From NCBI RefSeq assembly GCF_001898805.1, contig NZ_MKVJ01000017.1, positions 290,066 to 354,065 on the forward strand: a stretch of DNA of 64,000 bases. The letters are read 5' to 3'. The notes beneath the pieces are model-generated. The model saw only the letters and a program-made list of their open reading frames with translations, was not told where the DNA came from and did no database searches. The position numbers were made by a program, and so were the translations under genes. This DNA is from Leifsonia sp. 71-9. Its GTDB lineage: Bacteria > Actinomycetota > Actinomycetes > Actinomycetales > Microbacteriaceae. Positions 1-64,000 of the stretch are shown here, one piece after another (positions within the stretch are counted from its first letter, which is position 1; every line of letters starts with the position of its first letter).

Positions 1-239
1 TCACGCTGCTGTCGGCGCGGTCGGCCCTGCTGCCGTACTGGACGCCCGAGATGATGAGCAGCGACATCGTGCTCGTCGTGCAGGACATCGCGAAGCGGGC
101 GCTCGGACTCGCGCCGACCGTCACCGTCTCACGCATCGACGGCGCCCTGCACGACGTGTTCCTGTCGCGGGAGCAGCCGCGGGGCGTCGCCTACGCGGAG
201 ATGGAGCGCTGGATCCGGGGATACGTCAGCGGAAGTTGA
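1..239 (+). CDS. Alpha/beta hydrolase, C-terminal part
   Basis: Only the last 78 codons are in the window; the frame opens at base 3 and stops at TGA 237-239. The segment SRIDGALHDVFLS near the end has the histidine-in-a-turn typical of the last catalytic residue of serine-aminopeptidase/monoacylglycerol-lipase type alpha/beta hydrolases, followed by the final amphipathic helix. The catalytic serine and acid would lie upstream, outside the window. Its end overlaps the end of the convergent yajQ gene by 14 bases. Family assignment rests on the C-terminus only; substrate unknown. Confidence 0.6.
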   Translation, partial: TLLSARSALLPYWTPEMMSSDIVLVVQDIAKRALGLAPTVTVSRIDGALHDVFLSREQPRGVAYAEMERWIRGYVSGS

Positions 240-714
240 CGAACTGGAGGGCGACATCGAGGTCGGCGCCCTTGAGCAGCGCCATCGTGGCCTGCAGGTC
301 GTCGCGGCTCTTCGAGGAGACGCGGAGCTCGTCGCCCTGGATCTGCGCCTTGACCGACTTCGGGGCCTCGTCGCGGATGAGCTTGGAGATCTTCTTCGCG
401 GCGTCCTGCTCGATGCCGTTCTTGAGCCCGATCTCGATCCGGAACTCCTTGCCCGAGGCGTACGCGTCGCCGGCGTCGAGCGACTTGAGGGTGATGCCGC
501 GCTTGATCATCTTGGACTCGACGACCTCGAGGACGGCCTTCACGCGCTCCTCGGTGTTGGCCTTGAGCAGGATCTTCTCGCCGCTCCACTCGACCGAGGC
601 GCCGACGTTCTTGAAGTCGTAGCGCTGCTCGACCTCCTTGCGCGCCTGGTTGACGGCGTTGTCCGCCTCCATCTTGTCGACCTTGCTGACGACGTCGAAC
701 GTGGAGTCTGCCAC
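226..714 (-). CDS. yajQ: YajQ family cyclic-di-GMP/nucleotide-binding protein
   Basis: A 162-residue cytoplasmic protein. The N-terminus ADSTFDVVSKVDKMEADNAV and the internal RYDFKN segment are hallmarks of YajQ (UPF0234), whose members bind nucleotides and, in Xanthomonas, cyclic di-GMP. Length matches the E. coli protein (about 163 aa). I chose the GTG at 714 because family members begin directly at (M)ADS; an ATG three codons upstream (723) is possible and would add MVI. The gene converges on and overlaps the upstream hydrolase by 14 bases. Function in actinobacteria is not settled. Confidence 0.9.
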   Translation of the reverse strand: MADSTFDVVSKVDKMEADNAVNQARKEVEQRYDFKNVGASVEWSGEKILLKANTEERVKAVLEVVESKMIKRGITLKSLDAGDAYASGKEFRIEIGLKNGIEQDAAKKISKLIRDEAPKSVKAQIQGDELRVSSKSRDDLQATMALLKGADLDVALQFVNFR

Positions 715-766
715 GATAACCATCCGATCTTTCGAGAGTTGCTGACCAGCCCGTCCAGTCTACGAG

Positions 767-1804
767 CTAGAGCTGCCCGGTGACCCAGATCACGAACAGG
801 CTGGTGCCGGCGACGAGCGTCGACAGGGTGAGGCCGAGCAGCAGGGGTCGCCAGCCGGCGCGGCGGATGGCGGCGAGGTCGGTGGAGAGGCCGATGCCGG
901 CGAGGGCGACCGAGACGAGGAAGACGCTCGCGGTCACGAGCCCGTCGTGCACGCCGGCGGGGATCGGAATGAACGTGTTCGCGATGGCGACCAGCAGGAA
1001 GCCGACCAGGAACCACGGCACCAGCCCCAGCGCGCGGCGGGCGGTCATCGGCGCGCCCGCGCTCGTCCGGCGGTTCTCGGCGATGGCGAGCCCGATGCTG
1101 ATCGGGATGATCATCAGCGTCCGCACGAGCTTGACCACCACCGCGAATCCGAGCGCCGAGGTCGCGAAGAGGCTCGCGGCCGCGACGACCGAGCTGGTGT
1201 CGTTGACCGCGGTCCCGGCGAACAGGCCGAAGGTGTGGGGGTCCATCCCGAGCGCGTGGCCCAGGTAAGGGAAGACGACGACCGCGATGGCGTTGAAGAG
1301 GAAGATCGTCGAGACCGCGTAGGCGATCTCGGCGCTGGTCGCGCCGATGATGGGCGAGACCGCGGCGATGGCGGAGGCGCCGCAGATGCCGGTGCCGACG
1401 CCGATCAGGGTGCGCTCCCTGGTCGGGATGCGCAGCGCGCGGCCGATCAGCCACGCCGCGAGCAGGCACACGACGAGCGAGCTCAGCATGACCGGGAGGG
1501 ACTGCACCCCGACGACGAGGATGCTGGAGAGGGAGAGCTGCACGCCGAGCAGCACCACGGCCAGCTGCAGCACGAACTTGCCGGAGTAGCCGACGCCCGG
1601 CGCGAACCGTCCCGTCGGCTTGCGGATGACCGCCACGACGACGCCGATCAGCAGCGCGGGGAGCGCGCTCCCCAGCGCCGGCACGAGCCGTGCGATGCCC
1701 GTCGCGACGAGGGCGATCACCACCGTGATGCCCACGCCGGGTGCGACGTCGACCCCGCGGGTGACGAGACGGGCCGGGAGGGTGCGCACGGGGGAGATGT
1801 TCAT
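767..1804 (-). CDS. UPF0324/YeiH family putative sulfate exporter
   Basis: About 345 residues forming roughly ten hydrophobic segments, with the conserved GTGICGASAIAA and GTAVNDTSSVVAA loops of the YeiH/UPF0324 family. These are integral membrane proteins annotated as putative sulfate exporters; the substrate has not been proved for this branch. I prefer the ATG at 1804 (MNISPVRT) because the ATG at 1816 has a GGGAG directly against it, too close for a ribosome site; the true start could be either. The gene stands alone. A dyad lies just upstream at 1850-1869. Confidence 0.85.
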   Translation of the reverse strand: MNISPVRTLPARLVTRGVDVAPGVGITVVIALVATGIARLVPALGSALPALLIGVVVAVIRKPTGRFAPGVGYSGKFVLQLAVVLLGVQLSLSSILVVGVQSLPVMLSSLVVCLLAAWLIGRALRIPTRERTLIGVGTGICGASAIAAVSPIIGATSAEIAYAVSTIFLFNAIAVVVFPYLGHALGMDPHTFGLFAGTAVNDTSSVVAAASLFATSALGFAVVVKLVRTLMIIPISIGLAIAENRRTSAGAPMTARRALGLVPWFLVGFLLVAIANTFIPIPAGVHDGLVTASVFLVSVALAGIGLSTDLAAIRRAGWRPLLLGLTLSTLVAGTSLFVIWVTGQL

Positions 1805-1849
1805 TCCACCGAGCATCTCCCGGCCGGCCCCGCCTCGGCTACCGACGCG

Positions 1850-1869
1850 CGGTTGTGGCGCTGCAACCG
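1850..1869. promoter_or_regulatory. Inverted repeat upstream of the UPF0324 gene
   Basis: CGGTTG and CAACCG arms separated by 8 bases, with a further CGGTTGTG copy 21 bases downstream (1871-1878). The position, about 45 bases before the transporter start, would suit a LysR-type operator, as yeiH genes are often LysR-controlled, but no regulator is adjacent. It could equally be part of the 3' end of the rpmJ transcript. Confidence 0.3.
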
Positions 1870-1902
1870 CCGGTTGTGACCGGACGGCCGGGCGCCACGG
1901 TG

Positions 1903-2025
1903 TCAGCCCTGGCGGCCCTTGAAGCGCGGGTTGAGCTTGTTGATGACGAACACTTTCCCGCGGCGCCGGACGACCTGCGCGCCGGGCTGGTCCTTCAGCG
2001 ACTTGAGGGATGAGCGGACCTTCAT
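1903..2025 (-). CDS. rpmJ: 50S ribosomal protein L36, zinc-free (C-minus) form
   Basis: Forty residues starting [20 protein letters not shown] and ending [12 protein letters not shown], the type-B L36 (YkgO) pattern. It contains no cysteine, whereas the housekeeping L36 carries a zinc-binding Cys/Cys/Cys/His set, so this is the paralogue expected to replace it when zinc is scarce. A strong AGGAGG-type ribosome site lies 5 bases before the ATG. The gene is divergent from the CobW-type gene, and the Zur-like box at 2039-2053 sits 14 bases upstream of its start codon. Confidence 0.95.
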
Positions 2026-2038
2026 GGCGACCTCCTAT

Positions 2039-2053
2039 TGAGAATGGTTATCG
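2039..2053. promoter_or_regulatory. Zur-type operator between rpmJ and the CobW-like gene
   Basis: TGAGAATGGTTATCG has the symmetric pattern GANAA-N3-TTNTC and agrees at 11 of 15 positions with the actinobacterial Zur operator as I recall it (TGAAAATGATTTTCA). It lies in the 74-base gap between two divergent genes that are classical zinc-starvation genes. Binding is inferred, not shown. Confidence 0.75.
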
Positions 2054-2099
2054 TTAACTATACGCTCGACCCACGGGGGAGAGGATGAGGAGACCAGCC

Positions 2100-3128
2100 G
2101 TGCCACAGATCGACGTGATCGCCGTCGTCGGCCCGCGCGCCCCCGAGCGCGTGCGCTGCGCCAAACGGCTCGCCGAGCGCAGCGGACGCGCCTTCATCCC
2201 CGCGACCCGGCTCGCGCCGGCGGTCGACCCGATCGAGGAGGCGCTGGACCTCGTGCCGTGGACGACGCCGTCGGGAGGCGCGGTCGTCGAGTTCCCCGCC
2301 GCTACCTCTGTCATCGACCTCATCGGCGCCCTCACCGACCCGTTCGCTCCGACCCGGCTGCTCGCCGTCGTCTGCGTCGTCGACGCCGAGCACCTGGCCG
2401 CCGACCTCGCCGACGAGGAGTACGTCACCCGGGCCGTCGGCGGAGGGGAGGTCGAGCACACGGCGCGAGCGTGGCTGACGGTCACCCAGCTGGAGCACGC
2501 GACCACGATCGTCCTCGCCAACGCGGATCGCGTGCCCGCCGCGCAGCGCGACGCGCTCCTCGGCCTCCTGGGCGTGATCGCACCCTCCGCGCGCCTCCAC
2601 CCGGCGGACGCGGATTCGCCCGTCGCCGTCCCTCTCGACACCGGTGTGATGGGAGCGGCGCAGGGGAGGGCCGGGTGGACCCGGGCGCTGAGCGGGGACG
2701 CGATCCGCCCCGTCGGCGGAGGCGTGTCGGCGTTCCGCTACGAGAACCTGCGGCCGCTGCACCCGTGGCGACTGCACCTGCTGCTCGACGACCGGTTCGC
2801 GTCCGGCGAGTTCGGGATGATCGTGCGGTCGGCCGGGTTCTGCCGGCTCGCCAGCCGGCCCGGCGTCGTCGCGCAGTGGGAGCAGGTCGGCGGGATGTTC
2901 GACCTGGTGCCCGTCGCGGACGCCGTCCGGCCGGACGACGAGGACGAACTGCTGGCGGTCGGCCAGGACCTGTTCGTGGCAGGCCTCGGCCTCCACCGCG
3001 CGGCGCTCACGGCGGCCCTGGACGAGGTTGCGCTCAGCGACGACGAACTGCTCGCCGGGGTCGCTGCGTGGCGCACGTATCCCGACCCGTTCCCGGACTG
3101 GCTGGTGCCCGGAGGCAGCGACCGGTGA
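2100..3128 (+). CDS. CobW/COG0523-type protein, zinc homeostasis, degenerate P-loop
   Basis: A 342-residue protein. The C-terminal third (LHPWRLHLLLDD, then RSAGFCRLASRPG and WEQVGGMFDL) matches the CobW C-terminal domain of G3E-family metallochaperone GTPases. The N-terminus VIAVVGPRAPERVRCAKRLA sits where the Walker A loop should be but lacks GxxGxGKT, and no CxCC metal motif is seen, so GTP hydrolysis is doubtful. I chose the GTG at 2100 because AGGAG (2088-2092) stands 7 bases before it; the ATG at 2085 has GGGAGAGG almost touching it. The gene shares a Zur-type box with divergent rpmJ, which points to zinc-limitation expression. Confidence 0.8.
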   Translation: MPQIDVIAVVGPRAPERVRCAKRLAERSGRAFIPATRLAPAVDPIEEALDLVPWTTPSGGAVVEFPAATSVIDLIGALTDPFAPTRLLAVVCVVDAEHLAADLADEEYVTRAVGGGEVEHTARAWLTVTQLEHATTIVLANADRVPAAQRDALLGLLGVIAPSARLHPADADSPVAVPLDTGVMGAAQGRAGWTRALSGDAIRPVGGGVSAFRYENLRPLHPWRLHLLLDDRFASGEFGMIVRSAGFCRLASRPGVVAQWEQVGGMFDLVPVADAVRPDDEDELLAVGQDLFVAGLGLHRAALTAALDEVALSDDELLAGVAAWRTYPDPFPDWLVPGGSDR

Positions 3129-3149
3129 CCGGCGACGGGCCCGGCGCGA

Positions 3150-3464
3150 TCAGGAGATCGTGACCGCCGTGCCGTAGGCGCAGACCTCGACGCCGGCCTG
3201 GCCGTAGTCGTTGGTCTCGAAGCGGAAGGCGAGCACGGCGTCGGCGCCCTTCGCCTGCGCCTCGTCGGCGAGACGGCCGAGCGCCTCGGTGCGCGCGTCG
3301 TGCAGCAGGCTGGTGATGCCCTTGAGCTCACCGCCCGCGAGCGACTTGAAGCTCGCACCGAGGTTCGAACCGAGGTTGCGCGAGCGCACGGTGAGGCCGA
3401 ACACCTCGCCGAGGACGTTCGTCACGGTGCGTCCGGGGATGTCGTTGGTCGTCACGATCAGCAT
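3150..3464 (-). CDS. YbjQ family (UPF0145) protein
   Basis: A 104-residue protein, MLIVTTNDIPGRTV onward, with the family signatures GEVFGLTVRSRN and GADAVLAFRFET and the final CAYGTAV. YbjQ proteins form pentameric rings and carry a name suggesting heavy-metal binding, but their role is unknown. The start at ATG 3464 fits the family N-terminus; an in-frame ATG six codons upstream is unlikely. It converges on the CobW-like gene, 21 bases apart. Confidence 0.85.
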   Translation of the reverse strand: MLIVTTNDIPGRTVTNVLGEVFGLTVRSRNLGSNLGASFKSLAGGELKGITSLLHDARTEALGRLADEAQAKGADAVLAFRFETNDYGQAGVEVCAYGTAVTIS

Positions 3465-3538
3465 GGACCGACCATCCCACACCGCCGGCCGCGCCTCCAG
3501 CCTCCGCTACGGCGCACACGACCGTGCATCGTCGGTGG

Positions 3539-3682
3539 TTACGCGGTCTCTCTCAACTCTGCGTAGTACGTCACGTGGCAGCCGTCACCGGAGCACTCCA
3601 CGCACACGGTGATCTCCTCACCGTGCTGGGCGGGGTCGGCTCCGGTCCCGTCGCACCGTTCGCAAATCTCCAAGGTCCTCAT
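3539..3682 (-). CDS. Small cysteine-rich (zinc-ribbon-like) protein
   Basis: A 47-residue protein, MRTLEICERCDGTGADPAQH then ITVCVECSGDGCHVTYYAEL. Two CxxC pairs (C7/C10 and C27/C30) with glycine-rich spacing resemble half of a DnaJ-type CxxCxGxG zinc module. A CAGAAT hexamer lies 7 bases before the ATG with no ribosome site, suggesting a leaderless transcript. The open frame extends upstream, but without sensible sequence. Function unknown; such proteins are common short orphans in actinobacteria. Confidence 0.6.
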   Translation of the reverse strand: MRTLEICERCDGTGADPAQHGEEITVCVECSGDGCHVTYYAELRETA

Positions 3683-3821
3683 GCCGACGATTCTGCGCCC
3701 GGCCACCGACATCCGTGGAAGCGACGGCGGGGTGTCGCCGATCGGATCCGTCTCGCGGAGGACCTCCGGGGTGGTACGACGGTCCGACGACAGCGGGCGC
3801 GCCGCCGCGTAGCGTCTTTGC

Positions 3822-4037
3822 ATGCGCATCGTCTACGACCCGGAACTGGATGTGGCGCACCTCCTGTTCGACGAGGGCGCGGCCGTCGCACCCGTGCGAG
3901 GCGAGGTCTCGGGCGTCCCGGCGGGCGGCTACGTCGACGCCGAGTACGACGCGGAGGGGCGCCTGGTCGGCCTCGAGGTGCTCGGCGCCCAGCGCGTGCT
4001 GCCGCCGGAGGTGCTCGCCGGCGCGGAACCGGCCTGA
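3822..4037 (+). CDS. DUF2283 domain protein
   Basis: A 71-residue protein beginning MRIVYDPELDVAHLLFDEG and containing VDAEYDAEGRLVGLEVLGA, the two strands-plus-loop pattern of DUF2283. No function is established; relatives sometimes lie near toxin-antitoxin genes, but nothing of that kind is adjacent. TAGCGT lies exactly 6 bases before the ATG, and there is no Shine-Dalgarno sequence, suggesting leaderless expression. Confidence 0.75.
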   Translation: MRIVYDPELDVAHLLFDEGAAVAPVRGEVSGVPAGGYVDAEYDAEGRLVGLEVLGAQRVLPPEVLAGAEPA

Positions 4038-4063
4038 GCGGGCGCTCGCTCCCCTCCGCAGCG

Positions 4064-4080
4064 TTCTGCTCTGAGCAGAA
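4064..4080. promoter_or_regulatory. Perfect 8-1-8 palindrome upstream of clgR
   Basis: TTCTGCTC, one base, GAGCAGAA, a perfect inverted repeat 40 bases before the presumed transcription start of the XRE regulator gene. No T-run follows, so it is a better operator than terminator candidate. A TTCTGC half-site with its complement also occurs in the clpP upstream dyad at 5122-5151. Confidence 0.5.
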
Positions 4081-4131
4081 TCTCCGCATCGCCCTGGTCC
4101 GGATCCGGGCGTCGCGGCTTAGGCTTGCGCC

Positions 4132-4515
4132 ATGCTTCTGCGGCACGCTCTCGGGTCCGTGCTCCGCCGGATACGGACGGAGCAGGGGACGACGCTGCGC
4201 CAGCTCTCCGAGACTTCGCGGGTGAGCATCCCGTACCTCTCCGAGATCGAGCGGGGCCGCAAGGAGGCGTCGTCCGAGATCCTCGCGGCGCTGTGCCGCG
4301 TGCTGGAGGTGCCGGAGGGCGAGCTGCTGACCCGCGTCGCCGCCGAGTTCGCGGGCGCGCAGGCCGCATCGCCCGCCGCCGCCTCCGCGGCCCAGGTCCT
4401 GAGCCTCGTGCCCGAGCGGGAGGCGGCGGGGCCGGCCGCGACCTCCATCGCCGCCGCACCCGAGCCCGTCCCCGCGACCGAGTCGGCCCCCGCCGCGCTC
4501 CTGCTCGTCGCCTGA
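4132..4515 (+). CDS. clgR: XRE-family regulator, ClgR-like
   Basis: A 127-residue protein with a Cro/C1 helix-turn-helix at about residues 8-65 ([19 protein letters not shown], then [20 protein letters not shown], then [13 protein letters not shown]). This is the ClgR pattern, an activator of clp protease genes in Corynebacterium and Streptomyces. The remaining 60 residues are an Ala/Pro/Glu-rich tail ending LLLVA; hydrophobic C-termini of this kind are often protease degrons, which would suit a regulator removed by ClpP. A TAGGCT hexamer ends 6 bases before the ATG, so the message may be leaderless. clpP converges 3 bases downstream. Confidence 0.75.
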
Positions 4516-4518
4516 GCG

Positions 4519-5088
4519 TCAGGCGCGCAGCGCGCCGGTCGTGCCGACCACGGCATCCACGAACCCGTAGTCGAGCGCCTCGTCCGCGGTGAACCAGCGG
4601 TCGCGGTCGCCGTCCTCGACGATCTGCTCGACCGTCCGGCCCGTCTGCTCGCTCGTCAGCTGCGCCATCCTCCGCTTGAAGTGGAGGATCTGGTTGGCCT
4701 GGGTCTGGATGTCGGCGCTGGTGCCGCCGAAGCCGCCGTGCGGCTGGTGCATCACCACGGACGCGTTCGGCAGGGCGTAGCGCTTGCCCTTCGCGCCCGA
4801 GGAGAGCAGGAACTGCCCCATGGAGGCGGCGAAGCCCAGCGCCACGGTGGCGACGTCGGCGCGCACGAAGTTCATCGTGTCGTAGACGGCGAACCCCGCG
4901 GTGATCGAGCCGCCGGGGGAGTTGATGTAGAGGTAGATGTCCTTGTCCGAGGCGATGGAGTCCAGCAGCAGGAGCCGGGCGCAGACCTCGTTGGCGGTCT
5001 CGTCGGTCACCTCGCTGCCGAGGAAGACGATGCGTTCTTCCAGCAGGCGCTGGACCGGGGAGTTCATGTCGGTGTCCATGGGCCCCAT
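4519..5088 (-). CDS. clpP: ATP-dependent Clp protease proteolytic subunit
   Basis: About 189 residues, near the usual ClpP length. Catalytic serine 89 sits in GFAASMGQ, histidine 114 in VVMHQPHGG and aspartate 163 in the DRDRW segment, giving a complete Ser-His-Asp triad. There is no propeptide-like extension. It is a lone clpP, not the usual clpP1-clpP2 tandem, so it may be an accessory paralogue. The first ATG is at 5088; the ATG at 5079 (MDTDMNSP) has CAGGAT 7 bases upstream and may be the real, leaderless start. A long dyad lies upstream at 5122-5151. Confidence 0.92.
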
Positions 5089-5121
5089 CCTGAGCGCGGG
5101 TCGACGGCCCTGTCATCGACT

Positions 5122-5151
5122 TCTGCCGGTCGCGAATTCGCCGCCGGCAGA
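5122..5151. promoter_or_regulatory. Nested dyad in the clpP promoter region
   Basis: Outer arms TCTGCCGG and CCGGCAGA enclose the perfect palindrome GCGAATTCGC (5132-5141). It lies 34 bases upstream of the clpP start, where a ClgR or other regulator site is expected. It does not match the published ClgR box that I remember, so its binder is open. Confidence 0.4.
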
Positions 5152-5246
5152 CGCCGCGCGGGCGCTGATTTCGCGACGGGGCGCGCGACCAGTATTCTTA
5201 TGTGGCGCCTTCGGTCAGCAGCTGACTGGTGGTCGGGAGCGCGAAT

Positions 5247-5328
5247 GGCGAGTTACCCTAGCGGCCAAAGGGATCTGACTGTAAATCAGACGGCGTAGCC
5301 TTCGGGGGTTCGAATCCCTCACTCGCCA
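5247..5328 (+). tRNA. tRNA-Tyr (GTA)
   Basis: The acceptor GGCGAGT pairs with ACTCGCC. The anticodon stem TCTGA/TCAGA holds the loop CTGTAAA with anticodon GTA at 5281-5283. A long variable arm and the GGTTCGAATCC T-arm complete a class II tRNA of 82 bases; CC of the CCA end is encoded. A TATTCT hexamer about 50 bases upstream may be its -10 element. Confidence 0.97.
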
Positions 5329-5336
5329 CCGCGAAC

Positions 5337-5365
5337 AACCCCCGGTCTTCCATGACCGGGGGTTT
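5337..5365 (+). terminator. Terminator after tRNA-Tyr
   Basis: An 11-base perfect stem, AACCCCCGGTC with its complement around a 6-base loop, immediately followed by TTCGTCGTTT. Position directly after the tRNA supports an intrinsic terminator. Confidence 0.85.
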
Positions 5366-5422
5366 CGTCGTTTCCGGGCCTGCACATTCGGCACGAATCG
5401 CGGCGCGTGGGAGGGTGGGGCC

Positions 5423-6235
5423 ATGACCTCTTCCGCTGAGCTCCGAGACATCGCCGTGTCCATCGCGAAGCGCGCTGCGACGCTCGCCCAGCAGCGCCGG
5501 CGCGACGGGGTGGAGATCGCCGCGTCCAAGTTGTCCGTGTCGGACATCGTGACGCGGGCCGACCGGGAGGCGGAGGACCTGATCCGCGGGGCGCTCGCCG
5601 CAGCGCGACCGGCGGACGGCTTCTTCGGCGAGGAGTCGGGCGGCGACACCGGGACGAGCGGCCTCACCTGGGTGGTCGACCCGATCGACGGGACGGTCAA
5701 CTATGCGTACGGCATCCCGGACTACGCGGTGAGCATCGCCGTCGTGGAGGGCGACCCCGATCCGACCACGTGGCGCACGCTGGCGGGCGCGGTGGTCAAC
5801 CCGGAGGCCGGCGACGTGTTCGCGGCGGCCGCCGGCCTGGGTTCCACCCGCAACGGCCAGGCGCTGCGCGTGAACGACGGCGTGGAGCCGCCCCTCGCCC
5901 TGGTGGGGACCGGTTTCGGGTACGACGCCGGAGTGCGCCGACGGCAGGCGGAGTTCGTGGCCCGGCTGATCGGCGAGGTGCGGGACATCCGCCGCATCGG
6001 CTCCGCCGCGCTCGACCTGTGCGGCCTGGCCGCGGGTCGGCTCGACGCGTACTACGAGCGCGGGCTGAACCCCTGGGACCACGCGGCCGGCGCCCTCGTC
6101 GCGCGGGAGGCCGGCGCGCGCGTCGGCGGCCTCGACGGCGGGCCGGAGGACGGGAGGCTGCTGCTCGCGGCCGCGCCCGGCCTGTACGCGGCGCTCGAGC
6201 CGATGGTGCAGGAGTTCTTCGGCGCCTGGGAGTGA
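5423..6235 (+). CDS. Inositol monophosphatase family protein
   Basis: A 270-residue cytoplasmic metal-dependent phosphatase. It has the ordered motifs of the family: DIVTRADREAE, FFGEESG (metal-ligand glutamates), WVVDPIDGTVNY (core metal-binding motif) and LNPWDHAAGALVAREAG near residue 220. Likely substrates are myo-inositol phosphates, histidinol phosphate or 3'-phosphoadenosine phosphate; the sequence alone does not tell which. In actinobacteria the inositol enzymes feed phosphatidylinositol and mycothiol synthesis. The ATG start is consistent with family length; no strong ribosome site is seen beyond a G-rich stretch. Confidence 0.9.
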   Translation: MTSSAELRDIAVSIAKRAATLAQQRRRDGVEIAASKLSVSDIVTRADREAEDLIRGALAAARPADGFFGEESGGDTGTSGLTWVVDPIDGTVNYAYGIPDYAVSIAVVEGDPDPTTWRTLAGAVVNPEAGDVFAAAAGLGSTRNGQALRVNDGVEPPLALVGTGFGYDAGVRRRQAEFVARLIGEVRDIRRIGSAALDLCGLAAGRLDAYYERGLNPWDHAAGALVAREAGARVGGLDGGPEDGRLLLAAAPGLYAALEPMVQEFFGAWE

Positions 6236-6288
6236 GGCCGAGGCGCCCGGAGTGGCGCCATGGTTACCGATTTGTTACTTTTGGTCGA

Positions 6289-7182
6289 GTGCGCCCCACA
6301 ACCGACCACAGCGCCGGCCGTTCCGAGCCGGACGCGCCGGTGACCCGCCGGGCCGCTCGGGAGGCGCGCGAGGCCGAGACCCGCTCGATCCGGAGACTGC
6401 GCCGCAACCGTGCGGCCGTGACGAAGGCGACGTCGTCCGCCCAGGCCACGGGCCCGGGGCGTGCCAGCCGCGGTGTCAGCCTCATCGCGATGTTCGCGGT
6501 GCTCGGCATCGGCGTCGCCACCTCCCTTCCGGCGATGGCGCTCCTCACCGAGGAGCAGGTGCGCGCGAAGACCGTCGCGGCGGCGTTCCCCGACGCGGGA
6601 GCGAACGGAGCGGCGGTGGACGTGCAGGCGCTGGACCGTGTGGAGTCCGACCAGACCGCCGTCGTCGACCGTGAGAGCCCCGAGGTGACCGCCGCAGAGC
6701 AGCTCGCGGCCGTGCGCTCGATGCGCATCGCGAACACGTTCACGAACAACCCGCGCGGCGCCATCCAATGGCCGTTCCCCGTCGGCGTGCCGATCTCGTC
6801 GTGGTTCGGGCCGCGCGAGGCGCCCACGGCCGGGGCCTCCACCAACCACCTGGGTGTCGACTTCACCCCGGGCGAGGGCGTGCCCATCCAGATCATCGCC
6901 GACGGCGTGGTGCGGGAGGTCGTGCTCGGCGACAACGGCGGCTGCGGCGTCAATGTCACGATCGACCACATGATCAACGGTGCGCTGGTGAGCAGCAAGT
7001 ACTGCCACATGCAGCGCGGCTCGGTCCAGGTGCAGACCGGACAGGCCGTCAAGGTCGCCGACATCGTCGGCAAGGTGGGCAACACCGGCGTCTCGACCGG
7101 TGCGCACCTCCACCTGGAGATCCGGCTCAACGGAACCGAGCCGGTCGACCCCTACGCGTGGCTGAAGGCCAACGCGTCCTGA
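6289..7182 (+). CDS. M23-family cell-wall peptidase, membrane-anchored or secreted
   Basis: A 297-residue protein. A basic N-terminal region (about residues 20-60) is followed by one hydrophobic segment (GVSLIAMFAVLGIGVATSLP), so it is exported or anchored with the domain outside. Residues 160-295 form an M23 LytM-type endopeptidase with zinc ligands in NHLGVDF and HLHLE. Two cysteines flank the active site and may pair. The GTG start at 6289 is in frame and has TACTTT 7 bases upstream but no ribosome site, suggesting a leaderless message. Predicted role: cutting peptidoglycan cross-links during growth or division. Confidence 0.85.
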   Translation: MRPTTDHSAGRSEPDAPVTRRAAREAREAETRSIRRLRRNRAAVTKATSSAQATGPGRASRGVSLIAMFAVLGIGVATSLPAMALLTEEQVRAKTVAAAFPDAGANGAAVDVQALDRVESDQTAVVDRESPEVTAAEQLAAVRSMRIANTFTNNPRGAIQWPFPVGVPISSWFGPREAPTAGASTNHLGVDFTPGEGVPIQIIADGVVREVVLGDNGGCGVNVTIDHMINGALVSSKYCHMQRGSVQVQTGQAVKVADIVGKVGNTGVSTGAHLHLEIRLNGTEPVDPYAWLKANAS

Positions 7183-7222
7183 GCCGACCGGCCCGCGGCC
7201 GAGACGGTGACCGCCGCTGCGG

Positions 7223-8953
7223 TCAGACCAGCCAGGCGGTCGTGTCGCGCGGGAGGCTGCGGCCCGCGAGCTCGCCGCTCGCCAGGACGACGTCGCCCGC
7301 CGGCAGCTCCACGGGCTGCTCGCCGAAGTTGGCCACCACCGTGACGCCGCCGGAGCGGAACGCGAGGGTGTCCGGGCCGAGGTCGAACCAGTCCAGCTCG
7401 CCGAACGCCAGGTCGTGCGCGCGGCGGGCGGCCAGAGCCTCCTGGTACATCGTCAGCGTCGAGCCGGGCACGCCCTCCTGCGAGGAGCGCGTGTAGGTCG
7501 CCCACGACGCGGGCTGGGGCAGCCAGCTCTTCGCGGACGGCCCGAAGCCGTACGACGGGTCGGTGCCCTCCCACGGGATCGGCACACGGCAGCCGTCGCG
7601 GCCGTAGCGCTCGCCCTTGGTGCGGAACCACGTCGGGTCCTGGCGCGCCTCGTCGGGCAGGTCGATGGCCTCGGGGAGGCCGAGCTCCTCGCCCTGGTAG
7701 AGGTAGGCCGAGCCGGGCAGTGCGAGCATGAGCGCGGTCGCGGCGCGGGCGCGGTGCAGGGCGAACGCGGGGTCGGGGAGGCCGGTCGTCTTCGGGCCGA
7801 TGCCGTGACCCTGGAGGTTCTCGCCCGTCAGTGCGAGGCGCGTCGCGTGCCGCACGACGTCGTGGTTCGACAGCACCCAGGTGCTGGGAGCGCCGACGCT
7901 GCCGAAGACGGAGATCGACCGGTCGATCACGGCGCGCAGCGCGTCCGCCTCCCACGGGGTCTCGAGGTAGCCGAAGTTGAAGGTCTGCTGCATCTCGTCC
8001 GGGCGCACCCAGCGGGCCAGCTTCTCGAGCGGCTCCACCCAGGCCTCGCCGCAGAGCACGCGGTCGCCCTCGTACTCCTCGAGCACCCGGTGCCAGTCGC
8101 GGTAGATCTCGTGGACGCCGTCCTGCGCGAAGTACGGCGGCGTCGGCGGCTCGTCCCCGGCGTGGCCCTCGATGCCGGGTTCGAGCGCCACCGATCCGGC
8201 GCCGCCGCCCATGCTGCCCGCGTGCGCCGGCGGGGTGTAGTCGGGGAGGCCGGCCTCCTTGATCATGCCGTGGGCGACATCCACGCGGAAGCCGTCGACC
8301 CCGCGGTCGAGCCAGAAGCGCAGGATGTCGCGGAACTGCTCACGGACCCACGGGTTGGTCCAATCGAAATCGGGCTGCGACTTGTCGAACAGGTGCAGGT
8401 ACCACTGGCCCGGCGCGCCGTCGGCCTCGTCGACGCGGGTCCAGGCGGCGCCGCCGAAGATCGACTCCCAGTTGTTCGGGGGCAGCTCGCCGTGCTCGCC
8501 CTTTCCGTCGCGGAAGAGGTAGCGCGCGCGCTCGGGGCTGCCGGGACCGGCCGCCAGGGCCTCCTGGAACCAGCGGTGATCGCTCGACGAGTGGTTGGGC
8601 ACGATGTCGATGATCACGCGCAGGCCGAGCCCGTGCGCCGTCGAGAGCATGGCGTCGAAGTCGTCCAGGGTGCCGAAGCGGCGGTCCACGTCGCAGTAGT
8701 CGGCGACATCGTAGCCGGCGTCGCGCTGCGGCGACGTCTGGAACGGGGACAGCCAGACGGCGTCGACGCCGAGGTCGCGCAGGGCGGTGAGGCGGTGCGT
8801 GATGCCGGGGAGGTCGCCCATCCCGTCGCCGTCCGCGTCGGCGAACGAGCGGGGATACACCTGGTAGATGACGGCGGAGCGCCACCACTCGCGGCCGGGG
8901 GAGCTGGGCGCGAGGGCGGAGGAGTCGGGGGTCTCGGCGGTGATGAGGGTCAC
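7223..8953 (-). CDS. GH13 alpha-glucosidase
   Basis: A 576-residue cytoplasmic GH13 enzyme. Signatures in order: WWRSAVIYQVYPRSF, the region I motif IIDIVPNHSS, nucleophile Asp225 in GFRVDVAHG, acid/base Glu303 in GEAWVEP and transition-state Asp365 in LSNHDVV. This is the oligo-1,6-/alpha-glucosidase branch acting on short maltose-type sugars. A Gly/Pro-rich loop at about 236-272 is an insertion relative to simple members. The GTG start at 8953 overlaps the TGA of the upstream LacI gene as GTGA, so the two are translationally coupled. Expression therefore follows its own repressor. Confidence 0.9.
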   Translation of the reverse strand: MTLITAETPDSSALAPSSPGREWWRSAVIYQVYPRSFADADGDGMGDLPGITHRLTALRDLGVDAVWLSPFQTSPQRDAGYDVADYCDVDRRFGTLDDFDAMLSTAHGLGLRVIIDIVPNHSSSDHRWFQEALAAGPGSPERARYLFRDGKGEHGELPPNNWESIFGGAAWTRVDEADGAPGQWYLHLFDKSQPDFDWTNPWVREQFRDILRFWLDRGVDGFRVDVAHGMIKEAGLPDYTPPAHAGSMGGGAGSVALEPGIEGHAGDEPPTPPYFAQDGVHEIYRDWHRVLEEYEGDRVLCGEAWVEPLEKLARWVRPDEMQQTFNFGYLETPWEADALRAVIDRSISVFGSVGAPSTWVLSNHDVVRHATRLALTGENLQGHGIGPKTTGLPDPAFALHRARAATALMLALPGSAYLYQGEELGLPEAIDLPDEARQDPTWFRTKGERYGRDGCRVPIPWEGTDPSYGFGPSAKSWLPQPASWATYTRSSQEGVPGSTLTMYQEALAARRAHDLAFGELDWFDLGPDTLAFRSGGVTVVANFGEQPVELPAGDVVLASGELAGRSLPRDTTAWLV

Positions 8954-10104
8954 CTCTCGTTCGGGCTGCCGGCGGACAGCGCTGGATGTGCGGGGTCTGG
9001 TGGCGCCGTGCTGGAGCGCACGACGAGGTCGACGGCGACGGGCACCGTGACGGGCTTCTCGCCGTCGGCGGCGGGAGGACGCGGTGCGGTCCCTGCGGCC
9101 TCTGCGGTCGCTGCGGTCGCCGCGGCCACTGCGGCCGCCGTCGTTGCGCGCGACCCGGGGCGGCGCCGCCCGCGCTCGACGCTGCGCAGCAACAGCTCGA
9201 CGGCCTCCTCGCCCTGGAGCTCGGGGTGCTGGGAGACGGTCGTCAGGCCGAAGAACTCGGCGAGCGGATGGTCGTCCACGCCGATCACGGAGAGATCGCC
9301 CGGGACGGAGAGGCCGAGTTCGCGCGCGGCGAGGATGCAGCCGATGGCCATCTCGTCGGACGCGGCGAAGATCGCGGTCGGCCGGTCGGCGGGGTCGGCG
9401 AGCAGCTCCATCGCGGCCCCGTGGCCGCCGGGGATGGTGAAGTCGGCGCCGCGGTTGCGGTCCAGGTCGGGCGCGTGGCCGGCGTCGAGCAGGGCCGCCT
9501 CGAAGCCGATCCGCCGCTTCGTGGGGGTGTGGAACTCGAGGTCCCACTCCTCGCTGCCGCCGATGTAGGCGATGCGCCGGTGGCCGAGGGCGATGAGGTG
9601 GTCGGTGGCGAGCCGGCCGACGGCGACGTCGTCGATCGTGATCGCGCTCGCGCCGGGCAGCGGGCCGCCGACGCCCGCGATCGGCTTGCCGAGCGAGAGC
9701 AGCCGGCCGACCTCGTCCTCGTCGAGGGCGAGCGCGACGGCGATCACCGCATCCACCCGGTTGCGCAGGAGGTGGTGGTCGAAGACGCGCCGGCGCTCGC
9801 CGTCGTCGCCGCTGAGGTTGTAGAGCGTGAGGTCGTAGCCGCGGCGCAGCAGGGCGCGCTCGGCGCCCTCGATGACCGAGGTGAAGAACCAGCGGTTGAG
9901 GTGCGGGACCACGATGCCGATGTTGCGCGTGCGGCCGGACGCGAGGCTGGAGGCGTCGGAGGAGACGACGTAGCCGAGCGAGGCCGCCACCTCGGCGACG
10001 CGGGTGCGGGTGCGGTCCGAGACGGAGCCGTTGCCGCTGAGCGCGCGCGAGACCGTCGCGGTCGAGACGCCGGCGAGGCGGGCGACGTCGTCGATGCCGG
10101 GCAT
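8950..10104 (-). CDS. LacI-family regulator of the alpha-glucosidase operon
   Basis: A 384-residue repressor. The helix-turn-helix occupies residues 1-25 (DDVARLAGVSTATVSRALSG), followed by a periplasmic-binding-type effector domain. Near residues 310-350 an Ala/Thr-rich stretch (RATTAAAVAAATAATAEAAG) interrupts the usual final strand order before VPVAVDLVVRSS resumes; it is encoded by imperfect GC-rich repeats around 9090-9160. ATG 10104 has AAGGGA upstream. It is cotranscribed with the GH13 gene, and a LacI-type palindrome lies 96 bases upstream at 10201-10214, so it probably controls itself and the glucosidase in response to a maltose-type sugar. Confidence 0.9.
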   Translation of the reverse strand: MPGIDDVARLAGVSTATVSRALSGNGSVSDRTRTRVAEVAASLGYVVSSDASSLASGRTRNIGIVVPHLNRWFFTSVIEGAERALLRRGYDLTLYNLSGDDGERRRVFDHHLLRNRVDAVIAVALALDEDEVGRLLSLGKPIAGVGGPLPGASAITIDDVAVGRLATDHLIALGHRRIAYIGGSEEWDLEFHTPTKRRIGFEAALLDAGHAPDLDRNRGADFTIPGGHGAAMELLADPADRPTAIFAASDEMAIGCILAARELGLSVPGDLSVIGVDDHPLAEFFGLTTVSQHPELQGEEAVELLLRSVERGRRRPGSRATTAAAVAAATAATAEAAGTAPRPPAADGEKPVTVPVAVDLVVRSSTAPPDPAHPALSAGSPNER

Positions 10105-10200
10105 CGCATCCCTTCCGCGGTTCCGTGGGGTCGCGACCTGGCGCGCGACCGGTCGGCCGGTGACCGACAGCACGAGTCTAGTGGCGGAGCCTGTCGCGAA

Positions 10201-10214
10201 TGCAAGCGCTTCCA
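10201..10214. promoter_or_regulatory. LacI-type operator upstream of the glucosidase regulator
   Basis: TGCAAGCGCTTCCA is symmetric around a central CG except at one base pair, the classic LacI-family operator form. It is placed in the promoter region of the minus-strand lacI-GH13 operon. The match to this particular repressor is inferred from position. Confidence 0.7.
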
Positions 10215-10248
10215 GTGAGGGGGCTGGACGCTGTCGCCGGTTGCGGCG

Positions 10249-11127
10249 TCAGCTGCGCCAGTGCGACGGACGGCTGAGCCCGGCCGGGAGCAGCGTGCTC
10301 GCGTCGCCGGTCGCCGCGTTCACCTGGGTCTGCGTGACGAAGAGGGCGTCGCGCAGGTCGGCGCCGTGCACCCGCGCGTCGCGCAGGTCGGCGCCGAGCA
10401 GCTCGGCGAACGAGAGGTCGGCGTCGCGGAGGTCGGCCGCGATGAGCAGGGCGCCGCGCAGTTCGGCGGCGCGCAGGTCCGCACCGCGGAGGTCGGCGCC
10501 CAGGAGGTCGGCGCCGGGGCGCAGGCGGGTCGCGGCGACGCGCGGTTTGCGGGCGGCGGCCTTCTGGTCGCGACGGAGGCCGGAGGAGCGGGTCGCCGCC
10601 TCCCGGGTCAGGCGGGCGGCCTCCCGGAGCAGGTCGGCGGCCGGGGCCCGAAGCGCGTCGACGTCGAGGGCGCGGATGCGATCCGCGGTATCGTCGGCGG
10701 CGGCGCGCACGGCCTGCTCTGCGGCGCGGAGGCGGGGGTGGAGGCGGTCGGCGGCGGGCAGGCGCAGCGCCTCCCGCAGGTACCAGAGGAGTTCGTGCAG
10801 CTGGCGGACGATCGGGAAGACCGCGAACATCCCGTCGCGCGTGGCACCGCCGTCGTGCCAGGTCGCGCCGCCGAAGGTGTGCTGCGTGACGTGCTGGCCG
10901 GCGCCGAAGCAGTCGAACACCGTGCAGCCCTTGAAGCCGCGGTCGCGCAGCTGCGGGTGGATGCGGCAGAGGAAGCCGTCGTCGAGGTTGACGCACGGGT
11001 CGCCGGCCGCCTTGTCGAACGCGAAGTCGGCCGACTTCGCGAACGCCAGCGCCACGCAGCACAGGCCCGCGCAGTTCGCGCAGTCGGCCGCGAGCGAGGG
11101 AAGCGAGGGGAGGGCGGCGACGTCCAT
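10249..11127 (-). CDS. Pentapeptide-repeat protein with N-terminal cysteine cluster
   Basis: A 292-residue protein. The N-terminal part carries CANCAGLCC (about residues 17-25) plus further cysteines in CVNLDDGFLCRIH and GCTVFDCFG, resembling metal-cluster proteins of the YkgJ type. A helical middle follows. Residues about 205-270 are pentapeptide repeats of the A(D/E)LxxA form (GADLLGADLRGADLRAAELR), which fold as a right-handed beta helix. Role unknown; the same domain pair occurs in other actinobacteria. Start ATG 11127 has both GGAGGG and a TACGCT hexamer 6 bases upstream. Confidence 0.85.
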   Translation of the reverse strand: MDVAALPSLPSLAADCANCAGLCCVALAFAKSADFAFDKAAGDPCVNLDDGFLCRIHPQLRDRGFKGCTVFDCFGAGQHVTQHTFGGATWHDGGATRDGMFAVFPIVRQLHELLWYLREALRLPAADRLHPRLRAAEQAVRAAADDTADRIRALDVDALRAPAADLLREAARLTREAATRSSGLRRDQKAAARKPRVAATRLRPGADLLGADLRGADLRAAELRGALLIAADLRDADLSFAELLGADLRDARVHGADLRDALFVTQTQVNAATGDASTLLPAGLSRPSHWRS

Positions 11128-11262
11128 CCCTCCAGCGTACGGCTCTCCACAGCGCGGGGCCGCGCGTAACCTTTCCACATCTTCAGCGCCTCCCGGAATT
11201 TCGCCCGGCCCGCCGCGTTACCGTCAAAGGACCGACACGCACACGAAACCGGAGACATCTCA

Positions 11263-12219
11263 ATGACCGCACCCCGTCGCACCATCGGCAGCTCCGACCT
11301 CGAGGTCTTCCCCCTCTCGCTGGGTGGGAACGTCTTCGGCTGGACCGCCGATCGGGACACCTCCTTCGACGTGCTCGACGCGTACACCGCCGCGGGCGGC
11401 AACTTCGTCGACACCGCCGACGGCTACTCCGCGTGGGTGCCGGGCAACACGGGAGGCGACTCCGAGCGCATCCTGGGCCAGTGGTTCGACGCCCGCGGCA
11501 ACCGCGACGACGTCGTGCTCGCGACGAAGGTCAGCCAGCACCCCGACTTCAAGGGGCTCGCGGCCGACAACATCCGCCGTGCCGCCGACGCCTCGCTCGA
11601 GCGCCTCGGCAGCGAGTACATCGACCTCTACTACGCGCACTTCGACGACGAGACCGTCCCGTTGGAGGAGACCGTCGCCGCTCTGTCGGGCCTCGTCGAC
11701 GCGGGCAAGGTCCGCTACATCGGCATCTCGAACTACAGCCCCGAGCGCATCGAGGAGTGGTTCCGCATCACCGAGGCCGAGGGCCTCCACCGCGCCGTCG
11801 CCCTGCAGCCGCACTACAACCTGGTGGAGCGCTCCTACGAGCAGAAGTTCCGTCCGATCGCGGAGCGCGAGAACCTCGGCGTCTTCCCGTACTTCGCGCT
11901 CGCCGCGGGCTTCCTCACCGGCAAGTACCGCGACGGCGTGACCGTCGACAGCGCCCGCGCCGCCGGCGCCGCCAAGTACCTCGACGAGACCGGTCGCGCC
12001 GTCCTGAGCGCTCTCGACGAGGTCGCGGCCGCGCACGACGCCTCGGTCGCGTCGGTCTCGCTCGCCTGGCTCGCCGCCCAGCCGACCGTCACCGCGCCGA
12101 TCGCCAGCGCCCGCACGCTCGACCAGCTCCCGGACCTCCTCGCGTCCGTCTCGCTGGAGCTCACCCCCGCAGAGCTGGACGCCCTCGACGGCGCCTCGGA
12201 GGCAGCGCGGGCCGCCTGA
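11263..12219 (+). CDS. Aldo/keto reductase
   Basis: A 318-residue NADPH-dependent oxidoreductase of the TIM-barrel AKR superfamily. Visible features: GNVFGWTAD near the N-terminus, FVDTADGYSAW with the active-site Asp and Tyr, the conserved lysine in LATKVS, and YYAHFDDETVPLEE with the active-site His. The coenzyme end PIASARTLDQL is present. Substrate unknown. It stands alone, starting ATG 11263 after a 135-base gap from the divergent pentapeptide gene. Confidence 0.92.
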   Translation: MTAPRRTIGSSDLEVFPLSLGGNVFGWTADRDTSFDVLDAYTAAGGNFVDTADGYSAWVPGNTGGDSERILGQWFDARGNRDDVVLATKVSQHPDFKGLAADNIRRAADASLERLGSEYIDLYYAHFDDETVPLEETVAALSGLVDAGKVRYIGISNYSPERIEEWFRITEAEGLHRAVALQPHYNLVERSYEQKFRPIAERENLGVFPYFALAAGFLTGKYRDGVTVDSARAAGAAKYLDETGRAVLSALDEVAAAHDASVASVSLAWLAAQPTVTAPIASARTLDQLPDLLASVSLELTPAELDALDGASEAARAA

Positions 12220-12325
12220 CCGGCCCGCGCGCAGTCGCGTCCAGGTGGTCGGAAGCACCCTCGCGGTGATGGTATCCTCGTACGGTTGCCAAAATCGTTC
12301 GGGCCTTCCGGCCAGGACCGGCTTC

Positions 12326-12397
<72 letters not shown>

Positions 12398-12426
12398 CCG
12401 TCTCCCCGATATTCGGTGGAGGCCGC

Positions 12427-12500
12427 GGCGGGGTAGCTCAGGTGGTTAGAGCACACGGCTCATAATCGTGGTGTCGCGGGTTCGAGTCCCGCCCTCGCTA
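12427..12500 (+). tRNA. tRNA-Met (CAT)
   Basis: A 74-base cloverleaf. The acceptor GGCGGGG pairs with CCTCGCT, with G-U pairs at two places. The anticodon stem CACGG/TCGTG holds the loop CTCATAA with CAT at 12461-12463. T-arm GCGGG-TTCGAGT-CCCGC. CCA is not encoded. It lies 29 bases after tRNA-Thr, probably on one transcript. The paired first acceptor position suggests an elongator tRNA. Confidence 0.94.
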
Positions 12501-12521
12501 CAGAATTCGAAGAACACGGGG

Positions 12522-12550
12522 AACGGCGGCTGATAATCAGCCGCCGTTTT
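12522..12550 (+). terminator. Terminator after the tRNA-Thr/tRNA-Met pair
   Basis: A perfect 12-base stem (AACGGCGGCTGA and complement) with a TAA loop, followed by TTCTTGTTG. Strong intrinsic terminator. Confidence 0.9.
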
Positions 12551-12610
12551 CTTGTTGTCGCGCGTCTTGTTGTCGGGCGTCTCATCGTCGAGCGTCTCGT
12601 CGTCGGGCTG
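12551..12610. repeat. Four tandem copies of a 15-base repeat
   Basis: Units start at 12551, 12566, 12581 and 12596, with the form CTTGTTGTCGSGCGT drifting to CTCRTCGTCGRGCKK. The period of 15 keeps frame: read on the minus strand it would give a five-residue DDETx/DNKTx repeat, but no credible gene covers it. It lies between the tRNA terminator and the MerR gene promoter. Confidence 0.75.
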
Positions 12611-12673
12611 TGACATCGAGCGGCCATGGGCCTTGACTCTCACACCGTGTCAGGCTGGAGCGTGGCCTCCATC

Positions 12674-13498
12674 ATGTACACCATCGGGGAATTCGCGGCG
12701 ATCGGGAGAATCAGCGTGCGGATGCTGCGGCACTACGACGCGATCGGCCTGCTGCCGCCGGCGCACGTCGACGAGCACAACGGGTACCGCTTCTATTCGG
12801 ACGTGCAGCTTGCGAGCCTGCTCCTGATCGTCGAGCTGCGACAGCTCGGGATCGGCCTGGACGCCATCGCCGCCGTGCTCGCCTCCACGGACCCGCGGCC
12901 GGCCCTTACGGCAACGCTGCGGCAACGGCGGGCCGAGCTGGTGGCGGGAATCGCCCAGGACCGCGACCGGCTCGATCGGCTCGAGCGGCGCCTCAACATC
13001 CTGGAAGGAACGGAAACCATGTCCACACTCGTCGAGTACCGCCCTCTCGAGGCCGTCACCGTCTACGCCGTCAGCGGCACCGCGCCCGGGATGGGGCCCG
13101 AACTCGTGGGGCCGATCGTCGGGCCGCTCATCGGCTCACTGGACCGGGCTCTGGAGGCGGCGGGGCGTCCGATCCTCGCGCCGTCGACGTTCTGGTACGA
13201 GTCGCGGGACGATGAGCGGCTCGAGGTCAACATCTCCTATCCGGCGGAGACACCTCCCCAGCCAGGCGAGGGTTACGACGTCGTCGAGCTGGCGGCCGTG
13301 CCCCTGGCCGCGACAATGATGCACCACGGCGACATGTCCGGCATCGGCGATTCGTGGATGGAGCTCATCGAGAGCCTCGTCGCCGACGGCTACCGCGTCG
13401 TCGGCCCCACCCGCGAGGTGTACGTGCGCGCCACCGGCCACATCCCGGGCCCCGACTGGCTGACCGAACTCCAGGCGCCCGTCGAGCGGGCGTCCTGA
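12674..13498 (+). CDS. MerR-family regulator with GyrI-like effector domain
   Basis: A 274-residue activator. Residues 1-70 are a MerR winged helix (MYTIGEFAAIGRISVRMLRH, then NGYRFYSD), followed by a coiled dimerisation helix to about 115 and a GyrI-like/BmrR-type small-molecule domain (about 125-270). Such proteins sense amphipathic drugs and usually activate an exporter gene. I chose ATG 12674 from the invariant MerR N-terminus; in-frame upstream codons add no conserved sequence. A TTGACT at 12633-12638 with a poor -10 about 19 bases on resembles the stretched promoter that MerR proteins activate. No target exporter is adjacent. Confidence 0.88.
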   Translation: MYTIGEFAAIGRISVRMLRHYDAIGLLPPAHVDEHNGYRFYSDVQLASLLLIVELRQLGIGLDAIAAVLASTDPRPALTATLRQRRAELVAGIAQDRDRLDRLERRLNILEGTETMSTLVEYRPLEAVTVYAVSGTAPGMGPELVGPIVGPLIGSLDRALEAAGRPILAPSTFWYESRDDERLEVNISYPAETPPQPGEGYDVVELAAVPLAATMMHHGDMSGIGDSWMELIESLVADGYRVVGPTREVYVRATGHIPGPDWLTELQAPVERAS

Positions 13499-13500
13499 TC

Positions 13501-15480
13501 TCAGACCGTTCCGCGCGGCCCGTCCGGCGACGGACCGCGCGGAACGGGAACGGCTCCGTCGCCCACGACCATCGAGATCGTCCGCGTGACCGGCCCCTCA
13601 TCCAAACGCAGGGGCCGGTCCCAGGCGAGAGCCGAGCCCACGCCCGGGTAGTCCGTGACGCGGACGAACCAGGGGTCGTCGGACTCGGGAGGCGCCGCGA
13701 AGCGCACGCTCGCCGGGCCGTCGGAGAAGTCCGCCGACCAGCGCAGCCAGGGCGCGCGGGAGCCGTTCACGGCGTCTTCGCCGGTCGCGTCCGGAGTGGT
13801 GACCTCCACGTTCCGGCAGGGGGCGAACCGCCAGAAGAAGCCTCCGTAGCCCGCGCCGGCGCGGCCGTGCGAGCCGGGGCTGCCCAGCTCGACAGGGCCG
13901 GCGGCCGCGGTGAGCGTGAAGCGCAGGTCGAGCCGCCACGACGCGGAGTCGATCTCTGCGACGGTCCATTCGCGGGTCTCGTTGACGAGCGCCGCTCCCT
14001 CAGGGTCGCACCACGTCAGCCGTTGCCGGAGGGAGGCCGCCCCGACGACGTCCTCCGCCGCCCGGCGGATGGTCCCGTGGGTGCGCCGCCAGCGGTATCC
14101 CTCGCCGTCGCGGTAGTCCGGGCCGCCCCAGAGGTTGGTGCCGCCGACGTCCGGCATGGCCACGCCGACGCCGAGATGCCAGACATGGTCGAGCGGGGAC
14201 CGGTCGGTGAGCTGCACACCTGCGAGCGTACGGACGGGGTGGAGGAGCGGCCGAGGCGACAGGGAGGCTGCGACGGCGGCTCCTGACCGGGGTGCGGCGA
14301 CGGGGCGGCCGGCGACGCGGAGCGCATCGTCAGGGGGCGCATCCTGCACCGCCCACGGCAGCCCGAGCTCCGTGAAGGTGGCCTCGGCCGCGCAGGCGCG
14401 GAGCACCGCCTCCTCGATGCCGCGGACCACGATGCGCCCGTCGTCGCCGGGCCCGAGCCGGTCGACGAAGCGCTCCGGGATGGGGCGGGGCGCGGGGCCG
14501 GTGCGCACGGCCTCGAGCACGCTCATGTAGGCCTCGGTGCCGTCGAGCGGGCTGAGCAGTTCGCCCCGGCCCTGGCGGACGTCGAGGAGGTTCTCGAGCA
14601 GGTCGGTGCGGTCGAAGCGCTTGGTGCACACCGAGCCGGCGGCTTCGACGCGCATCTCGTCGGTGACATAGAAGAAGGTGGCGGTCGCCGTCGAGCCGTG
14701 CACGGTGACGGACGGTTCGGCCTCCTCGGGCCCGCACAGGGTGAGAGCGCAGGTGACGTCCGGCTCGGGCGCGGGGCGCCGCACCCGGACCACGGTGGTG
14801 TCGTCGCTCTCGGTCGGGTTCGCCCGGTGGAGGTCGACCTCCACGTGCTCGATGTCGGTCGCGCGTCGTGCGCCGGCGACGGTCAGGGCGGTGATGACCG
14901 CGTGCGAGAGGGCGTTGGTGGCGACGCCGTCGACGACGTCCACGCCGTCGAGCGTGCGACGGCCGGCCCAGGGCGAACGGGAGAAGTAGGCGCGGCTCCT
15001 GGTCCACAGCCCGGCGGCGGTGATGGCGCGCACGTCGCCGAACTCGCCGGCCTCCATCGCGGCGCGCAGCCACGGGATGGTGTGCGAGCCGAGGCTCTGG
15101 AAGCCGACCTGCACGCGCCGCCCGCGCTCGGCCGCGAGCGTGCGCAACCGGTCGAACTGCGCGAGGGAGGTCACGGGCGGCTTCTCGAGGTAGAGGTCGG
15201 CGCCGGAGTCCAGCACGGCCTCGGCCAGGCCGAAGTGGGTGTGCAGGGGAGTGGAGACGATGACGACGTCCAGGTCGCGCTCGGCGGCGAGCAGTGCGGC
15301 CGCGTCGGCGTACGTCCGGACGTCGTCCGGCAGCTCGCCGGGCTGCAGCGGCGAGGGCTCGGCCACGGCGACGAGCGTCGCGCGGCCGAGCCCCTGCAGG
15401 CGGGCGAGGTTGCGGCGATGGACGAGGCCGAAGCCGTGGGCTCCGATCAGGCCCACCCGGGTGCCGTCCGTGCTCACCAT
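13501..15480 (-). CDS. Gfo/Idh/MocA dehydrogenase fused to a PmoA-like (DUF6807) domain
   Basis: A 659-residue fusion. Residues about 5-370 are a Gfo/Idh/MocA NAD(P)-dependent sugar dehydrogenase: VGLIGAHGFGLVHRRN (Rossmann loop), YLEKPPVT (the EKP motif) and a GxDVVDGVATNALSH segment near the expected catalytic area. Residues about 385-655 match the PmoA-like/DUF6807 family, seen in HVWHLGVGVAMPDVGGTNLW and WRRTHGTI. DUF6807 proteins are associated with sugar-catabolic loci, but their reaction is unknown. The gene is downstream of the MHS transporter (37-base gap, same strand), so the pair probably imports and oxidises one compound. Start ATG 15480 chosen because the upstream in-frame ATG would lie inside the transporter gene. 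Confidence 0.8.
   Translation of the reverse strand: MVSTDGTRVGLIGAHGFGLVHRRNLARLQGLGRATLVAVAEPSPLQPGELPDDVRTYADAAALLAAERDLDVVIVSTPLHTHFGLAEAVLDSGADLYLEKPPVTSLAQFDRLRTLAAERGRRVQVGFQSLGSHTIPWLRAAMEAGEFGDVRAITAAGLWTRSRAYFSRSPWAGRRTLDGVDVVDGVATNALSHAVITALTVAGARRATDIEHVEVDLHRANPTESDDTTVVRVRRPAPEPDVTCALTLCGPEEAEPSVTVHGSTATATFFYVTDEMRVEAAGSVCTKRFDRTDLLENLLDVRQGRGELLSPLDGTEAYMSVLEAVRTGPAPRPIPERFVDRLGPGDDGRIVVRGIEEAVLRACAAEATFTELGLPWAVQDAPPDDALRVAGRPVAAPRSGAAVAASLSPRPLLHPVRTLAGVQLTDRSPLDHVWHLGVGVAMPDVGGTNLWGGPDYRDGEGYRWRRTHGTIRRAAEDVVGAASLRQRLTWCDPEGAALVNETREWTVAEIDSASWRLDLRFTLTAAAGPVELGSPGSHGRAGAGYGGFFWRFAPCRNVEVTTPDATGEDAVNGSRAPWLRWSADFSDGPASVRFAAPPESDDPWFVRVTDYPGVGSALAWDRPLRLDEGPVTRTISMVVGDGAVPVPRGPSPDGPRGTV
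13506..13547. terminator. Hairpin embedded in the 3' end of the Gfo/Idh gene
   Basis: Perfect 13-base arms, CCGTTCCGCGCGG and complement, with a 16-base loop. It lies inside the last codons of the minus-strand dehydrogenase gene and just after the convergent MerR gene, so it can stop the MerR transcript and may end the dehydrogenase message. There is no T-run. Confidence 0.6.
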
Positions 15481-15517
15481 CCGCCACCCCGTCCCTTCGC
15501 GCCCCGGGCCCGTCGGC

Positions 15518-16891
15518 TCATGCGTGCCGGGTGCGGGTCTCATCCCGCGTCGGCCGCACCTGCTTCGTGGGCGTCGTCTCGAGCTCTTCGAGGTCCAGTT
15601 TGGCGGTCTCGCGGGAGCGCCACGCGGCGAACGCGGAGATCAGCGAGAAGAGCAGGGTGAAGGCGCCGATGACCAGCGGGACGCTCGCGCTCCCGGGAGG
15701 GGCGATCGCCGCGAAGACCGCGGGCAGGAAGCCGGTGATGAACAGCGCGAGGTTCTGCGAGACGGCGAAGCCGGTGACCCGGGTGCGGGTCGGGAACAGC
15801 TCCTGGAAGTAGCTCGCGAAGGTCGCGTTCCACAGTTGATAGAGGATGCCGAAGATCAGGATGGCGAGCACGACGGTGAGCGGCACGTTGTTCGCCTGCA
15901 CCACGAACAGGTACGCGAACGACAGGACGCCGGCGCTCAGCGGTCCCCAGATCATCAGCGGGCGGCGCCCGATCCGGTCCGAGAGCCTCCCGAAGAACGG
16001 GATGAGGATGATCGCGACGATGTTGGCCACGACCGGGATCCACAGGTACACCGAGGGCGACATCCCCACGCCGTACGCGGGCTGCGTCGCGTACGCGGTG
16101 CCGAACACGACGACGGTCACGCCGATCACGTTCGCGAGGCCCATGCACACCGCGCGGAAGACCGTGCCGCCGTTCTCGCGGAACAGCTGGGCGACCGGGA
16201 CGCGCGGCACCCGCTGCTCCTGCTGCTCGCGGCGGAAGGAGGGCGTCTCCTCGACCCGCGCGCGGATGATGAGACCGGCCACGATGACCACGACGCTCAG
16301 CAGGAACGGCACCCGCCAGCCCCACGCCACGAACTGGTCGTGGGAGAGGAAGGTCGAGAGCGGGATGAAGCTCGCCGAGGCCAGGATGCTGCCCGCCTGC
16401 GTGCCCTGCAGGCTGAAACTGGTGAGGAAGCCCCGCTTGCCCTCGGGCGCGTGCTCGACGATCATCGCGCTCGCACCGCCGAGCTCGCCGGCGACGGCGA
16501 AGCCCTGGATCAGCCGCAGCACCACCAGCAGGATCGGGGCGAGCACGCCGACCTGCGCGTAGGTGGGCAGCAGGCCGACGAGCAGGGTGCAGATGCCCAT
16601 GACCATCATCGCGAAGACGAGGATGCGCTTGCGGCCGTACTTGTCGCCGAAGTTGCCGAGCACGAACGCGCCGAGCGGGCGCGCTACGTAACCGACACCG
16701 TAGGTGGCGAGCGAGGCGATCAGCGCGACCGCCGGGCTCTCGCTCGGGAAGAACACCTGCGGGAAGACCAGTGCGGCCGCCGCCGCGTAGATCGAGAAGT
16801 CGTAGTACTCGAGCGCGCTCCCGACCCAGCCGCTCATGGCCGCGCGGCGCGGCATGCGTCGGGCTTCGAGCGAGGTGGCGTCTTCGGACAT
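15518..16891 (-). CDS. MFS transporter, metabolite:H+ symporter (MHS) type
   Basis: A 457-residue, 12-helix membrane protein. SALEYYDFSIYAAAAALVFP in helix 1, GNFGDKYGRKRIL (the loop 2-3 motif) and GFAVAGELGGAS in helix 4 are typical of MHS proteins such as ProP, ShiA and KgtP, which import organic acids or osmolytes with protons. It has AGGAGACAAGG right before ATG 16891, touching a 12-base palindrome. It heads an operon with the Gfo/Idh-PmoA fusion gene. Substrate unknown; the neighbour suggests a sugar acid or polyol-like compound. Confidence 0.88.
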   Translation of the reverse strand: MSEDATSLEARRMPRRAAMSGWVGSALEYYDFSIYAAAAALVFPQVFFPSESPAVALIASLATYGVGYVARPLGAFVLGNFGDKYGRKRILVFAMMVMGICTLLVGLLPTYAQVGVLAPILLVVLRLIQGFAVAGELGGASAMIVEHAPEGKRGFLTSFSLQGTQAGSILASASFIPLSTFLSHDQFVAWGWRVPFLLSVVVIVAGLIIRARVEETPSFRREQQEQRVPRVPVAQLFRENGGTVFRAVCMGLANVIGVTVVVFGTAYATQPAYGVGMSPSVYLWIPVVANIVAIILIPFFGRLSDRIGRRPLMIWGPLSAGVLSFAYLFVVQANNVPLTVVLAILIFGILYQLWNATFASYFQELFPTRTRVTGFAVSQNLALFITGFLPAVFAAIAPPGSASVPLVIGAFTLLFSLISAFAAWRSRETAKLDLEELETTPTKQVRPTRDETRTRHA

Positions 16892-16902
16892 CCTTGTCTC
16901 CT

Positions 16903-16982
16903 GTCAACGTTGACGATGCGATGGTAGACGCGGTAAGCGCTTTCCATTCGGTTCAGGTCGATGGTAGACGTGAATCGTTTCA
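16903..16982 (-). promoter_or_regulatory. Promoter region with three LacI-type palindromes and a 40-base direct repeat
   Basis: Upstream of the MHS gene: GTCAACGTTGAC (16903-16914), GGTAAGCGCTTTCC around AAGCGCTT (16932-16945) and TGAATCGTTTCA (16971-16982), each symmetric about CG. A 12-base direct repeat CGATGGTAGACG occurs at 16919-16930 and 16959-16970, exactly 40 bases apart; on the minus strand each offers a TACCAT, a possible -10 element. This suggests two promoters interleaved with three operators. No LacI gene is adjacent. Confidence 0.6.
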
Positions 16983-16999
16983 ACGTCAAGTGCCCTTTA

Positions 17000-17050
17000 T
17001 GCAACCGAAGGGTTGCGCTTCTCGACTGATGATGCAACCATTGGGTTGCA
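17000..17050. promoter_or_regulatory. Twin operators upstream of the SRPBCC-ArsR operon
   Basis: Two copies of TGCAACC-N4-GGTTGCR, at 17000-17017 and 17033-17050. Start-to-start spacing is 33 bases, three helical turns, so two dimers would bind on the same face. They lie directly upstream of the operon that encodes an ArsR-type repressor. Confidence 0.75.
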
Positions 17051-17088
17051 GGAGGACGATCCCGCCCTCCCAGATCGAAGGAGCCGAG

Positions 17089-17577
17089 ATGGCAACCGAG
17101 AACCCGGCGGCAGTCGCCGACACCGAAGAGCTCACCGTCCGCCGCACCATTCGCATCGCCGCACCGCGGGAGAAGGTGTGGGCCGCGGTGACCGAGCCCG
17201 CGCACATCTCGCGATGGTTCGCGGCGACCGTGCTCGACCCGCAGGGGGACGGCATGATCACCTTCGAGGGGTACGGCGCGGTCCCGCTGCGTGTCGCCGC
17301 GATCGACCCGCAGGACACCGTCACGTACCTCTGGAACAACGACGACAACCTCGGCCGGCACCCGGCGGAGGTCGACGAGGCCAGCGCCACGAGGTTCACC
17401 TTCACGCTGGCCGACGACCAGCACGGCACCCGGCTGACCGTGGTCGAGTCGGGCTTCGGGGCCACCTCCGACCCCGCCGCGAACGTGCAGTCGCACCGGC
17501 AGGGCTGGACCGACGAGCTCGACAAGCTGGTCGCCCTCCTCGAGGACGGCGTCGAACTGGCCGGCGCGCGCGCGTGA
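17089..17577 (+). CDS. SRPBCC (AHSA1-type) domain protein
   Basis: A 162-residue START-like fold protein. VRRTIRIAAPREKVWAAVTE and the final GWTDELDKLVALLEDG are typical of the Aha1-C-terminal-domain/CalC family that binds hydrophobic ligands. AAGGAG lies 5 bases before ATG 17089. It overlaps the ArsR gene by 4 bases (GTGA), so both are co-translated behind the twin operators. Such SRPBCC-ArsR pairs are common and poorly characterised; a ligand has not been assigned. Confidence 0.88.
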   Translation: MATENPAAVADTEELTVRRTIRIAAPREKVWAAVTEPAHISRWFAATVLDPQGDGMITFEGYGAVPLRVAAIDPQDTVTYLWNNDDNLGRHPAEVDEASATRFTFTLADDQHGTRLTVVESGFGATSDPAANVQSHRQGWTDELDKLVALLEDGVELAGARA

Positions 17578-17891
17578 GCGTGCCGACCCTGGTCCCCGTG
17601 TTCGCGGCGCTCGGCGACGACACGCGCTGGAGCATCCTGAGCGCGCTCGCGGAGGGTGAGGCCTCCGCGAGCGCGCTCGAAGCGGTGCTGCCGGTCTCGC
17701 GCCAGGCGATCGCCAAGCACCTGGCCGTGCTGCAGGAGGTCGGGCTCGTCGAGTCCGTGCGCGTCGGCCGCGAGGTGCGGTTCCGGGTGCTCGGCGCGGA
17801 GCTCAGCGCCACGGCCAGACGCCTCGACGCCATCGGCACGGCCTGGGAGCGTCGCCTCGCCGAGATCAAGCGCATCGCGGAAGAGCTGTGA
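17574..17891 (+). CDS. ArsR-family repressor
   Basis: A 105-residue winged-helix repressor: VFAALGDDTRWSILSALAEG, then VSRQAIAKHLAVLQEVGLVE as recognition helix, then the wing VGREVRFRVLG. No cysteine metal site is visible, so it probably does not sense arsenic or cadmium. The GTG at 17574 overlaps the stop of the SRPBCC gene; another GTG two codons on is also possible. It likely binds the TGCAACC-N4-GGTTGCA sites upstream of the operon. Confidence 0.9.
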   Translation: MSVPTLVPVFAALGDDTRWSILSALAEGEASASALEAVLPVSRQAIAKHLAVLQEVGLVESVRVGREVRFRVLGAELSATARRLDAIGTAWERRLAEIKRIAEEL

Positions 17892-18017
17892 CGCGCGGAT
17901 ACCGGCCGATTCCCGCGAATCCCTAGGTCGATCGCCGTTCGCGTGTCAGACTGAGCGCAAGAGGCATGGTAGACAAGTCTGTCTGGTTCCAGGGCCTTTC
18001 AAGCGGAGCGGGGCCTC

Positions 18018-19187
18018 ATGCCCATGTCCACCACCTACCGGAACGCCGCTCTCGGCGGCGCCGTCCTCGCGGCCCTGATCCTGTTCGCCGGGGCGCAGAG
18101 CGCCGATGCGGCCACGACGATCGACGGGCCCGTCGGCCTCGGGACCGCGGCGTCGTACGGTGCGCTGGGAGCCAGCGCATTGACGAACACGGGGCCCACC
18201 GTGGTCACCGGCGACATCGGCGTCTCGCCCGGATCGTCGGTCACCGGTTTCACCGGCGCCCCGGACGGGACGTTCACCGGGTCCTTGCACCAGACCGACG
18301 CCGCGGCCGCTCAGGCCCAGAGCGACGTGACCACCGCCTTCAACGCGGCGGCCGGCCTCACCCCGACCACGTCGGGCCTCAGCGAGCTGAACGGCCTCTC
18401 GCTCGTCCCCGGCGTCTACTCCGGCGGCGCGCTCGCCCTGGCGGACAACGGCGTGCTGACGCTGGCGGGCAGCGCCGACTCCGTCTGGGTCTTCCAGGCC
18501 GCGAGCAGCCTCACGATCGGCTCGGCGACCCAGATCATCGTCACGGGCGGGGCGAACGCGTGCAACGTGTTCTGGGAGATCGGCAGCTCGGCGTCGCTGG
18601 GCACGGGCGCCCAGTTCGAGGGGACGATCCTGGCCAAGGAGTCCATCACCGCGACGACGGGCGCCACCATCGTCGGGCGGCTGCTGGCCAATACGGCCGC
18701 CGTGACGCTCGACACCAACACGATCACCGTTCCCACCGGCTGCACGCCGCCCGGGACGGTCAGCACGAGCCCCACCATCACGTCGGGAGCGCCCACCGAC
18801 GCGACCGCGGGCACGCCGTACTCCTTCCCGGTGACGGCGACCGGCAGCCCGGCGCCGACCTACACGGTGACCAGCGGGAGCCTCCCCGCCGGTCTCACCC
18901 TGAACGGCACGACCGGTGTCATCTCGGGCACGCCCACCACCCCCGGCTCGGCCACGTTCACCATCACGGCGACGAACGGGACGGGGCCGGACAGCTCGGC
19001 GAGCTACACGATCGTGACGGCCGCCACGGCGACCGCGATCTCCCCGGGCTCGCCCACGAGCGGTGCCCCCGCCCTGGCGGACACGGGAGCCGACTTGACC
19101 GGACCCCTTCTCCTGGCGGCGCTGCTCGCCACGGGCGGAGTCGTGCTCGTCGTGCGCGCTCGCCGTCCCGCACCCCGTCGCCACTAG
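18018..19187 (+). CDS. DUF3494 ice-binding-like surface protein with LADTG sorting signal
   Basis: A 389-residue exported protein. A signal peptide covers about residues 1-31 (ending QSADAA). Residues about 36-240 match DUF3494 (LGTAASYGALGASALTNTGP, then TGDIGVSPGSSVTGF), the beta-solenoid fold of bacterial ice-binding proteins. About 250-335 is a putative Ig domain with the PAPTYTVTSGSLPAGLTLNG pattern. The end is LADTG, a hydrophobic helix and RARRPAPRRH, a class E-type sortase signal. Predicted: wall-anchored adhesin or ice-binding protein. Ice activity is not certain, as many DUF3494 proteins occur in mesophiles. A 17-base tandem repeat runs across its stop codon. Confidence 0.85.
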   Translation: MPMSTTYRNAALGGAVLAALILFAGAQSADAATTIDGPVGLGTAASYGALGASALTNTGPTVVTGDIGVSPGSSVTGFTGAPDGTFTGSLHQTDAAAAQAQSDVTTAFNAAAGLTPTTSGLSELNGLSLVPGVYSGGALALADNGVLTLAGSADSVWVFQAASSLTIGSATQIIVTGGANACNVFWEIGSSASLGTGAQFEGTILAKESITATTGATIVGRLLANTAAVTLDTNTITVPTGCTPPGTVSTSPTITSGAPTDATAGTPYSFPVTATGSPAPTYTVTSGSLPAGLTLNGTTGVISGTPTTPGSATFTITATNGTGPDSSASYTIVTAATATAISPGSPTSGAPALADTGADLTGPLLLAALLATGGVVLVVRARRPAPRRH

Positions 19188-19252
19188 CGCTCCGGCGTCA
19201 CTAGCGCTCCGGTGTCACTAGCGCTCCGGCGTCACTAGCGCTCCGGCGTCAC
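19182..19252. repeat. Four tandem copies of a 17-base repeat over a stop codon
   Basis: CACTAGCGCTCCGGCGT begins at 19182, 19199, 19216 and 19233, with one C-to-T change in copy two. Copy one contains the last His codon and TAG stop of the DUF3494 gene. Copies include the palindrome AGCGCT. It ends 22 bases before the patatin-like start. Confidence 0.9.
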
Positions 19253-19274
19253 CGGTCTCGGGCAGAATGGCGGC

Positions 19275-20132
19275 ATGTCGATGACGAGTGGTGCCCTGGT
19301 CCTGGCCGGCGGCGGTGTGGCGGGAATCGCGTGGGAGACCGGCGTGCTGCTGGGTCTCCAGGATGCGGAGCCGGCTTTCGCCGACAGCCTCCTCTCCGCC
19401 GAGACGACGTTCATCGGGACGTCCGCGGGCTCGACGGTCGCTGCCCAGCTGGCGGGCGGCACGGCTCTGAGCGCGCTGTTCGAGCGACAGATCGCGGAGG
19501 AGACGGCGGAGATAGATCCGAAGGTCGACATGCAGAAGCTCCTGGCGATCTTCGGCGGCGCGATGACGGACGTCTCCTCCCCGGAGGAGGCGCGTCGTCG
19601 GATCGGCGCGGTCGCGCTCGCCGCCCGGACGGTGCCGCCGGAGGCGCGCCTCGCGGCCGTCGACGCGCGGCTCCCCGTCAAGGCGTGGGGCGCGCATCCG
19701 CTCCTGATCCCCGCCGTCGACACGGCGACCGGCGACCTGCGGGTCTTCGACCGCGCCTCCGGCGTCAGCCTCGTGGATGCGGTCGCGGCGAGCTGCGCCG
19801 TGCCGGGCGTGTGGCCGCCGGTCGAGATCGACGGGACGCTCTACATGGACGGCGGGACGCGCACCGCGGCGAACGCCGACCTGGCCGCGGGAGCCGAGCG
19901 TGTGCTGATCCTCGTGCCGGGGCCGGAGGAGTCCCCGATGGGTGCCGCCCTCCCCGCGGCGGAGCTGGCGGCGCTCGAGCCAGCACGCGTCCACGCGCTC
20001 TTCGCGGACGACGCGTCGCTCGAGGCGATCGGCGTCAACCCGCTGGACCCGTCCACCCGGCCGGCCTCCGCGAGAGCCGGGCGGGAGCTCGGCCGGCGCG
20101 TGGCGTCCCAGGTCGCCGCGTTCTGGGGCTGA
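19275..20132 (+). CDS. Patatin-like phospholipase
   Basis: A 285-residue acyl hydrolase. The oxyanion loop LAGGGVAGIAWETG, nucleophile Ser50 in GTSAGS and catalytic Asp192 in MDGGTRT form the complete Ser-Asp dyad of patatins. No signal peptide or membrane segment, so it acts in the cytoplasm or at the inner membrane face on phospholipids or acyl esters. CAGAAT lies 6 bases before ATG 19275, with no ribosome site, suggesting a leaderless message. It converges on the DUF2277 gene across a hairpin. Confidence 0.9.
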   Translation: MSMTSGALVLAGGGVAGIAWETGVLLGLQDAEPAFADSLLSAETTFIGTSAGSTVAAQLAGGTALSALFERQIAEETAEIDPKVDMQKLLAIFGGAMTDVSSPEEARRRIGAVALAARTVPPEARLAAVDARLPVKAWGAHPLLIPAVDTATGDLRVFDRASGVSLVDAVAASCAVPGVWPPVEIDGTLYMDGGTRTAANADLAAGAERVLILVPGPEESPMGAALPAAELAALEPARVHALFADDASLEAIGVNPLDPSTRPASARAGRELGRRVASQVAAFWG

Positions 20133-20157
20133 GCGCCGCGCGGCCATCCATCCGCCG

Positions 20158-20195
20158 CAACACGCCACGCAAGCACATGCGGAGACGGCGTGTTG
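20158..20195. terminator. Bidirectional terminator hairpin
   Basis: Arms CAACACGCC and GGCGTGTTG with an inner CGCA/TGCG stem. Placed between the ends of two convergent genes. No strong T-run on either side. Confidence 0.7.
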
Positions 20196-20201
20196 TGACG
20201 A

Positions 20202-20501
20202 CTAGCCGACGGGAGCCGTCCGGATCCTGACCTCGCGCTCCATGCGCTTCTCGTGCCGCTGCCGGCCCTTGATCGCCTCGGCCTCGCGGCTCTTCGGCGG
20301 CGCGTTGGTCACCAGCTGATCGAGCATCCGCCGGGTGGCCTGGGCGATCTCGTCGATCGCCTGGTCGAACGCCGGGGTGTTCGCGCGCGACGGATGCGTG
20401 GACCCGCTCACCTTGCGGACGAACTGGAGGGCGGCCTCCCGCACCTCGTCGTCGGTCGTGGGCGGCTCGAAGTTATGAAGGCAGCGGATGTTGCGGCACA
20501 T
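20202..20501 (-). CDS. DUF2277 family protein
   Basis: A 99-residue protein starting MCRNIRCLHNFEPPTTDDEV and containing ALQFVRKVSGSTHPSRAN, the DUF2277 consensus. Function unknown throughout the family; it is predicted to be a small helical cytoplasmic protein. TATCGT lies exactly 6 bases before the ATG, with no ribosome site. Confidence 0.9.
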   Translation of the reverse strand: MCRNIRCLHNFEPPTTDDEVREAALQFVRKVSGSTHPSRANTPAFDQAIDEIAQATRRMLDQLVTNAPPKSREAEAIKGRQRHEKRMEREVRIRTAPVG

Positions 20502-20620
20502 GCGCCGACGATAGTCCCGTTCGCCGTCGAACGCATCGGGCCTATACCCGCCGCCCGCGCCCGGCTTAGAGTGTCGCCGAGATCGACCGCCCGCTCAAAC
20601 AGAGAGTCGAGGACGACACC

Positions 20621-22987
20621 GTGACCACCGGCGACGACGTGCAGCGCAGCTCCCTCCCGATCCCCGACCTGGCCTACACCGGCACGGTCACCTACGACGC
20701 GACGGATCCGGATACGCACTATCCGCCGATCACGCCGGTCCGGCCTCCCGCGGGCGCACCCAACGTGCTGGTCGTGCTGATCGACGACACCGGGTTCGGA
20801 GCGTCGAGCGCGTTCGGCGGCCCGGTGCAGACGCCCAACTTCGAGCGCGTCGCCGCCGCCGGGCTCAAGTACACGCGCTTCCACACGACGGCGTTGTGCT
20901 CGCCGACGCGCGCCGCCCTGCTGAGCGGCCGCAACCACCACTCGGTGGGGATGGGCGGGATCACCGAGATCGCGACCTCCGCCCCCGGGTACAGCTCGCT
21001 GCGCCCGAACGACTGCGCGCCGCTCGCCGAGACCCTCAAGCTGAACGGCTACAACACGGCGCAGTTCGGCAAGTGCCACGAGGTGCCGGTGTGGCAGGCG
21101 AGCGCGGTCGGGCCGTTCGACCACTGGCCGCATCCCGGAGGCGGGTTCGAGTACTTCTACGGCTTCATCGGCGGCGAGACCAACCAGTGGTACCCGGCCA
21201 TCTACGAGAACACGTCGCCGGTCGAGCCGTGGGGGACGCCCGAGGAGGGCTACCACTTCATGGGCGACATGACCGACAAGGCCATCGCCTGGACCCAGCA
21301 GCAGAAGTCCCTCGCGCCGGACGTGCCGTTCTTCACCTACTTCGCCCCCGGTGCGACGCACGCGCCGCACCACGTCCCGGCCGAATGGGCCGACGCGTAC
21401 ACGGGGAAGTTCGACCAGGGCTGGGACGCCGTGCGCGAGGAGACCTTCGCCCGGCAGCTCGAGCTCGGCGTCATCCCGAAGGACGCGGTGCTCACCGAGC
21501 GCAGCAAGGGCATCCCCGCCTGGGACGAGATGAGCGACCTCATCAAGCCCGCACTGGCGCGGCAGATGGAGGTGTACGCCGGGTTCCTCGCGTACGCCGA
21601 CCACCACGTCGGCCGGCTGCTCGACGCCTACGAGGAGCTCGGCATCCTGGACGACACCCTCGTCTACGTCATCATCGGCGACAACGGCGCCTCCGCCGAG
21701 GGCTCGATGCACGGGACGACCAACGAGGGCTTCACGATCAACCACATGAACGACATCGAGACCGAGCAGTACGTCGCCGACCACATCGCCGACATCGGCA
21801 CCCCGAGCTCGTACAACCACTACGCCGTGGGCTGGGCGCACGCGATGGACACGCCCTACCAGTGGACGAAGCAGGTGGCGAGCCACTGGGGCGGCACCCG
21901 CAACGGCACGATCGTCAGCTGGCCGAACGGCGGGGTCGAGCAGGGCGGCATCCGGCACCAGTTCTCGCACGTCATCGACGTGGCGCCGACGGTGCTGGAG
22001 GCGGCGGGCATCCCGGAGCCTTCGACCGTGAACGGAGTGACGCAGCGACCGTACGAGGGCACGCCGATGAACTACACGTTCGACGGCGCGGGCGCCGAGG
22101 CGGACGAGCGCCACGAGACCCAGTACTTCGAGATGGTCGGCAACCGCGCGATCTACCACAAGGGCTGGACCGCGGTCGCGAAGCACAAGGACCCCTGGCT
22201 CAGCTCCGACCACGGTCTCGACGACGACGTGTGGGAGCTCTACAACGTCGAGCAGGACTGGACCCAGTCGCACGACCTCGCCGCCGAGGAGCCGGAGCGC
22301 CTGGCGCACCTGCAACGGCTGTTCCTGATCCAGGCCGCCCGCTACAACGTGCTGCCACTCGACATCCGCACGGCCGAGCGGTTCAACCCCGATCTCGCCG
22401 GCCGGCCGCAGCTGCAGGTGGGCACCTCGCAGAAGTTCTACCCGGGCATGCGGCGGCTCAGCGAGAACACGACGATCAACATCAAGAACAAGTCGTGGAC
22501 GGTCACCGCCCAGGCGACCGTGCCCGACGCGGGCGCCGAGGGCGTGATCATCGCGCAGGGCGGCGCCTACGGCGGCTGGTCCTTCTACACGACCGGCGGC
22601 AGGCTGGCCTTCGCGTACAACCTCCTCGGCATCACCGTCGACATCGTGCGCTCCGACACGGCCGTCCCGACGGGTGCGCAGGAACTGCGCGCGCACTTCG
22701 CCTACGACGGCGGAGGCATCGGCAAAGGCGGCACCGTCACCCTCTTCGCCTGCGATCAGCAGATCGGGGAGGGCCGCGTCGAGCGCACCATCCCGTTCCA
22801 GTTCACCTTCGACGAGACCGTCGACGTGGGACGCGACCTCGCCTCCCCGGTCTCGACCGACTACGCCGCGACCGGGAACGCCTTCACCGGGACGATCGAC
22901 TGGGTGCGCATCGACCTCGGCGACGACGACCACTCCCACCTGATCGAGGACCAGCACAAGATGGACGTGGCGATGCTCAAGCAGTGA
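20621..22987 (+). CDS. Type I arylsulfatase
   Basis: A 788-residue sulfatase. Metal-binding aspartates are in VLIDDTGFG (residues 53-60), and Cys93 in CSPTRAALLSG is the CxPxR cysteine that must be oxidised to formylglycine. NHHSVGMGG follows. The later catalytic region and a C-terminal beta-sandwich are present, so the length is that of the large arylsulfatase branch. No signal peptide is seen, so it may act inside the cell. The GTG start at 20621 has GAGGA 8 bases upstream. The formylglycine-generating enzyme is not in this window. It probably releases sulfate from sulfated sugars or aryl sulfates. Confidence 0.9.
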   Translation: MTTGDDVQRSSLPIPDLAYTGTVTYDATDPDTHYPPITPVRPPAGAPNVLVVLIDDTGFGASSAFGGPVQTPNFERVAAAGLKYTRFHTTALCSPTRAALLSGRNHHSVGMGGITEIATSAPGYSSLRPNDCAPLAETLKLNGYNTAQFGKCHEVPVWQASAVGPFDHWPHPGGGFEYFYGFIGGETNQWYPAIYENTSPVEPWGTPEEGYHFMGDMTDKAIAWTQQQKSLAPDVPFFTYFAPGATHAPHHVPAEWADAYTGKFDQGWDAVREETFARQLELGVIPKDAVLTERSKGIPAWDEMSDLIKPALARQMEVYAGFLAYADHHVGRLLDAYEELGILDDTLVYVIIGDNGASAEGSMHGTTNEGFTINHMNDIETEQYVADHIADIGTPSSYNHYAVGWAHAMDTPYQWTKQVASHWGGTRNGTIVSWPNGGVEQGGIRHQFSHVIDVAPTVLEAAGIPEPSTVNGVTQRPYEGTPMNYTFDGAGAEADERHETQYFEMVGNRAIYHKGWTAVAKHKDPWLSSDHGLDDDVWELYNVEQDWTQSHDLAAEEPERLAHLQRLFLIQAARYNVLPLDIRTAERFNPDLAGRPQLQVGTSQKFYPGMRRLSENTTINIKNKSWTVTAQATVPDAGAEGVIIAQGGAYGGWSFYTTGGRLAFAYNLLGITVDIVRSDTAVPTGAQELRAHFAYDGGGIGKGGTVTLFACDQQIGEGRVERTIPFQFTFDETVDVGRDLASPVSTDYAATGNAFTGTIDWVRIDLGDDDHSHLIEDQHKMDVAMLKQ

Positions 22988-23046
22988 GCCGGGTGGGAGT
23001 GAGACGGGTCTAGATGGCGGCGCTGAGATGAAGCAGGGTGGATGAC

Positions 23047-25143
23047 ATGCGCCGGTTCTCACAGACGGCCGCGACGAGTGCGGTCATCCTCACAGCCCTG
23101 GTCGTCACGGGCCTCGTCTCCACGGCTCCCGCCTCGGCGGCGGTCCCGTCACCGGGCCCGGGAGAGGCGGTCGTGACCGTCCGCGTCGGCGGCGACCGCG
23201 TCGACGACGCGACGGTCGCCGGGCTCCCCGGTGTGACGCTGGGGCTGTTCGCAGGCCAGGCGGACACCACCCCGACGGCGACCTGCGTGTCGGACGCCGA
23301 CGGCGATTGCAGCTTCGTGGTGACCGGTGCCCTGATCGGCACGTCGCCCTGGGTGGGCGAGGTCTCGGCGCCGGCGGGATGGTTCACGAACGACAGCCTG
23401 CGCACGGGGCCGGGCAGCGGCAGTGGCTCGATCGACACCCCCTACCGCTTCCAGACGCCGGCGCTCGCCGCGGGCGGCACGTACCGGTCGACCTCCGACT
23501 TCATGTTCAGCTCCTCCAACTCGCTGAACACCCGCTCGAACGGGGTGTGGCAGCAGTCGCGGGCGAACCCTCCGCTGCCCGTGCAGTGCGGGATGGACGT
23601 CGCGCTCGTGCTCGACCTGTCGGCGTCCGTCGGCTCGAACCTCCCGACGCTGAAGAGCGCGGCCGACTCCTTCGCCGACGCGTTCGTCGGCACGCCGTCG
23701 CGGATGGCCGTGTACAGCTTCTCGGCGCAGTCGCCGAGCATCGAGGACGGCAGCGGCGCCGTCGACGAGAACCGGCCCGCGCTGCAGTCGGTCTCCACCC
23801 AGGCCGGAGCGGACGCCTTCAAGGCGACGTACGCGGGGTGGGGGCTCGGCGCCGGGACGAACTGGGACGCCGCGCTCCAGCGGGTCGCGGAGTCGGGCGT
23901 CCACTACGACGCCGTCATCGTGCTGACCGACGGCAACCCCACCCGCTGGGGCGGCGGAGCGGTGCACGGCGACGGCGCGAACACGCACTTCACCGACGTC
24001 GAAGCCGCCGTCTTCTCCGCGAACGCCATCAAAGCTCAGGGGACGCGGGTGGTCTCCTTCGGCGTGGGCAGCGGCGTGAGCGGCATCACGAGCCTCAACC
24101 TGGCCGCGATCTCCGGCCCGGTGCCGTTTGACCCCGCGAGCTACAACGTCTCGACCGCGGACTATTTCCAGATCCCCGACTTCTCGGGAGCCGGGGACGA
24201 GCTGCGGAACCTGGCGCTCTCGAACTGCTCCGGGGCGCTCACCGTCGTCAAGCAGATCGTCCCGGCGACCACGACGGGTGACGACATCACGGGCGCGGTG
24301 CCCGCCGGGGCGGGCTGGCGGTTCGACGCGTCGGCGACGACCGCTCAGGCGACGGTCGACCCGGGGTCCGCGACCACGACGGACGACGGGACCGGCGCCG
24401 TCGCCTTCGAGGTCGGCTACCCGCCGGCGGCGACCGACGCCACCGTCGCCGTGGCCGAAGTGCAGCAGGCCGGCTACACGCTCGTGCAACAGGCGGGGGC
24501 GAACGCCGTGTGCACCGATCTCACGACGGGCGACCCGGTCGCGGTCGGCGCGGGCGGCGCGCTCGGCTTCACCGTCGGCGTCGCCGCCGATCAGGCCGTG
24601 AGCTGCGCCGTGTACAACCGCGCCCCGGCGCCCGCGGCGACGGTCCAGGTCGACAAGGCCTGGGTGGTGGATGGCACCTCGTATGCGAACGGCGCCCAGC
24701 CCGCTGGCTTGTCGGCGGCGCTCGCCGTGTCTCCTCCGGGGGGAGGCGCTCCGGTGGCGCAGCCCTTCGGCTCGGTCGTGGCCGGCTACCAGGTGGGCGG
24801 CGCGGTGACCGTCGCCGAGACCACCGCCCTCGGCGCGACCGGATGCTCGCTCGTGAGCAGTCGCGTCACCGAGGCGGACGGCGCGTCGGTCGACGCGGCG
24901 CTGCCCTACTCCGCGACGCTCGCAGTGGCCGCCTCGCACTACACGATCACGAATGTGGTCACCTGCCCGACGGCGCCCACCACGCCACCGGTCCCGACCC
25001 AACCGGCGGTGTCCACCGGAACGCTGGCGGACACGGGCTCGGGTCCCGGCGGCGGCTGGGGCGCCGCAGCGGCCGTGCTCGCGCTGCTGGCGGGCACCGC
25101 GCTGGTCGGCGTCCGCGCCCGTCGGCACGTGCGCCGCGACTGA
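23047..25143 (+). CDS. von Willebrand A domain surface protein with LADTG anchor
   Basis: A 698-residue exported protein. A signal peptide occupies residues 1-32 (ending APASAA). A prealbumin-like/SpaA-type strand region precedes a VWA domain whose MIDAS motif DLSAS starts at Asp190 (MDVALVLDLSASVGS) with LTDGNPTRW later. Two further SpaA-like repeats (about 395-635) follow, then LADTG, a membrane helix and RARRHVRRD. Such architecture is that of pilin-like or adhesive wall proteins. I chose ATG 23047 because AGGG lies 8 bases before it; GTG 23038 is in frame but overlaps that site. No sortase gene is nearby. Confidence 0.88.
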   Translation: MRRFSQTAATSAVILTALVVTGLVSTAPASAAVPSPGPGEAVVTVRVGGDRVDDATVAGLPGVTLGLFAGQADTTPTATCVSDADGDCSFVVTGALIGTSPWVGEVSAPAGWFTNDSLRTGPGSGSGSIDTPYRFQTPALAAGGTYRSTSDFMFSSSNSLNTRSNGVWQQSRANPPLPVQCGMDVALVLDLSASVGSNLPTLKSAADSFADAFVGTPSRMAVYSFSAQSPSIEDGSGAVDENRPALQSVSTQAGADAFKATYAGWGLGAGTNWDAALQRVAESGVHYDAVIVLTDGNPTRWGGGAVHGDGANTHFTDVEAAVFSANAIKAQGTRVVSFGVGSGVSGITSLNLAAISGPVPFDPASYNVSTADYFQIPDFSGAGDELRNLALSNCSGALTVVKQIVPATTTGDDITGAVPAGAGWRFDASATTAQATVDPGSATTTDDGTGAVAFEVGYPPAATDATVAVAEVQQAGYTLVQQAGANAVCTDLTTGDPVAVGAGGALGFTVGVAADQAVSCAVYNRAPAPAATVQVDKAWVVDGTSYANGAQPAGLSAALAVSPPGGGAPVAQPFGSVVAGYQVGGAVTVAETTALGATGCSLVSSRVTEADGASVDAALPYSATLAVAASHYTITNVVTCPTAPTTPPVPTQPAVSTGTLADTGSGPGGGWGAAAAVLALLAGTALVGVRARRHVRRD

Positions 25144-25174
25144 GCCGGGCATCCACTCGTCGGCCTGACAGAGA

Positions 25175-25209
25175 GAGGCGGCCACCCCGGAATCCGGGGC
25201 GGCCGCCTC
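25175..25209. terminator. Strong bidirectional terminator
   Basis: Arms GAGGCGGCC and GGCCGCCTC enclose a second stem CCCCGG/CCGGGG with loop AAT. It lies between two convergent genes for secreted proteins. Confidence 0.85.
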
Positions 25210-25219
25210 CACGGTCAGA

Positions 25220-25370
25220 TCAGGCCGGGAGGGACCACTGCTGGGTCCAGAGGCCGTTGCAGTCGTAGATCTGCAGCTTCGTCCCGTCGGTGGTGACGCC
25301 CTGGGGGTCGTCCAGGCAGCGGCCCGACTGCGGATTCAGGAGGGAGCCGTTGGCCTGGTGCACCCACTTT
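25220..25370 (-). pseudogene. Displaced C-terminal end of the ricin-type lectin domain
   Basis: Read in the next frame, this stretch continues the lectin domain of the upstream gene: KWVHQANGS, then NPQSGRCLDDPQG and QIYDCNGLWTQQWSL, ending TGA at 25220-25222. The in-frame protein leaves this sequence at AAA 25368-25370 (TTT on the + strand). One extra base in that short homopolymer would restore a continuous domain with a final QxW repeat. It is therefore either a one-base deletion in the strain or a sequence error. Confidence 0.75.
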
Positions 25371-26880
25371 GGGCGCCAGAGCCGTTGCACTCCCACAGCT
25401 GCACCTTGGTGAAGTTGGCGGTGCCCTGCGCGTCCACGTCGAGGCACTTGCCGAACGCGCGCAGCGTGCCGTCGGGCGAGACCGCCCAGTCCTGCCCGGA
25501 GGCGACGCCGCACGTCCAGAGCTGGGCGCGGTTGCCGTTGGCAGCGGTGTTGGTGTCGACGTCGAGGCACTTCCCGCCGGGGCCGGTGATCGCCCCGGTC
25601 GGACCGGGGAGGGTGCCGACGCCGAACCGCAACTCGCACTGGTTGCCCTGGCCGAGCCAGGTGGCGGCGAAGTACAGGTACGACGTGCCGTTGCTCAGTG
25701 GGATGGCGGGCGTCGAGTAGCCGGGGCACGACGGGACGCCGGAGGCGTAGCCGCCGGTGGGGGAGACGGTCACCGGGGTGGCCGCCTCCGTCCAGTCGCC
25801 CGCGCCGAGCTGCGTGTTCGCGAACAGGACGGTGCCCGACTCGGCGAGCACGGTCTTGTTGCCGGTCGGGCCCGCGACCACCCGCTGGCCGGAGAGCAAA
25901 AGGGTGCCGTTCGGTCCGCCTCCCGCCGCCCAGGAGATGTACGGGGTGTGAAGCAACTGGCGGTCGTCGGACGTGTGCACCAGCGTGCCCTTGTCGCCCG
26001 CGGCGCCCCAGCCGAGGCCGTCCGAGCTGAACTTGATGTAGACCTCGCAGGCGTGGTCGGCGTTCGTCGCGTCGCGGCACAGCTCGTAGCTCATGACGAA
26101 TCGGCCGTCGGGGAGCTTCGCGAAGGTCTGCATGCCCGGTCGCGCCAGGTTGTCGGCCGGGAAGACGACGTCGTCGGTCATCGTCGAGCTCCAGCTCGCC
26201 CCGCCGTTGGTCGACGTGTAATGGCCGATCTTCTGGTTGTTCGTGGCGCTGTCCGCCGGACGCTCGTCCGAGATGAAGCACGCCAGGGTGTTGTTGTTCG
26301 CCACCACGAACGAGGGCTCCCAGATGCCGTGGCCCCAGGAGTTCGGCAGCCCGGAGGTCTGGGTGCAGTTCGAGAGGAACTGCCAGCTCGCGCCGCCGTT
26401 CGTGCTCTTGAACACCTCCACCTTCTGGGCGGTGTAGTCGCCGACGTGCCAGGCGGTGCCCGCGGCGAGGATGTCGCCCGCGTTCAGCCCGGGGATGGTG
26501 CGCGGCACCTCGAAGAGCGTGGGCGCCTCGATGTCCCAGCCCGGCGTGTTGGAGCTGATCGTCGAGATCTGCGACCAGCTCCCGCCGCCGTTCGTGCTGC
26601 GGTAGATCGGCAGGGTGCCCGGGGCGTTGTGACCGCCCTTGGCGAAGGTGGCGAGCACGGTGTCGGCCGGGGTGCCGTCGTGCTCGAGCGCGATGGCGCG
26701 CGGATAGCCGGCGGTCCCGTTGGGGAACGTCGCGAGGTTCGGCGAGTAGAGCACGGATCCCGGTTGTGCCGCCTCGGCCGGCGGTGCCGCCGTCGGCGCG
26801 AGCGTGAGCACCGTCGCGGCCGCGAGGGCCGTGACGGCGAGCAGCGACAGCCGTCGCCCTCGACGCATGATGCGTTCCAT
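25336..26880 (-). CDS. Secreted BNR-repeat (sialidase-fold) glycoside hydrolase with truncated ricin lectin
   Basis: A 514-residue exported protein as read. A signal peptide covers residues 1-38 (ends PPAEAA). The body is a six-bladed propeller with Asp-box-like repeats (RSTNGGGSW, KSTNGGASW, TSTNGGASW), as in sialidases and GH93 exo-arabinanases. A ricin-B lectin starts near residue 440 (GGKCLDVDTNTA, then NRAQLWTCG and VQLWECNGSG) and is cut short by a frameshift at 25368-25370, adding SGCTRPTAPS. Activity (sialidase or exo-arabinanase) cannot be decided by eye. ATG 26880 has AGAGGA 6 bases upstream. Two operator copies (26912-26960) lie in its promoter. Confidence 0.8.
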   Translation of the reverse strand: MERIMRRGRRLSLLAVTALAAATVLTLAPTAAPPAEAAQPGSVLYSPNLATFPNGTAGYPRAIALEHDGTPADTVLATFAKGGHNAPGTLPIYRSTNGGGSWSQISTISSNTPGWDIEAPTLFEVPRTIPGLNAGDILAAGTAWHVGDYTAQKVEVFKSTNGGASWQFLSNCTQTSGLPNSWGHGIWEPSFVVANNNTLACFISDERPADSATNNQKIGHYTSTNGGASWSSTMTDDVVFPADNLARPGMQTFAKLPDGRFVMSYELCRDATNADHACEVYIKFSSDGLGWGAAGDKGTLVHTSDDRQLLHTPYISWAAGGGPNGTLLLSGQRVVAGPTGNKTVLAESGTVLFANTQLGAGDWTEAATPVTVSPTGGYASGVPSCPGYSTPAIPLSNGTSYLYFAATWLGQGNQCELRFGVGTLPGPTGAITGPGGKCLDVDTNTAANGNRAQLWTCGVASGQDWAVSPDGTLRAFGKCLDVDAQGTANFTKVQLWECNGSGAQSGCTRPTAPS

Positions 26881-26911
26881 GAAGAGTCCTCTCTGGTGAG
26901 GCGTCCGCGGC

Positions 26912-26960
26912 TTTGCGGACGTTGCAAACGACCCTGGCAGGCATTTGCCATCGTTGCAAG
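26912..26960. promoter_or_regulatory. Two LacI-type operators upstream of the secreted hydrolase
   Basis: TTTGCGGACGTTGCAAA (26912-26928) and TTTGCCATCGTTGCAAG (26944-26960), 32 bases apart. In reverse orientation they read TTTGCAACGT/CTTGCAACGA, the same element as at 28039-28085 in front of the ABC operon. They lie between the hydrolase gene and the 3' end of the LacI gene. Confidence 0.8.
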
Positions 26961-27006
26961 AGGCGAAATGGAGGACCGAGGTGCGCTCGGGACGTGCCGG
27001 CCGGTC

Positions 27007-28023
27007 TCAGCCGGCGGACGTGGTGCTCTCGCGCACGACCAGGCGGTGCGGGGCGACGACCTCTTCCGCGGGCAGCTCCGGCTCGTCGATCCGGGCGACG
27101 ATCCGGCGCACGGCTTCGCGCGCGATGAAGGGGGTGTCGAGGGAGACGGTGCTCAGGGAGGGGCGGGCGAATCGCCCCTCCTCCACGTCGTCGATGCCGA
27201 TGACGGCGACATCCTCAGGGACGCGCAGGCCGGCGTCGAACACCGCGCGCATGGCGCCGATCGCGAGCAGATCGGAGAAGCAGAAGATTGCGTCGGGCCG
27301 CTGGTCGAGCTCGAGGAGCGCCTGTGCCGCCGCGTAGCCGTCGGGGCGGCTGTAGTGGGCGGCGGTCCGCACGAGGTCCGGCTCGTACGGGAGGCCCGCC
27401 TCCACCAGGGCGTCGGCGTACCCGGATGCGCGCTGCAGGGGAGTGGCGTACTCCTCGGCGGGCTGCGAGCCGATGGCGGCGATGCGGCTGCGGCCGGTCG
27501 CGACCAGGTGCGCGACGGCATCCTTCGCCGCCTGCACGTTGTCGATCGCGACGTGGTCGTAGCGGCCGTCGAAGTCGTGCTCGCCGAGCAGTACCAGCGG
27601 CATGCGGGTGGCGCCGTGCATGTCGAGCAGCTCCGCCTGCGTGACGAGCGGGCTGAAGAGCAGACCGTCGAACAGCATCGTGCGGTCGTCGCCGAGCAGC
27701 AGCTGCCGCTCGCGCTCGTGGTCGTGGCCGGTCTGGTCGATCATCACGCGGTAGCCGACCTCCGCCGCGGCGTCGATGATGTCCCTCGCCAGCTCGCTGA
27801 AGTACGGGACGTCGATCTCGGGGACGACGAGCGCGAGCATCCCGGTGCGTCCGGTGCGCAGTGTGCGAGCGACCGGATTCGGGCGGTAGTCGAGCTCCTC
27901 GATGGCGGCGAGGACGCGGGCCCGCATCTGCTCGCTGACGTGCTCGTAATCGCTCACCACGTTCGAGACGGTCCTCACGGAGACCTGGGCGAGCTGGGCG
28001 ACGTCACGGAGCGTTGCTGGCAT
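27007..28023 (-). CDS. LacI-family repressor of the sugar-uptake regulon
   Basis: A 338-residue repressor: helix-turn-helix at residues 4-25 (LRDVAQLAQVSVRTVSNVVS), hinge with RPNPVARTLRTGRTG, then the two-lobed effector domain (FDGLLFSP, FCFSDLLAIGAM, VIGIDDVEEG). ATG 28023 is fixed by the conserved N-terminus. It is divergent from the ABC operon, and the operator at 28039-28055 begins 15 bases before its start codon, so it should repress itself as well as the importer. The matching operators before the secreted hydrolase extend its regulon. Inducer unknown, presumably an oligosaccharide released by the secreted enzyme. Confidence 0.92.
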   Translation of the reverse strand: MPATLRDVAQLAQVSVRTVSNVVSDYEHVSEQMRARVLAAIEELDYRPNPVARTLRTGRTGMLALVVPEIDVPYFSELARDIIDAAAEVGYRVMIDQTGHDHERERQLLLGDDRTMLFDGLLFSPLVTQAELLDMHGATRMPLVLLGEHDFDGRYDHVAIDNVQAAKDAVAHLVATGRSRIAAIGSQPAEEYATPLQRASGYADALVEAGLPYEPDLVRTAAHYSRPDGYAAAQALLELDQRPDAIFCFSDLLAIGAMRAVFDAGLRVPEDVAVIGIDDVEEGRFARPSLSTVSLDTPFIAREAVRRIVARIDEPELPAEEVVAPHRLVVRESTTSAG

Positions 28024-28038
28024 GGATTCATCGTAGCG

Positions 28039-28085
28039 TTTGCAACGTACGCAAACGAGCGTTACAGTTTGCATACGTTGGCAAA
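28039..28085. promoter_or_regulatory. Two LacI-type operators in the lacI/ABC divergent promoter
   Basis: TTTGCAACGTACGCAAA (28039-28055) and TTTGCATACGTTGGCAAA (28068-28085). The first matches the reverse complement of the 26912 site at 16 of 17 bases. They sit in the 80-base gap between the repressor and the importer genes, where one protein could block both promoters. Confidence 0.85.
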
Positions 28086-28103
28086 ACACGAGGGAGTGTC
28101 CCC

Positions 28104-29468
28104 ATGAACCACCACCCGAAACGGCGAGCGCGCGGCCTGGCCGTCGCCGGCGCGCTCGTCGCGACCGCATTGACCCTGACCGCCTGCGGCCCGGACATCG
28201 GCAGCGGCGGCTCCGCCACGGCGTCCGACCGGCTGCAGGCGCCGACCAGCGATCAGCCCGAGGGCGAGATCACGATCTGGGACCGGTCCGGCGACCTGTA
28301 CAAGGTCTTCGACGGCGTCATCGCGGACTTCAACAAGAAGTACCCGAAGATCACGGTCCACCACGAGGCCGTCGACATCAACGCCAAGCTCCAGAACACG
28401 CTCATCACCGGAACCGACGTGCCCGACGGCGTGTTCCTCGACGACGCGATGGTCAGCGGCTACGCCGACCACCTCTGGGACCTCAGCGACGTGCTGAAGC
28501 CCTACCTGAAGGACATCGCCCCGCAGAAGGTCGACGCGAACACGGTCGACGGCGGGATCTACGGGGTGCCGTACGACCTCAACCCCGGCCTCCTCTACTA
28601 CAACGCGAAGGCACTGGAGTCGGTCGGCATCGACGCGTCGACCATCAAGACGTACGACGACCTGCTCGCCGCGGCCCGCGCCTACCAGAAGGCCAAGCCG
28701 GGCTCGCACCCCATCCACCTCGAGCAGGGCGGGTTCCTCGGGCAGCTGCAGCTGGAGATGTTCGCCAGCCAGCTCGGCACGTCCCTCGCGGACGCGAAGG
28801 GAAAGCTGCGGCTCGACAGCCCGGAGTACAAGCAGATCCTCACCTACCTCGACACCGTGCAGAAGGAGGGGCTCGGCACCCGCGCCGAGTACCTCGGCCA
28901 GAGCGACATCGCCGAGATGGAGGCCGGCAACGAGGTCTTCTACCCGTGGGCCATCTGGTTCAGCTTCGCGCCGCAGCAGCTGCTCAAGGACACCGGCGGC
29001 GACTGGCGCGCGATGGAGCTGCCCGCCTGGAAGGACGGCGGCGCACGCAGTGGCGCGATGGGCGGATCATCGTTCGTGCTGCCCAAGGACGGCAAGAACT
29101 CCCAGCTGGCGTGGCTGTTCTACAAGTTCCTGATGTACGACGAGGCCGGCTACTCGGCGGTGTGGGGCCCGAGCAGCACCTACCCGGAGGGGCTGAACAC
29201 GTCCATCCCGGCCTACCTGCCCGCGGCCGATCCGTCGAAGCCGCTGTTCAAGCCCGTGCCCGCGCTCGGCGACCAGGACCTCTGGAAGGTCGCCACCGAG
29301 GCCGGCAAGCAGATCCCCGCCGGAACGGCCATCCCGTCCTGGTGGAACGCGTCGACCGACTACCTCGGCACCGACCTGCAGAAGATGTACGACGGCGACC
29401 TCACCCCCGACCAGGTGATCAAGGACGCCGGCTCGTCCATCCAGACCAACCTCATCGACCGGCAGTGA
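28104..29468 (+). CDS. ABC transporter sugar-binding lipoprotein
   Basis: A 454-residue solute-binding protein of family 1. The lipobox LTLTAC places the lipidated cysteine at residue 28. ITIWDRSGDLYKVFDGVIAD begins the mature lobe, and YGVPYDLNPGLLYYNAKALE is the typical hinge-area motif. It captures an oligosaccharide outside the membrane for the two permeases that follow. AGGGAG lies 8 bases before ATG 28104. The ATPase component is absent from the locus; actinobacteria often share one MsiK-type ATPase between such importers. Confidence 0.93.
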   Translation: MNHHPKRRARGLAVAGALVATALTLTACGPDIGSGGSATASDRLQAPTSDQPEGEITIWDRSGDLYKVFDGVIADFNKKYPKITVHHEAVDINAKLQNTLITGTDVPDGVFLDDAMVSGYADHLWDLSDVLKPYLKDIAPQKVDANTVDGGIYGVPYDLNPGLLYYNAKALESVGIDASTIKTYDDLLAAARAYQKAKPGSHPIHLEQGGFLGQLQLEMFASQLGTSLADAKGKLRLDSPEYKQILTYLDTVQKEGLGTRAEYLGQSDIAEMEAGNEVFYPWAIWFSFAPQQLLKDTGGDWRAMELPAWKDGGARSGAMGGSSFVLPKDGKNSQLAWLFYKFLMYDEAGYSAVWGPSSTYPEGLNTSIPAYLPAADPSKPLFKPVPALGDQDLWKVATEAGKQIPAGTAIPSWWNASTDYLGTDLQKMYDGDLTPDQVIKDAGSSIQTNLIDRQ

Positions 29469-29481
29469 GCACCACGACACC

Positions 29482-30396
29482 ATGACGACGACAGTCCTCC
29501 CCTCCGCGGCCCGGCCGCGCGCCCGCCGCGGCGGCACCCGGATGCGACGGCGCATCGCGCCCTACCTCTTCGTGCTCCCGTTCGTGGCGATCTTCCTCGC
29601 CTTCAGCGTCTATCCGCTGATCTTCACGGCGCGACTGAGCTTCACGAACTGGCACGGGGCCGGCGCCGCGGAGTGGGTGGGCTGGGACAACTACACGTAT
29701 CTGCTCGGGAGCCCCGCCTTCTGGAGCTCGCTCGGCAACTCGGCGGTGCTCTGGCTGCTGATCGTGCCGATCCAGATCGTGCTCGCGGTGATCGTCGCCG
29801 TGCTGCTCGACTCGGCGAAGCTGCGGCTGCGCGGGATGTACCGGGTCGCGTTCATCGTCCCCTTCGTCACCCCGCTCGTGGCGGTGGCGCAGATCTGGGT
29901 CGTGCTGTTCGACCAGGACCACGGAGCGGTGAACGCGCTCCTCGGCCTGGTCGGCATCCCGGACGTCGGCTGGCTCACGACGAGCGCGTGGGCCAAGCCG
30001 ACGCTCGCCCTGCTGTTCCTCTGGAAGACCACCGGGTTCATCGTGATCATCCTGCTGTCGGGGCTGCAGTCCATCGACCGCTCGATGTACGAGGCGGCGG
30101 ACCTCGACGGCGCCTCGCCCATCCGGCAGCTGTGGAGCATCACCGTGCCGCTGCTGCGCCGCACGATCATGTTCGCGGTCGTGCTGCAGACCCTGGCGGT
30201 GTTCCAGATGTTCGCGGAGCCGTTCGTCGTGACGCAGGGCGGCCCGTACAACTCGACCACCACGGCCGGGTACTACCTCTACAACCACATCACCCGGGCG
30301 GACCTCGGCACGGGGGCGGCGAACTCGTTCCTGCTCGTCATCCTCGTGATGATCCTGTCGCTGTTCTTCGTCCGCATGCTCCGAGCGAAGGACTGA
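29482..30396 (+). CDS. ABC sugar permease, first subunit (MalF type)
   Basis: A 304-residue protein with six transmembrane helices and the EAA loop SMYEAADLDGASPIRQLWSI around residue 205, which docks the ATPase. It follows the binding protein by 13 bases and precedes the second permease by 4, so it is in the same operon. Belongs to the carbohydrate uptake transporter-1 family. Confidence 0.93.
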   Translation: MTTTVLPSAARPRARRGGTRMRRRIAPYLFVLPFVAIFLAFSVYPLIFTARLSFTNWHGAGAAEWVGWDNYTYLLGSPAFWSSLGNSAVLWLLIVPIQIVLAVIVAVLLDSAKLRLRGMYRVAFIVPFVTPLVAVAQIWVVLFDQDHGAVNALLGLVGIPDVGWLTTSAWAKPTLALLFLWKTTGFIVIILLSGLQSIDRSMYEAADLDGASPIRQLWSITVPLLRRTIMFAVVLQTLAVFQMFAEPFVVTQGGPYNSTTTAGYYLYNHITRADLGTGAANSFLLVILVMILSLFFVRMLRAKD

Positions 30397-30400
30397 CGCC

Positions 30401-31339
30401 ATGACGACGACCCCCACCGTCCTCGACGGCCCGTCCGGCGCCGCACCGGCCGCGCCGTCGCCCGCCGACCGGATCCCGCCGGCACCGCGGAAGCGGCGCA
30501 CCCGCCCACGGATCGGCACGCAGGCCTTCCTGCTCGTCCTGATGGTCGCCTTCCTCGCGCCGGTGGTCTGGGCGATCGTGTCGGCCTTCAAACCGGCCAA
30601 CGACATCATCCGCGACCCGCTCGGCTTCGACCCGGGATCGTTCACCCTGGACAACTTCACGGCGATGTTCCACGACGTGCCGATCGCGCACGGGTTCCTC
30701 AACACGGCGATCGTGCTGGTGGTCAAGGGTGCGATCACGCTCTTCTTCGCCCCACTGGCCGCCTACGCGTTCGCGAAGTACGACTTCATCGGCAAGAACC
30801 TCATCTTCGGCGCGGTGCTCATCACCCTCATGCTCCCGACGATCGTGCTGATCATCCCGCTGCTGCTGGAGATGAAGACGTTCGGCTGGGTGAACACGTA
30901 CCAGGCGCTCATCCTGCCGGGCTCGGTCGACGCCTTCGCGATCTTCTGGATGCGGCAGGTCATCAGCGCCGTGCCCGACGAGCTGCTCGACGCGGCCCGC
31001 GTCGACGGCTGCGGCGAGTTCGGGATCTTCTGGCGCGTGGTCGTCCCGGTCATCCGGCCCGGACTGGCCGGGCTCGCCGTGCTGACCATCATGAACATCT
31101 ACAACGACTTCGTCTGGCCGGTGGTCGCGGCGAGCTCCGACCGCATGGCCACCCTGCAGGTCGTGCTCTCCACGCTCGCGCAGAACATCACCGGCAACCG
31201 GATCGGCGCCGACTACGCCACGGTCACCGGCGAACTGCTCGCCGCGAGCTCCCTCGCCCTGATCCCTCTGCTGGTGCTCTTCATCGTGCTCCAGCGTCAC
31301 TTCATCAACGGCATCCTCGCCGGCAGCGTGAAAGGCTGA
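30401..31339 (+). CDS. ABC sugar permease, second subunit (MalG type)
   Basis: A 312-residue protein with a Pro-rich N-terminal tail (about residues 1-40), six helices and the EAA loop ELLDAARVDGCGEFGIFWRV near residue 200. It pairs with the preceding permease to form the import channel. The GH2 gene starts 2 bases after its stop, so the imported sugar is likely the hydrolase substrate. Confidence 0.93.
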   Translation: MTTTPTVLDGPSGAAPAAPSPADRIPPAPRKRRTRPRIGTQAFLLVLMVAFLAPVVWAIVSAFKPANDIIRDPLGFDPGSFTLDNFTAMFHDVPIAHGFLNTAIVLVVKGAITLFFAPLAAYAFAKYDFIGKNLIFGAVLITLMLPTIVLIIPLLLEMKTFGWVNTYQALILPGSVDAFAIFWMRQVISAVPDELLDAARVDGCGEFGIFWRVVVPVIRPGLAGLAVLTIMNIYNDFVWPVVAASSDRMATLQVVLSTLAQNITGNRIGADYATVTGELLAASSLALIPLLVLFIVLQRHFINGILAGSVKG

Positions 31340-31341
31340 AC

Positions 31342-33456
31342 ATGACACTCTCCCCGACCGATTCCCTCGTCACCGCGCCCCCGGCGACGTCGGATCAGCC
31401 CCGCCCCGAGTACCCGAGGCCCGACCTCGACCGCTCGCAGCGCTGGCTGAACCTCAACGGCCGCTGGGACTTCGACGGCGCCGACGCGCCGGGCAGCATC
31501 CTCGTGCCGTTCGCGTGGGAGACGGCCGCGTCGGGCGTGCAGCGCACCTGGCTCGAGCGCGCCGTCTACCGTCGCAGCGTCACCGTGCCAGCGGACTGGA
31601 CCGGCTCGCGCGTCGTGCTGAGCTTCGGCGCCGTGCACCATCACGCCGTCGTCCGCATCGACGGCAGCCTCGTCGGCGAGCACACCGGCGGCTACGAGTC
31701 GTTCGAGTTCGACGTGACCGCGTTCCTGGTGCCGGGCATCCCGTCGGAGCTCTCCGTGGAGGTCGACGCCCCGGCCGACAAGCGCGCCATCGCGCACGGC
31801 AAGCAGCGCTCCATCCCGCGCGACGACTACGACGGCGTCTCGTTCACGCCGACCTCCGGCATCTGGCAGACGGTCTGGCTGGAGGCACGCGGACGCACCT
31901 ACGCCCGTACCGTCACTCTGCGGGGAGACAGCCTGACCGGCATCGACCTGGTCGTCGAGACCGCCGGCGACTCCGCGGCCGGCGCCGTCGTGCACGCCCG
32001 GGTGCTCGAGACGGGCGAGTCCGTCGAGCTGCACGCGGACGCCTCCGGCCGCGCCGCCGGTCGGATCGACCTGGCGGAGCCCCGGCTGTGGTCGCCCGCG
32101 CATCCCGAGCTGTACCGCGTGGAGGTGCGCGTCGGCGATGAGGGGGACGATGACGGCATCGACACCGTCGTCGCGACGACCGGGCTGCGCCGCATCGAGA
32201 CGCGCGGCGAGCAGCTGTTCCTCAACGGGGAGCGCTTCTTCATGCGCGGCGTGCTCGACCAGGGCTACTGGCCCGAGACGGGTCTGACCGCGCCGGATGC
32301 CGCCGCCCTGGTGAAGGACGTCGCGCTCGCCCGCGAGCTCGGCTACACCCTGGTGCGCAAGCACCTGAAGTTCGAGGAGCCGCTCTGGCTGCACGAGGCG
32401 GACCGCACCGGGATGCTCGTCTGGGCCGAGCCCGCATGCCCCAGCCGGTTCTCCGAGGAGGCCGCCGCCGCGTTCGAGGCGCAGCTTCCCGCGATGGTCG
32501 AGCGCGACGGCAACCACCCGTCGATCGTGATCTGGGGCCTCTACAACGAGGAGTGGGGGCTGGACTGGGACATCCCGGGCAGCACCTCCCGTGCCACGGC
32601 CGCCGAGCGCGCCTACGACCTGCTGCGGGCGCTCGACGACACCCGGCCGATCGTCGAGAACTCGGGCTGGTCGCACGTGCGCTCCGACCTCGTCGACTGG
32701 CACTACTACGAGCCGGACATCGCCCGGTGGCGGGATGCCGTGGCCGCGATGGCCGACGGCTCGCAGGAGGCGTTCCCGGTGCGGCTCGGACCGGACTTCA
32801 TCGTCGACAAGTCCTTCTACGCGTCGGACGACTTCCCGCGCACCGGGGTCCCCATCGTCAACAGCGAGTACGGCGAGGGCTTCACCAGCCTGGAGCGGGC
32901 CTGGCACCTCCGCTGGGAGACGCAGGAGCTGCGCCGCCACGACCGCTTCGCCGGCTACGTGTACACCGAGTTCGCCGACGTCGAGCACGAGGCCGCGGGG
33001 CTCCTCACCACCGATCGTCGCGCGAAGGACTGGGGCGGCTGCATCCCGGCCGACGTCAACGCCGACACGGTGATCGTGCTCGACCTCGTCCCGCTCCGCG
33101 CCGGTGCGGACATCGAGCCGTCGGCCTCGCCGCTCGACCTGGTCGCGCACGTGTCGCACCACGGCACCGACGCGCTGCGCACACAGCTGCACGCCGCCTG
33201 GCTGTCGGCCGGAGCGCCGGTGGACGGAGCCTCGGCATCGGCCGCGCAGCTGCGGCCCGACGCGTCGAGCACCGAGGTGGAGGTCGCCCCCTTCGAGCTC
33301 TCGGGGGAGCTGCGGATCACCGTCCCGGCGCACGAGGGCACCGGGCGCCTCCTGCTCTGGCTGACCGATCCGAGCGGCGCGACGGTGGGTCGCGCGTTCC
33401 TCGACGCGGCCCCCGTCGAGGAGCCGAACCGGCGGGGAGCGCGGACCGCGGAGTGA
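31342..33456 (+). CDS. GH2-family glycoside hydrolase
   Basis: A 704-residue cytoplasmic GH2 enzyme. Residues about 25-170 are the sugar-binding jelly roll (LNLNGRWDFDGADAPGSILV), about 185-275 the Ig-like domain, and about 285-590 the TIM barrel. Acid/base Glu403 lies in LYNEEWG and nucleophile Glu509 in VNSEYGEG. No signal peptide. Specificity may be beta-galactosidase, beta-glucuronidase or an arabinoside-type activity; not decidable here. It is last in the importer operon, and a terminator follows 4 bases after its stop. Confidence 0.9.
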   Translation: MTLSPTDSLVTAPPATSDQPRPEYPRPDLDRSQRWLNLNGRWDFDGADAPGSILVPFAWETAASGVQRTWLERAVYRRSVTVPADWTGSRVVLSFGAVHHHAVVRIDGSLVGEHTGGYESFEFDVTAFLVPGIPSELSVEVDAPADKRAIAHGKQRSIPRDDYDGVSFTPTSGIWQTVWLEARGRTYARTVTLRGDSLTGIDLVVETAGDSAAGAVVHARVLETGESVELHADASGRAAGRIDLAEPRLWSPAHPELYRVEVRVGDEGDDDGIDTVVATTGLRRIETRGEQLFLNGERFFMRGVLDQGYWPETGLTAPDAAALVKDVALARELGYTLVRKHLKFEEPLWLHEADRTGMLVWAEPACPSRFSEEAAAAFEAQLPAMVERDGNHPSIVIWGLYNEEWGLDWDIPGSTSRATAAERAYDLLRALDDTRPIVENSGWSHVRSDLVDWHYYEPDIARWRDAVAAMADGSQEAFPVRLGPDFIVDKSFYASDDFPRTGVPIVNSEYGEGFTSLERAWHLRWETQELRRHDRFAGYVYTEFADVEHEAAGLLTTDRRAKDWGGCIPADVNADTVIVLDLVPLRAGADIEPSASPLDLVAHVSHHGTDALRTQLHAAWLSAGAPVDGASASAAQLRPDASSTEVEVAPFELSGELRITVPAHEGTGRLLLWLTDPSGATVGRAFLDAAPVEEPNRRGARTAE

Positions 33457-33459
33457 GGG

Positions 33460-33491
33460 GGTGGGGCGTGCCGAGTCGCGCACGCCCCACC
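33460..33491 (+). terminator. Terminator of the ABC-GH2 operon
   Basis: Arms GGTGGGGCGTG and complement with a 10-base loop, starting 4 bases after the GH2 stop codon. Confidence 0.85.
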
Positions 33492-33564
33492 ACTCGCCGT
33501 GGCCGCCGTCATGAACCGCAATCCCGGCGGGCTCGCCGGCCGCGTCTCCGCTAGCGTCCGAGGC

Positions 33565-33909
33565 ATGAGCGACTATTTCGACCGCGAAGCCGACAAGACG
33601 TACACCCGGGTCTACAAGAAGGAGACGCCGGACATCCTGAAGGCGTTCGTCGACTTCGACGAGGCCGTGTTCGCCTCCGAGGGCCGTGCCGTCCCGCTGA
33701 AGTTCCGCGAGCTCATCGCCGTCGCGGTCGGGATCACCACGCAGTGCGTCTACTGCATCGACGCGCACTCGAAGCGCGCCGTCGCCGCGGGCGCGACCGA
33801 GGAGGAGCTGGCGGAGGCCGCCTGGGTCGCGACCGCCATCCGCGCCGGCGGCGGCTTCGCCCACGGTCGCCTCGCGTTCAAGTTCGGCGAGGCGGAGCAC
33901 TCGCACTGA
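33565..33909 (+). CDS. AhpD-like carboxymuconolactone decarboxylase family protein
   Basis: A 114-residue helical protein. The redox motif CVYCIDAH (Cys61, Cys64, His68) with the preceding glutamate in FRELIAVAVG is that of AhpD-type peroxidase partners. It probably reduces peroxides or acts as a thiol redox protein. ATG 33565 has TAGCGT 7 bases upstream; longer in-frame starts lack conserved sequence. Confidence 0.9.
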   Translation: MSDYFDREADKTYTRVYKKETPDILKAFVDFDEAVFASEGRAVPLKFRELIAVAVGITTQCVYCIDAHSKRAVAAGATEEELAEAAWVATAIRAGGGFAHGRLAFKFGEAEHSH

Positions 33910-33933
33910 CCGGAGCGGGTGCCCGGCGCGCTT

Positions 33934-34311
33934 TCAGCGCGCGCCGAGCGGCGCGAAGAAGTTGACGAGGTTGCCGTCCGGGTCCGCGACGAGGAGCGAC
34001 CGGTTGCCCCACGGCATGTCGGCGGGCGCCTGCACGATGCGGGTGCCGCCGTCGCGCAGGGTCTCGAAGGTGGCATCCACATCGTCCACGCGGAAGTCGA
34101 GGCACACCGAGTGGTTCGCGCCGGCGCGCATCCCGCTGTCGCCCATCGCGGCGGTGGTCTGCGTGCTCGCGATCGCCAGCTTGCCGGAGAGCGTGACCAA
34201 CTCGGCGAAGAGCGGGTGGATGCGGTTCGCGGACAGGCCGGTCACCTGCTCGTAGAACGTGACGAGCGCGTCGACGTCGTCGGTGAAGATGCGGGTGGCG
34301 GCAAGATCCAT
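33934..34311 (-). CDS. VOC-superfamily (glyoxalase-like) protein
   Basis: A 125-residue protein, MDLAATRIFTDDVDALVTFY, then the second beta-alpha-beta unit with VDDVDATFETLRDGGTRIVQ and the end FVADPDGN-like LLVADPDGNLVNFF. Metal-ligand positions are partly present. Glyoxalase, dioxygenase and resistance functions share this fold; none can be assigned. AAGGA lies 11 bases upstream of ATG 34311. Confidence 0.85.
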   Translation of the reverse strand: MDLAATRIFTDDVDALVTFYEQVTGLSANRIHPLFAELVTLSGKLAIASTQTTAAMGDSGMRAGANHSVCLDFRVDDVDATFETLRDGGTRIVQAPADMPWGNRSLLVADPDGNLVNFFAPLGAR

Positions 34312-34402
34312 GGGGTCGGAGTCCTTCTCATCGTGGGCCCCCGAGTCGGGACCCGCTCCCGACGCTAGGTCCGATTCCGGTCGGAAAGCGTCCGCAATCC
34401 GC

Positions 34403-34795
34403 TCACGCCTTCTTCTGCAGGTTCTCCGCGATCGCCGCAAGCGAGCCGTCGAGCGCCTCCTGCATCCCCGGGAACTCCGAGGTGGTGTGGATGGTGAGCT
34501 CGACGCCGTCGTCGGTCAGTTTGAGCGACCCGTGGTAGTCGTGCGGGCCGGGAGCCGACCAGGTCACCTCGCGGGCCGCGCGGTCCACGTCGAACTCGGC
34601 CTCGGAGGTGACGGTCTCGTCGGTGCCGTCCTGGTCGGCATCGACGTGGGCGGTGGTCTCCACCTTGCCGTCGGGAAGCTCGTGGGCCTCCGTCATGCGC
34701 GGGAAGTAGGCGGGCAGGTTCTCCGGGTCGGCGATGTAGTCGAAGTACTCGTCGGCGTCTCCGTCGAGCGGACGGGTCGCGGTGTAAGTGGGCAT
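34403..34795 (-). CDS. SRPBCC family protein
   Basis: A 130-residue polyketide-cyclase/START-like protein, MPTYTATRPLDGDADEYFDY to LDGSLAAIAENLQKKA. It has the expected long C-terminal helix. Ligand unknown. TAGCGT stands exactly 6 bases before the ATG, and there is no ribosome site. Confidence 0.82.
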   Translation of the reverse strand: MPTYTATRPLDGDADEYFDYIADPENLPAYFPRMTEAHELPDGKVETTAHVDADQDGTDETVTSEAEFDVDRAAREVTWSAPGPHDYHGSLKLTDDGVELTIHTTSEFPGMQEALDGSLAAIAENLQKKA

Positions 34796-34893
34796 GCCGT
34801 GACGCTACGACCGGAAATCGGGTACCGGGAGGCGTTGACGCGGGGCGCTCGCGGGTGTCGCGGTGGGTGGGGGCAACGGCCGGCTGATGCTGG

Positions 34894-35304
34894 CTAGAGG
34901 CGTGCCGGCGCCGCTCGTCGCCTGTTCGCGGTGAGACGGATCGCGCAGTGCAGATACGCGGCAGCGATCACCAGGGACACGAGAGCACTCGCCCACACAG
35001 CCAGGGGCGGCTGCTCTGCCAGGACGGACAGGGAACCGATCGTCTGCACGAAGAACCAGGCCGAGAGGACGAAACCGGCCGGTGCATCGGCCGTCACGCG
35101 CCACCACGTTCGTGGGGCGTCGGACTCGTTCTCGCCACGAAACATCCGCGTGAGAACCAGCACCATGACCAGGATGATCGCGCTGCTCGCGACGACACCC
35201 CACCCGGCCCGCGCGATGGGCTCGACGGCGATGCCTGCGAGGACCGCCAGCGCGTACCCGATCAGGATCAGGATCGCTTTGGTCGCACCGTTGCGGACTC
35301 GCAT
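34894..35304 (-). CDS. Small four-helix membrane protein, possible immunity protein
   Basis: A 136-residue protein I do not recognise. Four hydrophobic segments lie at about 9-29, 35-52, 74-95 and 98-120, with a basic C-terminus (RLTANRRRAAPARL). It starts 4 bases after the stop of the secreted protein gene, so the two are certainly cotranscribed. Its base composition is visibly less G/C-rich than the flanking genes. A small membrane protein tied to a secreted one fits an immunity or export role, but that is an inference. Confidence 0.7.
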   Translation of the reverse strand: MRVRNGATKAILILIGYALAVLAGIAVEPIARAGWGVVASSAIILVMVLVLTRMFRGENESDAPRTWWRVTADAPAGFVLSAWFFVQTIGSLSVLAEQPPLAVWASALVSLVIAAAYLHCAIRLTANRRRAAPARL

Positions 35305-35308
35305 GGGG

Positions 35309-36229
35309 TCAGCTCACGACCGCGTACTCGTAGTAGTTGCAGTAGGTGAAGCCGCAGTTGTAGAAGGTCGCCTTGACGCGCTTCTGTTGGTAATGGGCGC
35401 TGCTGACAGCGTCGCGAAGCCGCGCACCTCCTGGGCACAAGAGAGTGGTCATGTAGTTGAGTCCGGGGATGAGGTTACAGATCGCGCCCATCGTCTGGTA
35501 GGTGTTCCACATCCGCTCGACGTCCGCCCGCGAGTACGTGTATGTCGTCGTGACGACTGAGGGGTCGGCGACGACGGGGAAGGCGGATCCGGCGTCGAAA
35601 TCGACAACCTGAGTCAACGTGCTGCCCGACGCCTCGTAGTGCGTGGGGATCGTGTTCCCTCGCGAATCTCTTGCCCATGGCGCGGCGATCTCCGCAACGA
35701 ATGAACTGTCGGAGTTGGCAGCGGTCACCGACCCATCGGCGTTCACTCTCAGATTCGTGCCGCCGTTCAGCTCGATCGAGTACGTGTAGGAGTGCGGGGC
35801 CGATGCGTCCTCGATGACGGTGTTGATCCGCACGCCTCCATCATCGCCGATGACCGGAACCGTGGCGGACCCGTTGTGATTGTCGAACACCACTACGCCG
35901 GGAATCGCGGAATTCAGCGCCTCACTGGCCTGCTCCGCGAAAGGAAGAGCGATTCGCAGCCGACCTTCCTCGTCGCCGATCTGGACGCCGTCCTGGGCGT
36001 CGACGGGCACGGTCATAGCCACCCCGTCCACGTACGATGCCACGGACGTCGTCGGGGATGACGACGACCCCGCCACCCCGGCGAGCGTTTCTGGTGCCAC
36101 CTGTCGGATGGCGGCGATAGCAGCCGAGATGCTCGACTCCGATGTGTCGACCGGTGCAAAAGCCGTGAGCATCCCGCCTACCGCGAACGCCCCGACCAGG
36201 AGGGTCAAGGTCTTCAGATGCCTGCGCAT
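35309..36229 (-). CDS. Secreted protein of unknown function, toxin-like layout
   Basis: A 306-residue exported protein. A signal peptide covers about residues 1-25. Residues about 70-235 form a beta-rich module with LPFAEQASEALNSAIPGVVV, VINTVIEDASAP-type strands and a closing TLTQVVDFDAGSAFPVVADP. I recall this module in many actinobacterial secreted proteins, where the part after FPVVADP varies. Here the variable end (about 236-306) has four cysteines and a hydrophobic core (GAICNLIPGLNYMTTLLCPG, then FYNCGFTYCNYYEY). AAGGAGG precedes ATG 36229. Codon use is less G/C-rich than its neighbours. The next gene, 4 bases on, is a membrane protein. Confidence 0.7.
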   Translation of the reverse strand: MRRHLKTLTLLVGAFAVGGMLTAFAPVDTSESSISAAIAAIRQVAPETLAGVAGSSSSPTTSVASYVDGVAMTVPVDAQDGVQIGDEEGRLRIALPFAEQASEALNSAIPGVVVFDNHNGSATVPVIGDDGGVRINTVIEDASAPHSYTYSIELNGGTNLRVNADGSVTAANSDSSFVAEIAAPWARDSRGNTIPTHYEASGSTLTQVVDFDAGSAFPVVADPSVVTTTYTYSRADVERMWNTYQTMGAICNLIPGLNYMTTLLCPGGARLRDAVSSAHYQQKRVKATFYNCGFTYCNYYEYAVVS

Positions 36230-36470
36230 AGTCGGCCTCCTTGTTCACCTTTGAACAGAAGTCGCTCGATCGCCGACGGCCCCGTCGAGCGACTGCCGAC
36301 AGCTTCATGCGATCCCTGTGTCCGGTCCGTTGGACCGGTGCCCAAAGCGTAGAGAGAGCGCCCGCTACCGGCTACAGCTCATGCCGGGATTACGTACACA
36401 TAGTCGGAAACTTCAGCCTCCGAACACCCCAGCATCAGTAGCCCCCGTGCCGCACGGGTGGGCGCGCAAG
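36230..36470. promoter_or_regulatory. Upstream region of the secreted-protein gene
   Basis: A non-coding, lower-GC stretch. GTTCA-CCTT-TGAAC (36243-36256), an inverted repeat, sits just upstream of the AAGGAGG ribosome site and could be an operator or a small hairpin. I see no tRNA, riboswitch-like fold or gene in the remainder. Confidence 0.4.
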
Positions 36471-36506
36471 GGAACGGCCCCCGCTCCGGAGAGCAGGGGC
36501 CGTTCC
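36471..36506 (-). terminator. Terminator of the lamin-tail surface protein gene
   Basis: Arms GGAACGGCCCC and complement plus an inner GCTC/GAGC stem, 20 bases beyond the stop codon of the minus-strand gene. Confidence 0.85.
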
Positions 36507-36526
36507 GTGCGTGCAGTGGCGCGCGC

Positions 36527-39217
36527 TCAGCCTCGGTCGCCGGCCGCCGCCGTGCGCGTGCGGCGACGGAGCAGCATCCCGGCGCCCGCGAGCAGCAGGG
36601 CCAGCGCCGCGATGATCGCCGACCCGCTGAGGTCGGAACCGGTGGAGGCGAGCGTGGAGGCGCCCGTGCCGCCGGTGGCCGCGACGGCGGTCACGTCGGT
36701 CGCTGCGGCGACGATCGTGAAGGGGGCCGAGGCGACCACGGTCCCGCCGATCGACGCCGTGATGGTGTGGGCGCCCGCAGCGACGTTCGGGACGGCGAAG
36801 GTGAAGCTCAGCGTCCCGTCCGGGCCGGCCGTCGCGCTGCCCAGGAGGACCGGTGTCGAGTTGAACACGAAGCTGACCGCGGTGCCGGGCGTGAGGTGCG
36901 CAGCCGTGACGGTGATCCGGTCGCCGACCGTCCCGGCGCCGACGGAGAGCGTCAGTGCGGGCGCCGGGGTGTTCACCGGCGGCACGCCCTGCTCGCCGAG
37001 CTTGAGGTCGCAGGAGACGCGGCCGCTGTAGAGCGCGTGGCCCTCGGTCGCGCTGCCGGGACCGGTGCCGTAGACGCCGTCGTCGGCCCAGACGGCCTCC
37101 TTGGTGCCGCCGACGCAGGTCGAGCTCGGCGCCAGGGCGAAGCCCTCCAGGTTGTCGACCGGCAGGCCGGCCGGCTTGCTGTAGGCGACGTCGGGGACGA
37201 CGGCGCCGGTGGAGCTCACCTTGAGCACCGTCGAGACGACGCCGCAGGTGTTGTCGCACAGGGCCCAGATGCGCTGCGTGTCGGCGTCGAACGCCGCATC
37301 CATGACGTGTCCCATGCCCGTGTCGGCCACGGCGACGCGGTGGAAGGTGCTGTCGGAGTTGAGCGCGTAGGCGTAGAGCTTGCCGTCGTTCTCGAGGGCG
37401 GCGAAGTAGAGCCCGGTGCCGTGCTTCGGGTAGTCGGCGGGCCGGTAGGTCTTCCCGGTCGACTGGTCGACGAAGCCGTTGGCCGTCAGGTAGCGGTCGG
37501 GCACGAAGGTGACGCCCTCGAAGCCGAGGTTCGCCTCGGTCTTGCTGCCCGCGTGCAGCTCCGGGAACTCGGCCGTCAGGTTCCACTGCTGCGTCGCGAC
37601 GAGCTGTGTTCCCGGCTGGGTCGGGTCGATGCGCAGGATGGAGTTGAGCGGGATGGTGTTGGCGGCGTTGTTGCGCTCGGTGGTGACGTAGAGCGCGCCG
37701 TCGGGGCCGACCGTCAGACCTTCGGAGTCGGGCTGGTTGGTCGCGGTGTCGGTGCTGCCCGGGAAGAAGATCTGCTTGCCCGCGCCCCAGCCGTTCGTCG
37801 TGTCGGCGACCCACAGGCCGTCCTGCTTCACCATCCGGAACACCCAGCTCTTGTTCTTGACGCTGTAGAGCACGTTCGCGTTCGTCGGGTCGAAGACGAG
37901 CCCGCTGACGTCGCGGCCCTCGGGACCGGTCGTCGTCGTCCACGCGCACTGCTTGTCCGAGACGGTGACGTCGGCGCTGCCCGGCCACGCGGCCGGGGTC
38001 AGGGCGGTGCCGGGAAGGGTGCCGGTGCCCGAGGGCGCCTCGGGCTGGCAGTCGAGGGTGGGGGTGCCGCCGGTGCCGCCGTCGGCGGGGTTTGTCAGCG
38101 GGTTCTTGCACGCGTCGGCGTTGGAGGCGCCGAAGCTCTTGTCCTTCACGGAGACGAAGGCGCCGGTGCCGTCCGGGCAGCGCGCGAACGCGCCCGCGCC
38201 GAAGTTGTTGCCCTCGTCGGTGCCCGCCTCGCCGGCCGTGTAGTCGACCGAGTCGACGAGCGTGCCGGCGGTGCCGTTCGCGCCGTCCGGAAGGTACAGC
38301 TTCACACTGTCGCCGCCGCTGCCGAGGCCCTTGGTGGAGGAGAAGTACACGTAGCCGTGGGCCGGGACGACCGTCGTCGCGGTGCCGTCGGCCAGCTTCG
38401 CCGAGAACGTGGTCGCCGCGCTCGCCGCGCCGCTGTCGATCTGCAGCCAACCCGCGATGCTCACGTCGGTGGAGCCGGTGTTGGCGAGCTCGATCGCGTC
38501 GCCGACCGGGGTGGCGCCGTTGTCGGACGAGACCTCGTTGATGCGGATGCTCGCCCAGTCGGGGGTCGTGCCTCCGTCGGCCGGGGCGAAGCGGCTCTTC
38601 CCCGGCGAGCCGATGTTGCCGGCCGTGGACGTCCAGGAACCCTCCGCGTCCCCGGTCGCGGCGAGCTGCCACTGCGACGCGTCGTTCGCACCGAGCGCGG
38701 CAGCGGTCTTCGGGATGCCGGCGACGCCCTGGGTGCGCGGACCCTTCACGGTGCCGGTGCCCTGGTCGTTGTAAGTCAGCCGGTCGACGAGGTTCGCGAC
38801 CGGGTCGGACCCGTCGAAGATGTTGATCTCGTCGGCCCGGCCCAGCCCGGTGGTGTTGTCCGCCAGGACCTTCACGTCGGCGCCGAGGCCCCACTCGCTG
38901 CGGAACGCCGCATCCGACAGCTCGGTGACGACGGCGGACTGGCCCACCGCCAGCGTGCCGAGGCTGTCCAGCGGCACCGTGCCGGGCGTGCGGCTGTCGT
39001 CGTCGAACGACCAGCCGGCGAGGCTCACGGGAGCCGACCCGAGGTTGGTGATCTCGAAGAACTCGCCCGCACCGGTCAGCGGGTTGTACATCCACTCGGT
39101 GATGCGGACGGAAGGGGCGTCGGCGGCGCTCGCCGCGGCAGGGATCGCGATGGCGAGAGCGCCGGCGACGGCGGTCGCGGCGAGGGCCGCGACGGCACGG
39201 GAGAGGTGAGGTCTCAT
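36527..39217 (-). CDS. Lamin-tail-domain surface protein with beta-propeller and LASTG anchor
   Basis: An 896-residue exported protein. Signal peptide about 1-32 (ends AASAAD). Two lamin-tail domains follow, at about 35-150 (ITEWMYNPLTGAGEFFEITN) and 185-310 (INEVSSDNGATPVGDAIELA). Residues about 370-700 look like an esterase-like/SdiA-regulated propeller (GPDGALYVTTERNN, FEGVTFVPDRY). An Ig-like repeat (about 735-830) precedes LASTG, a membrane helix and RRRTRTAAAGDRG, a sortase signal. Lamin-tail domains often accompany secreted nucleases or phosphatases, but no catalytic motif is evident. Start ATG 39217 begins the signal peptide; a frame extension upstream is not signal-like. Confidence 0.82.
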   Translation of the reverse strand: MRPHLSRAVAALAATAVAGALAIAIPAAASAADAPSVRITEWMYNPLTGAGEFFEITNLGSAPVSLAGWSFDDDSRTPGTVPLDSLGTLAVGQSAVVTELSDAAFRSEWGLGADVKVLADNTTGLGRADEINIFDGSDPVANLVDRLTYNDQGTGTVKGPRTQGVAGIPKTAAALGANDASQWQLAATGDAEGSWTSTAGNIGSPGKSRFAPADGGTTPDWASIRINEVSSDNGATPVGDAIELANTGSTDVSIAGWLQIDSGAASAATTFSAKLADGTATTVVPAHGYVYFSSTKGLGSGGDSVKLYLPDGANGTAGTLVDSVDYTAGEAGTDEGNNFGAGAFARCPDGTGAFVSVKDKSFGASNADACKNPLTNPADGGTGGTPTLDCQPEAPSGTGTLPGTALTPAAWPGSADVTVSDKQCAWTTTTGPEGRDVSGLVFDPTNANVLYSVKNKSWVFRMVKQDGLWVADTTNGWGAGKQIFFPGSTDTATNQPDSEGLTVGPDGALYVTTERNNAANTIPLNSILRIDPTQPGTQLVATQQWNLTAEFPELHAGSKTEANLGFEGVTFVPDRYLTANGFVDQSTGKTYRPADYPKHGTGLYFAALENDGKLYAYALNSDSTFHRVAVADTGMGHVMDAAFDADTQRIWALCDNTCGVVSTVLKVSSTGAVVPDVAYSKPAGLPVDNLEGFALAPSSTCVGGTKEAVWADDGVYGTGPGSATEGHALYSGRVSCDLKLGEQGVPPVNTPAPALTLSVGAGTVGDRITVTAAHLTPGTAVSFVFNSTPVLLGSATAGPDGTLSFTFAVPNVAAGAHTITASIGGTVVASAPFTIVAAATDVTAVAATGGTGASTLASTGSDLSGSAIIAALALLLAGAGMLLRRRTRTAAAGDRG

Positions 39218-39290
39218 GGGACCGGACGCTATCGACGCGCGCAGTACGAAAGGCAAAGCACCGGTGAACGGAGAGAGAACGCCCGTGATT

Positions 39291-39352
39291 CGCGAGAGGT
39301 GAGTTGTTGCGGGTGACGCGGCGGCTCCACCCGCAACAACTCACCTCTCGCG
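39291..39352. repeat. Long perfect inverted repeat, 25-base arms, 12-base loop
   Basis: Arms at 39291-39315 and 39328-39352 are exact complements; the left arm begins CGCGAGAGGTGAGTTGTTGC. It lies between two divergent genes, upstream of both promoters, so it is not a terminator for either. Geometry matches the repeat at 51920-51979, but the sequence differs. Confidence 0.95.
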
Positions 39353-39392
39353 GGAGGTTTTCCCAACGTCCGCGCGGCGATACCCTTCCCAC

Positions 39393-41756
39393 GTGACAGA
39401 GGGCGAGGCGGGTCGGCGGGAGCGGGGAGCGGGCGCGCGCCTCGCGGCCTGGCTGCGCCGGCATGACCCGGGGTTCAACGCGCTGCGCCGCGCGGGCCGG
39501 GCGGCGATCGTCATGCCGCTGCTGTTCCTCCTGGGCGGGCGGGTGCTCGGGAGTCCGGATGTCGCGCTGTTCGGGGCGTTCGGCACGTTCGCGATGCTGC
39601 TGTTCGTCGACTTCGGCGGCCCGCTGCGCGAGCGGGTGCAGGCGCAGGTGGCGCTCGCCGTGGCGGGCGCGGTGCTCGTGTGTTTGGGCACGATCGCGTC
39701 GGATCCGGCGTGGCTGTCCGCCGCCGCGATGGCGGTGGTCGCCCTCGTGGTGCTGTTCGCGGGGTCGGTGAGCTCGGTGACCGCATCGGCCGGCACGTCC
39801 CTGCTGCTGGCGTTCATCCTCCCGGTCATGGTGCCCGGCACGATCGCGACCCTGGGCCCGCGACTGCTCGGGTGGGGGATCGCGGCGGTCGTCAGCATCG
39901 TGGCGATCACGGTGCTGTGGCCGGCGCCGACCCGGGAGCCGCTGCGCGGGCCGGCCGCCGACGCCTGCCGCGCCCTCGCCGCCCGGTTGCGGGCCGAGAC
40001 GGCCTACCTGCTGAGCGGCGACGATCCGGACCTGCTGGCGGAGCGCGACCGCACGCGGGCGGTGGGGGATGACGCCGTCGCCTCGCTGCACGCGACCTTC
40101 CTCGCGACGCCGTACCGCCCGACGGGGCTCAGCACCCCGGCCCGGACGATCGTCCGCCTGGTGGACGAGCTCACCTGGCTGAACGCGGTCATCGCGCAGT
40201 TCGACCGGCTCGGCCAGGCGCCGTCGGGCGTGCCCGAGCCCATCCACGAGGCCGCGTGGACGGTGAAGAACGCCGCGGCCGACGTGCTCGACGAGAGCGC
40301 GATCGTGCTGGCGGAGCACGCGGGCGACCCGGCGGCACTGGAGGATGCCCTCCGGCGGCTCGCCGGCGCACGGGCGCAGGTGGAGGCGGCGATGCTGACC
40401 CATCCGCCGACCCGGCGCAGCGACACGGCAGGCCAGGGCGGGGGCGAGCGCGGCGACGAGGCCGGTGACGGCGGCTGGATGATCACCGCGCTCGACCCGG
40501 GATTCCGGGCCCAGGAGCTGGCCTACGCGGTCGCGACGGTGGCGGGCAACATCTCGCTCACGGCCCGCGCGGAGCGGCGCACGTGGTGGCAGCGGATGCT
40601 CGGCCGCCAGCCCGGCGACCTGCGCGGACCCGTGGTCGCCGCGGCCGAGCGAGCCAGCGGTTTCGTCGGGTGGAACTCGGTCTGGCTGCGCAACAGCATC
40701 CGCGGTGCGATCGGACTCGGCCTGGCGGTGCTGCTGGCCAAGCTGACCGGGGTGGAGCACGCGTTCTGGGTGGTGCTCGGCACGCTCTCGGTGCTCCGCT
40801 CGAACGCGCTGAGCACCGGCCAGACCGCGCTGCGAGGTGTGCTCGGGACGGTCGTGGGCGTGATCGTCGGCGCCGGCGCCCTGTTCGTGATCGGCGGCAA
40901 CCCGGTCGTGCTCTGGATCGTGCTGCCGGTCGCGATCCTGATCGCGGGGGTCGCGCCGGCGGCGATCTCGTTCGCGGCGGGGCAGGCGGCCTTCACGATC
41001 GTGATCGTGCTCCTCTTCAACATCATCGCGCCGACGGGCTGGGTCGTGGGGCTCAGCCGCATCGAGGACGTCGCGCTGGGCTGCGCGGTCAGCCTGGTCG
41101 TCGGCCTGCTGTTCTGGCCGCGCGGCGCCTCCGCATCCCTCCGCAGCGCCCTCGCCGACGCCTACCGCGAGGGGCTGCGGTATCTGCGCACCGTGGTCGA
41201 CGCGGGGGTCGGGGAGGGAGCGCGCCGGGACGAGCGCGAGACCACCCGGGTGCAGTCGCTGCGCGCGGCGGCCGCCTCGCGTCGCCTCGACGACGCGTTC
41301 CGCACCTACCTCGCCGAGCGCGGCACCAAGCGCCGGCCGCTCGCCGAGGTGTCGGCGTCGGTCACGGGGGTCGCCGGTGTGCGGCTCGCGGGCGACGCCA
41401 TCCTGGAGCTCTGGGACGGGCAGGAGGTCGCCGGCGGCGGCACGGCCGAGGCGGGCCGGGTGCTCGATGCATCGGTCGCGCGCCTCGAACGCTGGTACGG
41501 CGAGCTGGCGACGCAGCTGGCCGCGCGGGAGCCCCTCCCGCAGCCGGCGCCGAAGGATCCGTCCGCACCCGCGCGCCTCGCGGACGCGGTGGCCGACGAC
41601 CTCGAGTCGGGATCCGCCGACGCGATGGGCACCGCGGTGCGCGTCATCTGGACCGCGGACTACCTGGAGGTCGTCCGTCGCCTGCAGAGCGCGATCGTGC
41701 CGCAAGCCCGCGTGCTGCGCGACGACACTCCGCGCCGGGCGTCGGAACGGGCCTGA
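39393..41756 (+). CDS. FUSC family membrane protein
   Basis: A 787-residue membrane protein. Two clusters of about six helices (about residues 25-185 and 430-590) are separated by a soluble helical region, with a long C-terminal cytoplasmic helical part; this is the duplicated FUSC/AaeB-YccS layout. HAFWVVLGTLSVLRSNALST and GQTALRGVLGTVVGVIVGAG are the family core motif. Homologues export aromatic acids or are linked to fusaric acid resistance. GTG 39393 has TACCCT 6 bases upstream and no ribosome site, suggesting a leaderless message. Confidence 0.88.
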   Translation: MTEGEAGRRERGAGARLAAWLRRHDPGFNALRRAGRAAIVMPLLFLLGGRVLGSPDVALFGAFGTFAMLLFVDFGGPLRERVQAQVALAVAGAVLVCLGTIASDPAWLSAAAMAVVALVVLFAGSVSSVTASAGTSLLLAFILPVMVPGTIATLGPRLLGWGIAAVVSIVAITVLWPAPTREPLRGPAADACRALAARLRAETAYLLSGDDPDLLAERDRTRAVGDDAVASLHATFLATPYRPTGLSTPARTIVRLVDELTWLNAVIAQFDRLGQAPSGVPEPIHEAAWTVKNAAADVLDESAIVLAEHAGDPAALEDALRRLAGARAQVEAAMLTHPPTRRSDTAGQGGGERGDEAGDGGWMITALDPGFRAQELAYAVATVAGNISLTARAERRTWWQRMLGRQPGDLRGPVVAAAERASGFVGWNSVWLRNSIRGAIGLGLAVLLAKLTGVEHAFWVVLGTLSVLRSNALSTGQTALRGVLGTVVGVIVGAGALFVIGGNPVVLWIVLPVAILIAGVAPAAISFAAGQAAFTIVIVLLFNIIAPTGWVVGLSRIEDVALGCAVSLVVGLLFWPRGASASLRSALADAYREGLRYLRTVVDAGVGEGARRDERETTRVQSLRAAAASRRLDDAFRTYLAERGTKRRPLAEVSASVTGVAGVRLAGDAILELWDGQEVAGGGTAEAGRVLDASVARLERWYGELATQLAAREPLPQPAPKDPSAPARLADAVADDLESGSADAMGTAVRVIWTADYLEVVRRLQSAIVPQARVLRDDTPRRASERA

Positions 41757-41862
41757 CAGTGCCAGACTGTCGATGCACCCTCCCGCGTTTCGACAGCCCG
41801 TACAGTCGACGGGCTGGTCGCCCCGCCTAGCATCGCCGTGACCTGATCGAGGAGTGATAGCC

Positions 41863-43242
41863 ATGAGCAGCATCGAACGTGACGTCGTCATCATCGGCGC
41901 TGGTGCGTCCGGCCTGACGGCCGCGACCGACCTGAAGAAGGCGGGCCTGACCGTCGCCGTCCTGGAGGCGCGCGACCGCGTCGGCGGCCGGCTGTGGACG
42001 GACGACATCGACGGGGCGACCCTCGAGATCGGCGGGCAGTGGGTGTCGCCGGACCAGGACGCCCTCATCGACACGCTGGCGGAGCTGGGCCTGGAGACCT
42101 ACTCCCGCTACCGCGAGGGCATCAACGTCTACCTCGGCGAGGGCGGCGAGCGCCGCACCTTCGAGGGCGAGATCTTCCCGGTCGCGCCGACCACCGAGCG
42201 CGAGATCGTGAGCCTCATCGACCGGCTCGACGCGCTCGTCGCCGAGATCGACCCCGACCGGCCGTGGGACCACCCGCAGGCCAAGGAGCTCGACGAGATC
42301 TCGTTCCGCCGCTGGCTGGAGACGCAGACTGAGGACGAGGAGGCGCGGCGCAACATCGGCATGTTCATCGCCGGCGCCATGCTCACCAAGCCCGCCCACG
42401 CCTTCTCCGCGCTGCAGGCGCTGCTGATGGCCGCGAGCGCCGGCAGCTTCTCGCACCTCGTCGACGCCGACTTCATCCTGGACAAGCGCGTCAAGGGCGG
42501 CCTGCAGCAGGTTCCGATCCTGCTCGCCGAGCGCCTCGGCGACGACGTCTTCCTGAACGCACCGGTGCGCACGCTGCGCTGGAGCGACGAGGGCGTCACC
42601 GCGATCGCCGACGGCGTGGAGGTGCGCGCCCGCCGCGTCATCCTCGCCGTCCCGCCGGTGCTGATCAGCCGCATCTCGTACGAGCCGCCGCTCCCGCGCC
42701 GCCAGCAGCAGATGCACCAGCACCTGTCGATGGGCTTCGTGATCAAGGTGCACGCCGTCTACGAGACGCCGTTCTGGCGCGAGGACGGCCTCTCCGGCAC
42801 GGCCTTCAGCCCGTACGAGCTCGTGCACGAGGCGTACGACAACAGCTACCACGGCGACCCGCGGGGCACGCTCGTCGGCTTCGTCTCGGACGAGGCGGCG
42901 GACGACGTCTTCCGTCAGTCGCCCGAGGAGCGCAAGGCGCGCATCCTCGAGTCCCTGTCGCACTACTACGGCGAGAAGGCCCTGAGCCCCGTCGTCTACT
43001 ACGAGAGCGACTGGGGCAGCGAGGAGTGGACGCGCGGCGCCTACGCCGCCAGCTTCGACATGGGCGGCCTGGCCCGCTACGGCTCCGACCTGCGTGCGCC
43101 GGTCGGCCCGGTGCACTTCTCGTGCAGCGACATGGCCGGTCGCGGCTACCAGCACGTGGACGGCGCGATCCGCGTCGGGCACGAGACGGCGGACGCGATC
43201 ATCGCGTCGCTCGCACCTGCAGGAGCCGCTTCGGCCTCCTGA
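41863..43242 (+). CDS. Flavin monoamine oxidase, putrescine-oxidase-like
   Basis: A 459-residue FAD enzyme. The dinucleotide motif VVIIGAGASGLTAATDL starts at about residue 10, with RVGGRLWTDDIDG next and GGQWVSPDQDALIDTLAELG as in Rhodococcus/Kocuria putrescine oxidase. HFSCSDMAGRGYQHVDGAIR near the end binds the flavin. It deaminates a primary amine, giving an aldehyde, hydrogen peroxide and ammonia. ATG 41863 has GAGGAG 8 bases upstream; GTG 41854 is in frame but inside that site. It could feed the GABA genes at 53580-58829, which lie apart. Confidence 0.9.
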   Translation: MSSIERDVVIIGAGASGLTAATDLKKAGLTVAVLEARDRVGGRLWTDDIDGATLEIGGQWVSPDQDALIDTLAELGLETYSRYREGINVYLGEGGERRTFEGEIFPVAPTTEREIVSLIDRLDALVAEIDPDRPWDHPQAKELDEISFRRWLETQTEDEEARRNIGMFIAGAMLTKPAHAFSALQALLMAASAGSFSHLVDADFILDKRVKGGLQQVPILLAERLGDDVFLNAPVRTLRWSDEGVTAIADGVEVRARRVILAVPPVLISRISYEPPLPRRQQQMHQHLSMGFVIKVHAVYETPFWREDGLSGTAFSPYELVHEAYDNSYHGDPRGTLVGFVSDEAADDVFRQSPEERKARILESLSHYYGEKALSPVVYYESDWGSEEWTRGAYAASFDMGGLARYGSDLRAPVGPVHFSCSDMAGRGYQHVDGAIRVGHETADAIIASLAPAGAASAS

Positions 43243-43251
43243 CCCCAGACG

Positions 43252-43281
43252 GCGTGCGGCCAGTCGTGGATGGCCGCACGC
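43252..43281 (+). terminator. Terminator after the amine oxidase gene
   Basis: Perfect arms GCGTGCGGCC and GGCCGCACGC with a 10-base loop, 10 bases after the stop codon; CTTCTCC follows. Confidence 0.8.
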
Positions 43282-43303
43282 ACCTTCTCCGTGCGGAGAG
43301 ACG

Positions 43304-43332
43304 AACGGGCCGGCTCGGTGAGCCGGCCCGTT
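43304..43332 (+). terminator. Second terminator after the amine oxidase gene
   Basis: A perfect 13-base stem (AACGGGCCGGCTC and complement) with a GGT loop. It lies 23 bases beyond the first hairpin, giving a tandem terminator. Confidence 0.85.
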
Positions 43333-43474
43333 CCGTCGCTTCGGGAGGGTGTGCGCGGTGCGCGGAGCGCGGATCATCCGGTGGGATGACCCGGTCGCGC
43401 CTCGCGGCCGACGTGGCCGCCTCCTCCCGGAACCTACGTTGGGCTCATCACCCACCTACCGGAGGAGCTCACCC

Positions 43475-44815
43475 GTGCCCTGGATCGACGTCTCCGTCGC
43501 CGCCCTGCTGCTCGCCGCCCTGATCGTGGGCGTCGCCACCCGCCGGCGCCGCGCGCTCCCCGTCCTCGTGGTCGGATCGGCGGCGCTCCTGCTGCTCGTC
43601 GTCGCGTTCGTGCTGGAGGGTGCGCGGCCGCAGCTGATCGTCGAGGCGGTGGCCGCCGTCGTGGTGGCCGGCGTCGTGTTGTGGTCGCGCTCCGGGAGGA
43701 CGCCCCGGCTCGCGGTCGCGGGCGCGACCCTCGTGGCGCTCGGCGTGGCCGGGACCGCCGGCGCCGCGTGGGCCCTCCCGCCGATGTCGGTGCCGACGCC
43801 GAGCGGGCCGCACGCGGTGGGCGTCGCCACCCACGTGTGGACGGATCCCTCCCGGGATGCGCACGGCGGGACCGCGCCCGGACAGGTGCGCTCCCTTCCC
43901 GTCACCGTCTGGTACCCGGCCGCCCACTCCGGCCCGGGCTCGGCGTACCTCCCGAACGCTGCGTCCGCGGCAGCGCTCACCGGTGCGCTGGCGCAGCAGT
44001 ACGGGATGCCGCCGCTCCTCTTCGACAGCCTGAACCGCGCGCGGAGCACGGCGACCGAGAAGGCGTCGCCCGCGGACGGCTCCTTCCCCGTGGTCATCGC
44101 CTCGCCGGGGTTCAACAGCACCCGCTGGTTCTTCACCTCCTGGGCGGAGGAGCTCGCGAGCAACGGCATCGTCGTGATCGCGCTCGACCATCCGTACGAC
44201 GCCGCGGCGACCGAGCTCGCCGACGGTTCCATCGCGTACGACGACCTGCGGACCACGGGCGACGACGCGGCCGACCAGGCCCTCGCCGACCAGTGGGCGG
44301 GAATCCGGGCCGCCGACATCCGCGCGGTCATCGACACGCTGGAGGGATCGGCCTCCGACGCCCCCGAGCTGGCGGCTGCCGACCGGACGAGGATCATCGC
44401 CGCGGGGCACTCCGCGGGCGGGGCGGCGGCGATCGAAGCCGCCCGGCTGGACCGCCGCATCACGGGGGTCGTCGACATCGACGGGATGCCGCGCTCGCCC
44501 GCGGGCACCCGGCTCGCCCAGCCGCTGCTCGCCGTCGTGGCGGGGGACATGCCCGCGAACCCGGACTACGAGCGGGCGCTGAGCAGCCTGCTCGCAGATC
44601 GCAACGGCGCCCGGGTCACGCTCGACGGCGTCGCCCACCTCGGCATGATCGACGCCGGGCGCCTGATCGGGCCGGTGCCGGGGCTCACCGGGGCGAACGG
44701 GCCGGAGGGGGCCCGCCTCGCGGCGGAGGCGACCCTCCTGCTGATGAAGGCCGTCGACACCGGCACGCCGATCGACACCCGGGCCCTCGGCGAGCTGGGT
44801 GCCGTCGGGAAGTAG
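43475..44815 (+). CDS. Membrane-anchored alpha/beta hydrolase, PAF-acetylhydrolase-like
   Basis: A 446-residue protein. Three or four hydrophobic segments fill residues 5-100, then a hydrolase domain resembling platelet-activating-factor acetylhydrolase: VTVWYPA, IASPGFNSTRWFF (oxyanion area), and the nucleophile serine in AAGHSAGGAAA. A late histidine occurs in DGVAHLGMID. The active domain should face outside and cleave ester lipids; the true substrate is unknown. GTG 43475 has GGAGGAG 7 bases upstream. Confidence 0.82.
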   Translation: MPWIDVSVAALLLAALIVGVATRRRRALPVLVVGSAALLLLVVAFVLEGARPQLIVEAVAAVVVAGVVLWSRSGRTPRLAVAGATLVALGVAGTAGAAWALPPMSVPTPSGPHAVGVATHVWTDPSRDAHGGTAPGQVRSLPVTVWYPAAHSGPGSAYLPNAASAAALTGALAQQYGMPPLLFDSLNRARSTATEKASPADGSFPVVIASPGFNSTRWFFTSWAEELASNGIVVIALDHPYDAAATELADGSIAYDDLRTTGDDAADQALADQWAGIRAADIRAVIDTLEGSASDAPELAAADRTRIIAAGHSAGGAAAIEAARLDRRITGVVDIDGMPRSPAGTRLAQPLLAVVAGDMPANPDYERALSSLLADRNGARVTLDGVAHLGMIDAGRLIGPVPGLTGANGPEGARLAAEATLLLMKAVDTGTPIDTRALGELGAVGK

Positions 44816-44824
44816 CGGCGCGGG

Positions 44825-46330
44825 CTACACGGCGGGGTCTGCGGCGGCTCGGTCCGCGGCCGCGGTGTCCGTCACGGCGTCCTCCGTGGAGCCCTCCTCG
44901 GTGTCGCCCGCGCGATGCGAGCGGACGAAGCCGAACACGACGAACGCGGCGGCGATCGCGGTGAGGACGAGTCCGCCGAGGGTGGCGGCCCCCTGGAACT
45001 CCGCGACCTGCCGGCCGGTCCAGCCGGAGGCGGTGATGCTCCCGGTGAACAGGGCGGCGAGGATGGTGCCGGCGACCGCGATGCCGACGCCGTTCGCGAC
45101 CTCCGTCGTGGTGTCGGTGAGTGCCGCGCCGATCGTGGTGCGGTTCTTCGGCAGGCCGCTCAGCACGTTGATCGCGGCGACGACGCCGATCATCCGGAGT
45201 CCCGCGGCGACGAGCGCGAGGGCGATCGCGACGAAGACGTAGCCGAGGCTGTTGAAGACCGCGTAGACGGCGAGCCCGGCGACGACGGCCGCGGCGCTCA
45301 TCCACGCCGCGCGCCGGATGCCGACGCGCTCGACGAACGGGTTCACGAACGGGCCGAGCGCGAGGAGCACGACAACCTGGGGCAGCATCCCGAGCGCGGC
45401 CAGCGCCGGAGGCCAGCCCCACGCGAGCTGGAGCTGCAGGGTCACGAGGTAGCTCAGGCCCGCGGTCGCGAGGCCGGCCGCCGCCTTGAACGCCAGACCG
45501 CTGGAGACGAGCGGGCGCGCGAGGAGGCCGAGGTCGAGGAGGGGATGCCGGGCGGAGCGCTCCCGCAGGACGAACAGCGCCGCCGCGACGATGGCCGCCG
45601 CCGTCATCGCCCACGGCATCCACGATCCGGCGCCGTCGTCGACGAACATCGTCGGCGCGACCAGGGCGAAGACGATCGTCGCGGTGGCCAGCAGCGCGCC
45701 CGGGATGTCGAGCGGGTCGCGGTGCAGCTCGGCGGGGTCGTCCGCGGCGATGCCGGCCCGGATGCCGATGATCGCGAGCACCGCGATCGGCACGTTGATC
45801 AGCAGCAGCACCTGCCACGGGGCGACGGCCAGCACGAGACCGCCGACGGTCGGGCCGATCGCGAGGCCCACCAGGCCGACCGTCGAGATGAGCGTGATCG
45901 CGCGGACTCGCAGGCTCTCCTGGTCGAACAGTCGGAAGGCGAGCGCCATCGATCCGGGCGTGGTCATCGCGGCGGCGATGCCCATCACGGCGCGCACGGC
46001 GATCAGCTGCTCCGCCGTCGTGACGAAGGCCGTCGCCAGGCTCGCGATGGCGAGGAGCACCAGGCCGATGAGCATCACCCGGCGACGCCCGAACCGGTCG
46101 GCGATCGCGCCGAACAGGAGCATCAGGCCGCCGAAGACCACCGCGTAGCTGCCGGTCACCCACTGCAGCGCGGTCGTCGAGGAGTGCAGCTCGCGGCCGA
46201 TCGTGGGCAGGGCGACGTTCAGGATGGAGTTGTCGAGCATCTCGAAGAGGAAGATCGCGGAGAGGCCGGCGAGGGCCATCCACGAGCCGCGGAGAGACGG
46301 AGTCGAACGCTGTTCGTTGTTCACAAACAC
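44825..46330 (-). CDS. MFS drug exporter, DHA2 (14-helix) type
   Basis: A 501-residue, about 14-helix membrane protein. FLFEMLDNSILNVALPTIGR in helix 1, GAIADRFGRRRVML in loop 2-3 and TLISTVGLVGLAIGPTVGG in helix 5 (antiporter motif C) mark the QacA/SmvA branch that expels cationic drugs by proton exchange. Start is GTG 46330 (MFVNNEQ) or GTG 46324. It is divergent from a TetR gene and its 5' end lies on three operator-like repeats, so it should be derepressed by a drug ligand. Confidence 0.92.
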   Translation of the reverse strand: MFVNNEQRSTPSLRGSWMALAGLSAIFLFEMLDNSILNVALPTIGRELHSSTTALQWVTGSYAVVFGGLMLLFGAIADRFGRRRVMLIGLVLLAIASLATAFVTTAEQLIAVRAVMGIAAAMTTPGSMALAFRLFDQESLRVRAITLISTVGLVGLAIGPTVGGLVLAVAPWQVLLLINVPIAVLAIIGIRAGIAADDPAELHRDPLDIPGALLATATIVFALVAPTMFVDDGAGSWMPWAMTAAAIVAAALFVLRERSARHPLLDLGLLARPLVSSGLAFKAAAGLATAGLSYLVTLQLQLAWGWPPALAALGMLPQVVVLLALGPFVNPFVERVGIRRAAWMSAAAVVAGLAVYAVFNSLGYVFVAIALALVAAGLRMIGVVAAINVLSGLPKNRTTIGAALTDTTTEVANGVGIAVAGTILAALFTGSITASGWTGRQVAEFQGAATLGGLVLTAIAAAFVVFGFVRSHRAGDTEEGSTEDAVTDTAAADRAAADPAV

Positions 46331-46355
46331 TGTTCTACTCTCCGAACACTGTTCG
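46304..46355. promoter_or_regulatory. Three TetR-type operator repeats
   Basis: CGAACGCTGTTCG (46304-46316), CAAACACTGTTCT (46324-46336) and the perfect palindrome CGAACACTGTTCG (46343-46355). Centres are 20 and 19 bases apart, about two turns each. They cover the start of the exporter gene and the exporter/TetR promoters. Confidence 0.8.
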
Positions 46356-46375
46356 AGTCAAGCTAGGATAGGGCA

Positions 46376-47086
46376 ATGGCCTCCCCTCAGCAGCGTCGTG
46401 CGGCCCGGCACGCCACCAGCGACACCCCGAACGCCGCCCGCAAGGCGCCCATCACGGTGGAGCGGATCACTGACGCCGCGCTCGAGATCGTCGCCGCCCA
46501 GGGCTACGACGCCCTGACCATGCGCAGCGTCGCCGCGCGGCTCGAGACCGGCCCGGCCTCCCTGTACGCGCACGTGGTCAACAAGGCCGACCTCGACGAG
46601 CTCGTCATCGGGCGCCTCTGCAGCCGGATCGACCTCCCGGAGCCCGTCCCCGCCGCCTGGCGCGAGCAGATCGCCGACGTCTGCGTGCAGCTCCGCGACC
46701 AGTACCTCGCCTACCCGGGCATCTCCCGCGCCGCCCTGGCGATGGACGTGACCGACCTCGACGTGCTGCGCGTCAACGAGGGGATGCTCGCTATCCTGAT
46801 CGCCGGCGGCATCGCCCCGCAGGTGGCGACGTGGACCATCGACGCGCTCTTCCTCTACGTCGGCGCCTACGCGATGGACCTCGCGGTCGCCGGCACCGGC
46901 TCCGGCACCGTGGACCGCCGCCTCGACGCCGACGACCGCAGTGACCTGATCGCCCGCTTCGCGGCGCTCCCCGAGGACCGCTTCCCGCACATCCGCCGCT
47001 ACGCGACCGAGCTCACCGCGGGCACCGAGCACGAGCGCTTCGACTTCACGCTCGGGCTGATTCTGGGGAATCTCGCCGGGGCGTGA
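46376..47086 (+). CDS. TetR-family repressor of the adjacent exporter
   Basis: A 236-residue regulator. The TetR helix-turn-helix lies at about 25-70 (ITDAALEIVAAQGYDALTMR, then VAARLETGPASLYAHVVNKA), followed by a helical ligand domain with a C-terminal part like true TetR. TAGGAT ends 6 bases before ATG 46376 with no ribosome site, so the message seems leaderless. The -10 lies 9 bases beyond the strongest operator, fitting autorepression. Confidence 0.92.
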   Translation: MASPQQRRAARHATSDTPNAARKAPITVERITDAALEIVAAQGYDALTMRSVAARLETGPASLYAHVVNKADLDELVIGRLCSRIDLPEPVPAAWREQIADVCVQLRDQYLAYPGISRAALAMDVTDLDVLRVNEGMLAILIAGGIAPQVATWTIDALFLYVGAYAMDLAVAGTGSGTVDRRLDADDRSDLIARFAALPEDRFPHIRRYATELTAGTEHERFDFTLGLILGNLAGA

Positions 47087-47214
47087 CCCTGGCTTTGCCG
47101 CACCGAATGTGAAACGCTGAATTTCAGACCCGGCTGATGGCGGTCGGTGTCGGAAAGGCGAACGATGCGAGAGATCACGGGCGTCGAACTCCGGTCTGCG
47201 GGGAGGCAGAACTG

Positions 47215-47373
47215 ATGGACGTCGTTCACGCCGCCATCATCGTGGGCATCGTCGGCGGCATCGCTGCGATCATCGCAGCGATCGTCGTCGTTTTCCTACT
47301 TCTCGCTCGCCGAGGTTTCCCGGCAGCGACGCGCTCGCAGAGTCCGCCGCGGGACGAGCCCCCGCGGCGCTGA
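47215..47373 (+). CDS. Small single-pass membrane protein
   Basis: A 52-residue protein: MDVVHAAIIVGIVGGIAAII continues as one long hydrophobic helix to about residue 31, then a basic, Pro/Ser-rich cytoplasmic tail. GGGAGG stands 8 bases before ATG 47215, which supports real translation. No family recognised. It ends 7 bases before the convergent galM stop. Confidence 0.6.
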   Translation: MDVVHAAIIVGIVGGIAAIIAAIVVVFLLLARRGFPAATRSQSPPRDEPPRR

Positions 47374-47380
47374 ACTCCGC

Positions 47381-48307
47381 CTACCCCAGCGCCCGGATCG
47401 TCCACGACGCGCTCGACGACTCGCCGGGCTGCAGCACGATCAGGTCGGTGCGCGAGTTGAACGCGTCGGGCGGGCAGGTCATCGGCTCGACGGCGAGGCC
47501 CAGGCGGTTCAGGGCGGGGTCGGGCTGGTCGGCGGTGTGGATCTGGACCCACGGGCAGGCGTCGTCCCAGACCATCTCGACGCCGGAGCCGTCGGCGGTG
47601 CGGAGGGCGACCGTCGTGGTGCCGTCCGCATCCCGCGCCAGGCCGGTGAAGGCGTGGTCGATGAAGGTGTCGCCGATGACGCGCGGGGTGCGGAAGTCGA
47701 AGACGCCGTCGCCCTCGGTCTCGACGCTCGCGAGGCCGGAGGGGATGAGCCGCTCCGCGTCGACCGTCAGCACCGTGTCGGCGGGGAGGGAGAGCGTCCA
47801 GTCGTCCACGCGGCCCTCGCCGGCGACGAGATACGGGTGCGGGCCGGTGCCCCACGGGGCCGCCGTCGGACCGGTGTTGGTGGCGGTGACGACGGTGCGG
47901 AGACCGCCCTCGTCGAGGCTGAAGGCGACCGAGACCTCCACGCGGTGCGGGTAGCCGGCCTGCGCCTCGATGGTGGCGGCGAAGGTCACGCTGTCGCTGC
48001 CGCGATCCACCGGGGTGAAGTCGAGCCACGCGGCGAGGCCGTGCAGGGCGTGGCCCCGCTCCGGCTCGGTGAGGGGGAGCTGCTGCTCGACGCCCTCGAA
48101 GGTGTAACGGCCGTCGACCACCCGGTTCGGCCACGGGGCGAGTGTGGCGCCGCGGAACGCCGGGCGCACCTCGTCCGCGTCGAACGGCACGACGAGCGCG
48201 CGGCCCTTGTGCTCGAGGGTGCGCAGCGACGCGCCGACGGAGGCGATGGTGGCGTGGTAATCGCCGGCGCTCAGGCCGAAGTGGGTGCCGGAGATCGGAG
48301 TGGTCAT
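47381..48307 (-). CDS. galM: Aldose 1-epimerase family protein
   Basis: A 308-residue beta-sandwich enzyme. RATLAPWPNRVVDGRYTF holds the substrate-binding arginine, ERGHALHGL and GTGPHPYLV supply the two active-site histidines, and VEPMTCPPDAFNS the catalytic glutamate. It interconverts alpha and beta anomers of hexoses, probably feeding glucose or galactose use. ATG 48307 has CACAAT 6 bases upstream and no ribosome site. It is divergent from the ATP-grasp operon. Confidence 0.9.
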   Translation of the reverse strand: MTTPISGTHFGLSAGDYHATIASVGASLRTLEHKGRALVVPFDADEVRPAFRGATLAPWPNRVVDGRYTFEGVEQQLPLTEPERGHALHGLAAWLDFTPVDRGSDSVTFAATIEAQAGYPHRVEVSVAFSLDEGGLRTVVTATNTGPTAAPWGTGPHPYLVAGEGRVDDWTLSLPADTVLTVDAERLIPSGLASVETEGDGVFDFRTPRVIGDTFIDHAFTGLARDADGTTTVALRTADGSGVEMVWDDACPWVQIHTADQPDPALNRLGLAVEPMTCPPDAFNSRTDLIVLQPGESSSASWTIRALG

Positions 48308-48445
48308 CCGCCCATTGTGGCGTTCGCACCCGATCGCGCACAAAACCGGCACCCTCCCTGGCCGACACCTCCCCGCCTCCCGCAGCGCAACGTGCCCGAA
48401 ACGTGCGGAAACGTGGGGGTAACGCCCCGGCGCTAGCGTCAGCCC

Positions 48446-50134
48446 ATGGGAGATCTCTTCGGCGGGTACGGGGCGCAGACGGCGCGGCGCCGGCGCGGCC
48501 GGGCGACGCCGTTCGATGAGATGTTCGGGGATGCGCGCCGGGCGCACACCTCCGAGACGCGCCCCGCCTACCGGGAGCTGTTCGCCGCGCTCGCGGCCCT
48601 CACTCAGGAGGAACTGCGGGGCCGCACCGACGCCCTCGCCAGCTCGTACCTGGCGCAGGGGGTGACGTTCGACTTCGCGGGGGAGGAGCGTCCCTTCCCG
48701 CTCGACGCCGTGCCGCGCGTGATCGAGCAGCCCGAGTGGGCGCACATCGAGGCGGGCGTCGGCCAGCGGGTCCGTGCGCTGGAGGCGTTCCTGAGCGACG
48801 TGTACGGCGCCCAGAACGCGGTGCGCGACGGCGTCGTCCCGGCCGGGCTCATCACCTCGTCGGCGCACTTCCACCGCGCGGCCGCGGGTGTCGAGAGCGC
48901 GAACGGGGTGCGCATCCAGGTCTCCGGGATCGACCTCATCCGCGACGAGGTCGGCGACTGGCGGGTGCTCGAGGACAACGTGCGGGTGCCGAGCGGGGTC
49001 AGCTACGTCATCTCCAACCGGCGCGTGATGGCGCAGACGCTGCCCGAGCTGTTCACCTCGATGCGGGTGCGGCCGGTCGGCGACTACCCGTACCGGCTGC
49101 TGCAGGCGCTCAAGGCGAGCGCGCCGGGCGGGATGGAGAACCCGAACGTCGTCGTGCTGACCCCGGGGGTCTACAACTCGGCGTACTTCGAGCACACCCT
49201 CCTGGCCCGCCTGATGGGCGTCGAGCTGGTGGAGGGGCGCGACCTGTTCTGCTCCGCGGGCAAAGTGTGGATGCGGACGACCAGCGGTCCGCAGCGGGTC
49301 GACGTGATCTACCGGCGCATCGACGACGACTTCATCGACCCGCTGCAGTTCCGCGTGGACTCGGTGCTCGGCACTCCCGGCCTCATGCTCGCCGCCCGGC
49401 TCGGCAACGTGACCATCGCGAACGCGGTCGGCAACGGCGTCGCCGACGACAAGCTGGTCTACACGTACGTGCCCGAGCTGATCCGCTACTACCTGGCCGA
49501 GGAGCCGATCCTCCCGAACGTCGACACCTGGCGGCTGGAGGAGCCGGAGGCGCTCGCCGAGGTGCTCGACCGGCTGGACGAGCTGGTGATCAAGCCGGTC
49601 GACGGCTCCGGCGGCAAAGGATTGGTGATCGGGCCGGACGCGTCCCGCCGCGAACTCGCCGACCTGCGCGCCCGGCTGATCGCCGACCCGCGCGGCTGGA
49701 TCGCACAGCCCGTGGTGCAGCTGTCGACCATCCCGACACTGGTGGAGGACGGGATGCGGCCCCGCCACGTCGACCTGCGCCCGTTCGCCGTCAACGACGG
49801 GCGCGACGTCTGGGTGCTGCCCGGCGGACTGACCCGGGTGGCGCTCGCGGAGGGCCAGCTCGTCGTCAACAGCAGTCAGGGCGGCGGGTCGAAGGACACC
49901 TGGGTGGTCGGTCCGGCCGGGAGCGCCGTCGAGACCGAGGACGGTCGGGAGCCTAGGGCGGTCGCCGGGCTCGTCGAGGACCAGGCGGCGGCCCTCCCGC
50001 TGCTCCCGGCTCCGCACGCGCCCGACCACTCGGAGGAGGATGCGCCCCGCGCCGACCAGCAGCAACAGCAACAACAGCAGCAGCAGCAACAGCAGCAGGC
50101 GTGCGCCGACCGGGAGGAGGCGCCAGCATGCTGA
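48446..50134 (+). CDS. Circularly permuted ATP-grasp protein with polyglutamine tail
   Basis: A 562-residue cytoplasmic protein of the circularly permuted type 2 ATP-grasp family (formerly DUF404/DUF407). Signatures: YLAQGVTFDF, SGIDLIRDEVGDWRVLEDNV, VIKPVDGSGGKGLVIGP (nucleotide loop) and PRHVDLRPFAVNDG. ATP-grasp enzymes join a carboxylate to an amine via acyl phosphate. The C-terminus carries 14 glutamines (about residues 538-551). TAGCGT lies 6 bases before the ATG. It heads an operon with alpha-E and transglutaminase genes; this trio is conserved in many bacteria and was predicted to make or process a peptide or amide, but the product is unknown. Confidence 0.9.
   Translation: MGDLFGGYGAQTARRRRGRATPFDEMFGDARRAHTSETRPAYRELFAALAALTQEELRGRTDALASSYLAQGVTFDFAGEERPFPLDAVPRVIEQPEWAHIEAGVGQRVRALEAFLSDVYGAQNAVRDGVVPAGLITSSAHFHRAAAGVESANGVRIQVSGIDLIRDEVGDWRVLEDNVRVPSGVSYVISNRRVMAQTLPELFTSMRVRPVGDYPYRLLQALKASAPGGMENPNVVVLTPGVYNSAYFEHTLLARLMGVELVEGRDLFCSAGKVWMRTTSGPQRVDVIYRRIDDDFIDPLQFRVDSVLGTPGLMLAARLGNVTIANAVGNGVADDKLVYTYVPELIRYYLAEEPILPNVDTWRLEEPEALAEVLDRLDELVIKPVDGSGGKGLVIGPDASRRELADLRARLIADPRGWIAQPVVQLSTIPTLVEDGMRPRHVDLRPFAVNDGRDVWVLPGGLTRVALAEGQLVVNSSQGGGSKDTWVVGPAGSAVETEDGREPRAVAGLVEDQAAALPLLPAPHAPDHSEEDAPRADQQQQQQQQQQQQQQACADREEAPAC
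50057..50098 (+). repeat. CAG/CAA trinucleotide tract coding 14 glutamines
   Basis: Fourteen consecutive Gln codons (mix of CAG and CAA) near the 3' end of the ATP-grasp gene, flanked by acidic residues. The mixed codons show it is not a fresh single-unit expansion, yet the tract is prone to slippage. Confidence 0.98.
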
Positions 50135-51054
50135 GCCGCATCGCCTCCTCGCTCTTCTGGATCGGTCGCTACATCGAGCGCAGCGACGGCACGGCGCGCA
50201 TCCTGGACGTGCACCTCCAGCTGCTCCTCGAGGACCCCTGGATCGACGAGGACACCGCCTGCCGCTCCCTGCTCGGCGTGATGGGCAGCGACGCGCCCGA
50301 GGGTGCGCTCGCCCGGGAGGACGTCCTGCGCATCCTCGCCGTCGACCGCGGCGCCCCCGCCTCCATCGTCTACTCGCTCGGCGCCGCCCGCGAGAACGCC
50401 CGCCGCGCCCGCGAGATCGTCTCCACCGAGCTGTGGGAGTGCCTCAACACGACCGCCGCGCGGATGCCGCGCCGGGTCACGAGCGACAAGGTGCACGAGT
50501 TCTTCACCTGGGTCCGGGACCGCACGGCGCTCGCCGTGGGGATCATGGAGTCCGGGGCCAGCCGCGACGAGGCGTGGCACTTCTTCACGCTGGGCCGCAG
50601 CCTGGAGCGCGCCGACATGACCGCGCGGCTGCTCGCGACCCGCTCGCTCACCGAGGCCAGCGGGCCGAGCTGGACGACCATCCTCCGCTCCTGCGGCGCC
50701 TACGAGGCCTACCTGCGGACCTACCGGGGCGTGCCCTCCGCGCGCAACGCCGCGGAGTTCCTCCTGCACGACCGGCTGTTCCCGCGGTCGATCCTCTACT
50801 CGATCGCGGGCGCGGTCGACAGCCTGCGTGACATCGAGCCGCGCACCGAGCGCGCCGGGGTGTCCGACCGGGCCGTGCGGCTGCTCGGCCAGGTGCAGAG
50901 CGAGCTGGAGTTCCGGCCGGTCGCCGACGTGATCGACGACCTGCCCGCCTACATGTCCGCGATCCAGGATGCGACGAGCGCGGCGACGGCGGCCGTCACG
51001 CAGCGCTACTTCCCGGAGCACGCGGCGCCGAGCTGGATCGGGGAGAGGGTATGA
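50128..51054 (+). CDS. Alpha-E domain protein
   Basis: A 308-residue all-helical protein: MLSRIASSLFWIGRYIERSD at the N-terminus, then AARENARRAREIVSTELWEC and HFFTLGRSLERADMTARLLA. These Arg/Glu-rich helices define the alpha-E family. It overlaps the ATP-grasp gene by 7 bases and the transglutaminase gene by 4, so the three are co-translated. AGGAGG is 8 bases before ATG 50128. Predicted partner of the ATP-grasp enzyme. Confidence 0.92.
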   Translation: MLSRIASSLFWIGRYIERSDGTARILDVHLQLLLEDPWIDEDTACRSLLGVMGSDAPEGALAREDVLRILAVDRGAPASIVYSLGAARENARRAREIVSTELWECLNTTAARMPRRVTSDKVHEFFTWVRDRTALAVGIMESGASRDEAWHFFTLGRSLERADMTARLLATRSLTEASGPSWTTILRSCGAYEAYLRTYRGVPSARNAAEFLLHDRLFPRSILYSIAGAVDSLRDIEPRTERAGVSDRAVRLLGQVQSELEFRPVADVIDDLPAYMSAIQDATSAATAAVTQRYFPEHAAPSWIGERV

Positions 51055-51911
51055 AGCGGCTCCGGGTCACCCACTCGACGGGCTACCGCTACGACGGCGA
51101 GGTCACTGCGTCGTACAACGAGGCGCGCATGCTCCCGCTCTCGGGGGAACGGCAGCTGGTGCTGCACGCCTCCCTCGACGTGCAGCCGGTGTCGTCGCAC
51201 CACCAGTACACGGACTACTGGGGCACACGGGTGCTCGCCTTCGACGTGCTCGACCCGCACCGGGAGCTGACGATCACGGCGAGCAGCCTGGTGGAGGTGC
51301 TGGAGGCGCCGCATCCCGTCGCCGGCCTCGGCTGGGACGAGCTGCAGGCGGCCGTGCAGCGCTCGGGGGAGTGCGTGCAGCAGCTGCGGCAGACGGAGCT
51401 GACGGCGCCGCCCGCGTCGCTCGTCGCGTTGGCCTCGACCGCAGCAGCTGCGGCAGCCGAGGGCGGTGCGGACGACCCGTGCTCCGCGGCGCGCGCGATC
51501 GTCGCGGCCGTGGGCGATGGGATGGCGTACGTCAGCGGCGTCACCGGCGTGCGCACCACGGCCGCGGAGGCGTGGGAATCGCGCAGCGGGGTGTGCCAGG
51601 ACATCGCGCACGTCGCCATCGGCGCGCTGCGCTCGGCGGGCATCCCGGCCCGCTACGTCTCGGGCTACCTGCACCCGAAGGCGGAGGCCGCGATCGGCGA
51701 GACCGTGACGGGCGAGTCGCACGCGTGGGTCGAGTGGTACTGCGGCTCCTGGCACGGCTACGACCCTACGAACGGCATCGACATCGGCGACCGCCACGTG
51801 CGCGTCGGCCACGGCCGCGACTACACGGACGTCACGCCCCTGCGCGGCGTCTTCGCGGGCGGCGGCGGCTCCGAACTATTCGTCTCGGTGTCCATCACCC
51901 GCGAGGCCTGA
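51051..51911 (+). CDS. Transglutaminase-like cysteine peptidase
   Basis: A 286-residue protein. An N-terminal beta domain (RVTHSTGYRYDGEVTASYNE) precedes the transglutaminase core with Cys182 in RSGVCQDIAH, His224 in GESHAWVEW and Asp238 in GYDPTNG, a complete triad. In this family, members usually act as proteases or amidases instead of cross-linkers. It is last in the ATP-grasp/alpha-E operon and may trim or release the product. The end is followed by a long inverted repeat. Confidence 0.93.
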   Translation: MKRLRVTHSTGYRYDGEVTASYNEARMLPLSGERQLVLHASLDVQPVSSHHQYTDYWGTRVLAFDVLDPHRELTITASSLVEVLEAPHPVAGLGWDELQAAVQRSGECVQQLRQTELTAPPASLVALASTAAAAAAEGGADDPCSAARAIVAAVGDGMAYVSGVTGVRTTAAEAWESRSGVCQDIAHVAIGALRSAGIPARYVSGYLHPKAEAAIGETVTGESHAWVEWYCGSWHGYDPTNGIDIGDRHVRVGHGRDYTDVTPLRGVFAGGGGSELFVSVSITREA

Positions 51912-51919
51912 TCTTGACC

Positions 51920-51979
51920 CCGAGGTTCACGAAGTGGCGCTCATTCCCGCCCGGATGAGCGCCACTTCGTGAACCTCGG
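51920..51979. repeat. Long perfect inverted repeat, 25-base arms, 10-base loop
   Basis: Arms at 51920-51944 and 51955-51979 are exact complements; the left arm begins CCGAGGTTCACGAAGTGGCG. It fills the gap between the convergent transglutaminase and PucR genes, where it can act as a bidirectional terminator. No T-runs. Compare 39291-39352. Confidence 0.95.
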
Positions 51980-52002
51980 CGGGTCTGGAGGGGAAGGCGC
52001 GC

Positions 52003-53484
52003 TCAGGCGGTCGCGCGGAGCGCCGCGTAGAGGTCGGCACGGGCGGCGAAGCCGCTGAGGTCGCGGCCGAGCAGTCGCTCCGCCTCGGCCACGCGGGCCC
52101 GCAGGGTGTGCCGGTGGATGCCGAGGCGGCGCGCGGCGATGTCGTAGACGCCGTCGCTGTCGAGCCAGGTGCGCAGGAGGTCGGTCAGGGCGGGGTCGGC
52201 CGCGGTCAGCGGAGCGAGGGCGGTCTGCGCGACGGCGCGGGCGTCGGGTGTCTGCAACAGGGCGAGCATCCCGGCCGCGGCGACGTCGTCGAACGAGGGC
52301 ACCGGAGCCTTCGGGGTCGCCCGCTGGCGCGCCACCTCGGCCTGGGCCAGGGCGGTCGGGAGGTCGGCGAGCGCGCTCGGCGCCGAGGTGCCGCCACGGA
52401 GGTCGAACCGGGAGGCGGCCGCCGGCCCGGTCGCGGTGGCGGAGGGGGCGGAGGGATCTCCTGCGTCCGACTCGACGAGCACCAGCTCCTGTCCGTCGCG
52501 GGCGAAGAACCCGTCCGAGTGCGATTCCAGCCAGTCCGCCGCGGCCGTGAGGGCGGTCCCGGCGAGCACGGTCACGCGCACCGGCGCCTCCGGCAGGGGG
52601 CCCAGCACCGGCTCGGCCACGGACTCCGCGAGAGCCCGCTCGCCCGCGATCAGCGCCCGCCAGACGGAGGTGCGGAGCCGCGCGCGGGCGGCGTCGGTGG
52701 CGCGGCTCTGCTCGAGCGCCAGCCCGGCCAGGGCCACGACGCCGGTGACGACCTGCTGGGCGGCCGGGTCGAGCCCCTCGGAGCCGATCGCGAGCACGCC
52801 GCGCAGGCATCCGGCGGCCCCGAGCGTCTGCAGCGCGAACGCACCGGCTTCGGTGACGACCGAACCGGCCGCGCGACGACGGCTGCGCAGCAGCGGGTCC
52901 GCCGCAGCGACCAGCGCCTCCCGTGACGCCGCGGAGACCGCACCGGAGGGGGAGACACGGTCGAGCGCGCCGTCCGCCCCGATCAGCGCGACGGGGCGCT
53001 CGATCTGCCGGGCGAGTTCGGTGAGCACCGCCGCGAGCGGGTCGGGCCGCAGCGCCGCGAGCGAGATGGCGCGGGAGGCGCGGAGCGCCCAGGTGCTGCG
53101 GGCGTACGCGTCGGCGGCGACCCGGTCGGCGATGAACCGCGCGATCGCGATGAAGGGGGTGCGGTACGGCACCTCGAACAGCGGGAGGCCGTGCCGCGTG
53201 CATGCCTCGAGCAGCGCATCCGGCGTCCCGGCGCGCACGACCTCCGTGCCGAAGCCGAGGGCGGCGACACCGTGCTCCGCCAGGCGGGCGACGTAGGCGT
53301 CGATCTCGTCGGGCGCCTTGGTGATGAGCAGCACCTGCCCGGGGGAGAGGAACGGCGTCGGGTCGGGCAGCTCGGAGCTGTGCGCCCACGGCACGAGCGT
53401 CTCGGGATCGCCGACACCGGGGTCGGTGAGGAGCGTGAGGTCCAGCTCGGGACGGGCGAGGAGCTGAGCGAGGGTGGCGGGCAT
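52003..53484 (-). CDS. PucR-family regulator of the GABA cluster
   Basis: A 493-residue regulator. The N-terminal PucR domain (about 1-125, TLAQLLARPELDLTLLTDPG) is followed by a GGDEF-like/CdaR middle and a C-terminal helix-turn-helix (about 430-485, YDIAARRLGIHRHTLRARVA). It is divergent from gabT with a 95-base gap, so it should activate the aminotransferase operon, as PucR-type GabR proteins do in Corynebacterium and Bacillus relatives. Effector probably GABA or a related amine. Confidence 0.88.
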   Translation of the reverse strand: MPATLAQLLARPELDLTLLTDPGVGDPETLVPWAHSSELPDPTPFLSPGQVLLITKAPDEIDAYVARLAEHGVAALGFGTEVVRAGTPDALLEACTRHGLPLFEVPYRTPFIAIARFIADRVAADAYARSTWALRASRAISLAALRPDPLAAVLTELARQIERPVALIGADGALDRVSPSGAVSAASREALVAAADPLLRSRRRAAGSVVTEAGAFALQTLGAAGCLRGVLAIGSEGLDPAAQQVVTGVVALAGLALEQSRATDAARARLRTSVWRALIAGERALAESVAEPVLGPLPEAPVRVTVLAGTALTAAADWLESHSDGFFARDGQELVLVESDAGDPSAPSATATGPAAASRFDLRGGTSAPSALADLPTALAQAEVARQRATPKAPVPSFDDVAAAGMLALLQTPDARAVAQTALAPLTAADPALTDLLRTWLDSDGVYDIAARRLGIHRHTLRARVAEAERLLGRDLSGFAARADLYAALRATA

Positions 53485-53538
53485 CGGTGCCTTCCGATCT
53501 GACAGGGTGTCGAATCCGACTCAACGAATTGTACGGGT

Positions 53539-53549
53539 TGTCCAGGACA
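53539..53549. promoter_or_regulatory. Palindrome in the pucR/gabT promoter gap
   Basis: TGTCC-A-GGACA, a perfect 5-1-5 inverted repeat 19 bases upstream of the TACGAT hexamer of gabT. It overlaps the expected -35 zone. Candidate site for the divergent PucR regulator. Confidence 0.45.
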
Positions 53550-53579
53550 GCACCGCGCCGCGCTCCTTACGATGCCGCC

Positions 53580-54941
53580 ATGACCATCACCGACCCCGCC
53601 ATCAGCACACCCGTCGGCGGACCTACGCTCCCGCAGGAGCGCCGGCTCGTCACCCCGATCCCCGGCCCCGAGTCGCGCAAGCGCTCCGAGCGCAAATCGC
53701 GCGCCGTCGCCGCCGGTGTGGGTGCCACCATCCCCGTCTACACCGTCGCCGCGGGCGGAGGGGTCATCGTCGACGTCGACGGCAACTCGCTCATCGACCT
53801 CGGCTCCGGCATCGCCGTGACCGGCGTCGGCAACTCGGCCCCCCGCGTGGTCGAGGCCGTCACCGCGCAGGTCGCCGCGTTCACGCACACCTGCTTCACG
53901 GTCGCCCCGTACGACTCCTACGTCGACGTCGCCGAGGCGCTCAACCGCCTCACCCCCGGCGACCACGAGAAGCGCAGCGCCCTCTTCAACTCCGGCGCGG
54001 AGGCGGTGGAGAACGCGGTCAAGATCGCGCGCCACTACACCGGCAAGCAGGCCGTCGTCGCGTTCGATCACGCGTACCACGGCCGCACCAACCTCACGAT
54101 GGGCCTGACGGCGAAGAACCAGCCGTACAAGAACGGCTTCGGCCCGTTCGCCCCCGAGATCTACCGCGCACCGCTCAGCTACCCGCTGCGCGACGGCGGC
54201 CTCTCCGGCGCCGAGGCCGCGAAGCGCGCCATCACGATGATCGAGAAGCAGATCGGCGCGAGCAACCTCGCCGCGATCATCATCGAGCCGATCCAGGGCG
54301 AGGGCGGCTTCATCGTCCCGGCCGACGGCTTCCTCCCGGCCCTGCAGGCCTGGGCGAGCGCCAACGGCGTCGTCTTCATCGCCGACGAGGTGCAGACCGG
54401 CTTCGCCCGCACCGGCACCATGTTCGCCTCCGAGCAGTTCGGCCTCGTGCCCGACCTCATCGTCACCGCCAAGGGCATCGCCGGCGGCCTGCCCCTCTCG
54501 GCCGTCACCGGTCGCGCCGAGATCATGGACGCGCCGCACGTCGGCGGCCTCGGCGGCACCTACGGCGGCAACCCGCTCGCCTGCGTCGCCGCCCTCGCCG
54601 CGATCGAGACCTACGAGCAGGACGGCCTGGTCGAGCGCGCCCGCCAGATCGGCGACATCCTCTTCGAGAAGCTCGGCGCCCTGCGCGACGCCGACCCGCG
54701 CGTCGCCGAGGTGCGCGGCCGCGGGGCGATGGTCGCCATCGAGCTCGTCGACGCCGAGACCGGGGAGCCGGACGCCGCGCTGACCTCGAAGGTCGCCGCG
54801 GCCGCCCACGCCGCCGGTGTCGTGCTGCTCACCTGCGGCACCTACGGCAACGTGATCCGCTTCCTGCCGCCGCTCAGCATCCCGGACCACCTCCTCATCG
54901 AGGGGCTGGACGTCGTCGCGGAGGCGGTGGCCAACGCATGA
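53580..54941 (+). CDS. gabT: 4-aminobutyrate aminotransferase
   Basis: A 453-residue class III PLP aminotransferase. FNSGAEAVENAVKIAR binds the phosphate, DHAYHGRTN stacks on the cofactor, Asp269 in IADEVQTGFARTG holds the ring nitrogen, and Lys298 in LIVTAKGIAGG forms the Schiff base. It transfers the amino group of GABA (or a similar amine) to 2-oxoglutarate, giving succinate semialdehyde. TACGAT lies 6 bases before the ATG, so the message is probably leaderless. It overlaps gabD by 4 bases. Confidence 0.92.
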   Translation: MTITDPAISTPVGGPTLPQERRLVTPIPGPESRKRSERKSRAVAAGVGATIPVYTVAAGGGVIVDVDGNSLIDLGSGIAVTGVGNSAPRVVEAVTAQVAAFTHTCFTVAPYDSYVDVAEALNRLTPGDHEKRSALFNSGAEAVENAVKIARHYTGKQAVVAFDHAYHGRTNLTMGLTAKNQPYKNGFGPFAPEIYRAPLSYPLRDGGLSGAEAAKRAITMIEKQIGASNLAAIIIEPIQGEGGFIVPADGFLPALQAWASANGVVFIADEVQTGFARTGTMFASEQFGLVPDLIVTAKGIAGGLPLSAVTGRAEIMDAPHVGGLGGTYGGNPLACVAALAAIETYEQDGLVERARQIGDILFEKLGALRDADPRVAEVRGRGAMVAIELVDAETGEPDAALTSKVAAAAHAAGVVLLTCGTYGNVIRFLPPLSIPDHLLIEGLDVVAEAVANA

Positions 54942-56425
54942 GCGCCGTCGACACCGCCCCCGAGCTGACGACCCGCGAGAGCGAGCTGCTCGCCCGCGTT
55001 CCCGACGGCCTGTTCATCGCGGGCCGCTGGGAGGCCGGCGCCCAGGACCCGATTCAGGTCCAGGACCCGGCCACCGGCCGCGTGATCAAGCGCATCGCCA
55101 ACGCGCGCCCGGAGGACGGCATCCGTGCTCTGGACGCGGCCGCCGAGGCGGCGGAGGCGTGGGCGGCGACCCCGCCCCGCACCCGCGCCGAGATCCTCCG
55201 CCGCGCGTTCGACCTGCTGCAGGAGCGCCGCGACGACTTCGCGCTGCTGATGACCCTCGAGATGGGCAAGCCGCTCGCCGAGGCCAACGGCGAGGTCACC
55301 TACGGCGGCGAGTTCCTCCGCTGGTTCTCCGAGGAGGCCGTGCGCATCGCCGGCCGCTACGGCTCGAACCCCGAGGGCACCGGCACCATGGTCGTCTCGC
55401 AGCGCCCGGTCGGCCCGTGCTTCTTCATCACGCCGTGGAACTTCCCGCTCGCGATGGCGACCCGCAAGATCGCGCCGGCGCTGGCCGCCGGCTGCACGGT
55501 CGTCATCAAGCCGGCCGAGCTGACCCCGCTCACCACGCTGTTCTTCGCCCAGCTGCTCGCCGATGCCGGCGTGCCGGACGGTGTGGTCAACGTCATCCCG
55601 ACGTCGACCTCCGGTGCCGTCTCGGCCCCGATCATCGCCGACCCGCGCCTGCGCAAGCTCTCGTTCACCGGCTCCACGCCGGTCGGCCGCGCGCTGCTCG
55701 CCCAGGCGGGCCAGAACGTGCTCCGCACCTCGATGGAGCTCGGCGGCAACGCCCCGTTCGTCGTCTTCGAGGACGCCGACCTCGGCAAGGCGGTCGAGGG
55801 CGCGATGCTCGCGAAGTTCCGCAACATGGGCCAGGCCTGCACCGCGGCCAACCGGTTCATCGTGCACGAGTCGATCGCGGAGGAGTTCGCGGCCCGCGTC
55901 ACCGAGCGCGTGAACGCGCTGCGCGTCGGCCGCGGCACCGACGAGGGCGTCACCCTCGGTCCGCTGATCGACGACCGCGCGGTCGCCTCGATGGCGGCCC
56001 TGGTCGACGACGCCGTCTCGCGCGGCGCCCGCGTGCTCACCGGCGGCGCGGCCCCCGAGAGCGACGGCTTCTTCTTCGAGCCGACCGTCATCACCGACAT
56101 CCAGCCCGGCAGCGAGATCCTCCGCGAGGAGATCTTCGGGCCGATCCTGGCGATCTCGACCTTCTCCACCGAGCAGGAGGCCGTGGAGCGCGCCAACGAG
56201 ACCGAGTACGGACTCGTCGGCTACGTCTTCACCCAGGACCTCGCCCGCGGCCAGCGCCTGATCGACAGCGTCGACACCGGCATGATGGGCCTCAACACCG
56301 GCCTCGTCTCCAACGCCGCCGCGCCGTTCGGCGGCGTGAAGCAGTCGGGTCTCGGCCGCGAGGGCGGGCTCGAGGGCATCCACGAGTACCTGAGCACGAA
56401 GTACACGCTCATCCCGGCGAGCTGA
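54938..56425 (+). CDS. gabD: Succinate-semialdehyde dehydrogenase
   Basis: A 495-residue aldehyde dehydrogenase. ITPWNFPLAMATRKIAPALA shapes the cofactor site, Glu267 in MELGGNAPF is the general base and Cys301 in GQACTAANR the nucleophile. The family is NAD(P)-dependent succinate-semialdehyde dehydrogenase, matching the product of the overlapping gabT gene (ATGA overlap). It oxidises succinate semialdehyde to succinate for the TCA cycle. Confidence 0.92.
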   Translation: MSAVDTAPELTTRESELLARVPDGLFIAGRWEAGAQDPIQVQDPATGRVIKRIANARPEDGIRALDAAAEAAEAWAATPPRTRAEILRRAFDLLQERRDDFALLMTLEMGKPLAEANGEVTYGGEFLRWFSEEAVRIAGRYGSNPEGTGTMVVSQRPVGPCFFITPWNFPLAMATRKIAPALAAGCTVVIKPAELTPLTTLFFAQLLADAGVPDGVVNVIPTSTSGAVSAPIIADPRLRKLSFTGSTPVGRALLAQAGQNVLRTSMELGGNAPFVVFEDADLGKAVEGAMLAKFRNMGQACTAANRFIVHESIAEEFAARVTERVNALRVGRGTDEGVTLGPLIDDRAVASMAALVDDAVSRGARVLTGGAAPESDGFFFEPTVITDIQPGSEILREEIFGPILAISTFSTEQEAVERANETEYGLVGYVFTQDLARGQRLIDSVDTGMMGLNTGLVSNAAAPFGGVKQSGLGREGGLEGIHEYLSTKYTLIPAS

Positions 56426-56426
56426 C

Positions 56427-57296
56427 ATGACCACCACGACTCCACCGCGCATCCTCGTCGGCTATACGGCGACGCCGGCCGGCGAGGACGCCCTCGCCGC
56501 GGCATCGGCCCTCGCGGGCTCGATCGGTGCGCGGCTGGACGTCGTGGTGGTGCTGCCCATGAACTCGCGGCCGTCGATCGTCCCGAACGATCCCGGCTAC
56601 GACGCGCTCCTGCGCGAAACCGCGGAGGGCTGGCTCGCCGACGCCCGCTCCCGCATCCCGGACCAGGTGCCGTCGCGCGAGAGGGTCGTCTACGGCGACT
56701 CCCTCGCCGGCGGGATCCTCACAGCCGCCGAGGCAGGCCGTGCCGCGCTCATCGTCGTGGGTGCAGCGCGGGACGGCCTGCTCGGTCGATTCACGGTCGG
56801 CTCGGTCGCGGGCTCGCTGCTGCACGCCTCGCCCATCCCGGTGATGCTGGCGCCGCAGGGCTCGCGCGAGACGGCCGCACCGCTCGGCCGCGTGACCGGC
56901 ATGGTCGGCACGCGCGAGGGCGCCGACGCCGTGCTCGCCACGAGTGCGCGCCTCTCCGCCGCGGGCCGCGCGCCCCTGCGTCTCGTCTCCCTGCTCGCCC
57001 TCGACCTCCCGGGGGTGGATGCGGCCAAGGCGCGCGTGAGCGAGCACCACGCCGCCGCCGTGCTCCAGGAGGCGCGCGCGGCACTCCCCGACGGCGTCGA
57101 GGCGACCGCCTTCGTCGCTCCCGGCGACAGCATCTCGCACGCCGTCGCCTCCCTCGACTGGCGGCCCGGCGAGGTCGTCGTCGTCGGCTCCAGCCGCCTC
57201 GCGCAGCAGAGCCGACTGTTCCTGGGCACCACCGCGGCCACGATGCTGCGCGAACTGCCCGTCCCCATGATCGTCGTGCCCCGCGCGGCCCAGTAG
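56427..57296 (+). CDS. Tandem universal stress protein (UspA)
   Basis: A 289-residue protein of two UspA domains, about 5-145 and 152-287. Each ends with the ATP-loop pattern G-x2-G-x9-G(S/T): VVGAARDGLLGRFTVGSVAG in the first and VVGSSRLAQQSRLFLGTTAA in the second. It follows gabD by one base and precedes the permease, so it belongs to the amine-use operon. Usp proteins are often linked to transporters, but the role here is unknown. Confidence 0.88.
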   Translation: MTTTTPPRILVGYTATPAGEDALAAASALAGSIGARLDVVVVLPMNSRPSIVPNDPGYDALLRETAEGWLADARSRIPDQVPSRERVVYGDSLAGGILTAAEAGRAALIVVGAARDGLLGRFTVGSVAGSLLHASPIPVMLAPQGSRETAAPLGRVTGMVGTREGADAVLATSARLSAAGRAPLRLVSLLALDLPGVDAAKARVSEHHAAAVLQEARAALPDGVEATAFVAPGDSISHAVASLDWRPGEVVVVGSSRLAQQSRLFLGTTAATMLRELPVPMIVVPRAAQ

Positions 57297-57308
57297 GAGT
57301 ACCACCGA

Positions 57309-58829
57309 ATGAGCACCCGCAGCGCCGCGGAATCCACCGAGACCGGCTCGACCCGCACCGCCAAGGGTCTGAGCGCCGGGTCGGTCGGCCTGATCGGCGC
57401 CGTCGTCATCGGCATCTCCTGCATCGCGCCCGCCTACACGCTGACCGGCGCGCTCGGCCCGACCGTGTCCGAGGTGGGCGTCCACCTGCCCGCGATCTTC
57501 CTGGTCGGCTTCCTCCCGATGCTGCTGGTCGCGTTCGGCTATCGCGAGCTCAACAACGCGATGCCCGACTCCGGCACCTCGTTCACCTGGGCGACGCGCG
57601 CCTTCGGCCCGTACCTCGGGTGGATGGGCGGCTGGGGTCTCATCGCCGCGACGGTGGTGGTGCTCTCGAACCTGGCGGGCATCGCCGTCGACTTCCTCTA
57701 CCTGCTGCTGTCGCAGGTGTTCCACAACCCCGCGATCGCGGACCTCTCGAAGAACCCGTTCATCAACGTCGCCACCTGTCTGGCGTTCATGGCCGTCGCG
57801 ACCCTCATCTCGTACCGCGACATGCAGACCACCCAGAAGGTGCAGTACGTCCTGGTCGGCTTCCAGCTGCTGGTGCTCGTGCTGTTCGGCGTCGTCGCGT
57901 TCGTCCACGTGGCGAACGGCACCGCGTTCGACGCGACCCCGCCGAGCCTCGACTGGTTCAACCCCTTCGGCGTCCCGTCGTTCTCCGCCTTCGCCGCCGG
58001 TCTCTCCCTCTCGATCTTCATCTTCTGGGGCTGGGATGTGACCCTCACCATGTCCGAGGAGACCAAGGGCTCCCGCTCGACGCCGGGCCGTGCCGCGACC
58101 CTCACCGTCGTCATCATCGTGGTGGCGTACCTGTTCGTCTCGATGGCGGCGATCTCGTTCGCGGGGACCGGCGACGACGGCATCGGCCTCGGCAACCCCG
58201 ACATCCAGGAGAACGTCTTCTTCGCGCTGGCCGGCCCGGTGCTCGGCCCGCTCGCCATCCTGATGTCGATCGCCGTGCTCTCCAGCTCGGCGGCGTCGCT
58301 GCAGTCGACCGCGGTGTCCCCGGCGCGCACGCTGCTCGCCATGGGGCACTACGGCGCCCTTCCGCAGCGGTTCGCCCGCGTCAGCCCGCGCTTCATGACC
58401 CCGGGGTACTCGACCGTGGTCTCCGCCGTGGTCGCCAGCGTGTTCTACGCCGTCATGCGCTTCATCAGCGAGGACGTGCTCTGGGACACCATCACCACGC
58501 TCGGGATGATGATCTGCTTCTACTACGGCATCACCGCGTTCGCGTGCGTGTGGTTCTTCCGCCGGAAGTGGTTCTCCTCGGTGCGCAACGCCTTCTTCAC
58601 GCTCGTGTGCCCGCTCGTCGGCGGCGGCATCCTGAGCGTGCTCTTCGTCACCACGCTGGTCGACAGCATGGACCCGTCCTACGGCAGCGGCTCGAACGTC
58701 GCCGGCGTGGGCCTGGTGTTCATCCTGGGGATGGTCATCCTGCTGTCGGGCGTCGTGGTGATGCTCGTGATGCGACGCCGGCTCCCGGACTTCTTCCGCG
58801 GGAAGACCCTCCCGCGCGCGGAGGCCTGA
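57309..58829 (+). CDS. APC-family amino acid permease, probable GABA/amine importer
   Basis: A 506-residue protein with about 12-13 helices. GISCIAPAYTLTGALGPTVS in helix 1 and FGYRELNNAMPDSGTSFTWA in the helix 2-3 area are typical of the APC superfamily, close to GABA and amine permeases. TAGGAG lies 10 bases before ATG 57309. It ends the pucR-controlled operon, so it probably imports the gabT substrate; the substrate is inferred from position. Two hairpins follow. Confidence 0.88.
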   Translation: MSTRSAAESTETGSTRTAKGLSAGSVGLIGAVVIGISCIAPAYTLTGALGPTVSEVGVHLPAIFLVGFLPMLLVAFGYRELNNAMPDSGTSFTWATRAFGPYLGWMGGWGLIAATVVVLSNLAGIAVDFLYLLLSQVFHNPAIADLSKNPFINVATCLAFMAVATLISYRDMQTTQKVQYVLVGFQLLVLVLFGVVAFVHVANGTAFDATPPSLDWFNPFGVPSFSAFAAGLSLSIFIFWGWDVTLTMSEETKGSRSTPGRAATLTVVIIVVAYLFVSMAAISFAGTGDDGIGLGNPDIQENVFFALAGPVLGPLAILMSIAVLSSSAASLQSTAVSPARTLLAMGHYGALPQRFARVSPRFMTPGYSTVVSAVVASVFYAVMRFISEDVLWDTITTLGMMICFYYGITAFACVWFFRRKWFSSVRNAFFTLVCPLVGGGILSVLFVTTLVDSMDPSYGSGSNVAGVGLVFILGMVILLSGVVVMLVMRRRLPDFFRGKTLPRAEA

Positions 58830-58838
58830 GCCCGGCCC

Positions 58839-58889
58839 GTCACGGACGCGTGACCCGTGGCGGATGCAGGTCGTGCTGCATCCGCCACG
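58839..58889. terminator. Tandem hairpins between convergent genes
   Basis: A GTCACG/CGTGAC hairpin (58839-58854) followed by a perfect 14-base stem starting CGTGGCGGATGCAG with a 6-base loop (58856-58889). They separate the APC operon from the convergent MFS gene. Confidence 0.85.
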
Positions 58890-58901
58890 TCACGTCTCGC
58901 G

Positions 58902-60338
58902 TCAGACGCCGATCGGAGCCGCGGCGTGCTGCTCCGTCGCCGGCGTCGGGCGGCTCTTCGGCCCGCGGATGAGGCCGATCGCGATGCCGGCGGCCAGCAC
59001 CATCCCGACCGCGGCGGCCAGGAAGACCACGGAGTACCCGGCTGTCAGGTCGACCGGCTTCGCGCCGTCGGTGGCGAGCGCCGCGGCGTAGAGCGCCGTG
59101 AAGACCGAGAGGCCGACCGAGCCGCCGATCTGCATCGCCGAGTTGGCGGTGGCGGAGGCCGCGCCCGCGTCGTGCGGCGCGACGCCGCTCAGCGCGAGGT
59201 TCTGCAGCGGCACGAACACGCACGCCATGCCGACGCCCATGATCACGAGGGCGGGGAGCACCTGGGCGAAGTAGGAGCCGTCGGCCGTCAGGCGGCTCAG
59301 GTAGAGCAGCCCGACCGCCACGATCAGGGGTCCGGCGATCATCAGCGGCCGGGCGCCGATGCGGCCGAGCAGCCGGGTCGCGACGGGGGCCATCGCCATG
59401 ATCGCCAGCGTGAGGGGGAGGCTCGCCAGCCCCGACTCGAGCGGCCGCATCCCGAGCACCAGCTGGAGGTGCAGCGTCAGGTAGAGCGTCGCGCCGATCA
59501 TCACGCTGCCGGCGACGGCCTGGATGAGGAACGCGCCGCCGCGCACGCGGTCGAGCACGACCCGCAGCGGGAGGAGCGGCTGGGCGACCCGGCGCTCGAT
59601 CAGCACGAACGCGACGAGCAGGAGCACGCCGGCGGCGAGGAACCCGATGGTGTCGACCCGGCCCCAGCCGTTCTCGGCGAGGCTGAAGCCGTAGACCAGC
59701 GAACCGAGGCCGAGGGTGACGGTGACGACGCCCCACCAGTCGTAGCGGTTGCGACCCTCGGCGCGGCTCTCGTTCAGCACGAGCGCGCCGCCGACGAGGC
59801 CGACGGCCACGAAGAAGAGGTTCACGAGCAGGCACCAGCGCCAGTCGGCGAACTCGGTGAGCACGCCGCCGAGCAGCAAGCCGACCGCCGCGCCGGCGCC
59901 GGCGATCGTGCCGAAGACGGCGAAGGCGGTGTTGCGCTCGCGTCCGCTCGGGAAGGTCACGGTCAGGAGGGCGAGCGCGGCCGGGGCGAGCAGAGCGGCG
60001 AAGACGCCCTGGAGCGCGCGGGCGCCGATCAGCTCGATGCCGTTCTGGGCGAGCCCGCCGATGGCGGAGGCGATGCCGAACCCGATCATGCCGACCAGGT
60101 AGGTGCGCTTGCGGCCCCAGTAGTCGGCGATGCGGCCGCCGAGCAGCAGGAGCGCGCCGAACGCCAGGGCGTAGGCGGTCACCACCCACTGGCGCTCCGT
60201 GTCGGAGAGGCCGAGAGCCACCTGCGCCTGCGGCAGCGCGATGTTGACGATGGTGCCGTCGAGCACGACGACGAGCTGGGTGAGGGAGAGGACGGCGAGA
60301 GCGAGCCACTTGTGCGGCGGGCGGACGGCGCGGGACAT
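58902..60338 (-). CDS. MFS drug exporter, DHA2 (14-helix) type
   Basis: A 478-residue membrane protein. LTQLVVVLDGTIVNIALPQA in helix 1, GGRIADYWGRKRTYLVGM in loop 2-3 and FGTIAGAGAAVGLLLGGVL as motif C mark the EmrB/QacA group. GGAGG lies 7 bases before ATG 60338. It follows a TetR gene on the same strand by 102 bases, so it may be controlled by that regulator, although the clearest operator lies on the other side of tetR. Confidence 0.9.
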   Translation of the reverse strand: MSRAVRPPHKWLALAVLSLTQLVVVLDGTIVNIALPQAQVALGLSDTERQWVVTAYALAFGALLLLGGRIADYWGRKRTYLVGMIGFGIASAIGGLAQNGIELIGARALQGVFAALLAPAALALLTVTFPSGRERNTAFAVFGTIAGAGAAVGLLLGGVLTEFADWRWCLLVNLFFVAVGLVGGALVLNESRAEGRNRYDWWGVVTVTLGLGSLVYGFSLAENGWGRVDTIGFLAAGVLLLVAFVLIERRVAQPLLPLRVVLDRVRGGAFLIQAVAGSVMIGATLYLTLHLQLVLGMRPLESGLASLPLTLAIMAMAPVATRLLGRIGARPLMIAGPLIVAVGLLYLSRLTADGSYFAQVLPALVIMGVGMACVFVPLQNLALSGVAPHDAGAASATANSAMQIGGSVGLSVFTALYAAALATDGAKPVDLTAGYSVVFLAAAVGMVLAAGIAIGLIRGPKSRPTPATEQHAAAPIGV

Positions 60339-60440
60339 GGAGGAACCTCCGGAGTCTTGTGAGGGATGCCGGAGGTTTCGAGCCTCGGACCGGCGGGGCG
60401 ACGCCCGGCGGCCACATCGGCCGCGTGGCCGATCAGGCTT

Positions 60441-61130
60441 CTAGTCTACCGGGGACCCTCCGACATCGTCCGGCCGTCCCGCGCTGTTGAGGGCCAGCCA
60501 CTCGGCCCAGGTCATCGGTTCGCCGCGCTGGCGCGCGGGGTCCGCAGCGGCCTCCCGCAGCCCCAGCAGGTAGACGTCGAGGTGGCGCAGGTGGATCTGG
60601 ATGGAGCGCTCCCGCGTCGTCGGGAGGGCGGGACGCAGATGCACCAGCGTCGCCATCAGCTCGCCCGGGCCGAAGTCTGCGGGGACGGCTCCCGTGCTGG
60701 CATCCGCCGCGATGAGGGCCTCCAGCGCGAGCAGCAGGCGGTCGGCGGCGGCGTCGATGTCGGGGCTCGAGCCCACGTGGCGGCCGAAGGTGGTGACCAG
60801 CGGATTGGCCGCCTCCTGGAGGTGGGTCTCCAGGAAGGTCCGGATCGCCGAGCCGGGCGTGGCACGCGCCGACGTGACGGCGAGATCGGTCACCTGCTGC
60901 AGGGCGAGCAGGCGGAGGCCGTGCACCAGCGCGTCCTTGCTCGGGTAGCGCCGGTAGATGCTGGCGACGCCGACGCCCGCGCGTTCCGCCACGGCGGACA
61001 TCGGGGCGTTGTAGCCCTGCTCGGCGAAGACGTCGCGCGCCGCTTCGAGCACCGAGGTGTCGTTCGCCCGGGCCTCACGCTCGCGGCCGCGCGGGCGGGG
61101 CGCCGCGGTCTCGCCGGGGGAGGCTTCCAT
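60441..61130 (-). CDS. TetR-family repressor
   Basis: A 229-residue regulator: helix-turn-helix at about 22-68 (VLEAARDVFAEQGYNAPMSA, then AERAGVGVASIYRRYPSKDA) and a helical ligand domain. TACCCT stands 6 bases before ATG 61130, suggesting a leaderless transcript. It lies between two MFS exporter genes: divergent from the one at 61236, with a clear 9-5-9 inverted repeat in the gap, and upstream of the one ending at 58902. Confidence 0.9.
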   Translation of the reverse strand: MEASPGETAAPRPRGREREARANDTSVLEAARDVFAEQGYNAPMSAVAERAGVGVASIYRRYPSKDALVHGLRLLALQQVTDLAVTSARATPGSAIRTFLETHLQEAANPLVTTFGRHVGSSPDIDAAADRLLLALEALIAADASTGAVPADFGPGELMATLVHLRPALPTTRERSIQIHLRHLDVYLLGLREAAADPARQRGEPMTWAEWLALNSAGRPDDVGGSPVD

Positions 61131-61162
61131 GCTTCCAGGGTAGCGGGGAGCGTGTTAGGTTT

Positions 61163-61185
61163 GAACGGAACGGAGTGTTCCGTTC
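61163..61185. promoter_or_regulatory. TetR operator, 9-5-9 inverted repeat
   Basis: GAACGGAAC-GGAGT-GTTCCGTTC, perfect arms, in the 105-base gap between the divergent tetR and MFS genes. Confidence 0.85.
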
Positions 61186-61235
61186 CGAAACCCGCCTCCC
61201 CGATCGAACATCCCGTACCCACCGAAAGGCGATCG

Positions 61236-62669
61236 ATGCCCGCGCCCTCCCTGCCCTCTCCGCCGACGAATCCGACCCCCGCGATTCGCGCGACACCCGC
61301 GACCTCCACCCCCGGGGCCGCGGCGCTCGAGTCCCGCGGCGGTCGCATCGTCGTCGCCCTCGCGCTCGCCGTGCTCGCCTACTCGATGATGCAGACGCTG
61401 CTCGTGCCGGCCCTCCCGGTGCTCGCGGCCGCGTTCGGGCTGGATGCGGCGGGCAGCGGCTGGGTGCTCACCTCCTACCTGCTCAGCGGCGCGGTCGCCG
61501 CGCCGGTCATCGGCTCGCTCGGCGACCGGTTCGGCCACCGGCGCCTGCTGCTGATCAGCCTGGGCGTGTTCGCCGTCGGGGGCGCGGTGTGCGCGTTCGC
61601 GCCGACCTTCACCGTGCTGGTGGTCGGGCGGGTGCTGCAGGGCGCCTCCACCGCCTCCTTCCCGCTCGCCCTCGCGATCGTCCGGCGCCACCTGCCCGGC
61701 ACCGCGCAGCGCGCCGCGGTCGGCTGGCTGAGCGGGACACTCGGCCTGGGCGCAGGCGTCGCCCTGGTGATCGGCGGCCTGATCGCGCAGTACCTGTCGT
61801 GGCCGTGGCTGTTCATCGCCGGCACGGCGGTCGGGCTCGTCGCGCTGCTGCTGGTCGTGCTGTGGGTGCCGGCGTCGCAGCGCGGATCCGCGGGCCGCAC
61901 GGACTGGAGCGGGGGAGCGCTGCTGGTCGTCGGCCTCCTCGCCCTGCTGCTCGCGGTGTCGCAGGGGTCGGCCTGGGGATGGACGTCGCCCGTCACCCTC
62001 GGGCTCCTCGTGGTGGCCGCCGCCGCTCTCGGCGGTCTCGTGGCCGTCGAGCTGCGGGTGCCGCAGCCGCTCGTGGACATGCGCGTGCTCGCCCGGCCGG
62101 TCCTGCTGCTCACCAACGCGCTCACCCTGTTCCTCGGCTTCGTGCCCTATCTGTTCTACGTCGGCCTGCCGGTCCTGTTGCAGGCCGCCACCGGCGCCGG
62201 GCACGGGATGGGCGTCTCGGCGACCGGGCTCGTCATGCTGCCGGGCGCGGTGCTGGTCTTCGTCGGCGGCCGCATCGCCCCGGCCCTGATCGGGCGGATC
62301 CCGGCGCGCGCCGTGGCGATGATCGCGCTGGCCACGATGGTCGTCGGCAGCGTCGGCGTCGCGCTCGCACCGCAGTCCCTGGTCGCCGTGATCGTCTTCT
62401 TCGGCCTCATCGGTCTGGGCAACGGAATCGGCTTCGCGGTCGCGGCCGAGCTCGTGTCGCAGCTCGCTCCCCGCGCCGAGGTCGCGTCGGCGGTCGCCGT
62501 CAACAGCGTGCTGCGCACCATCGGCTCCGCCCTCGGCGCGCCGATCACCGCACTCTTCCTGACGGACGCCGCCACGGGGGCGGGGGAGTTCACCGCGCTC
62601 TTCGTGTTCGCCGCGGCCACGAGCCTCGCCGGCGTCGTGCTCGCCGCCTTCATCCGCCAGCGCGCCTGA
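61236..62669 (+). CDS. MFS exporter
   Basis: A 477-residue transporter with about 14 helices after a Pro-rich tail (residues 1-35). AYSMMQTLLVPALPVLAAAF in helix 1, GSLGDRFGHRRLLL in loop 2-3 and LSGTLGLGAGVALVIGGLI as motif C place it among drug:proton antiporters. AAAGG is 7 bases before ATG 61236. It should be repressed by the divergent TetR protein. Confidence 0.9.
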   Translation: MPAPSLPSPPTNPTPAIRATPATSTPGAAALESRGGRIVVALALAVLAYSMMQTLLVPALPVLAAAFGLDAAGSGWVLTSYLLSGAVAAPVIGSLGDRFGHRRLLLISLGVFAVGGAVCAFAPTFTVLVVGRVLQGASTASFPLALAIVRRHLPGTAQRAAVGWLSGTLGLGAGVALVIGGLIAQYLSWPWLFIAGTAVGLVALLLVVLWVPASQRGSAGRTDWSGGALLVVGLLALLLAVSQGSAWGWTSPVTLGLLVVAAAALGGLVAVELRVPQPLVDMRVLARPVLLLTNALTLFLGFVPYLFYVGLPVLLQAATGAGHGMGVSATGLVMLPGAVLVFVGGRIAPALIGRIPARAVAMIALATMVVGSVGVALAPQSLVAVIVFFGLIGLGNGIGFAVAAELVSQLAPRAEVASAVAVNSVLRTIGSALGAPITALFLTDAATGAGEFTALFVFAAATSLAGVVLAAFIRQRA

Positions 62670-62760
62670 TCCGCGACCGCGGTCTCCCGGGACGTCTGCG
62701 GTGCGGCGAGCGGCCGCAGACGTCCCGCCGCGGCGCAGTCGCGTCGGTAGCATCGGACGG

Positions 62761-63396
62761 GTGCGTCTCCTTCTGCTCTCGTCCAATGTCGGTGCGGTCC
62801 CCGCGTTCCTGGAGGAGGCGACGGGCAGGGCGGGCGCCCTCCGGATCGGCTACGTCCCGGATGCCGCGCTGCCGTATCCCGATGCGCCCTTCGTGAACGC
62901 GGAGCAGGAGCGGATCGCCGCGCTCGGCCACGAGGTGGCGGTCATCCGCGTCGGCGGGACGCCGCTGGACGAGACCGAGCGCGCGCTCGACCGCGTGGAT
63001 GCGCTCTACGTCGCCGGCGGCAACACCTTCGCGCTGCTGCACGCCCTCCGGTCGACCGGAGCCGACCGTGCGATCGTCGACCGCGTGCGCGCGGGCCTGC
63101 CCTACATCGGCCTGAGCGCCGGATCGGTCGTCGCCGGCCCCACCATCGAGCCGATCACCCCGATGGACGATCCGGCGGAGGCGCCCGAGCTCGCCGGCCA
63201 CGCCGCCCTCGGCCTTGTCGACATCGTCGTGGTCCCGCACGCCGACGGGCTGTCGTATCCCGCCGCCGTGATCGAGCGCATCGTCGCCGAGTACGGCACG
63301 TCGCATCCCCTGCGATTGCTGAACGACGACCAGGCGCTCCTCGTGACCGGCGACGACGGCATCGCCGACGGGCCGCGCCTCGTCCCGTCACCCTGA
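62761..63396 (+). CDS. Peptidase E-like (S51, class I glutamine amidotransferase fold) protein
   Basis: A 211-residue protein. VAGGNTFALLHALR and the nucleophile elbow YIGLSAGSVVAGP (Ser119) match S51 dipeptidase E relatives, which cleave Asp-X dipeptides; a histidine occurs in VVVPHADGLSYP. No signal peptide. TAGCAT lies 7 bases before GTG 62761 and there is no ribosome site. Substrate is not proven for this branch. Confidence 0.88.
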   Translation: MRLLLLSSNVGAVPAFLEEATGRAGALRIGYVPDAALPYPDAPFVNAEQERIAALGHEVAVIRVGGTPLDETERALDRVDALYVAGGNTFALLHALRSTGADRAIVDRVRAGLPYIGLSAGSVVAGPTIEPITPMDDPAEAPELAGHAALGLVDIVVVPHADGLSYPAAVIERIVAEYGTSHPLRLLNDDQALLVTGDDGIADGPRLVPSP

Positions 63397-63441
63397 CGAT
63401 CCGCTCCGAGAGCCCGCGCCGGCCGCGCCTACGCTGAGGGG

Positions 63442-63867
63442 ATGAACGCCTGCGCCGACCTCGTCAGCACCGCCGCCCGCCTCGCCGCCGGGTCGACCAG
63501 CTCCCGCCGGTTCTTCATCGATCTCGGGGCGGAGGTCGGCGGGGTCGGGCGCGGCCCGTTCTGGTTCCTGGACGCCGCACGCGGCGGCCGCAACCGGCTG
63601 CGAGGGCGCGGCTTCCGGCCGCACGTCGACGACGGCACCGACGGTCAGGCGCGGCACTTCGCCGGGATCGCGGCCGTCGCGGTGCGCATCGGCGCCCGTC
63701 CCACCCGCTGGTTCGCCCTCCACGTGCTGCGCGACCCGGCGGACTCCGCCGACGGCCGGCTCACCGATCATGCCCTCGAGCTGGTGCGGCTCACCCGCAC
63801 CGGCGAGGTCGACCGGAACTCCGTCGCGGAGTGGATACGCACGACGATCTGCGAACCGACTCGGTAG
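63442..63867 (+). CDS. Uncharacterised protein
   Basis: A 141-residue protein that I do not recognise. It begins MNACADLVSTAARLAAGSTS and ends VAEWIRTTICEPTR, without a membrane segment. A central Gly/Arg-rich stretch (AARGGRNRLRGRGFRPHVDD) precedes an alanine-rich helix. TACGCT lies exactly 6 bases before the ATG, and GAGGGG overlaps the same gap. The start and reality of the gene are supported by that signal and by the codon bias. Confidence 0.6.
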   Translation: MNACADLVSTAARLAAGSTSSRRFFIDLGAEVGGVGRGPFWFLDAARGGRNRLRGRGFRPHVDDGTDGQARHFAGIAAVAVRIGARPTRWFALHVLRDPADSADGRLTDHALELVRLTRTGEVDRNSVAEWIRTTICEPTR

Positions 63868-64000
63868 TCGCGGGCTGGACTACGGAGCCGCTCGGAGTTC
63901 CCCGGCGAGTCCCCTCGTCCACTTCGGAGAAACCCTCCGGCCGGCACTGCACCTCCCGTCGCTCACCTCGGTGGGCGCCCGGCCCTCTGGTCGGCTGGAG
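63868..64000. other. Non-coding end of the window
   Basis: I see no gene start, tRNA or clear hairpin in the last 133 bases. Confidence 0.5.

Follow-up and report, generated by a model that had tools for sequence, protein, structure and literature searches.

The window analysed here, i.e. the whole stretch of 64,000 nucleotides, from a genome of 4.48 Mb, contains a gene for a small, apparently secreted protein that is immediately followed by a gene for a small membrane protein, and the question raised by this locus is what the two products do together. The sequence-only reading of the stretch had seen in them a possible polymorphic toxin with its immunity protein. Our comparisons support the polymorphic-toxin reading, with toxicity and immunity being what we infer beyond it. 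We consider the best explanation to be that the pair specifies a secreted modular antibacterial effector, that is, a bacteriocin or polymorphic toxin, together with its immunity gene (probability about 0.77). A shared front, swapped tails and, behind most of these, a small partner gene together make up the genomic pattern by which antibacterial toxins with matching self-protection are recognised, here on the plan of closticin 574.

The gene pair and its products

Both ORFs were found where that reading had placed them, on the same (minus) strand and separated by 4 nt (Table 1). The N-terminus of the secreted protein is hydrophobic in the manner of a signal peptide (about 2.1 in the best 14-residue hydropathy window), in agreement with the earlier call, and its module does end in FPVVADP, the final residue of which is 223. 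The tail beyond this point had been put at about 70 residues and is in fact 83 residues long; the four cysteines ascribed to it are present at residues 251, 265, 292 and 297 of the secreted protein. The hydrophobic core also attributed to this tail does not amount to a transmembrane segment, the maximum 19-residue mean being 1.19. Four hydropathy peaks (19-residue windows from residues 10, 33, 78 and 100) bear out the description of the downstream product as a four-helix membrane protein of 136 residues, whose family displays a motif of about RxFRG..E....RPWWRxT. Neither the secreted nor the membrane protein gave a significant match to Pfam or NCBIfam.

Table 1. Features of the gene pair and its surroundings, in coordinates of the window
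Feature	Position	Strand	Remarks
Secreted modular precursor, 306 aa, ATG start	35309..36229	minus	Signal-like N-terminus, variable linker, shared module and 83-residue tail
Signal-peptide-like hydrophobic N-terminus, about residues 1-26	36152..36229	minus	From hydropathy only
N-terminal module common to the relatives (about residues 70-223), beta-rich by prediction, FPVVADP at its end	35561..36022	minus	
Asp222-Pro223, module/tail boundary and putative release site	35561..35566	minus	Based on conservation across the uncut alignment of 82 rows
Variable C-terminal tail, residues 224-306 and stop, four cysteines; presumed toxin/bacteriocin	35309..35560	minus	
Four-helix membrane protein, 136 aa, ATG start; presumed immunity protein	34894..35304	minus	
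Inverted repeat CCGGTCC-N3-GGACCGG, 5' of the operon; candidate control site	36322..36338	.	Single copy within the window

The observation that both genes are less rich in G+C than their neighbours was confirmed, with values of 63.1% for the secreted gene (59.1% in its tail part) and 67.6% for the membrane gene as against 68.4–75.6% in six neighbouring genes. For the membrane gene the gap to the nearest neighbour (68.4%) is small, but it is clear in GC3, which is 0.825 for this gene and 0.805 for the secreted gene, and ranges from 0.931 to 0.960 in the neighbouring genes. In comparison with Leifsonia aquatica H1aii the dN/dS was 0.17 for the secreted protein and 0.26 for the membrane protein; by this measure both ORFs behave as real genes. 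The sequence TACGCTTTGGGCACCGGTC, which lies beside the inverted repeat, is common to the L. aquatica locus (L192), where the full repeat is absent.

The shared module and its exchangeable tails

The sequence-only reading had described the N-terminal module as occurring in many actinobacterial secreted proteins with varying tails. Searches of the family genomes, in which up to 7 candidates per genome were scored for the module and all match counts are lower bounds, recovered relatives of the module in at least 65 of 299 genomes, the window's own genome included. From these places, with the 10 weakest of those listed left out, 80 regions were fetched, and together with the window they gave 82 module ORFs, the starts of which were picked by a heuristic. 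Two of these (L038 and L043) have fewer than 30 residues past the cut and were dropped from the tail counts. The remaining 80 tails, all of at least 30 residues, fell into 13 BLAST groups, some of which join unrelated tails via a short linker, and tail lengths on the module run from about 45 to 168 residues. Among 2731 pairs of loci with similar modules, similar tails were observed in 245. Full-length matching in a single frame is confined to the window protein and that of one congener (L034), i.e. 2 of the 82 module ORFs, and the case that had been named as refuting the earlier reading, namely conservation of the whole 306-residue protein as one family, is thus absent.

The position of the break between the conserved and the variable part was clear from a query with the full protein. 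Considering its 85 best matches (3 tail-only ORFs included), 53 stop at residues 220–232 and 24 at residues 233–260; 7 end beyond residue 260, three of them being the tail-only ORFs, and 1 ends earlier. Asp222 and Pro223 are conserved in at least 90% of the rows of the uncut 82-row alignment, which is the fair measure, given that the 74-row module alignment was cut at Asp-Pro, so that its invariance at this point follows in part from the cutting. At the level of the phylum, matches to the module profile came from 32 of 396 genomes; some of these matches are embedded in far larger ORFs, and some precede tails of closticin-like appearance by eye. A large actinobacterial frame of 929 aa (L166, 1252–3561) has the module near its end and then a tail that by eye is also closticin-like. 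The module sisters furthermore include a product annotated as TNT-domain in a Rhodococcus plasmid.

Certain tails could be related to known domains, with DUF2599 detected in 16 and DUF4258 in 2 of the 82 members (E 0.1 or better). The two DUF4258 tails (L042 and L090) lie at the Pfam cut-off, with 25.3 and 24.9 bits against 25, and tails of this type show a weak match to Colicin E5 (E 0.13). We take DUF4258 to be a toxin domain, and the DUF4258-type tails on the module presumably resemble ribonuclease toxins. Among the DUF2599 examples, L050 and L084 score slightly under the Pfam cut-off. The DUF2599 tails on the module have a lipoprotein-like or membrane ORF behind them, which suggests an antibacterial effector role for this domain. 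In the tail of L101 an HNH-like HHTMP stretch is visible by eye, and its only Pfam match is a sub-threshold one to DUF2380. Tails with four cysteines, typified by a [FY][ST][KR]xET profile, make up most of BLAST tail group 0; comparison of the window tail with this profile by hhalign, from few sequences, gave a probability of 12% (E 0.0024) over 41 columns.

Members of the family of the window tail itself were found at five loci in 4 of the 299 genomes and at a sixth in L. aquatica H1aii, the nearest named relative of this tail that was found. The scan that gave the sixth also returned the Klugiella locus, which is one of the five. The tail is 94% identical to the L. aquatica copy and has the lowest dN/dS of the parts measured, 0.042, as compared with 0.25 for residues 1–100 and 0.20 for residues 101–223. 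This bears on a reading that dispenses with a toxin, under which the first product would be a secreted protein of the cell surface or of signalling, its C-terminus being open to exchange, and the membrane protein encoded next to it would be a receptor. Such a reading accommodates a window tail devoid of any known toxin domain in Pfam and NCBIfam, and those membrane relatives that stand alone could be receptors. On the other hand, many tails are mutually dissimilar, with DUF4258-type tails among them, the window tail is strongly constrained, and the protein is built like a bacteriocin that PMC10888436 describes as antimicrobial. We consider the receptor reading to be highly improbable.

Structure prediction for the window tail from three sequences yielded a small, soluble-looking alpha/beta fold (pLDDT 76), and the model displayed neither a transmembrane segment nor an informative structural match. 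The sole pointer to the membrane is the membrane-bound partner. The tail might instead be one that acts inside cells, for instance as an enzyme, with the membrane protein stopping its entry instead of guarding a membrane target. The compact predicted fold with its four cysteines and lack of a transmembrane segment is compatible with this, as are the DUF4258-type tails, which look like ribonuclease toxins. However, those tails are accompanied by soluble partners, whereas a relative of the membrane gene lies directly downstream of the window-type tail at 6 of 6 loci, and we regard action inside the cell as unlikely, though worth keeping in sight.

The partner genes and the membrane protein family

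A small membrane gene had been predicted behind each tail. For a systematic count, a partner was defined as an ORF of 40–220 aa on the same strand, lying between −30 and +150 nt relative to the stop, with transmembrane segments called from Kyte-Doolittle windows, and 296 genes from the same loci, delineated with a home-made gene caller, served as controls. One locus at a contig end (L057) was excluded from this count, leaving 79. A partner with at least two transmembrane segments was observed at 60 of the 79 module loci as against 11 of the 296 control genes, and one with at least one segment at 72 of 79 as against 22 of 296. Removal of three near-identical loci left these proportions at 59/76 and 69/76, respectively, and the opposite strand over these stretches, used as a further control, gave 1/76. 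The prediction thus stands for the majority of the tails, but not for each of them, with 7 of the 79 loci lacking any transmembrane partner. These include the two DUF4258-tail loci (L042 and L090), in which the next gene encodes a soluble DUF2283 protein that scores above the Pfam cut-off, and two short-tail loci (L056 and L059) with a soluble ORF of 94–96 aa next; the other three (L101, L051 and L080) have no clear partner in this interval.

Tails and partners were compared pairwise over the 78 loci that offered a candidate partner; the pairs are not independent of each other. In 62 pairs both tail and partner were alike, while 2 of 2767 tail-dissimilar pairs were alike in their partners, showing that a similar partner nearly always comes with a similar tail. 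As 174 of the 236 tail-similar pairs had no partner similarity detectable by BLAST, the match is one-sided, extending from partner to tail and not in the reverse direction. Partners of similar tails are often so diverged, or so unlike, that BLAST does not match them.

These relationships argue against the possibility that the first product is indeed a toxin and the membrane protein is a helper in its export, maturation or anchoring, or the producer's own copy of the toxin's target, rather than an immunity protein. A helper of the shared module would be expected to be common to all tails; instead, the partners vary by tail type, similar partners track similar tails and not merely the shared module, and the DUF4258-type tails have DUF2283 in place of a membrane protein. 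The loci with the window-type tail point in the same direction. Of these 6 loci, 3 have a broken tail or just a remnant of one, whereas an open membrane gene is present at each of the 6. The copy on contig C20 of the window's own genome and that of Klugiella are apparently split and the third (G024) retains only a tail remnant, and all three have an open membrane gene with four hydropathy peaks. The splits may come from sequencing error. The C20 locus (L068, about 3745–4754) is a second copy of the tail, apparently in two frames, behind an unrelated short leader, and has an open membrane partner of 135 aa; we interpret it as leader exchange followed by decay.

What favours a role other than immunity is the distribution of the membrane family. 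With up to 14 candidates scored per genome, at least 68 matches were obtained from 51 of the 299 genomes, 63 of them away from a window-type tail, and there are copies in 6 of the 6 sampled genomes of the genus, the window's own included. Given that most copies stand away from the tail and that all six genus genomes carry it, the family appears to act without the toxin and may well have an independent function. A tree of 34 members, with modest support, shows the toxin-linked copies scattered rather than gathered in a single clade. Copies that stand alone could be orphan immunity genes or could serve another task. Overall, we judge the helper or target-copy reading to be quite unlikely. Two relatives of the membrane gene with no tail detected beside them occur in the window's own genome, at 4986–5399 of L124 (contig C22) and 4001–4402 of L125 (contig C2).

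Relationship to closticin 574 and polymorphic toxins

In polymorphic toxin systems the immunity gene lies directly downstream of the toxin gene. Such systems have a constant N-terminal trafficking part and interchangeable C-terminal toxins (Zhang et al. 2012, PMC3482391). The window family is comparable to them in having a conserved N-terminal part with unrelated C-terminal tails, an immunity-like gene directly downstream that goes with the tail, and, on two of the sisters, a DUF4258 domain scoring at the cut-off, although the window tail itself contains no recognised toxin domain. It differs from them in its small precursors with a signal-like N-terminus, its tails of about 45–168 residues and the small membrane-type ORF behind most of them. 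A word search of the available text of Zhang et al. 2012 (PMC3482391) did not find 'closticin'.

The connection with closticin came from a search of proteins in phage records, which recovered the module in Paenibacillus phage BN12 and Microbacterium phage Min1. The BN12 gene (L193, 2594–3630) is annotated as 'putative closticin', and its module match has an E of 1e-14. It specifies an 82-residue tail and is followed 14 nt later by a 120-aa ORF with three hydropathy peaks. Among the set of 80 tails, that of BN12 resembles the tails of L083, L067 and L104 (E 1e-4 to 2e-3), and the window tail is absent from its matches up to E 10. With no match between the two tails, we class the window protein as sharing the closticin architecture only, and not as a closticin.

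According to PMC10888436, closticin 574 of Clostridium tyrobutyricum is made as a 309-residue precursor that is secreted and cut to 82 residues. These sizes are close to the 306 and 83 residues of the window protein and its tail, and the latter protein likewise would have a signal peptide, as judged from hydropathy. The same text reports that a closticin-like peptide of B. altitudinis made in a cell-free system was inactive on two indicators, and by our reading of its primers the predicted mature Bacillus peptide starts with Pro, as a cut at Asp-Pro would give. The likeness to closticin 574 would thus run through the phage annotation and the described architecture, via homology of the window module to the BN12 protein. 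The differences are that the window tail belongs to another family, that the window host is an actinobacterium, and that a membrane gene follows in the window whereas the part of PMC10888436 available mentions no linked immunity gene for closticin 574. The passages on the protease-activated antimicrobial peptide of Propionibacterium jensenii and on propionicin F also present a peptide processed from a larger protein, as we propose here, but no shared module with swapped tails was seen in them, unlike in the window family.

Returning to the toxin–immunity reading, we propose that the precursor would be exported by its signal peptide, and that the module would serve for export and as a holding pro-part up to the conserved Asp-Pro. 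By analogy with closticin 574, a cut at or near Asp-Pro would release the 83-residue tail, which would probably be disulphide-bonded through its four cysteines. Given the membrane-bound nature of the partner, the released tail may attack related bacteria via a target located in or on the cell membrane, and the four-helix protein encoded 4 nt downstream, probably in the same transcript, would protect the producer. It appears to us slightly better than an even chance that a single pro-module with Asp-Pro at its end serves widely as an export-and-release cassette for interchangeable antibacterial tails in Actinomycetota, Bacillota and phages, with the DUF2599, four-cysteine and window tails being unrecognised bacteriocins that each have an immunity protein.

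Polymorphic toxins and closticin 574 were already known, and to our knowledge the latter would be the only characterised product of such a cassette. We met no joining of the two, and no account of the window tail or of the membrane family, in the openly licensed texts searched. If the above proposal is correct, the module with its Asp-Pro would furnish a sequence handle for finding many unrecognised actinobacterial bacteriocins and their immunity genes, DUF2599, along with many small secreted and membrane genes that lack a name, would be offered a function, and a lone clostridial bacteriocin would find its place in a family extending across phyla and phages. The toxin/partner pairs are small enough for one-by-one testing.

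Beyond BN12, the Min1 gene (L194, 2369–3476) has a tail of the four-cysteine type and is followed 7 nt later by a 61-aa ORF with one hydropathy peak. An IMG/VR contig (L196, about 10108–11684) displays the same plan, with a 162-aa ORF having five peaks 26 nt downstream. These phage genes, each combining module and tail with a small hydrophobic ORF, are possibly phage-borne bacteriocins.
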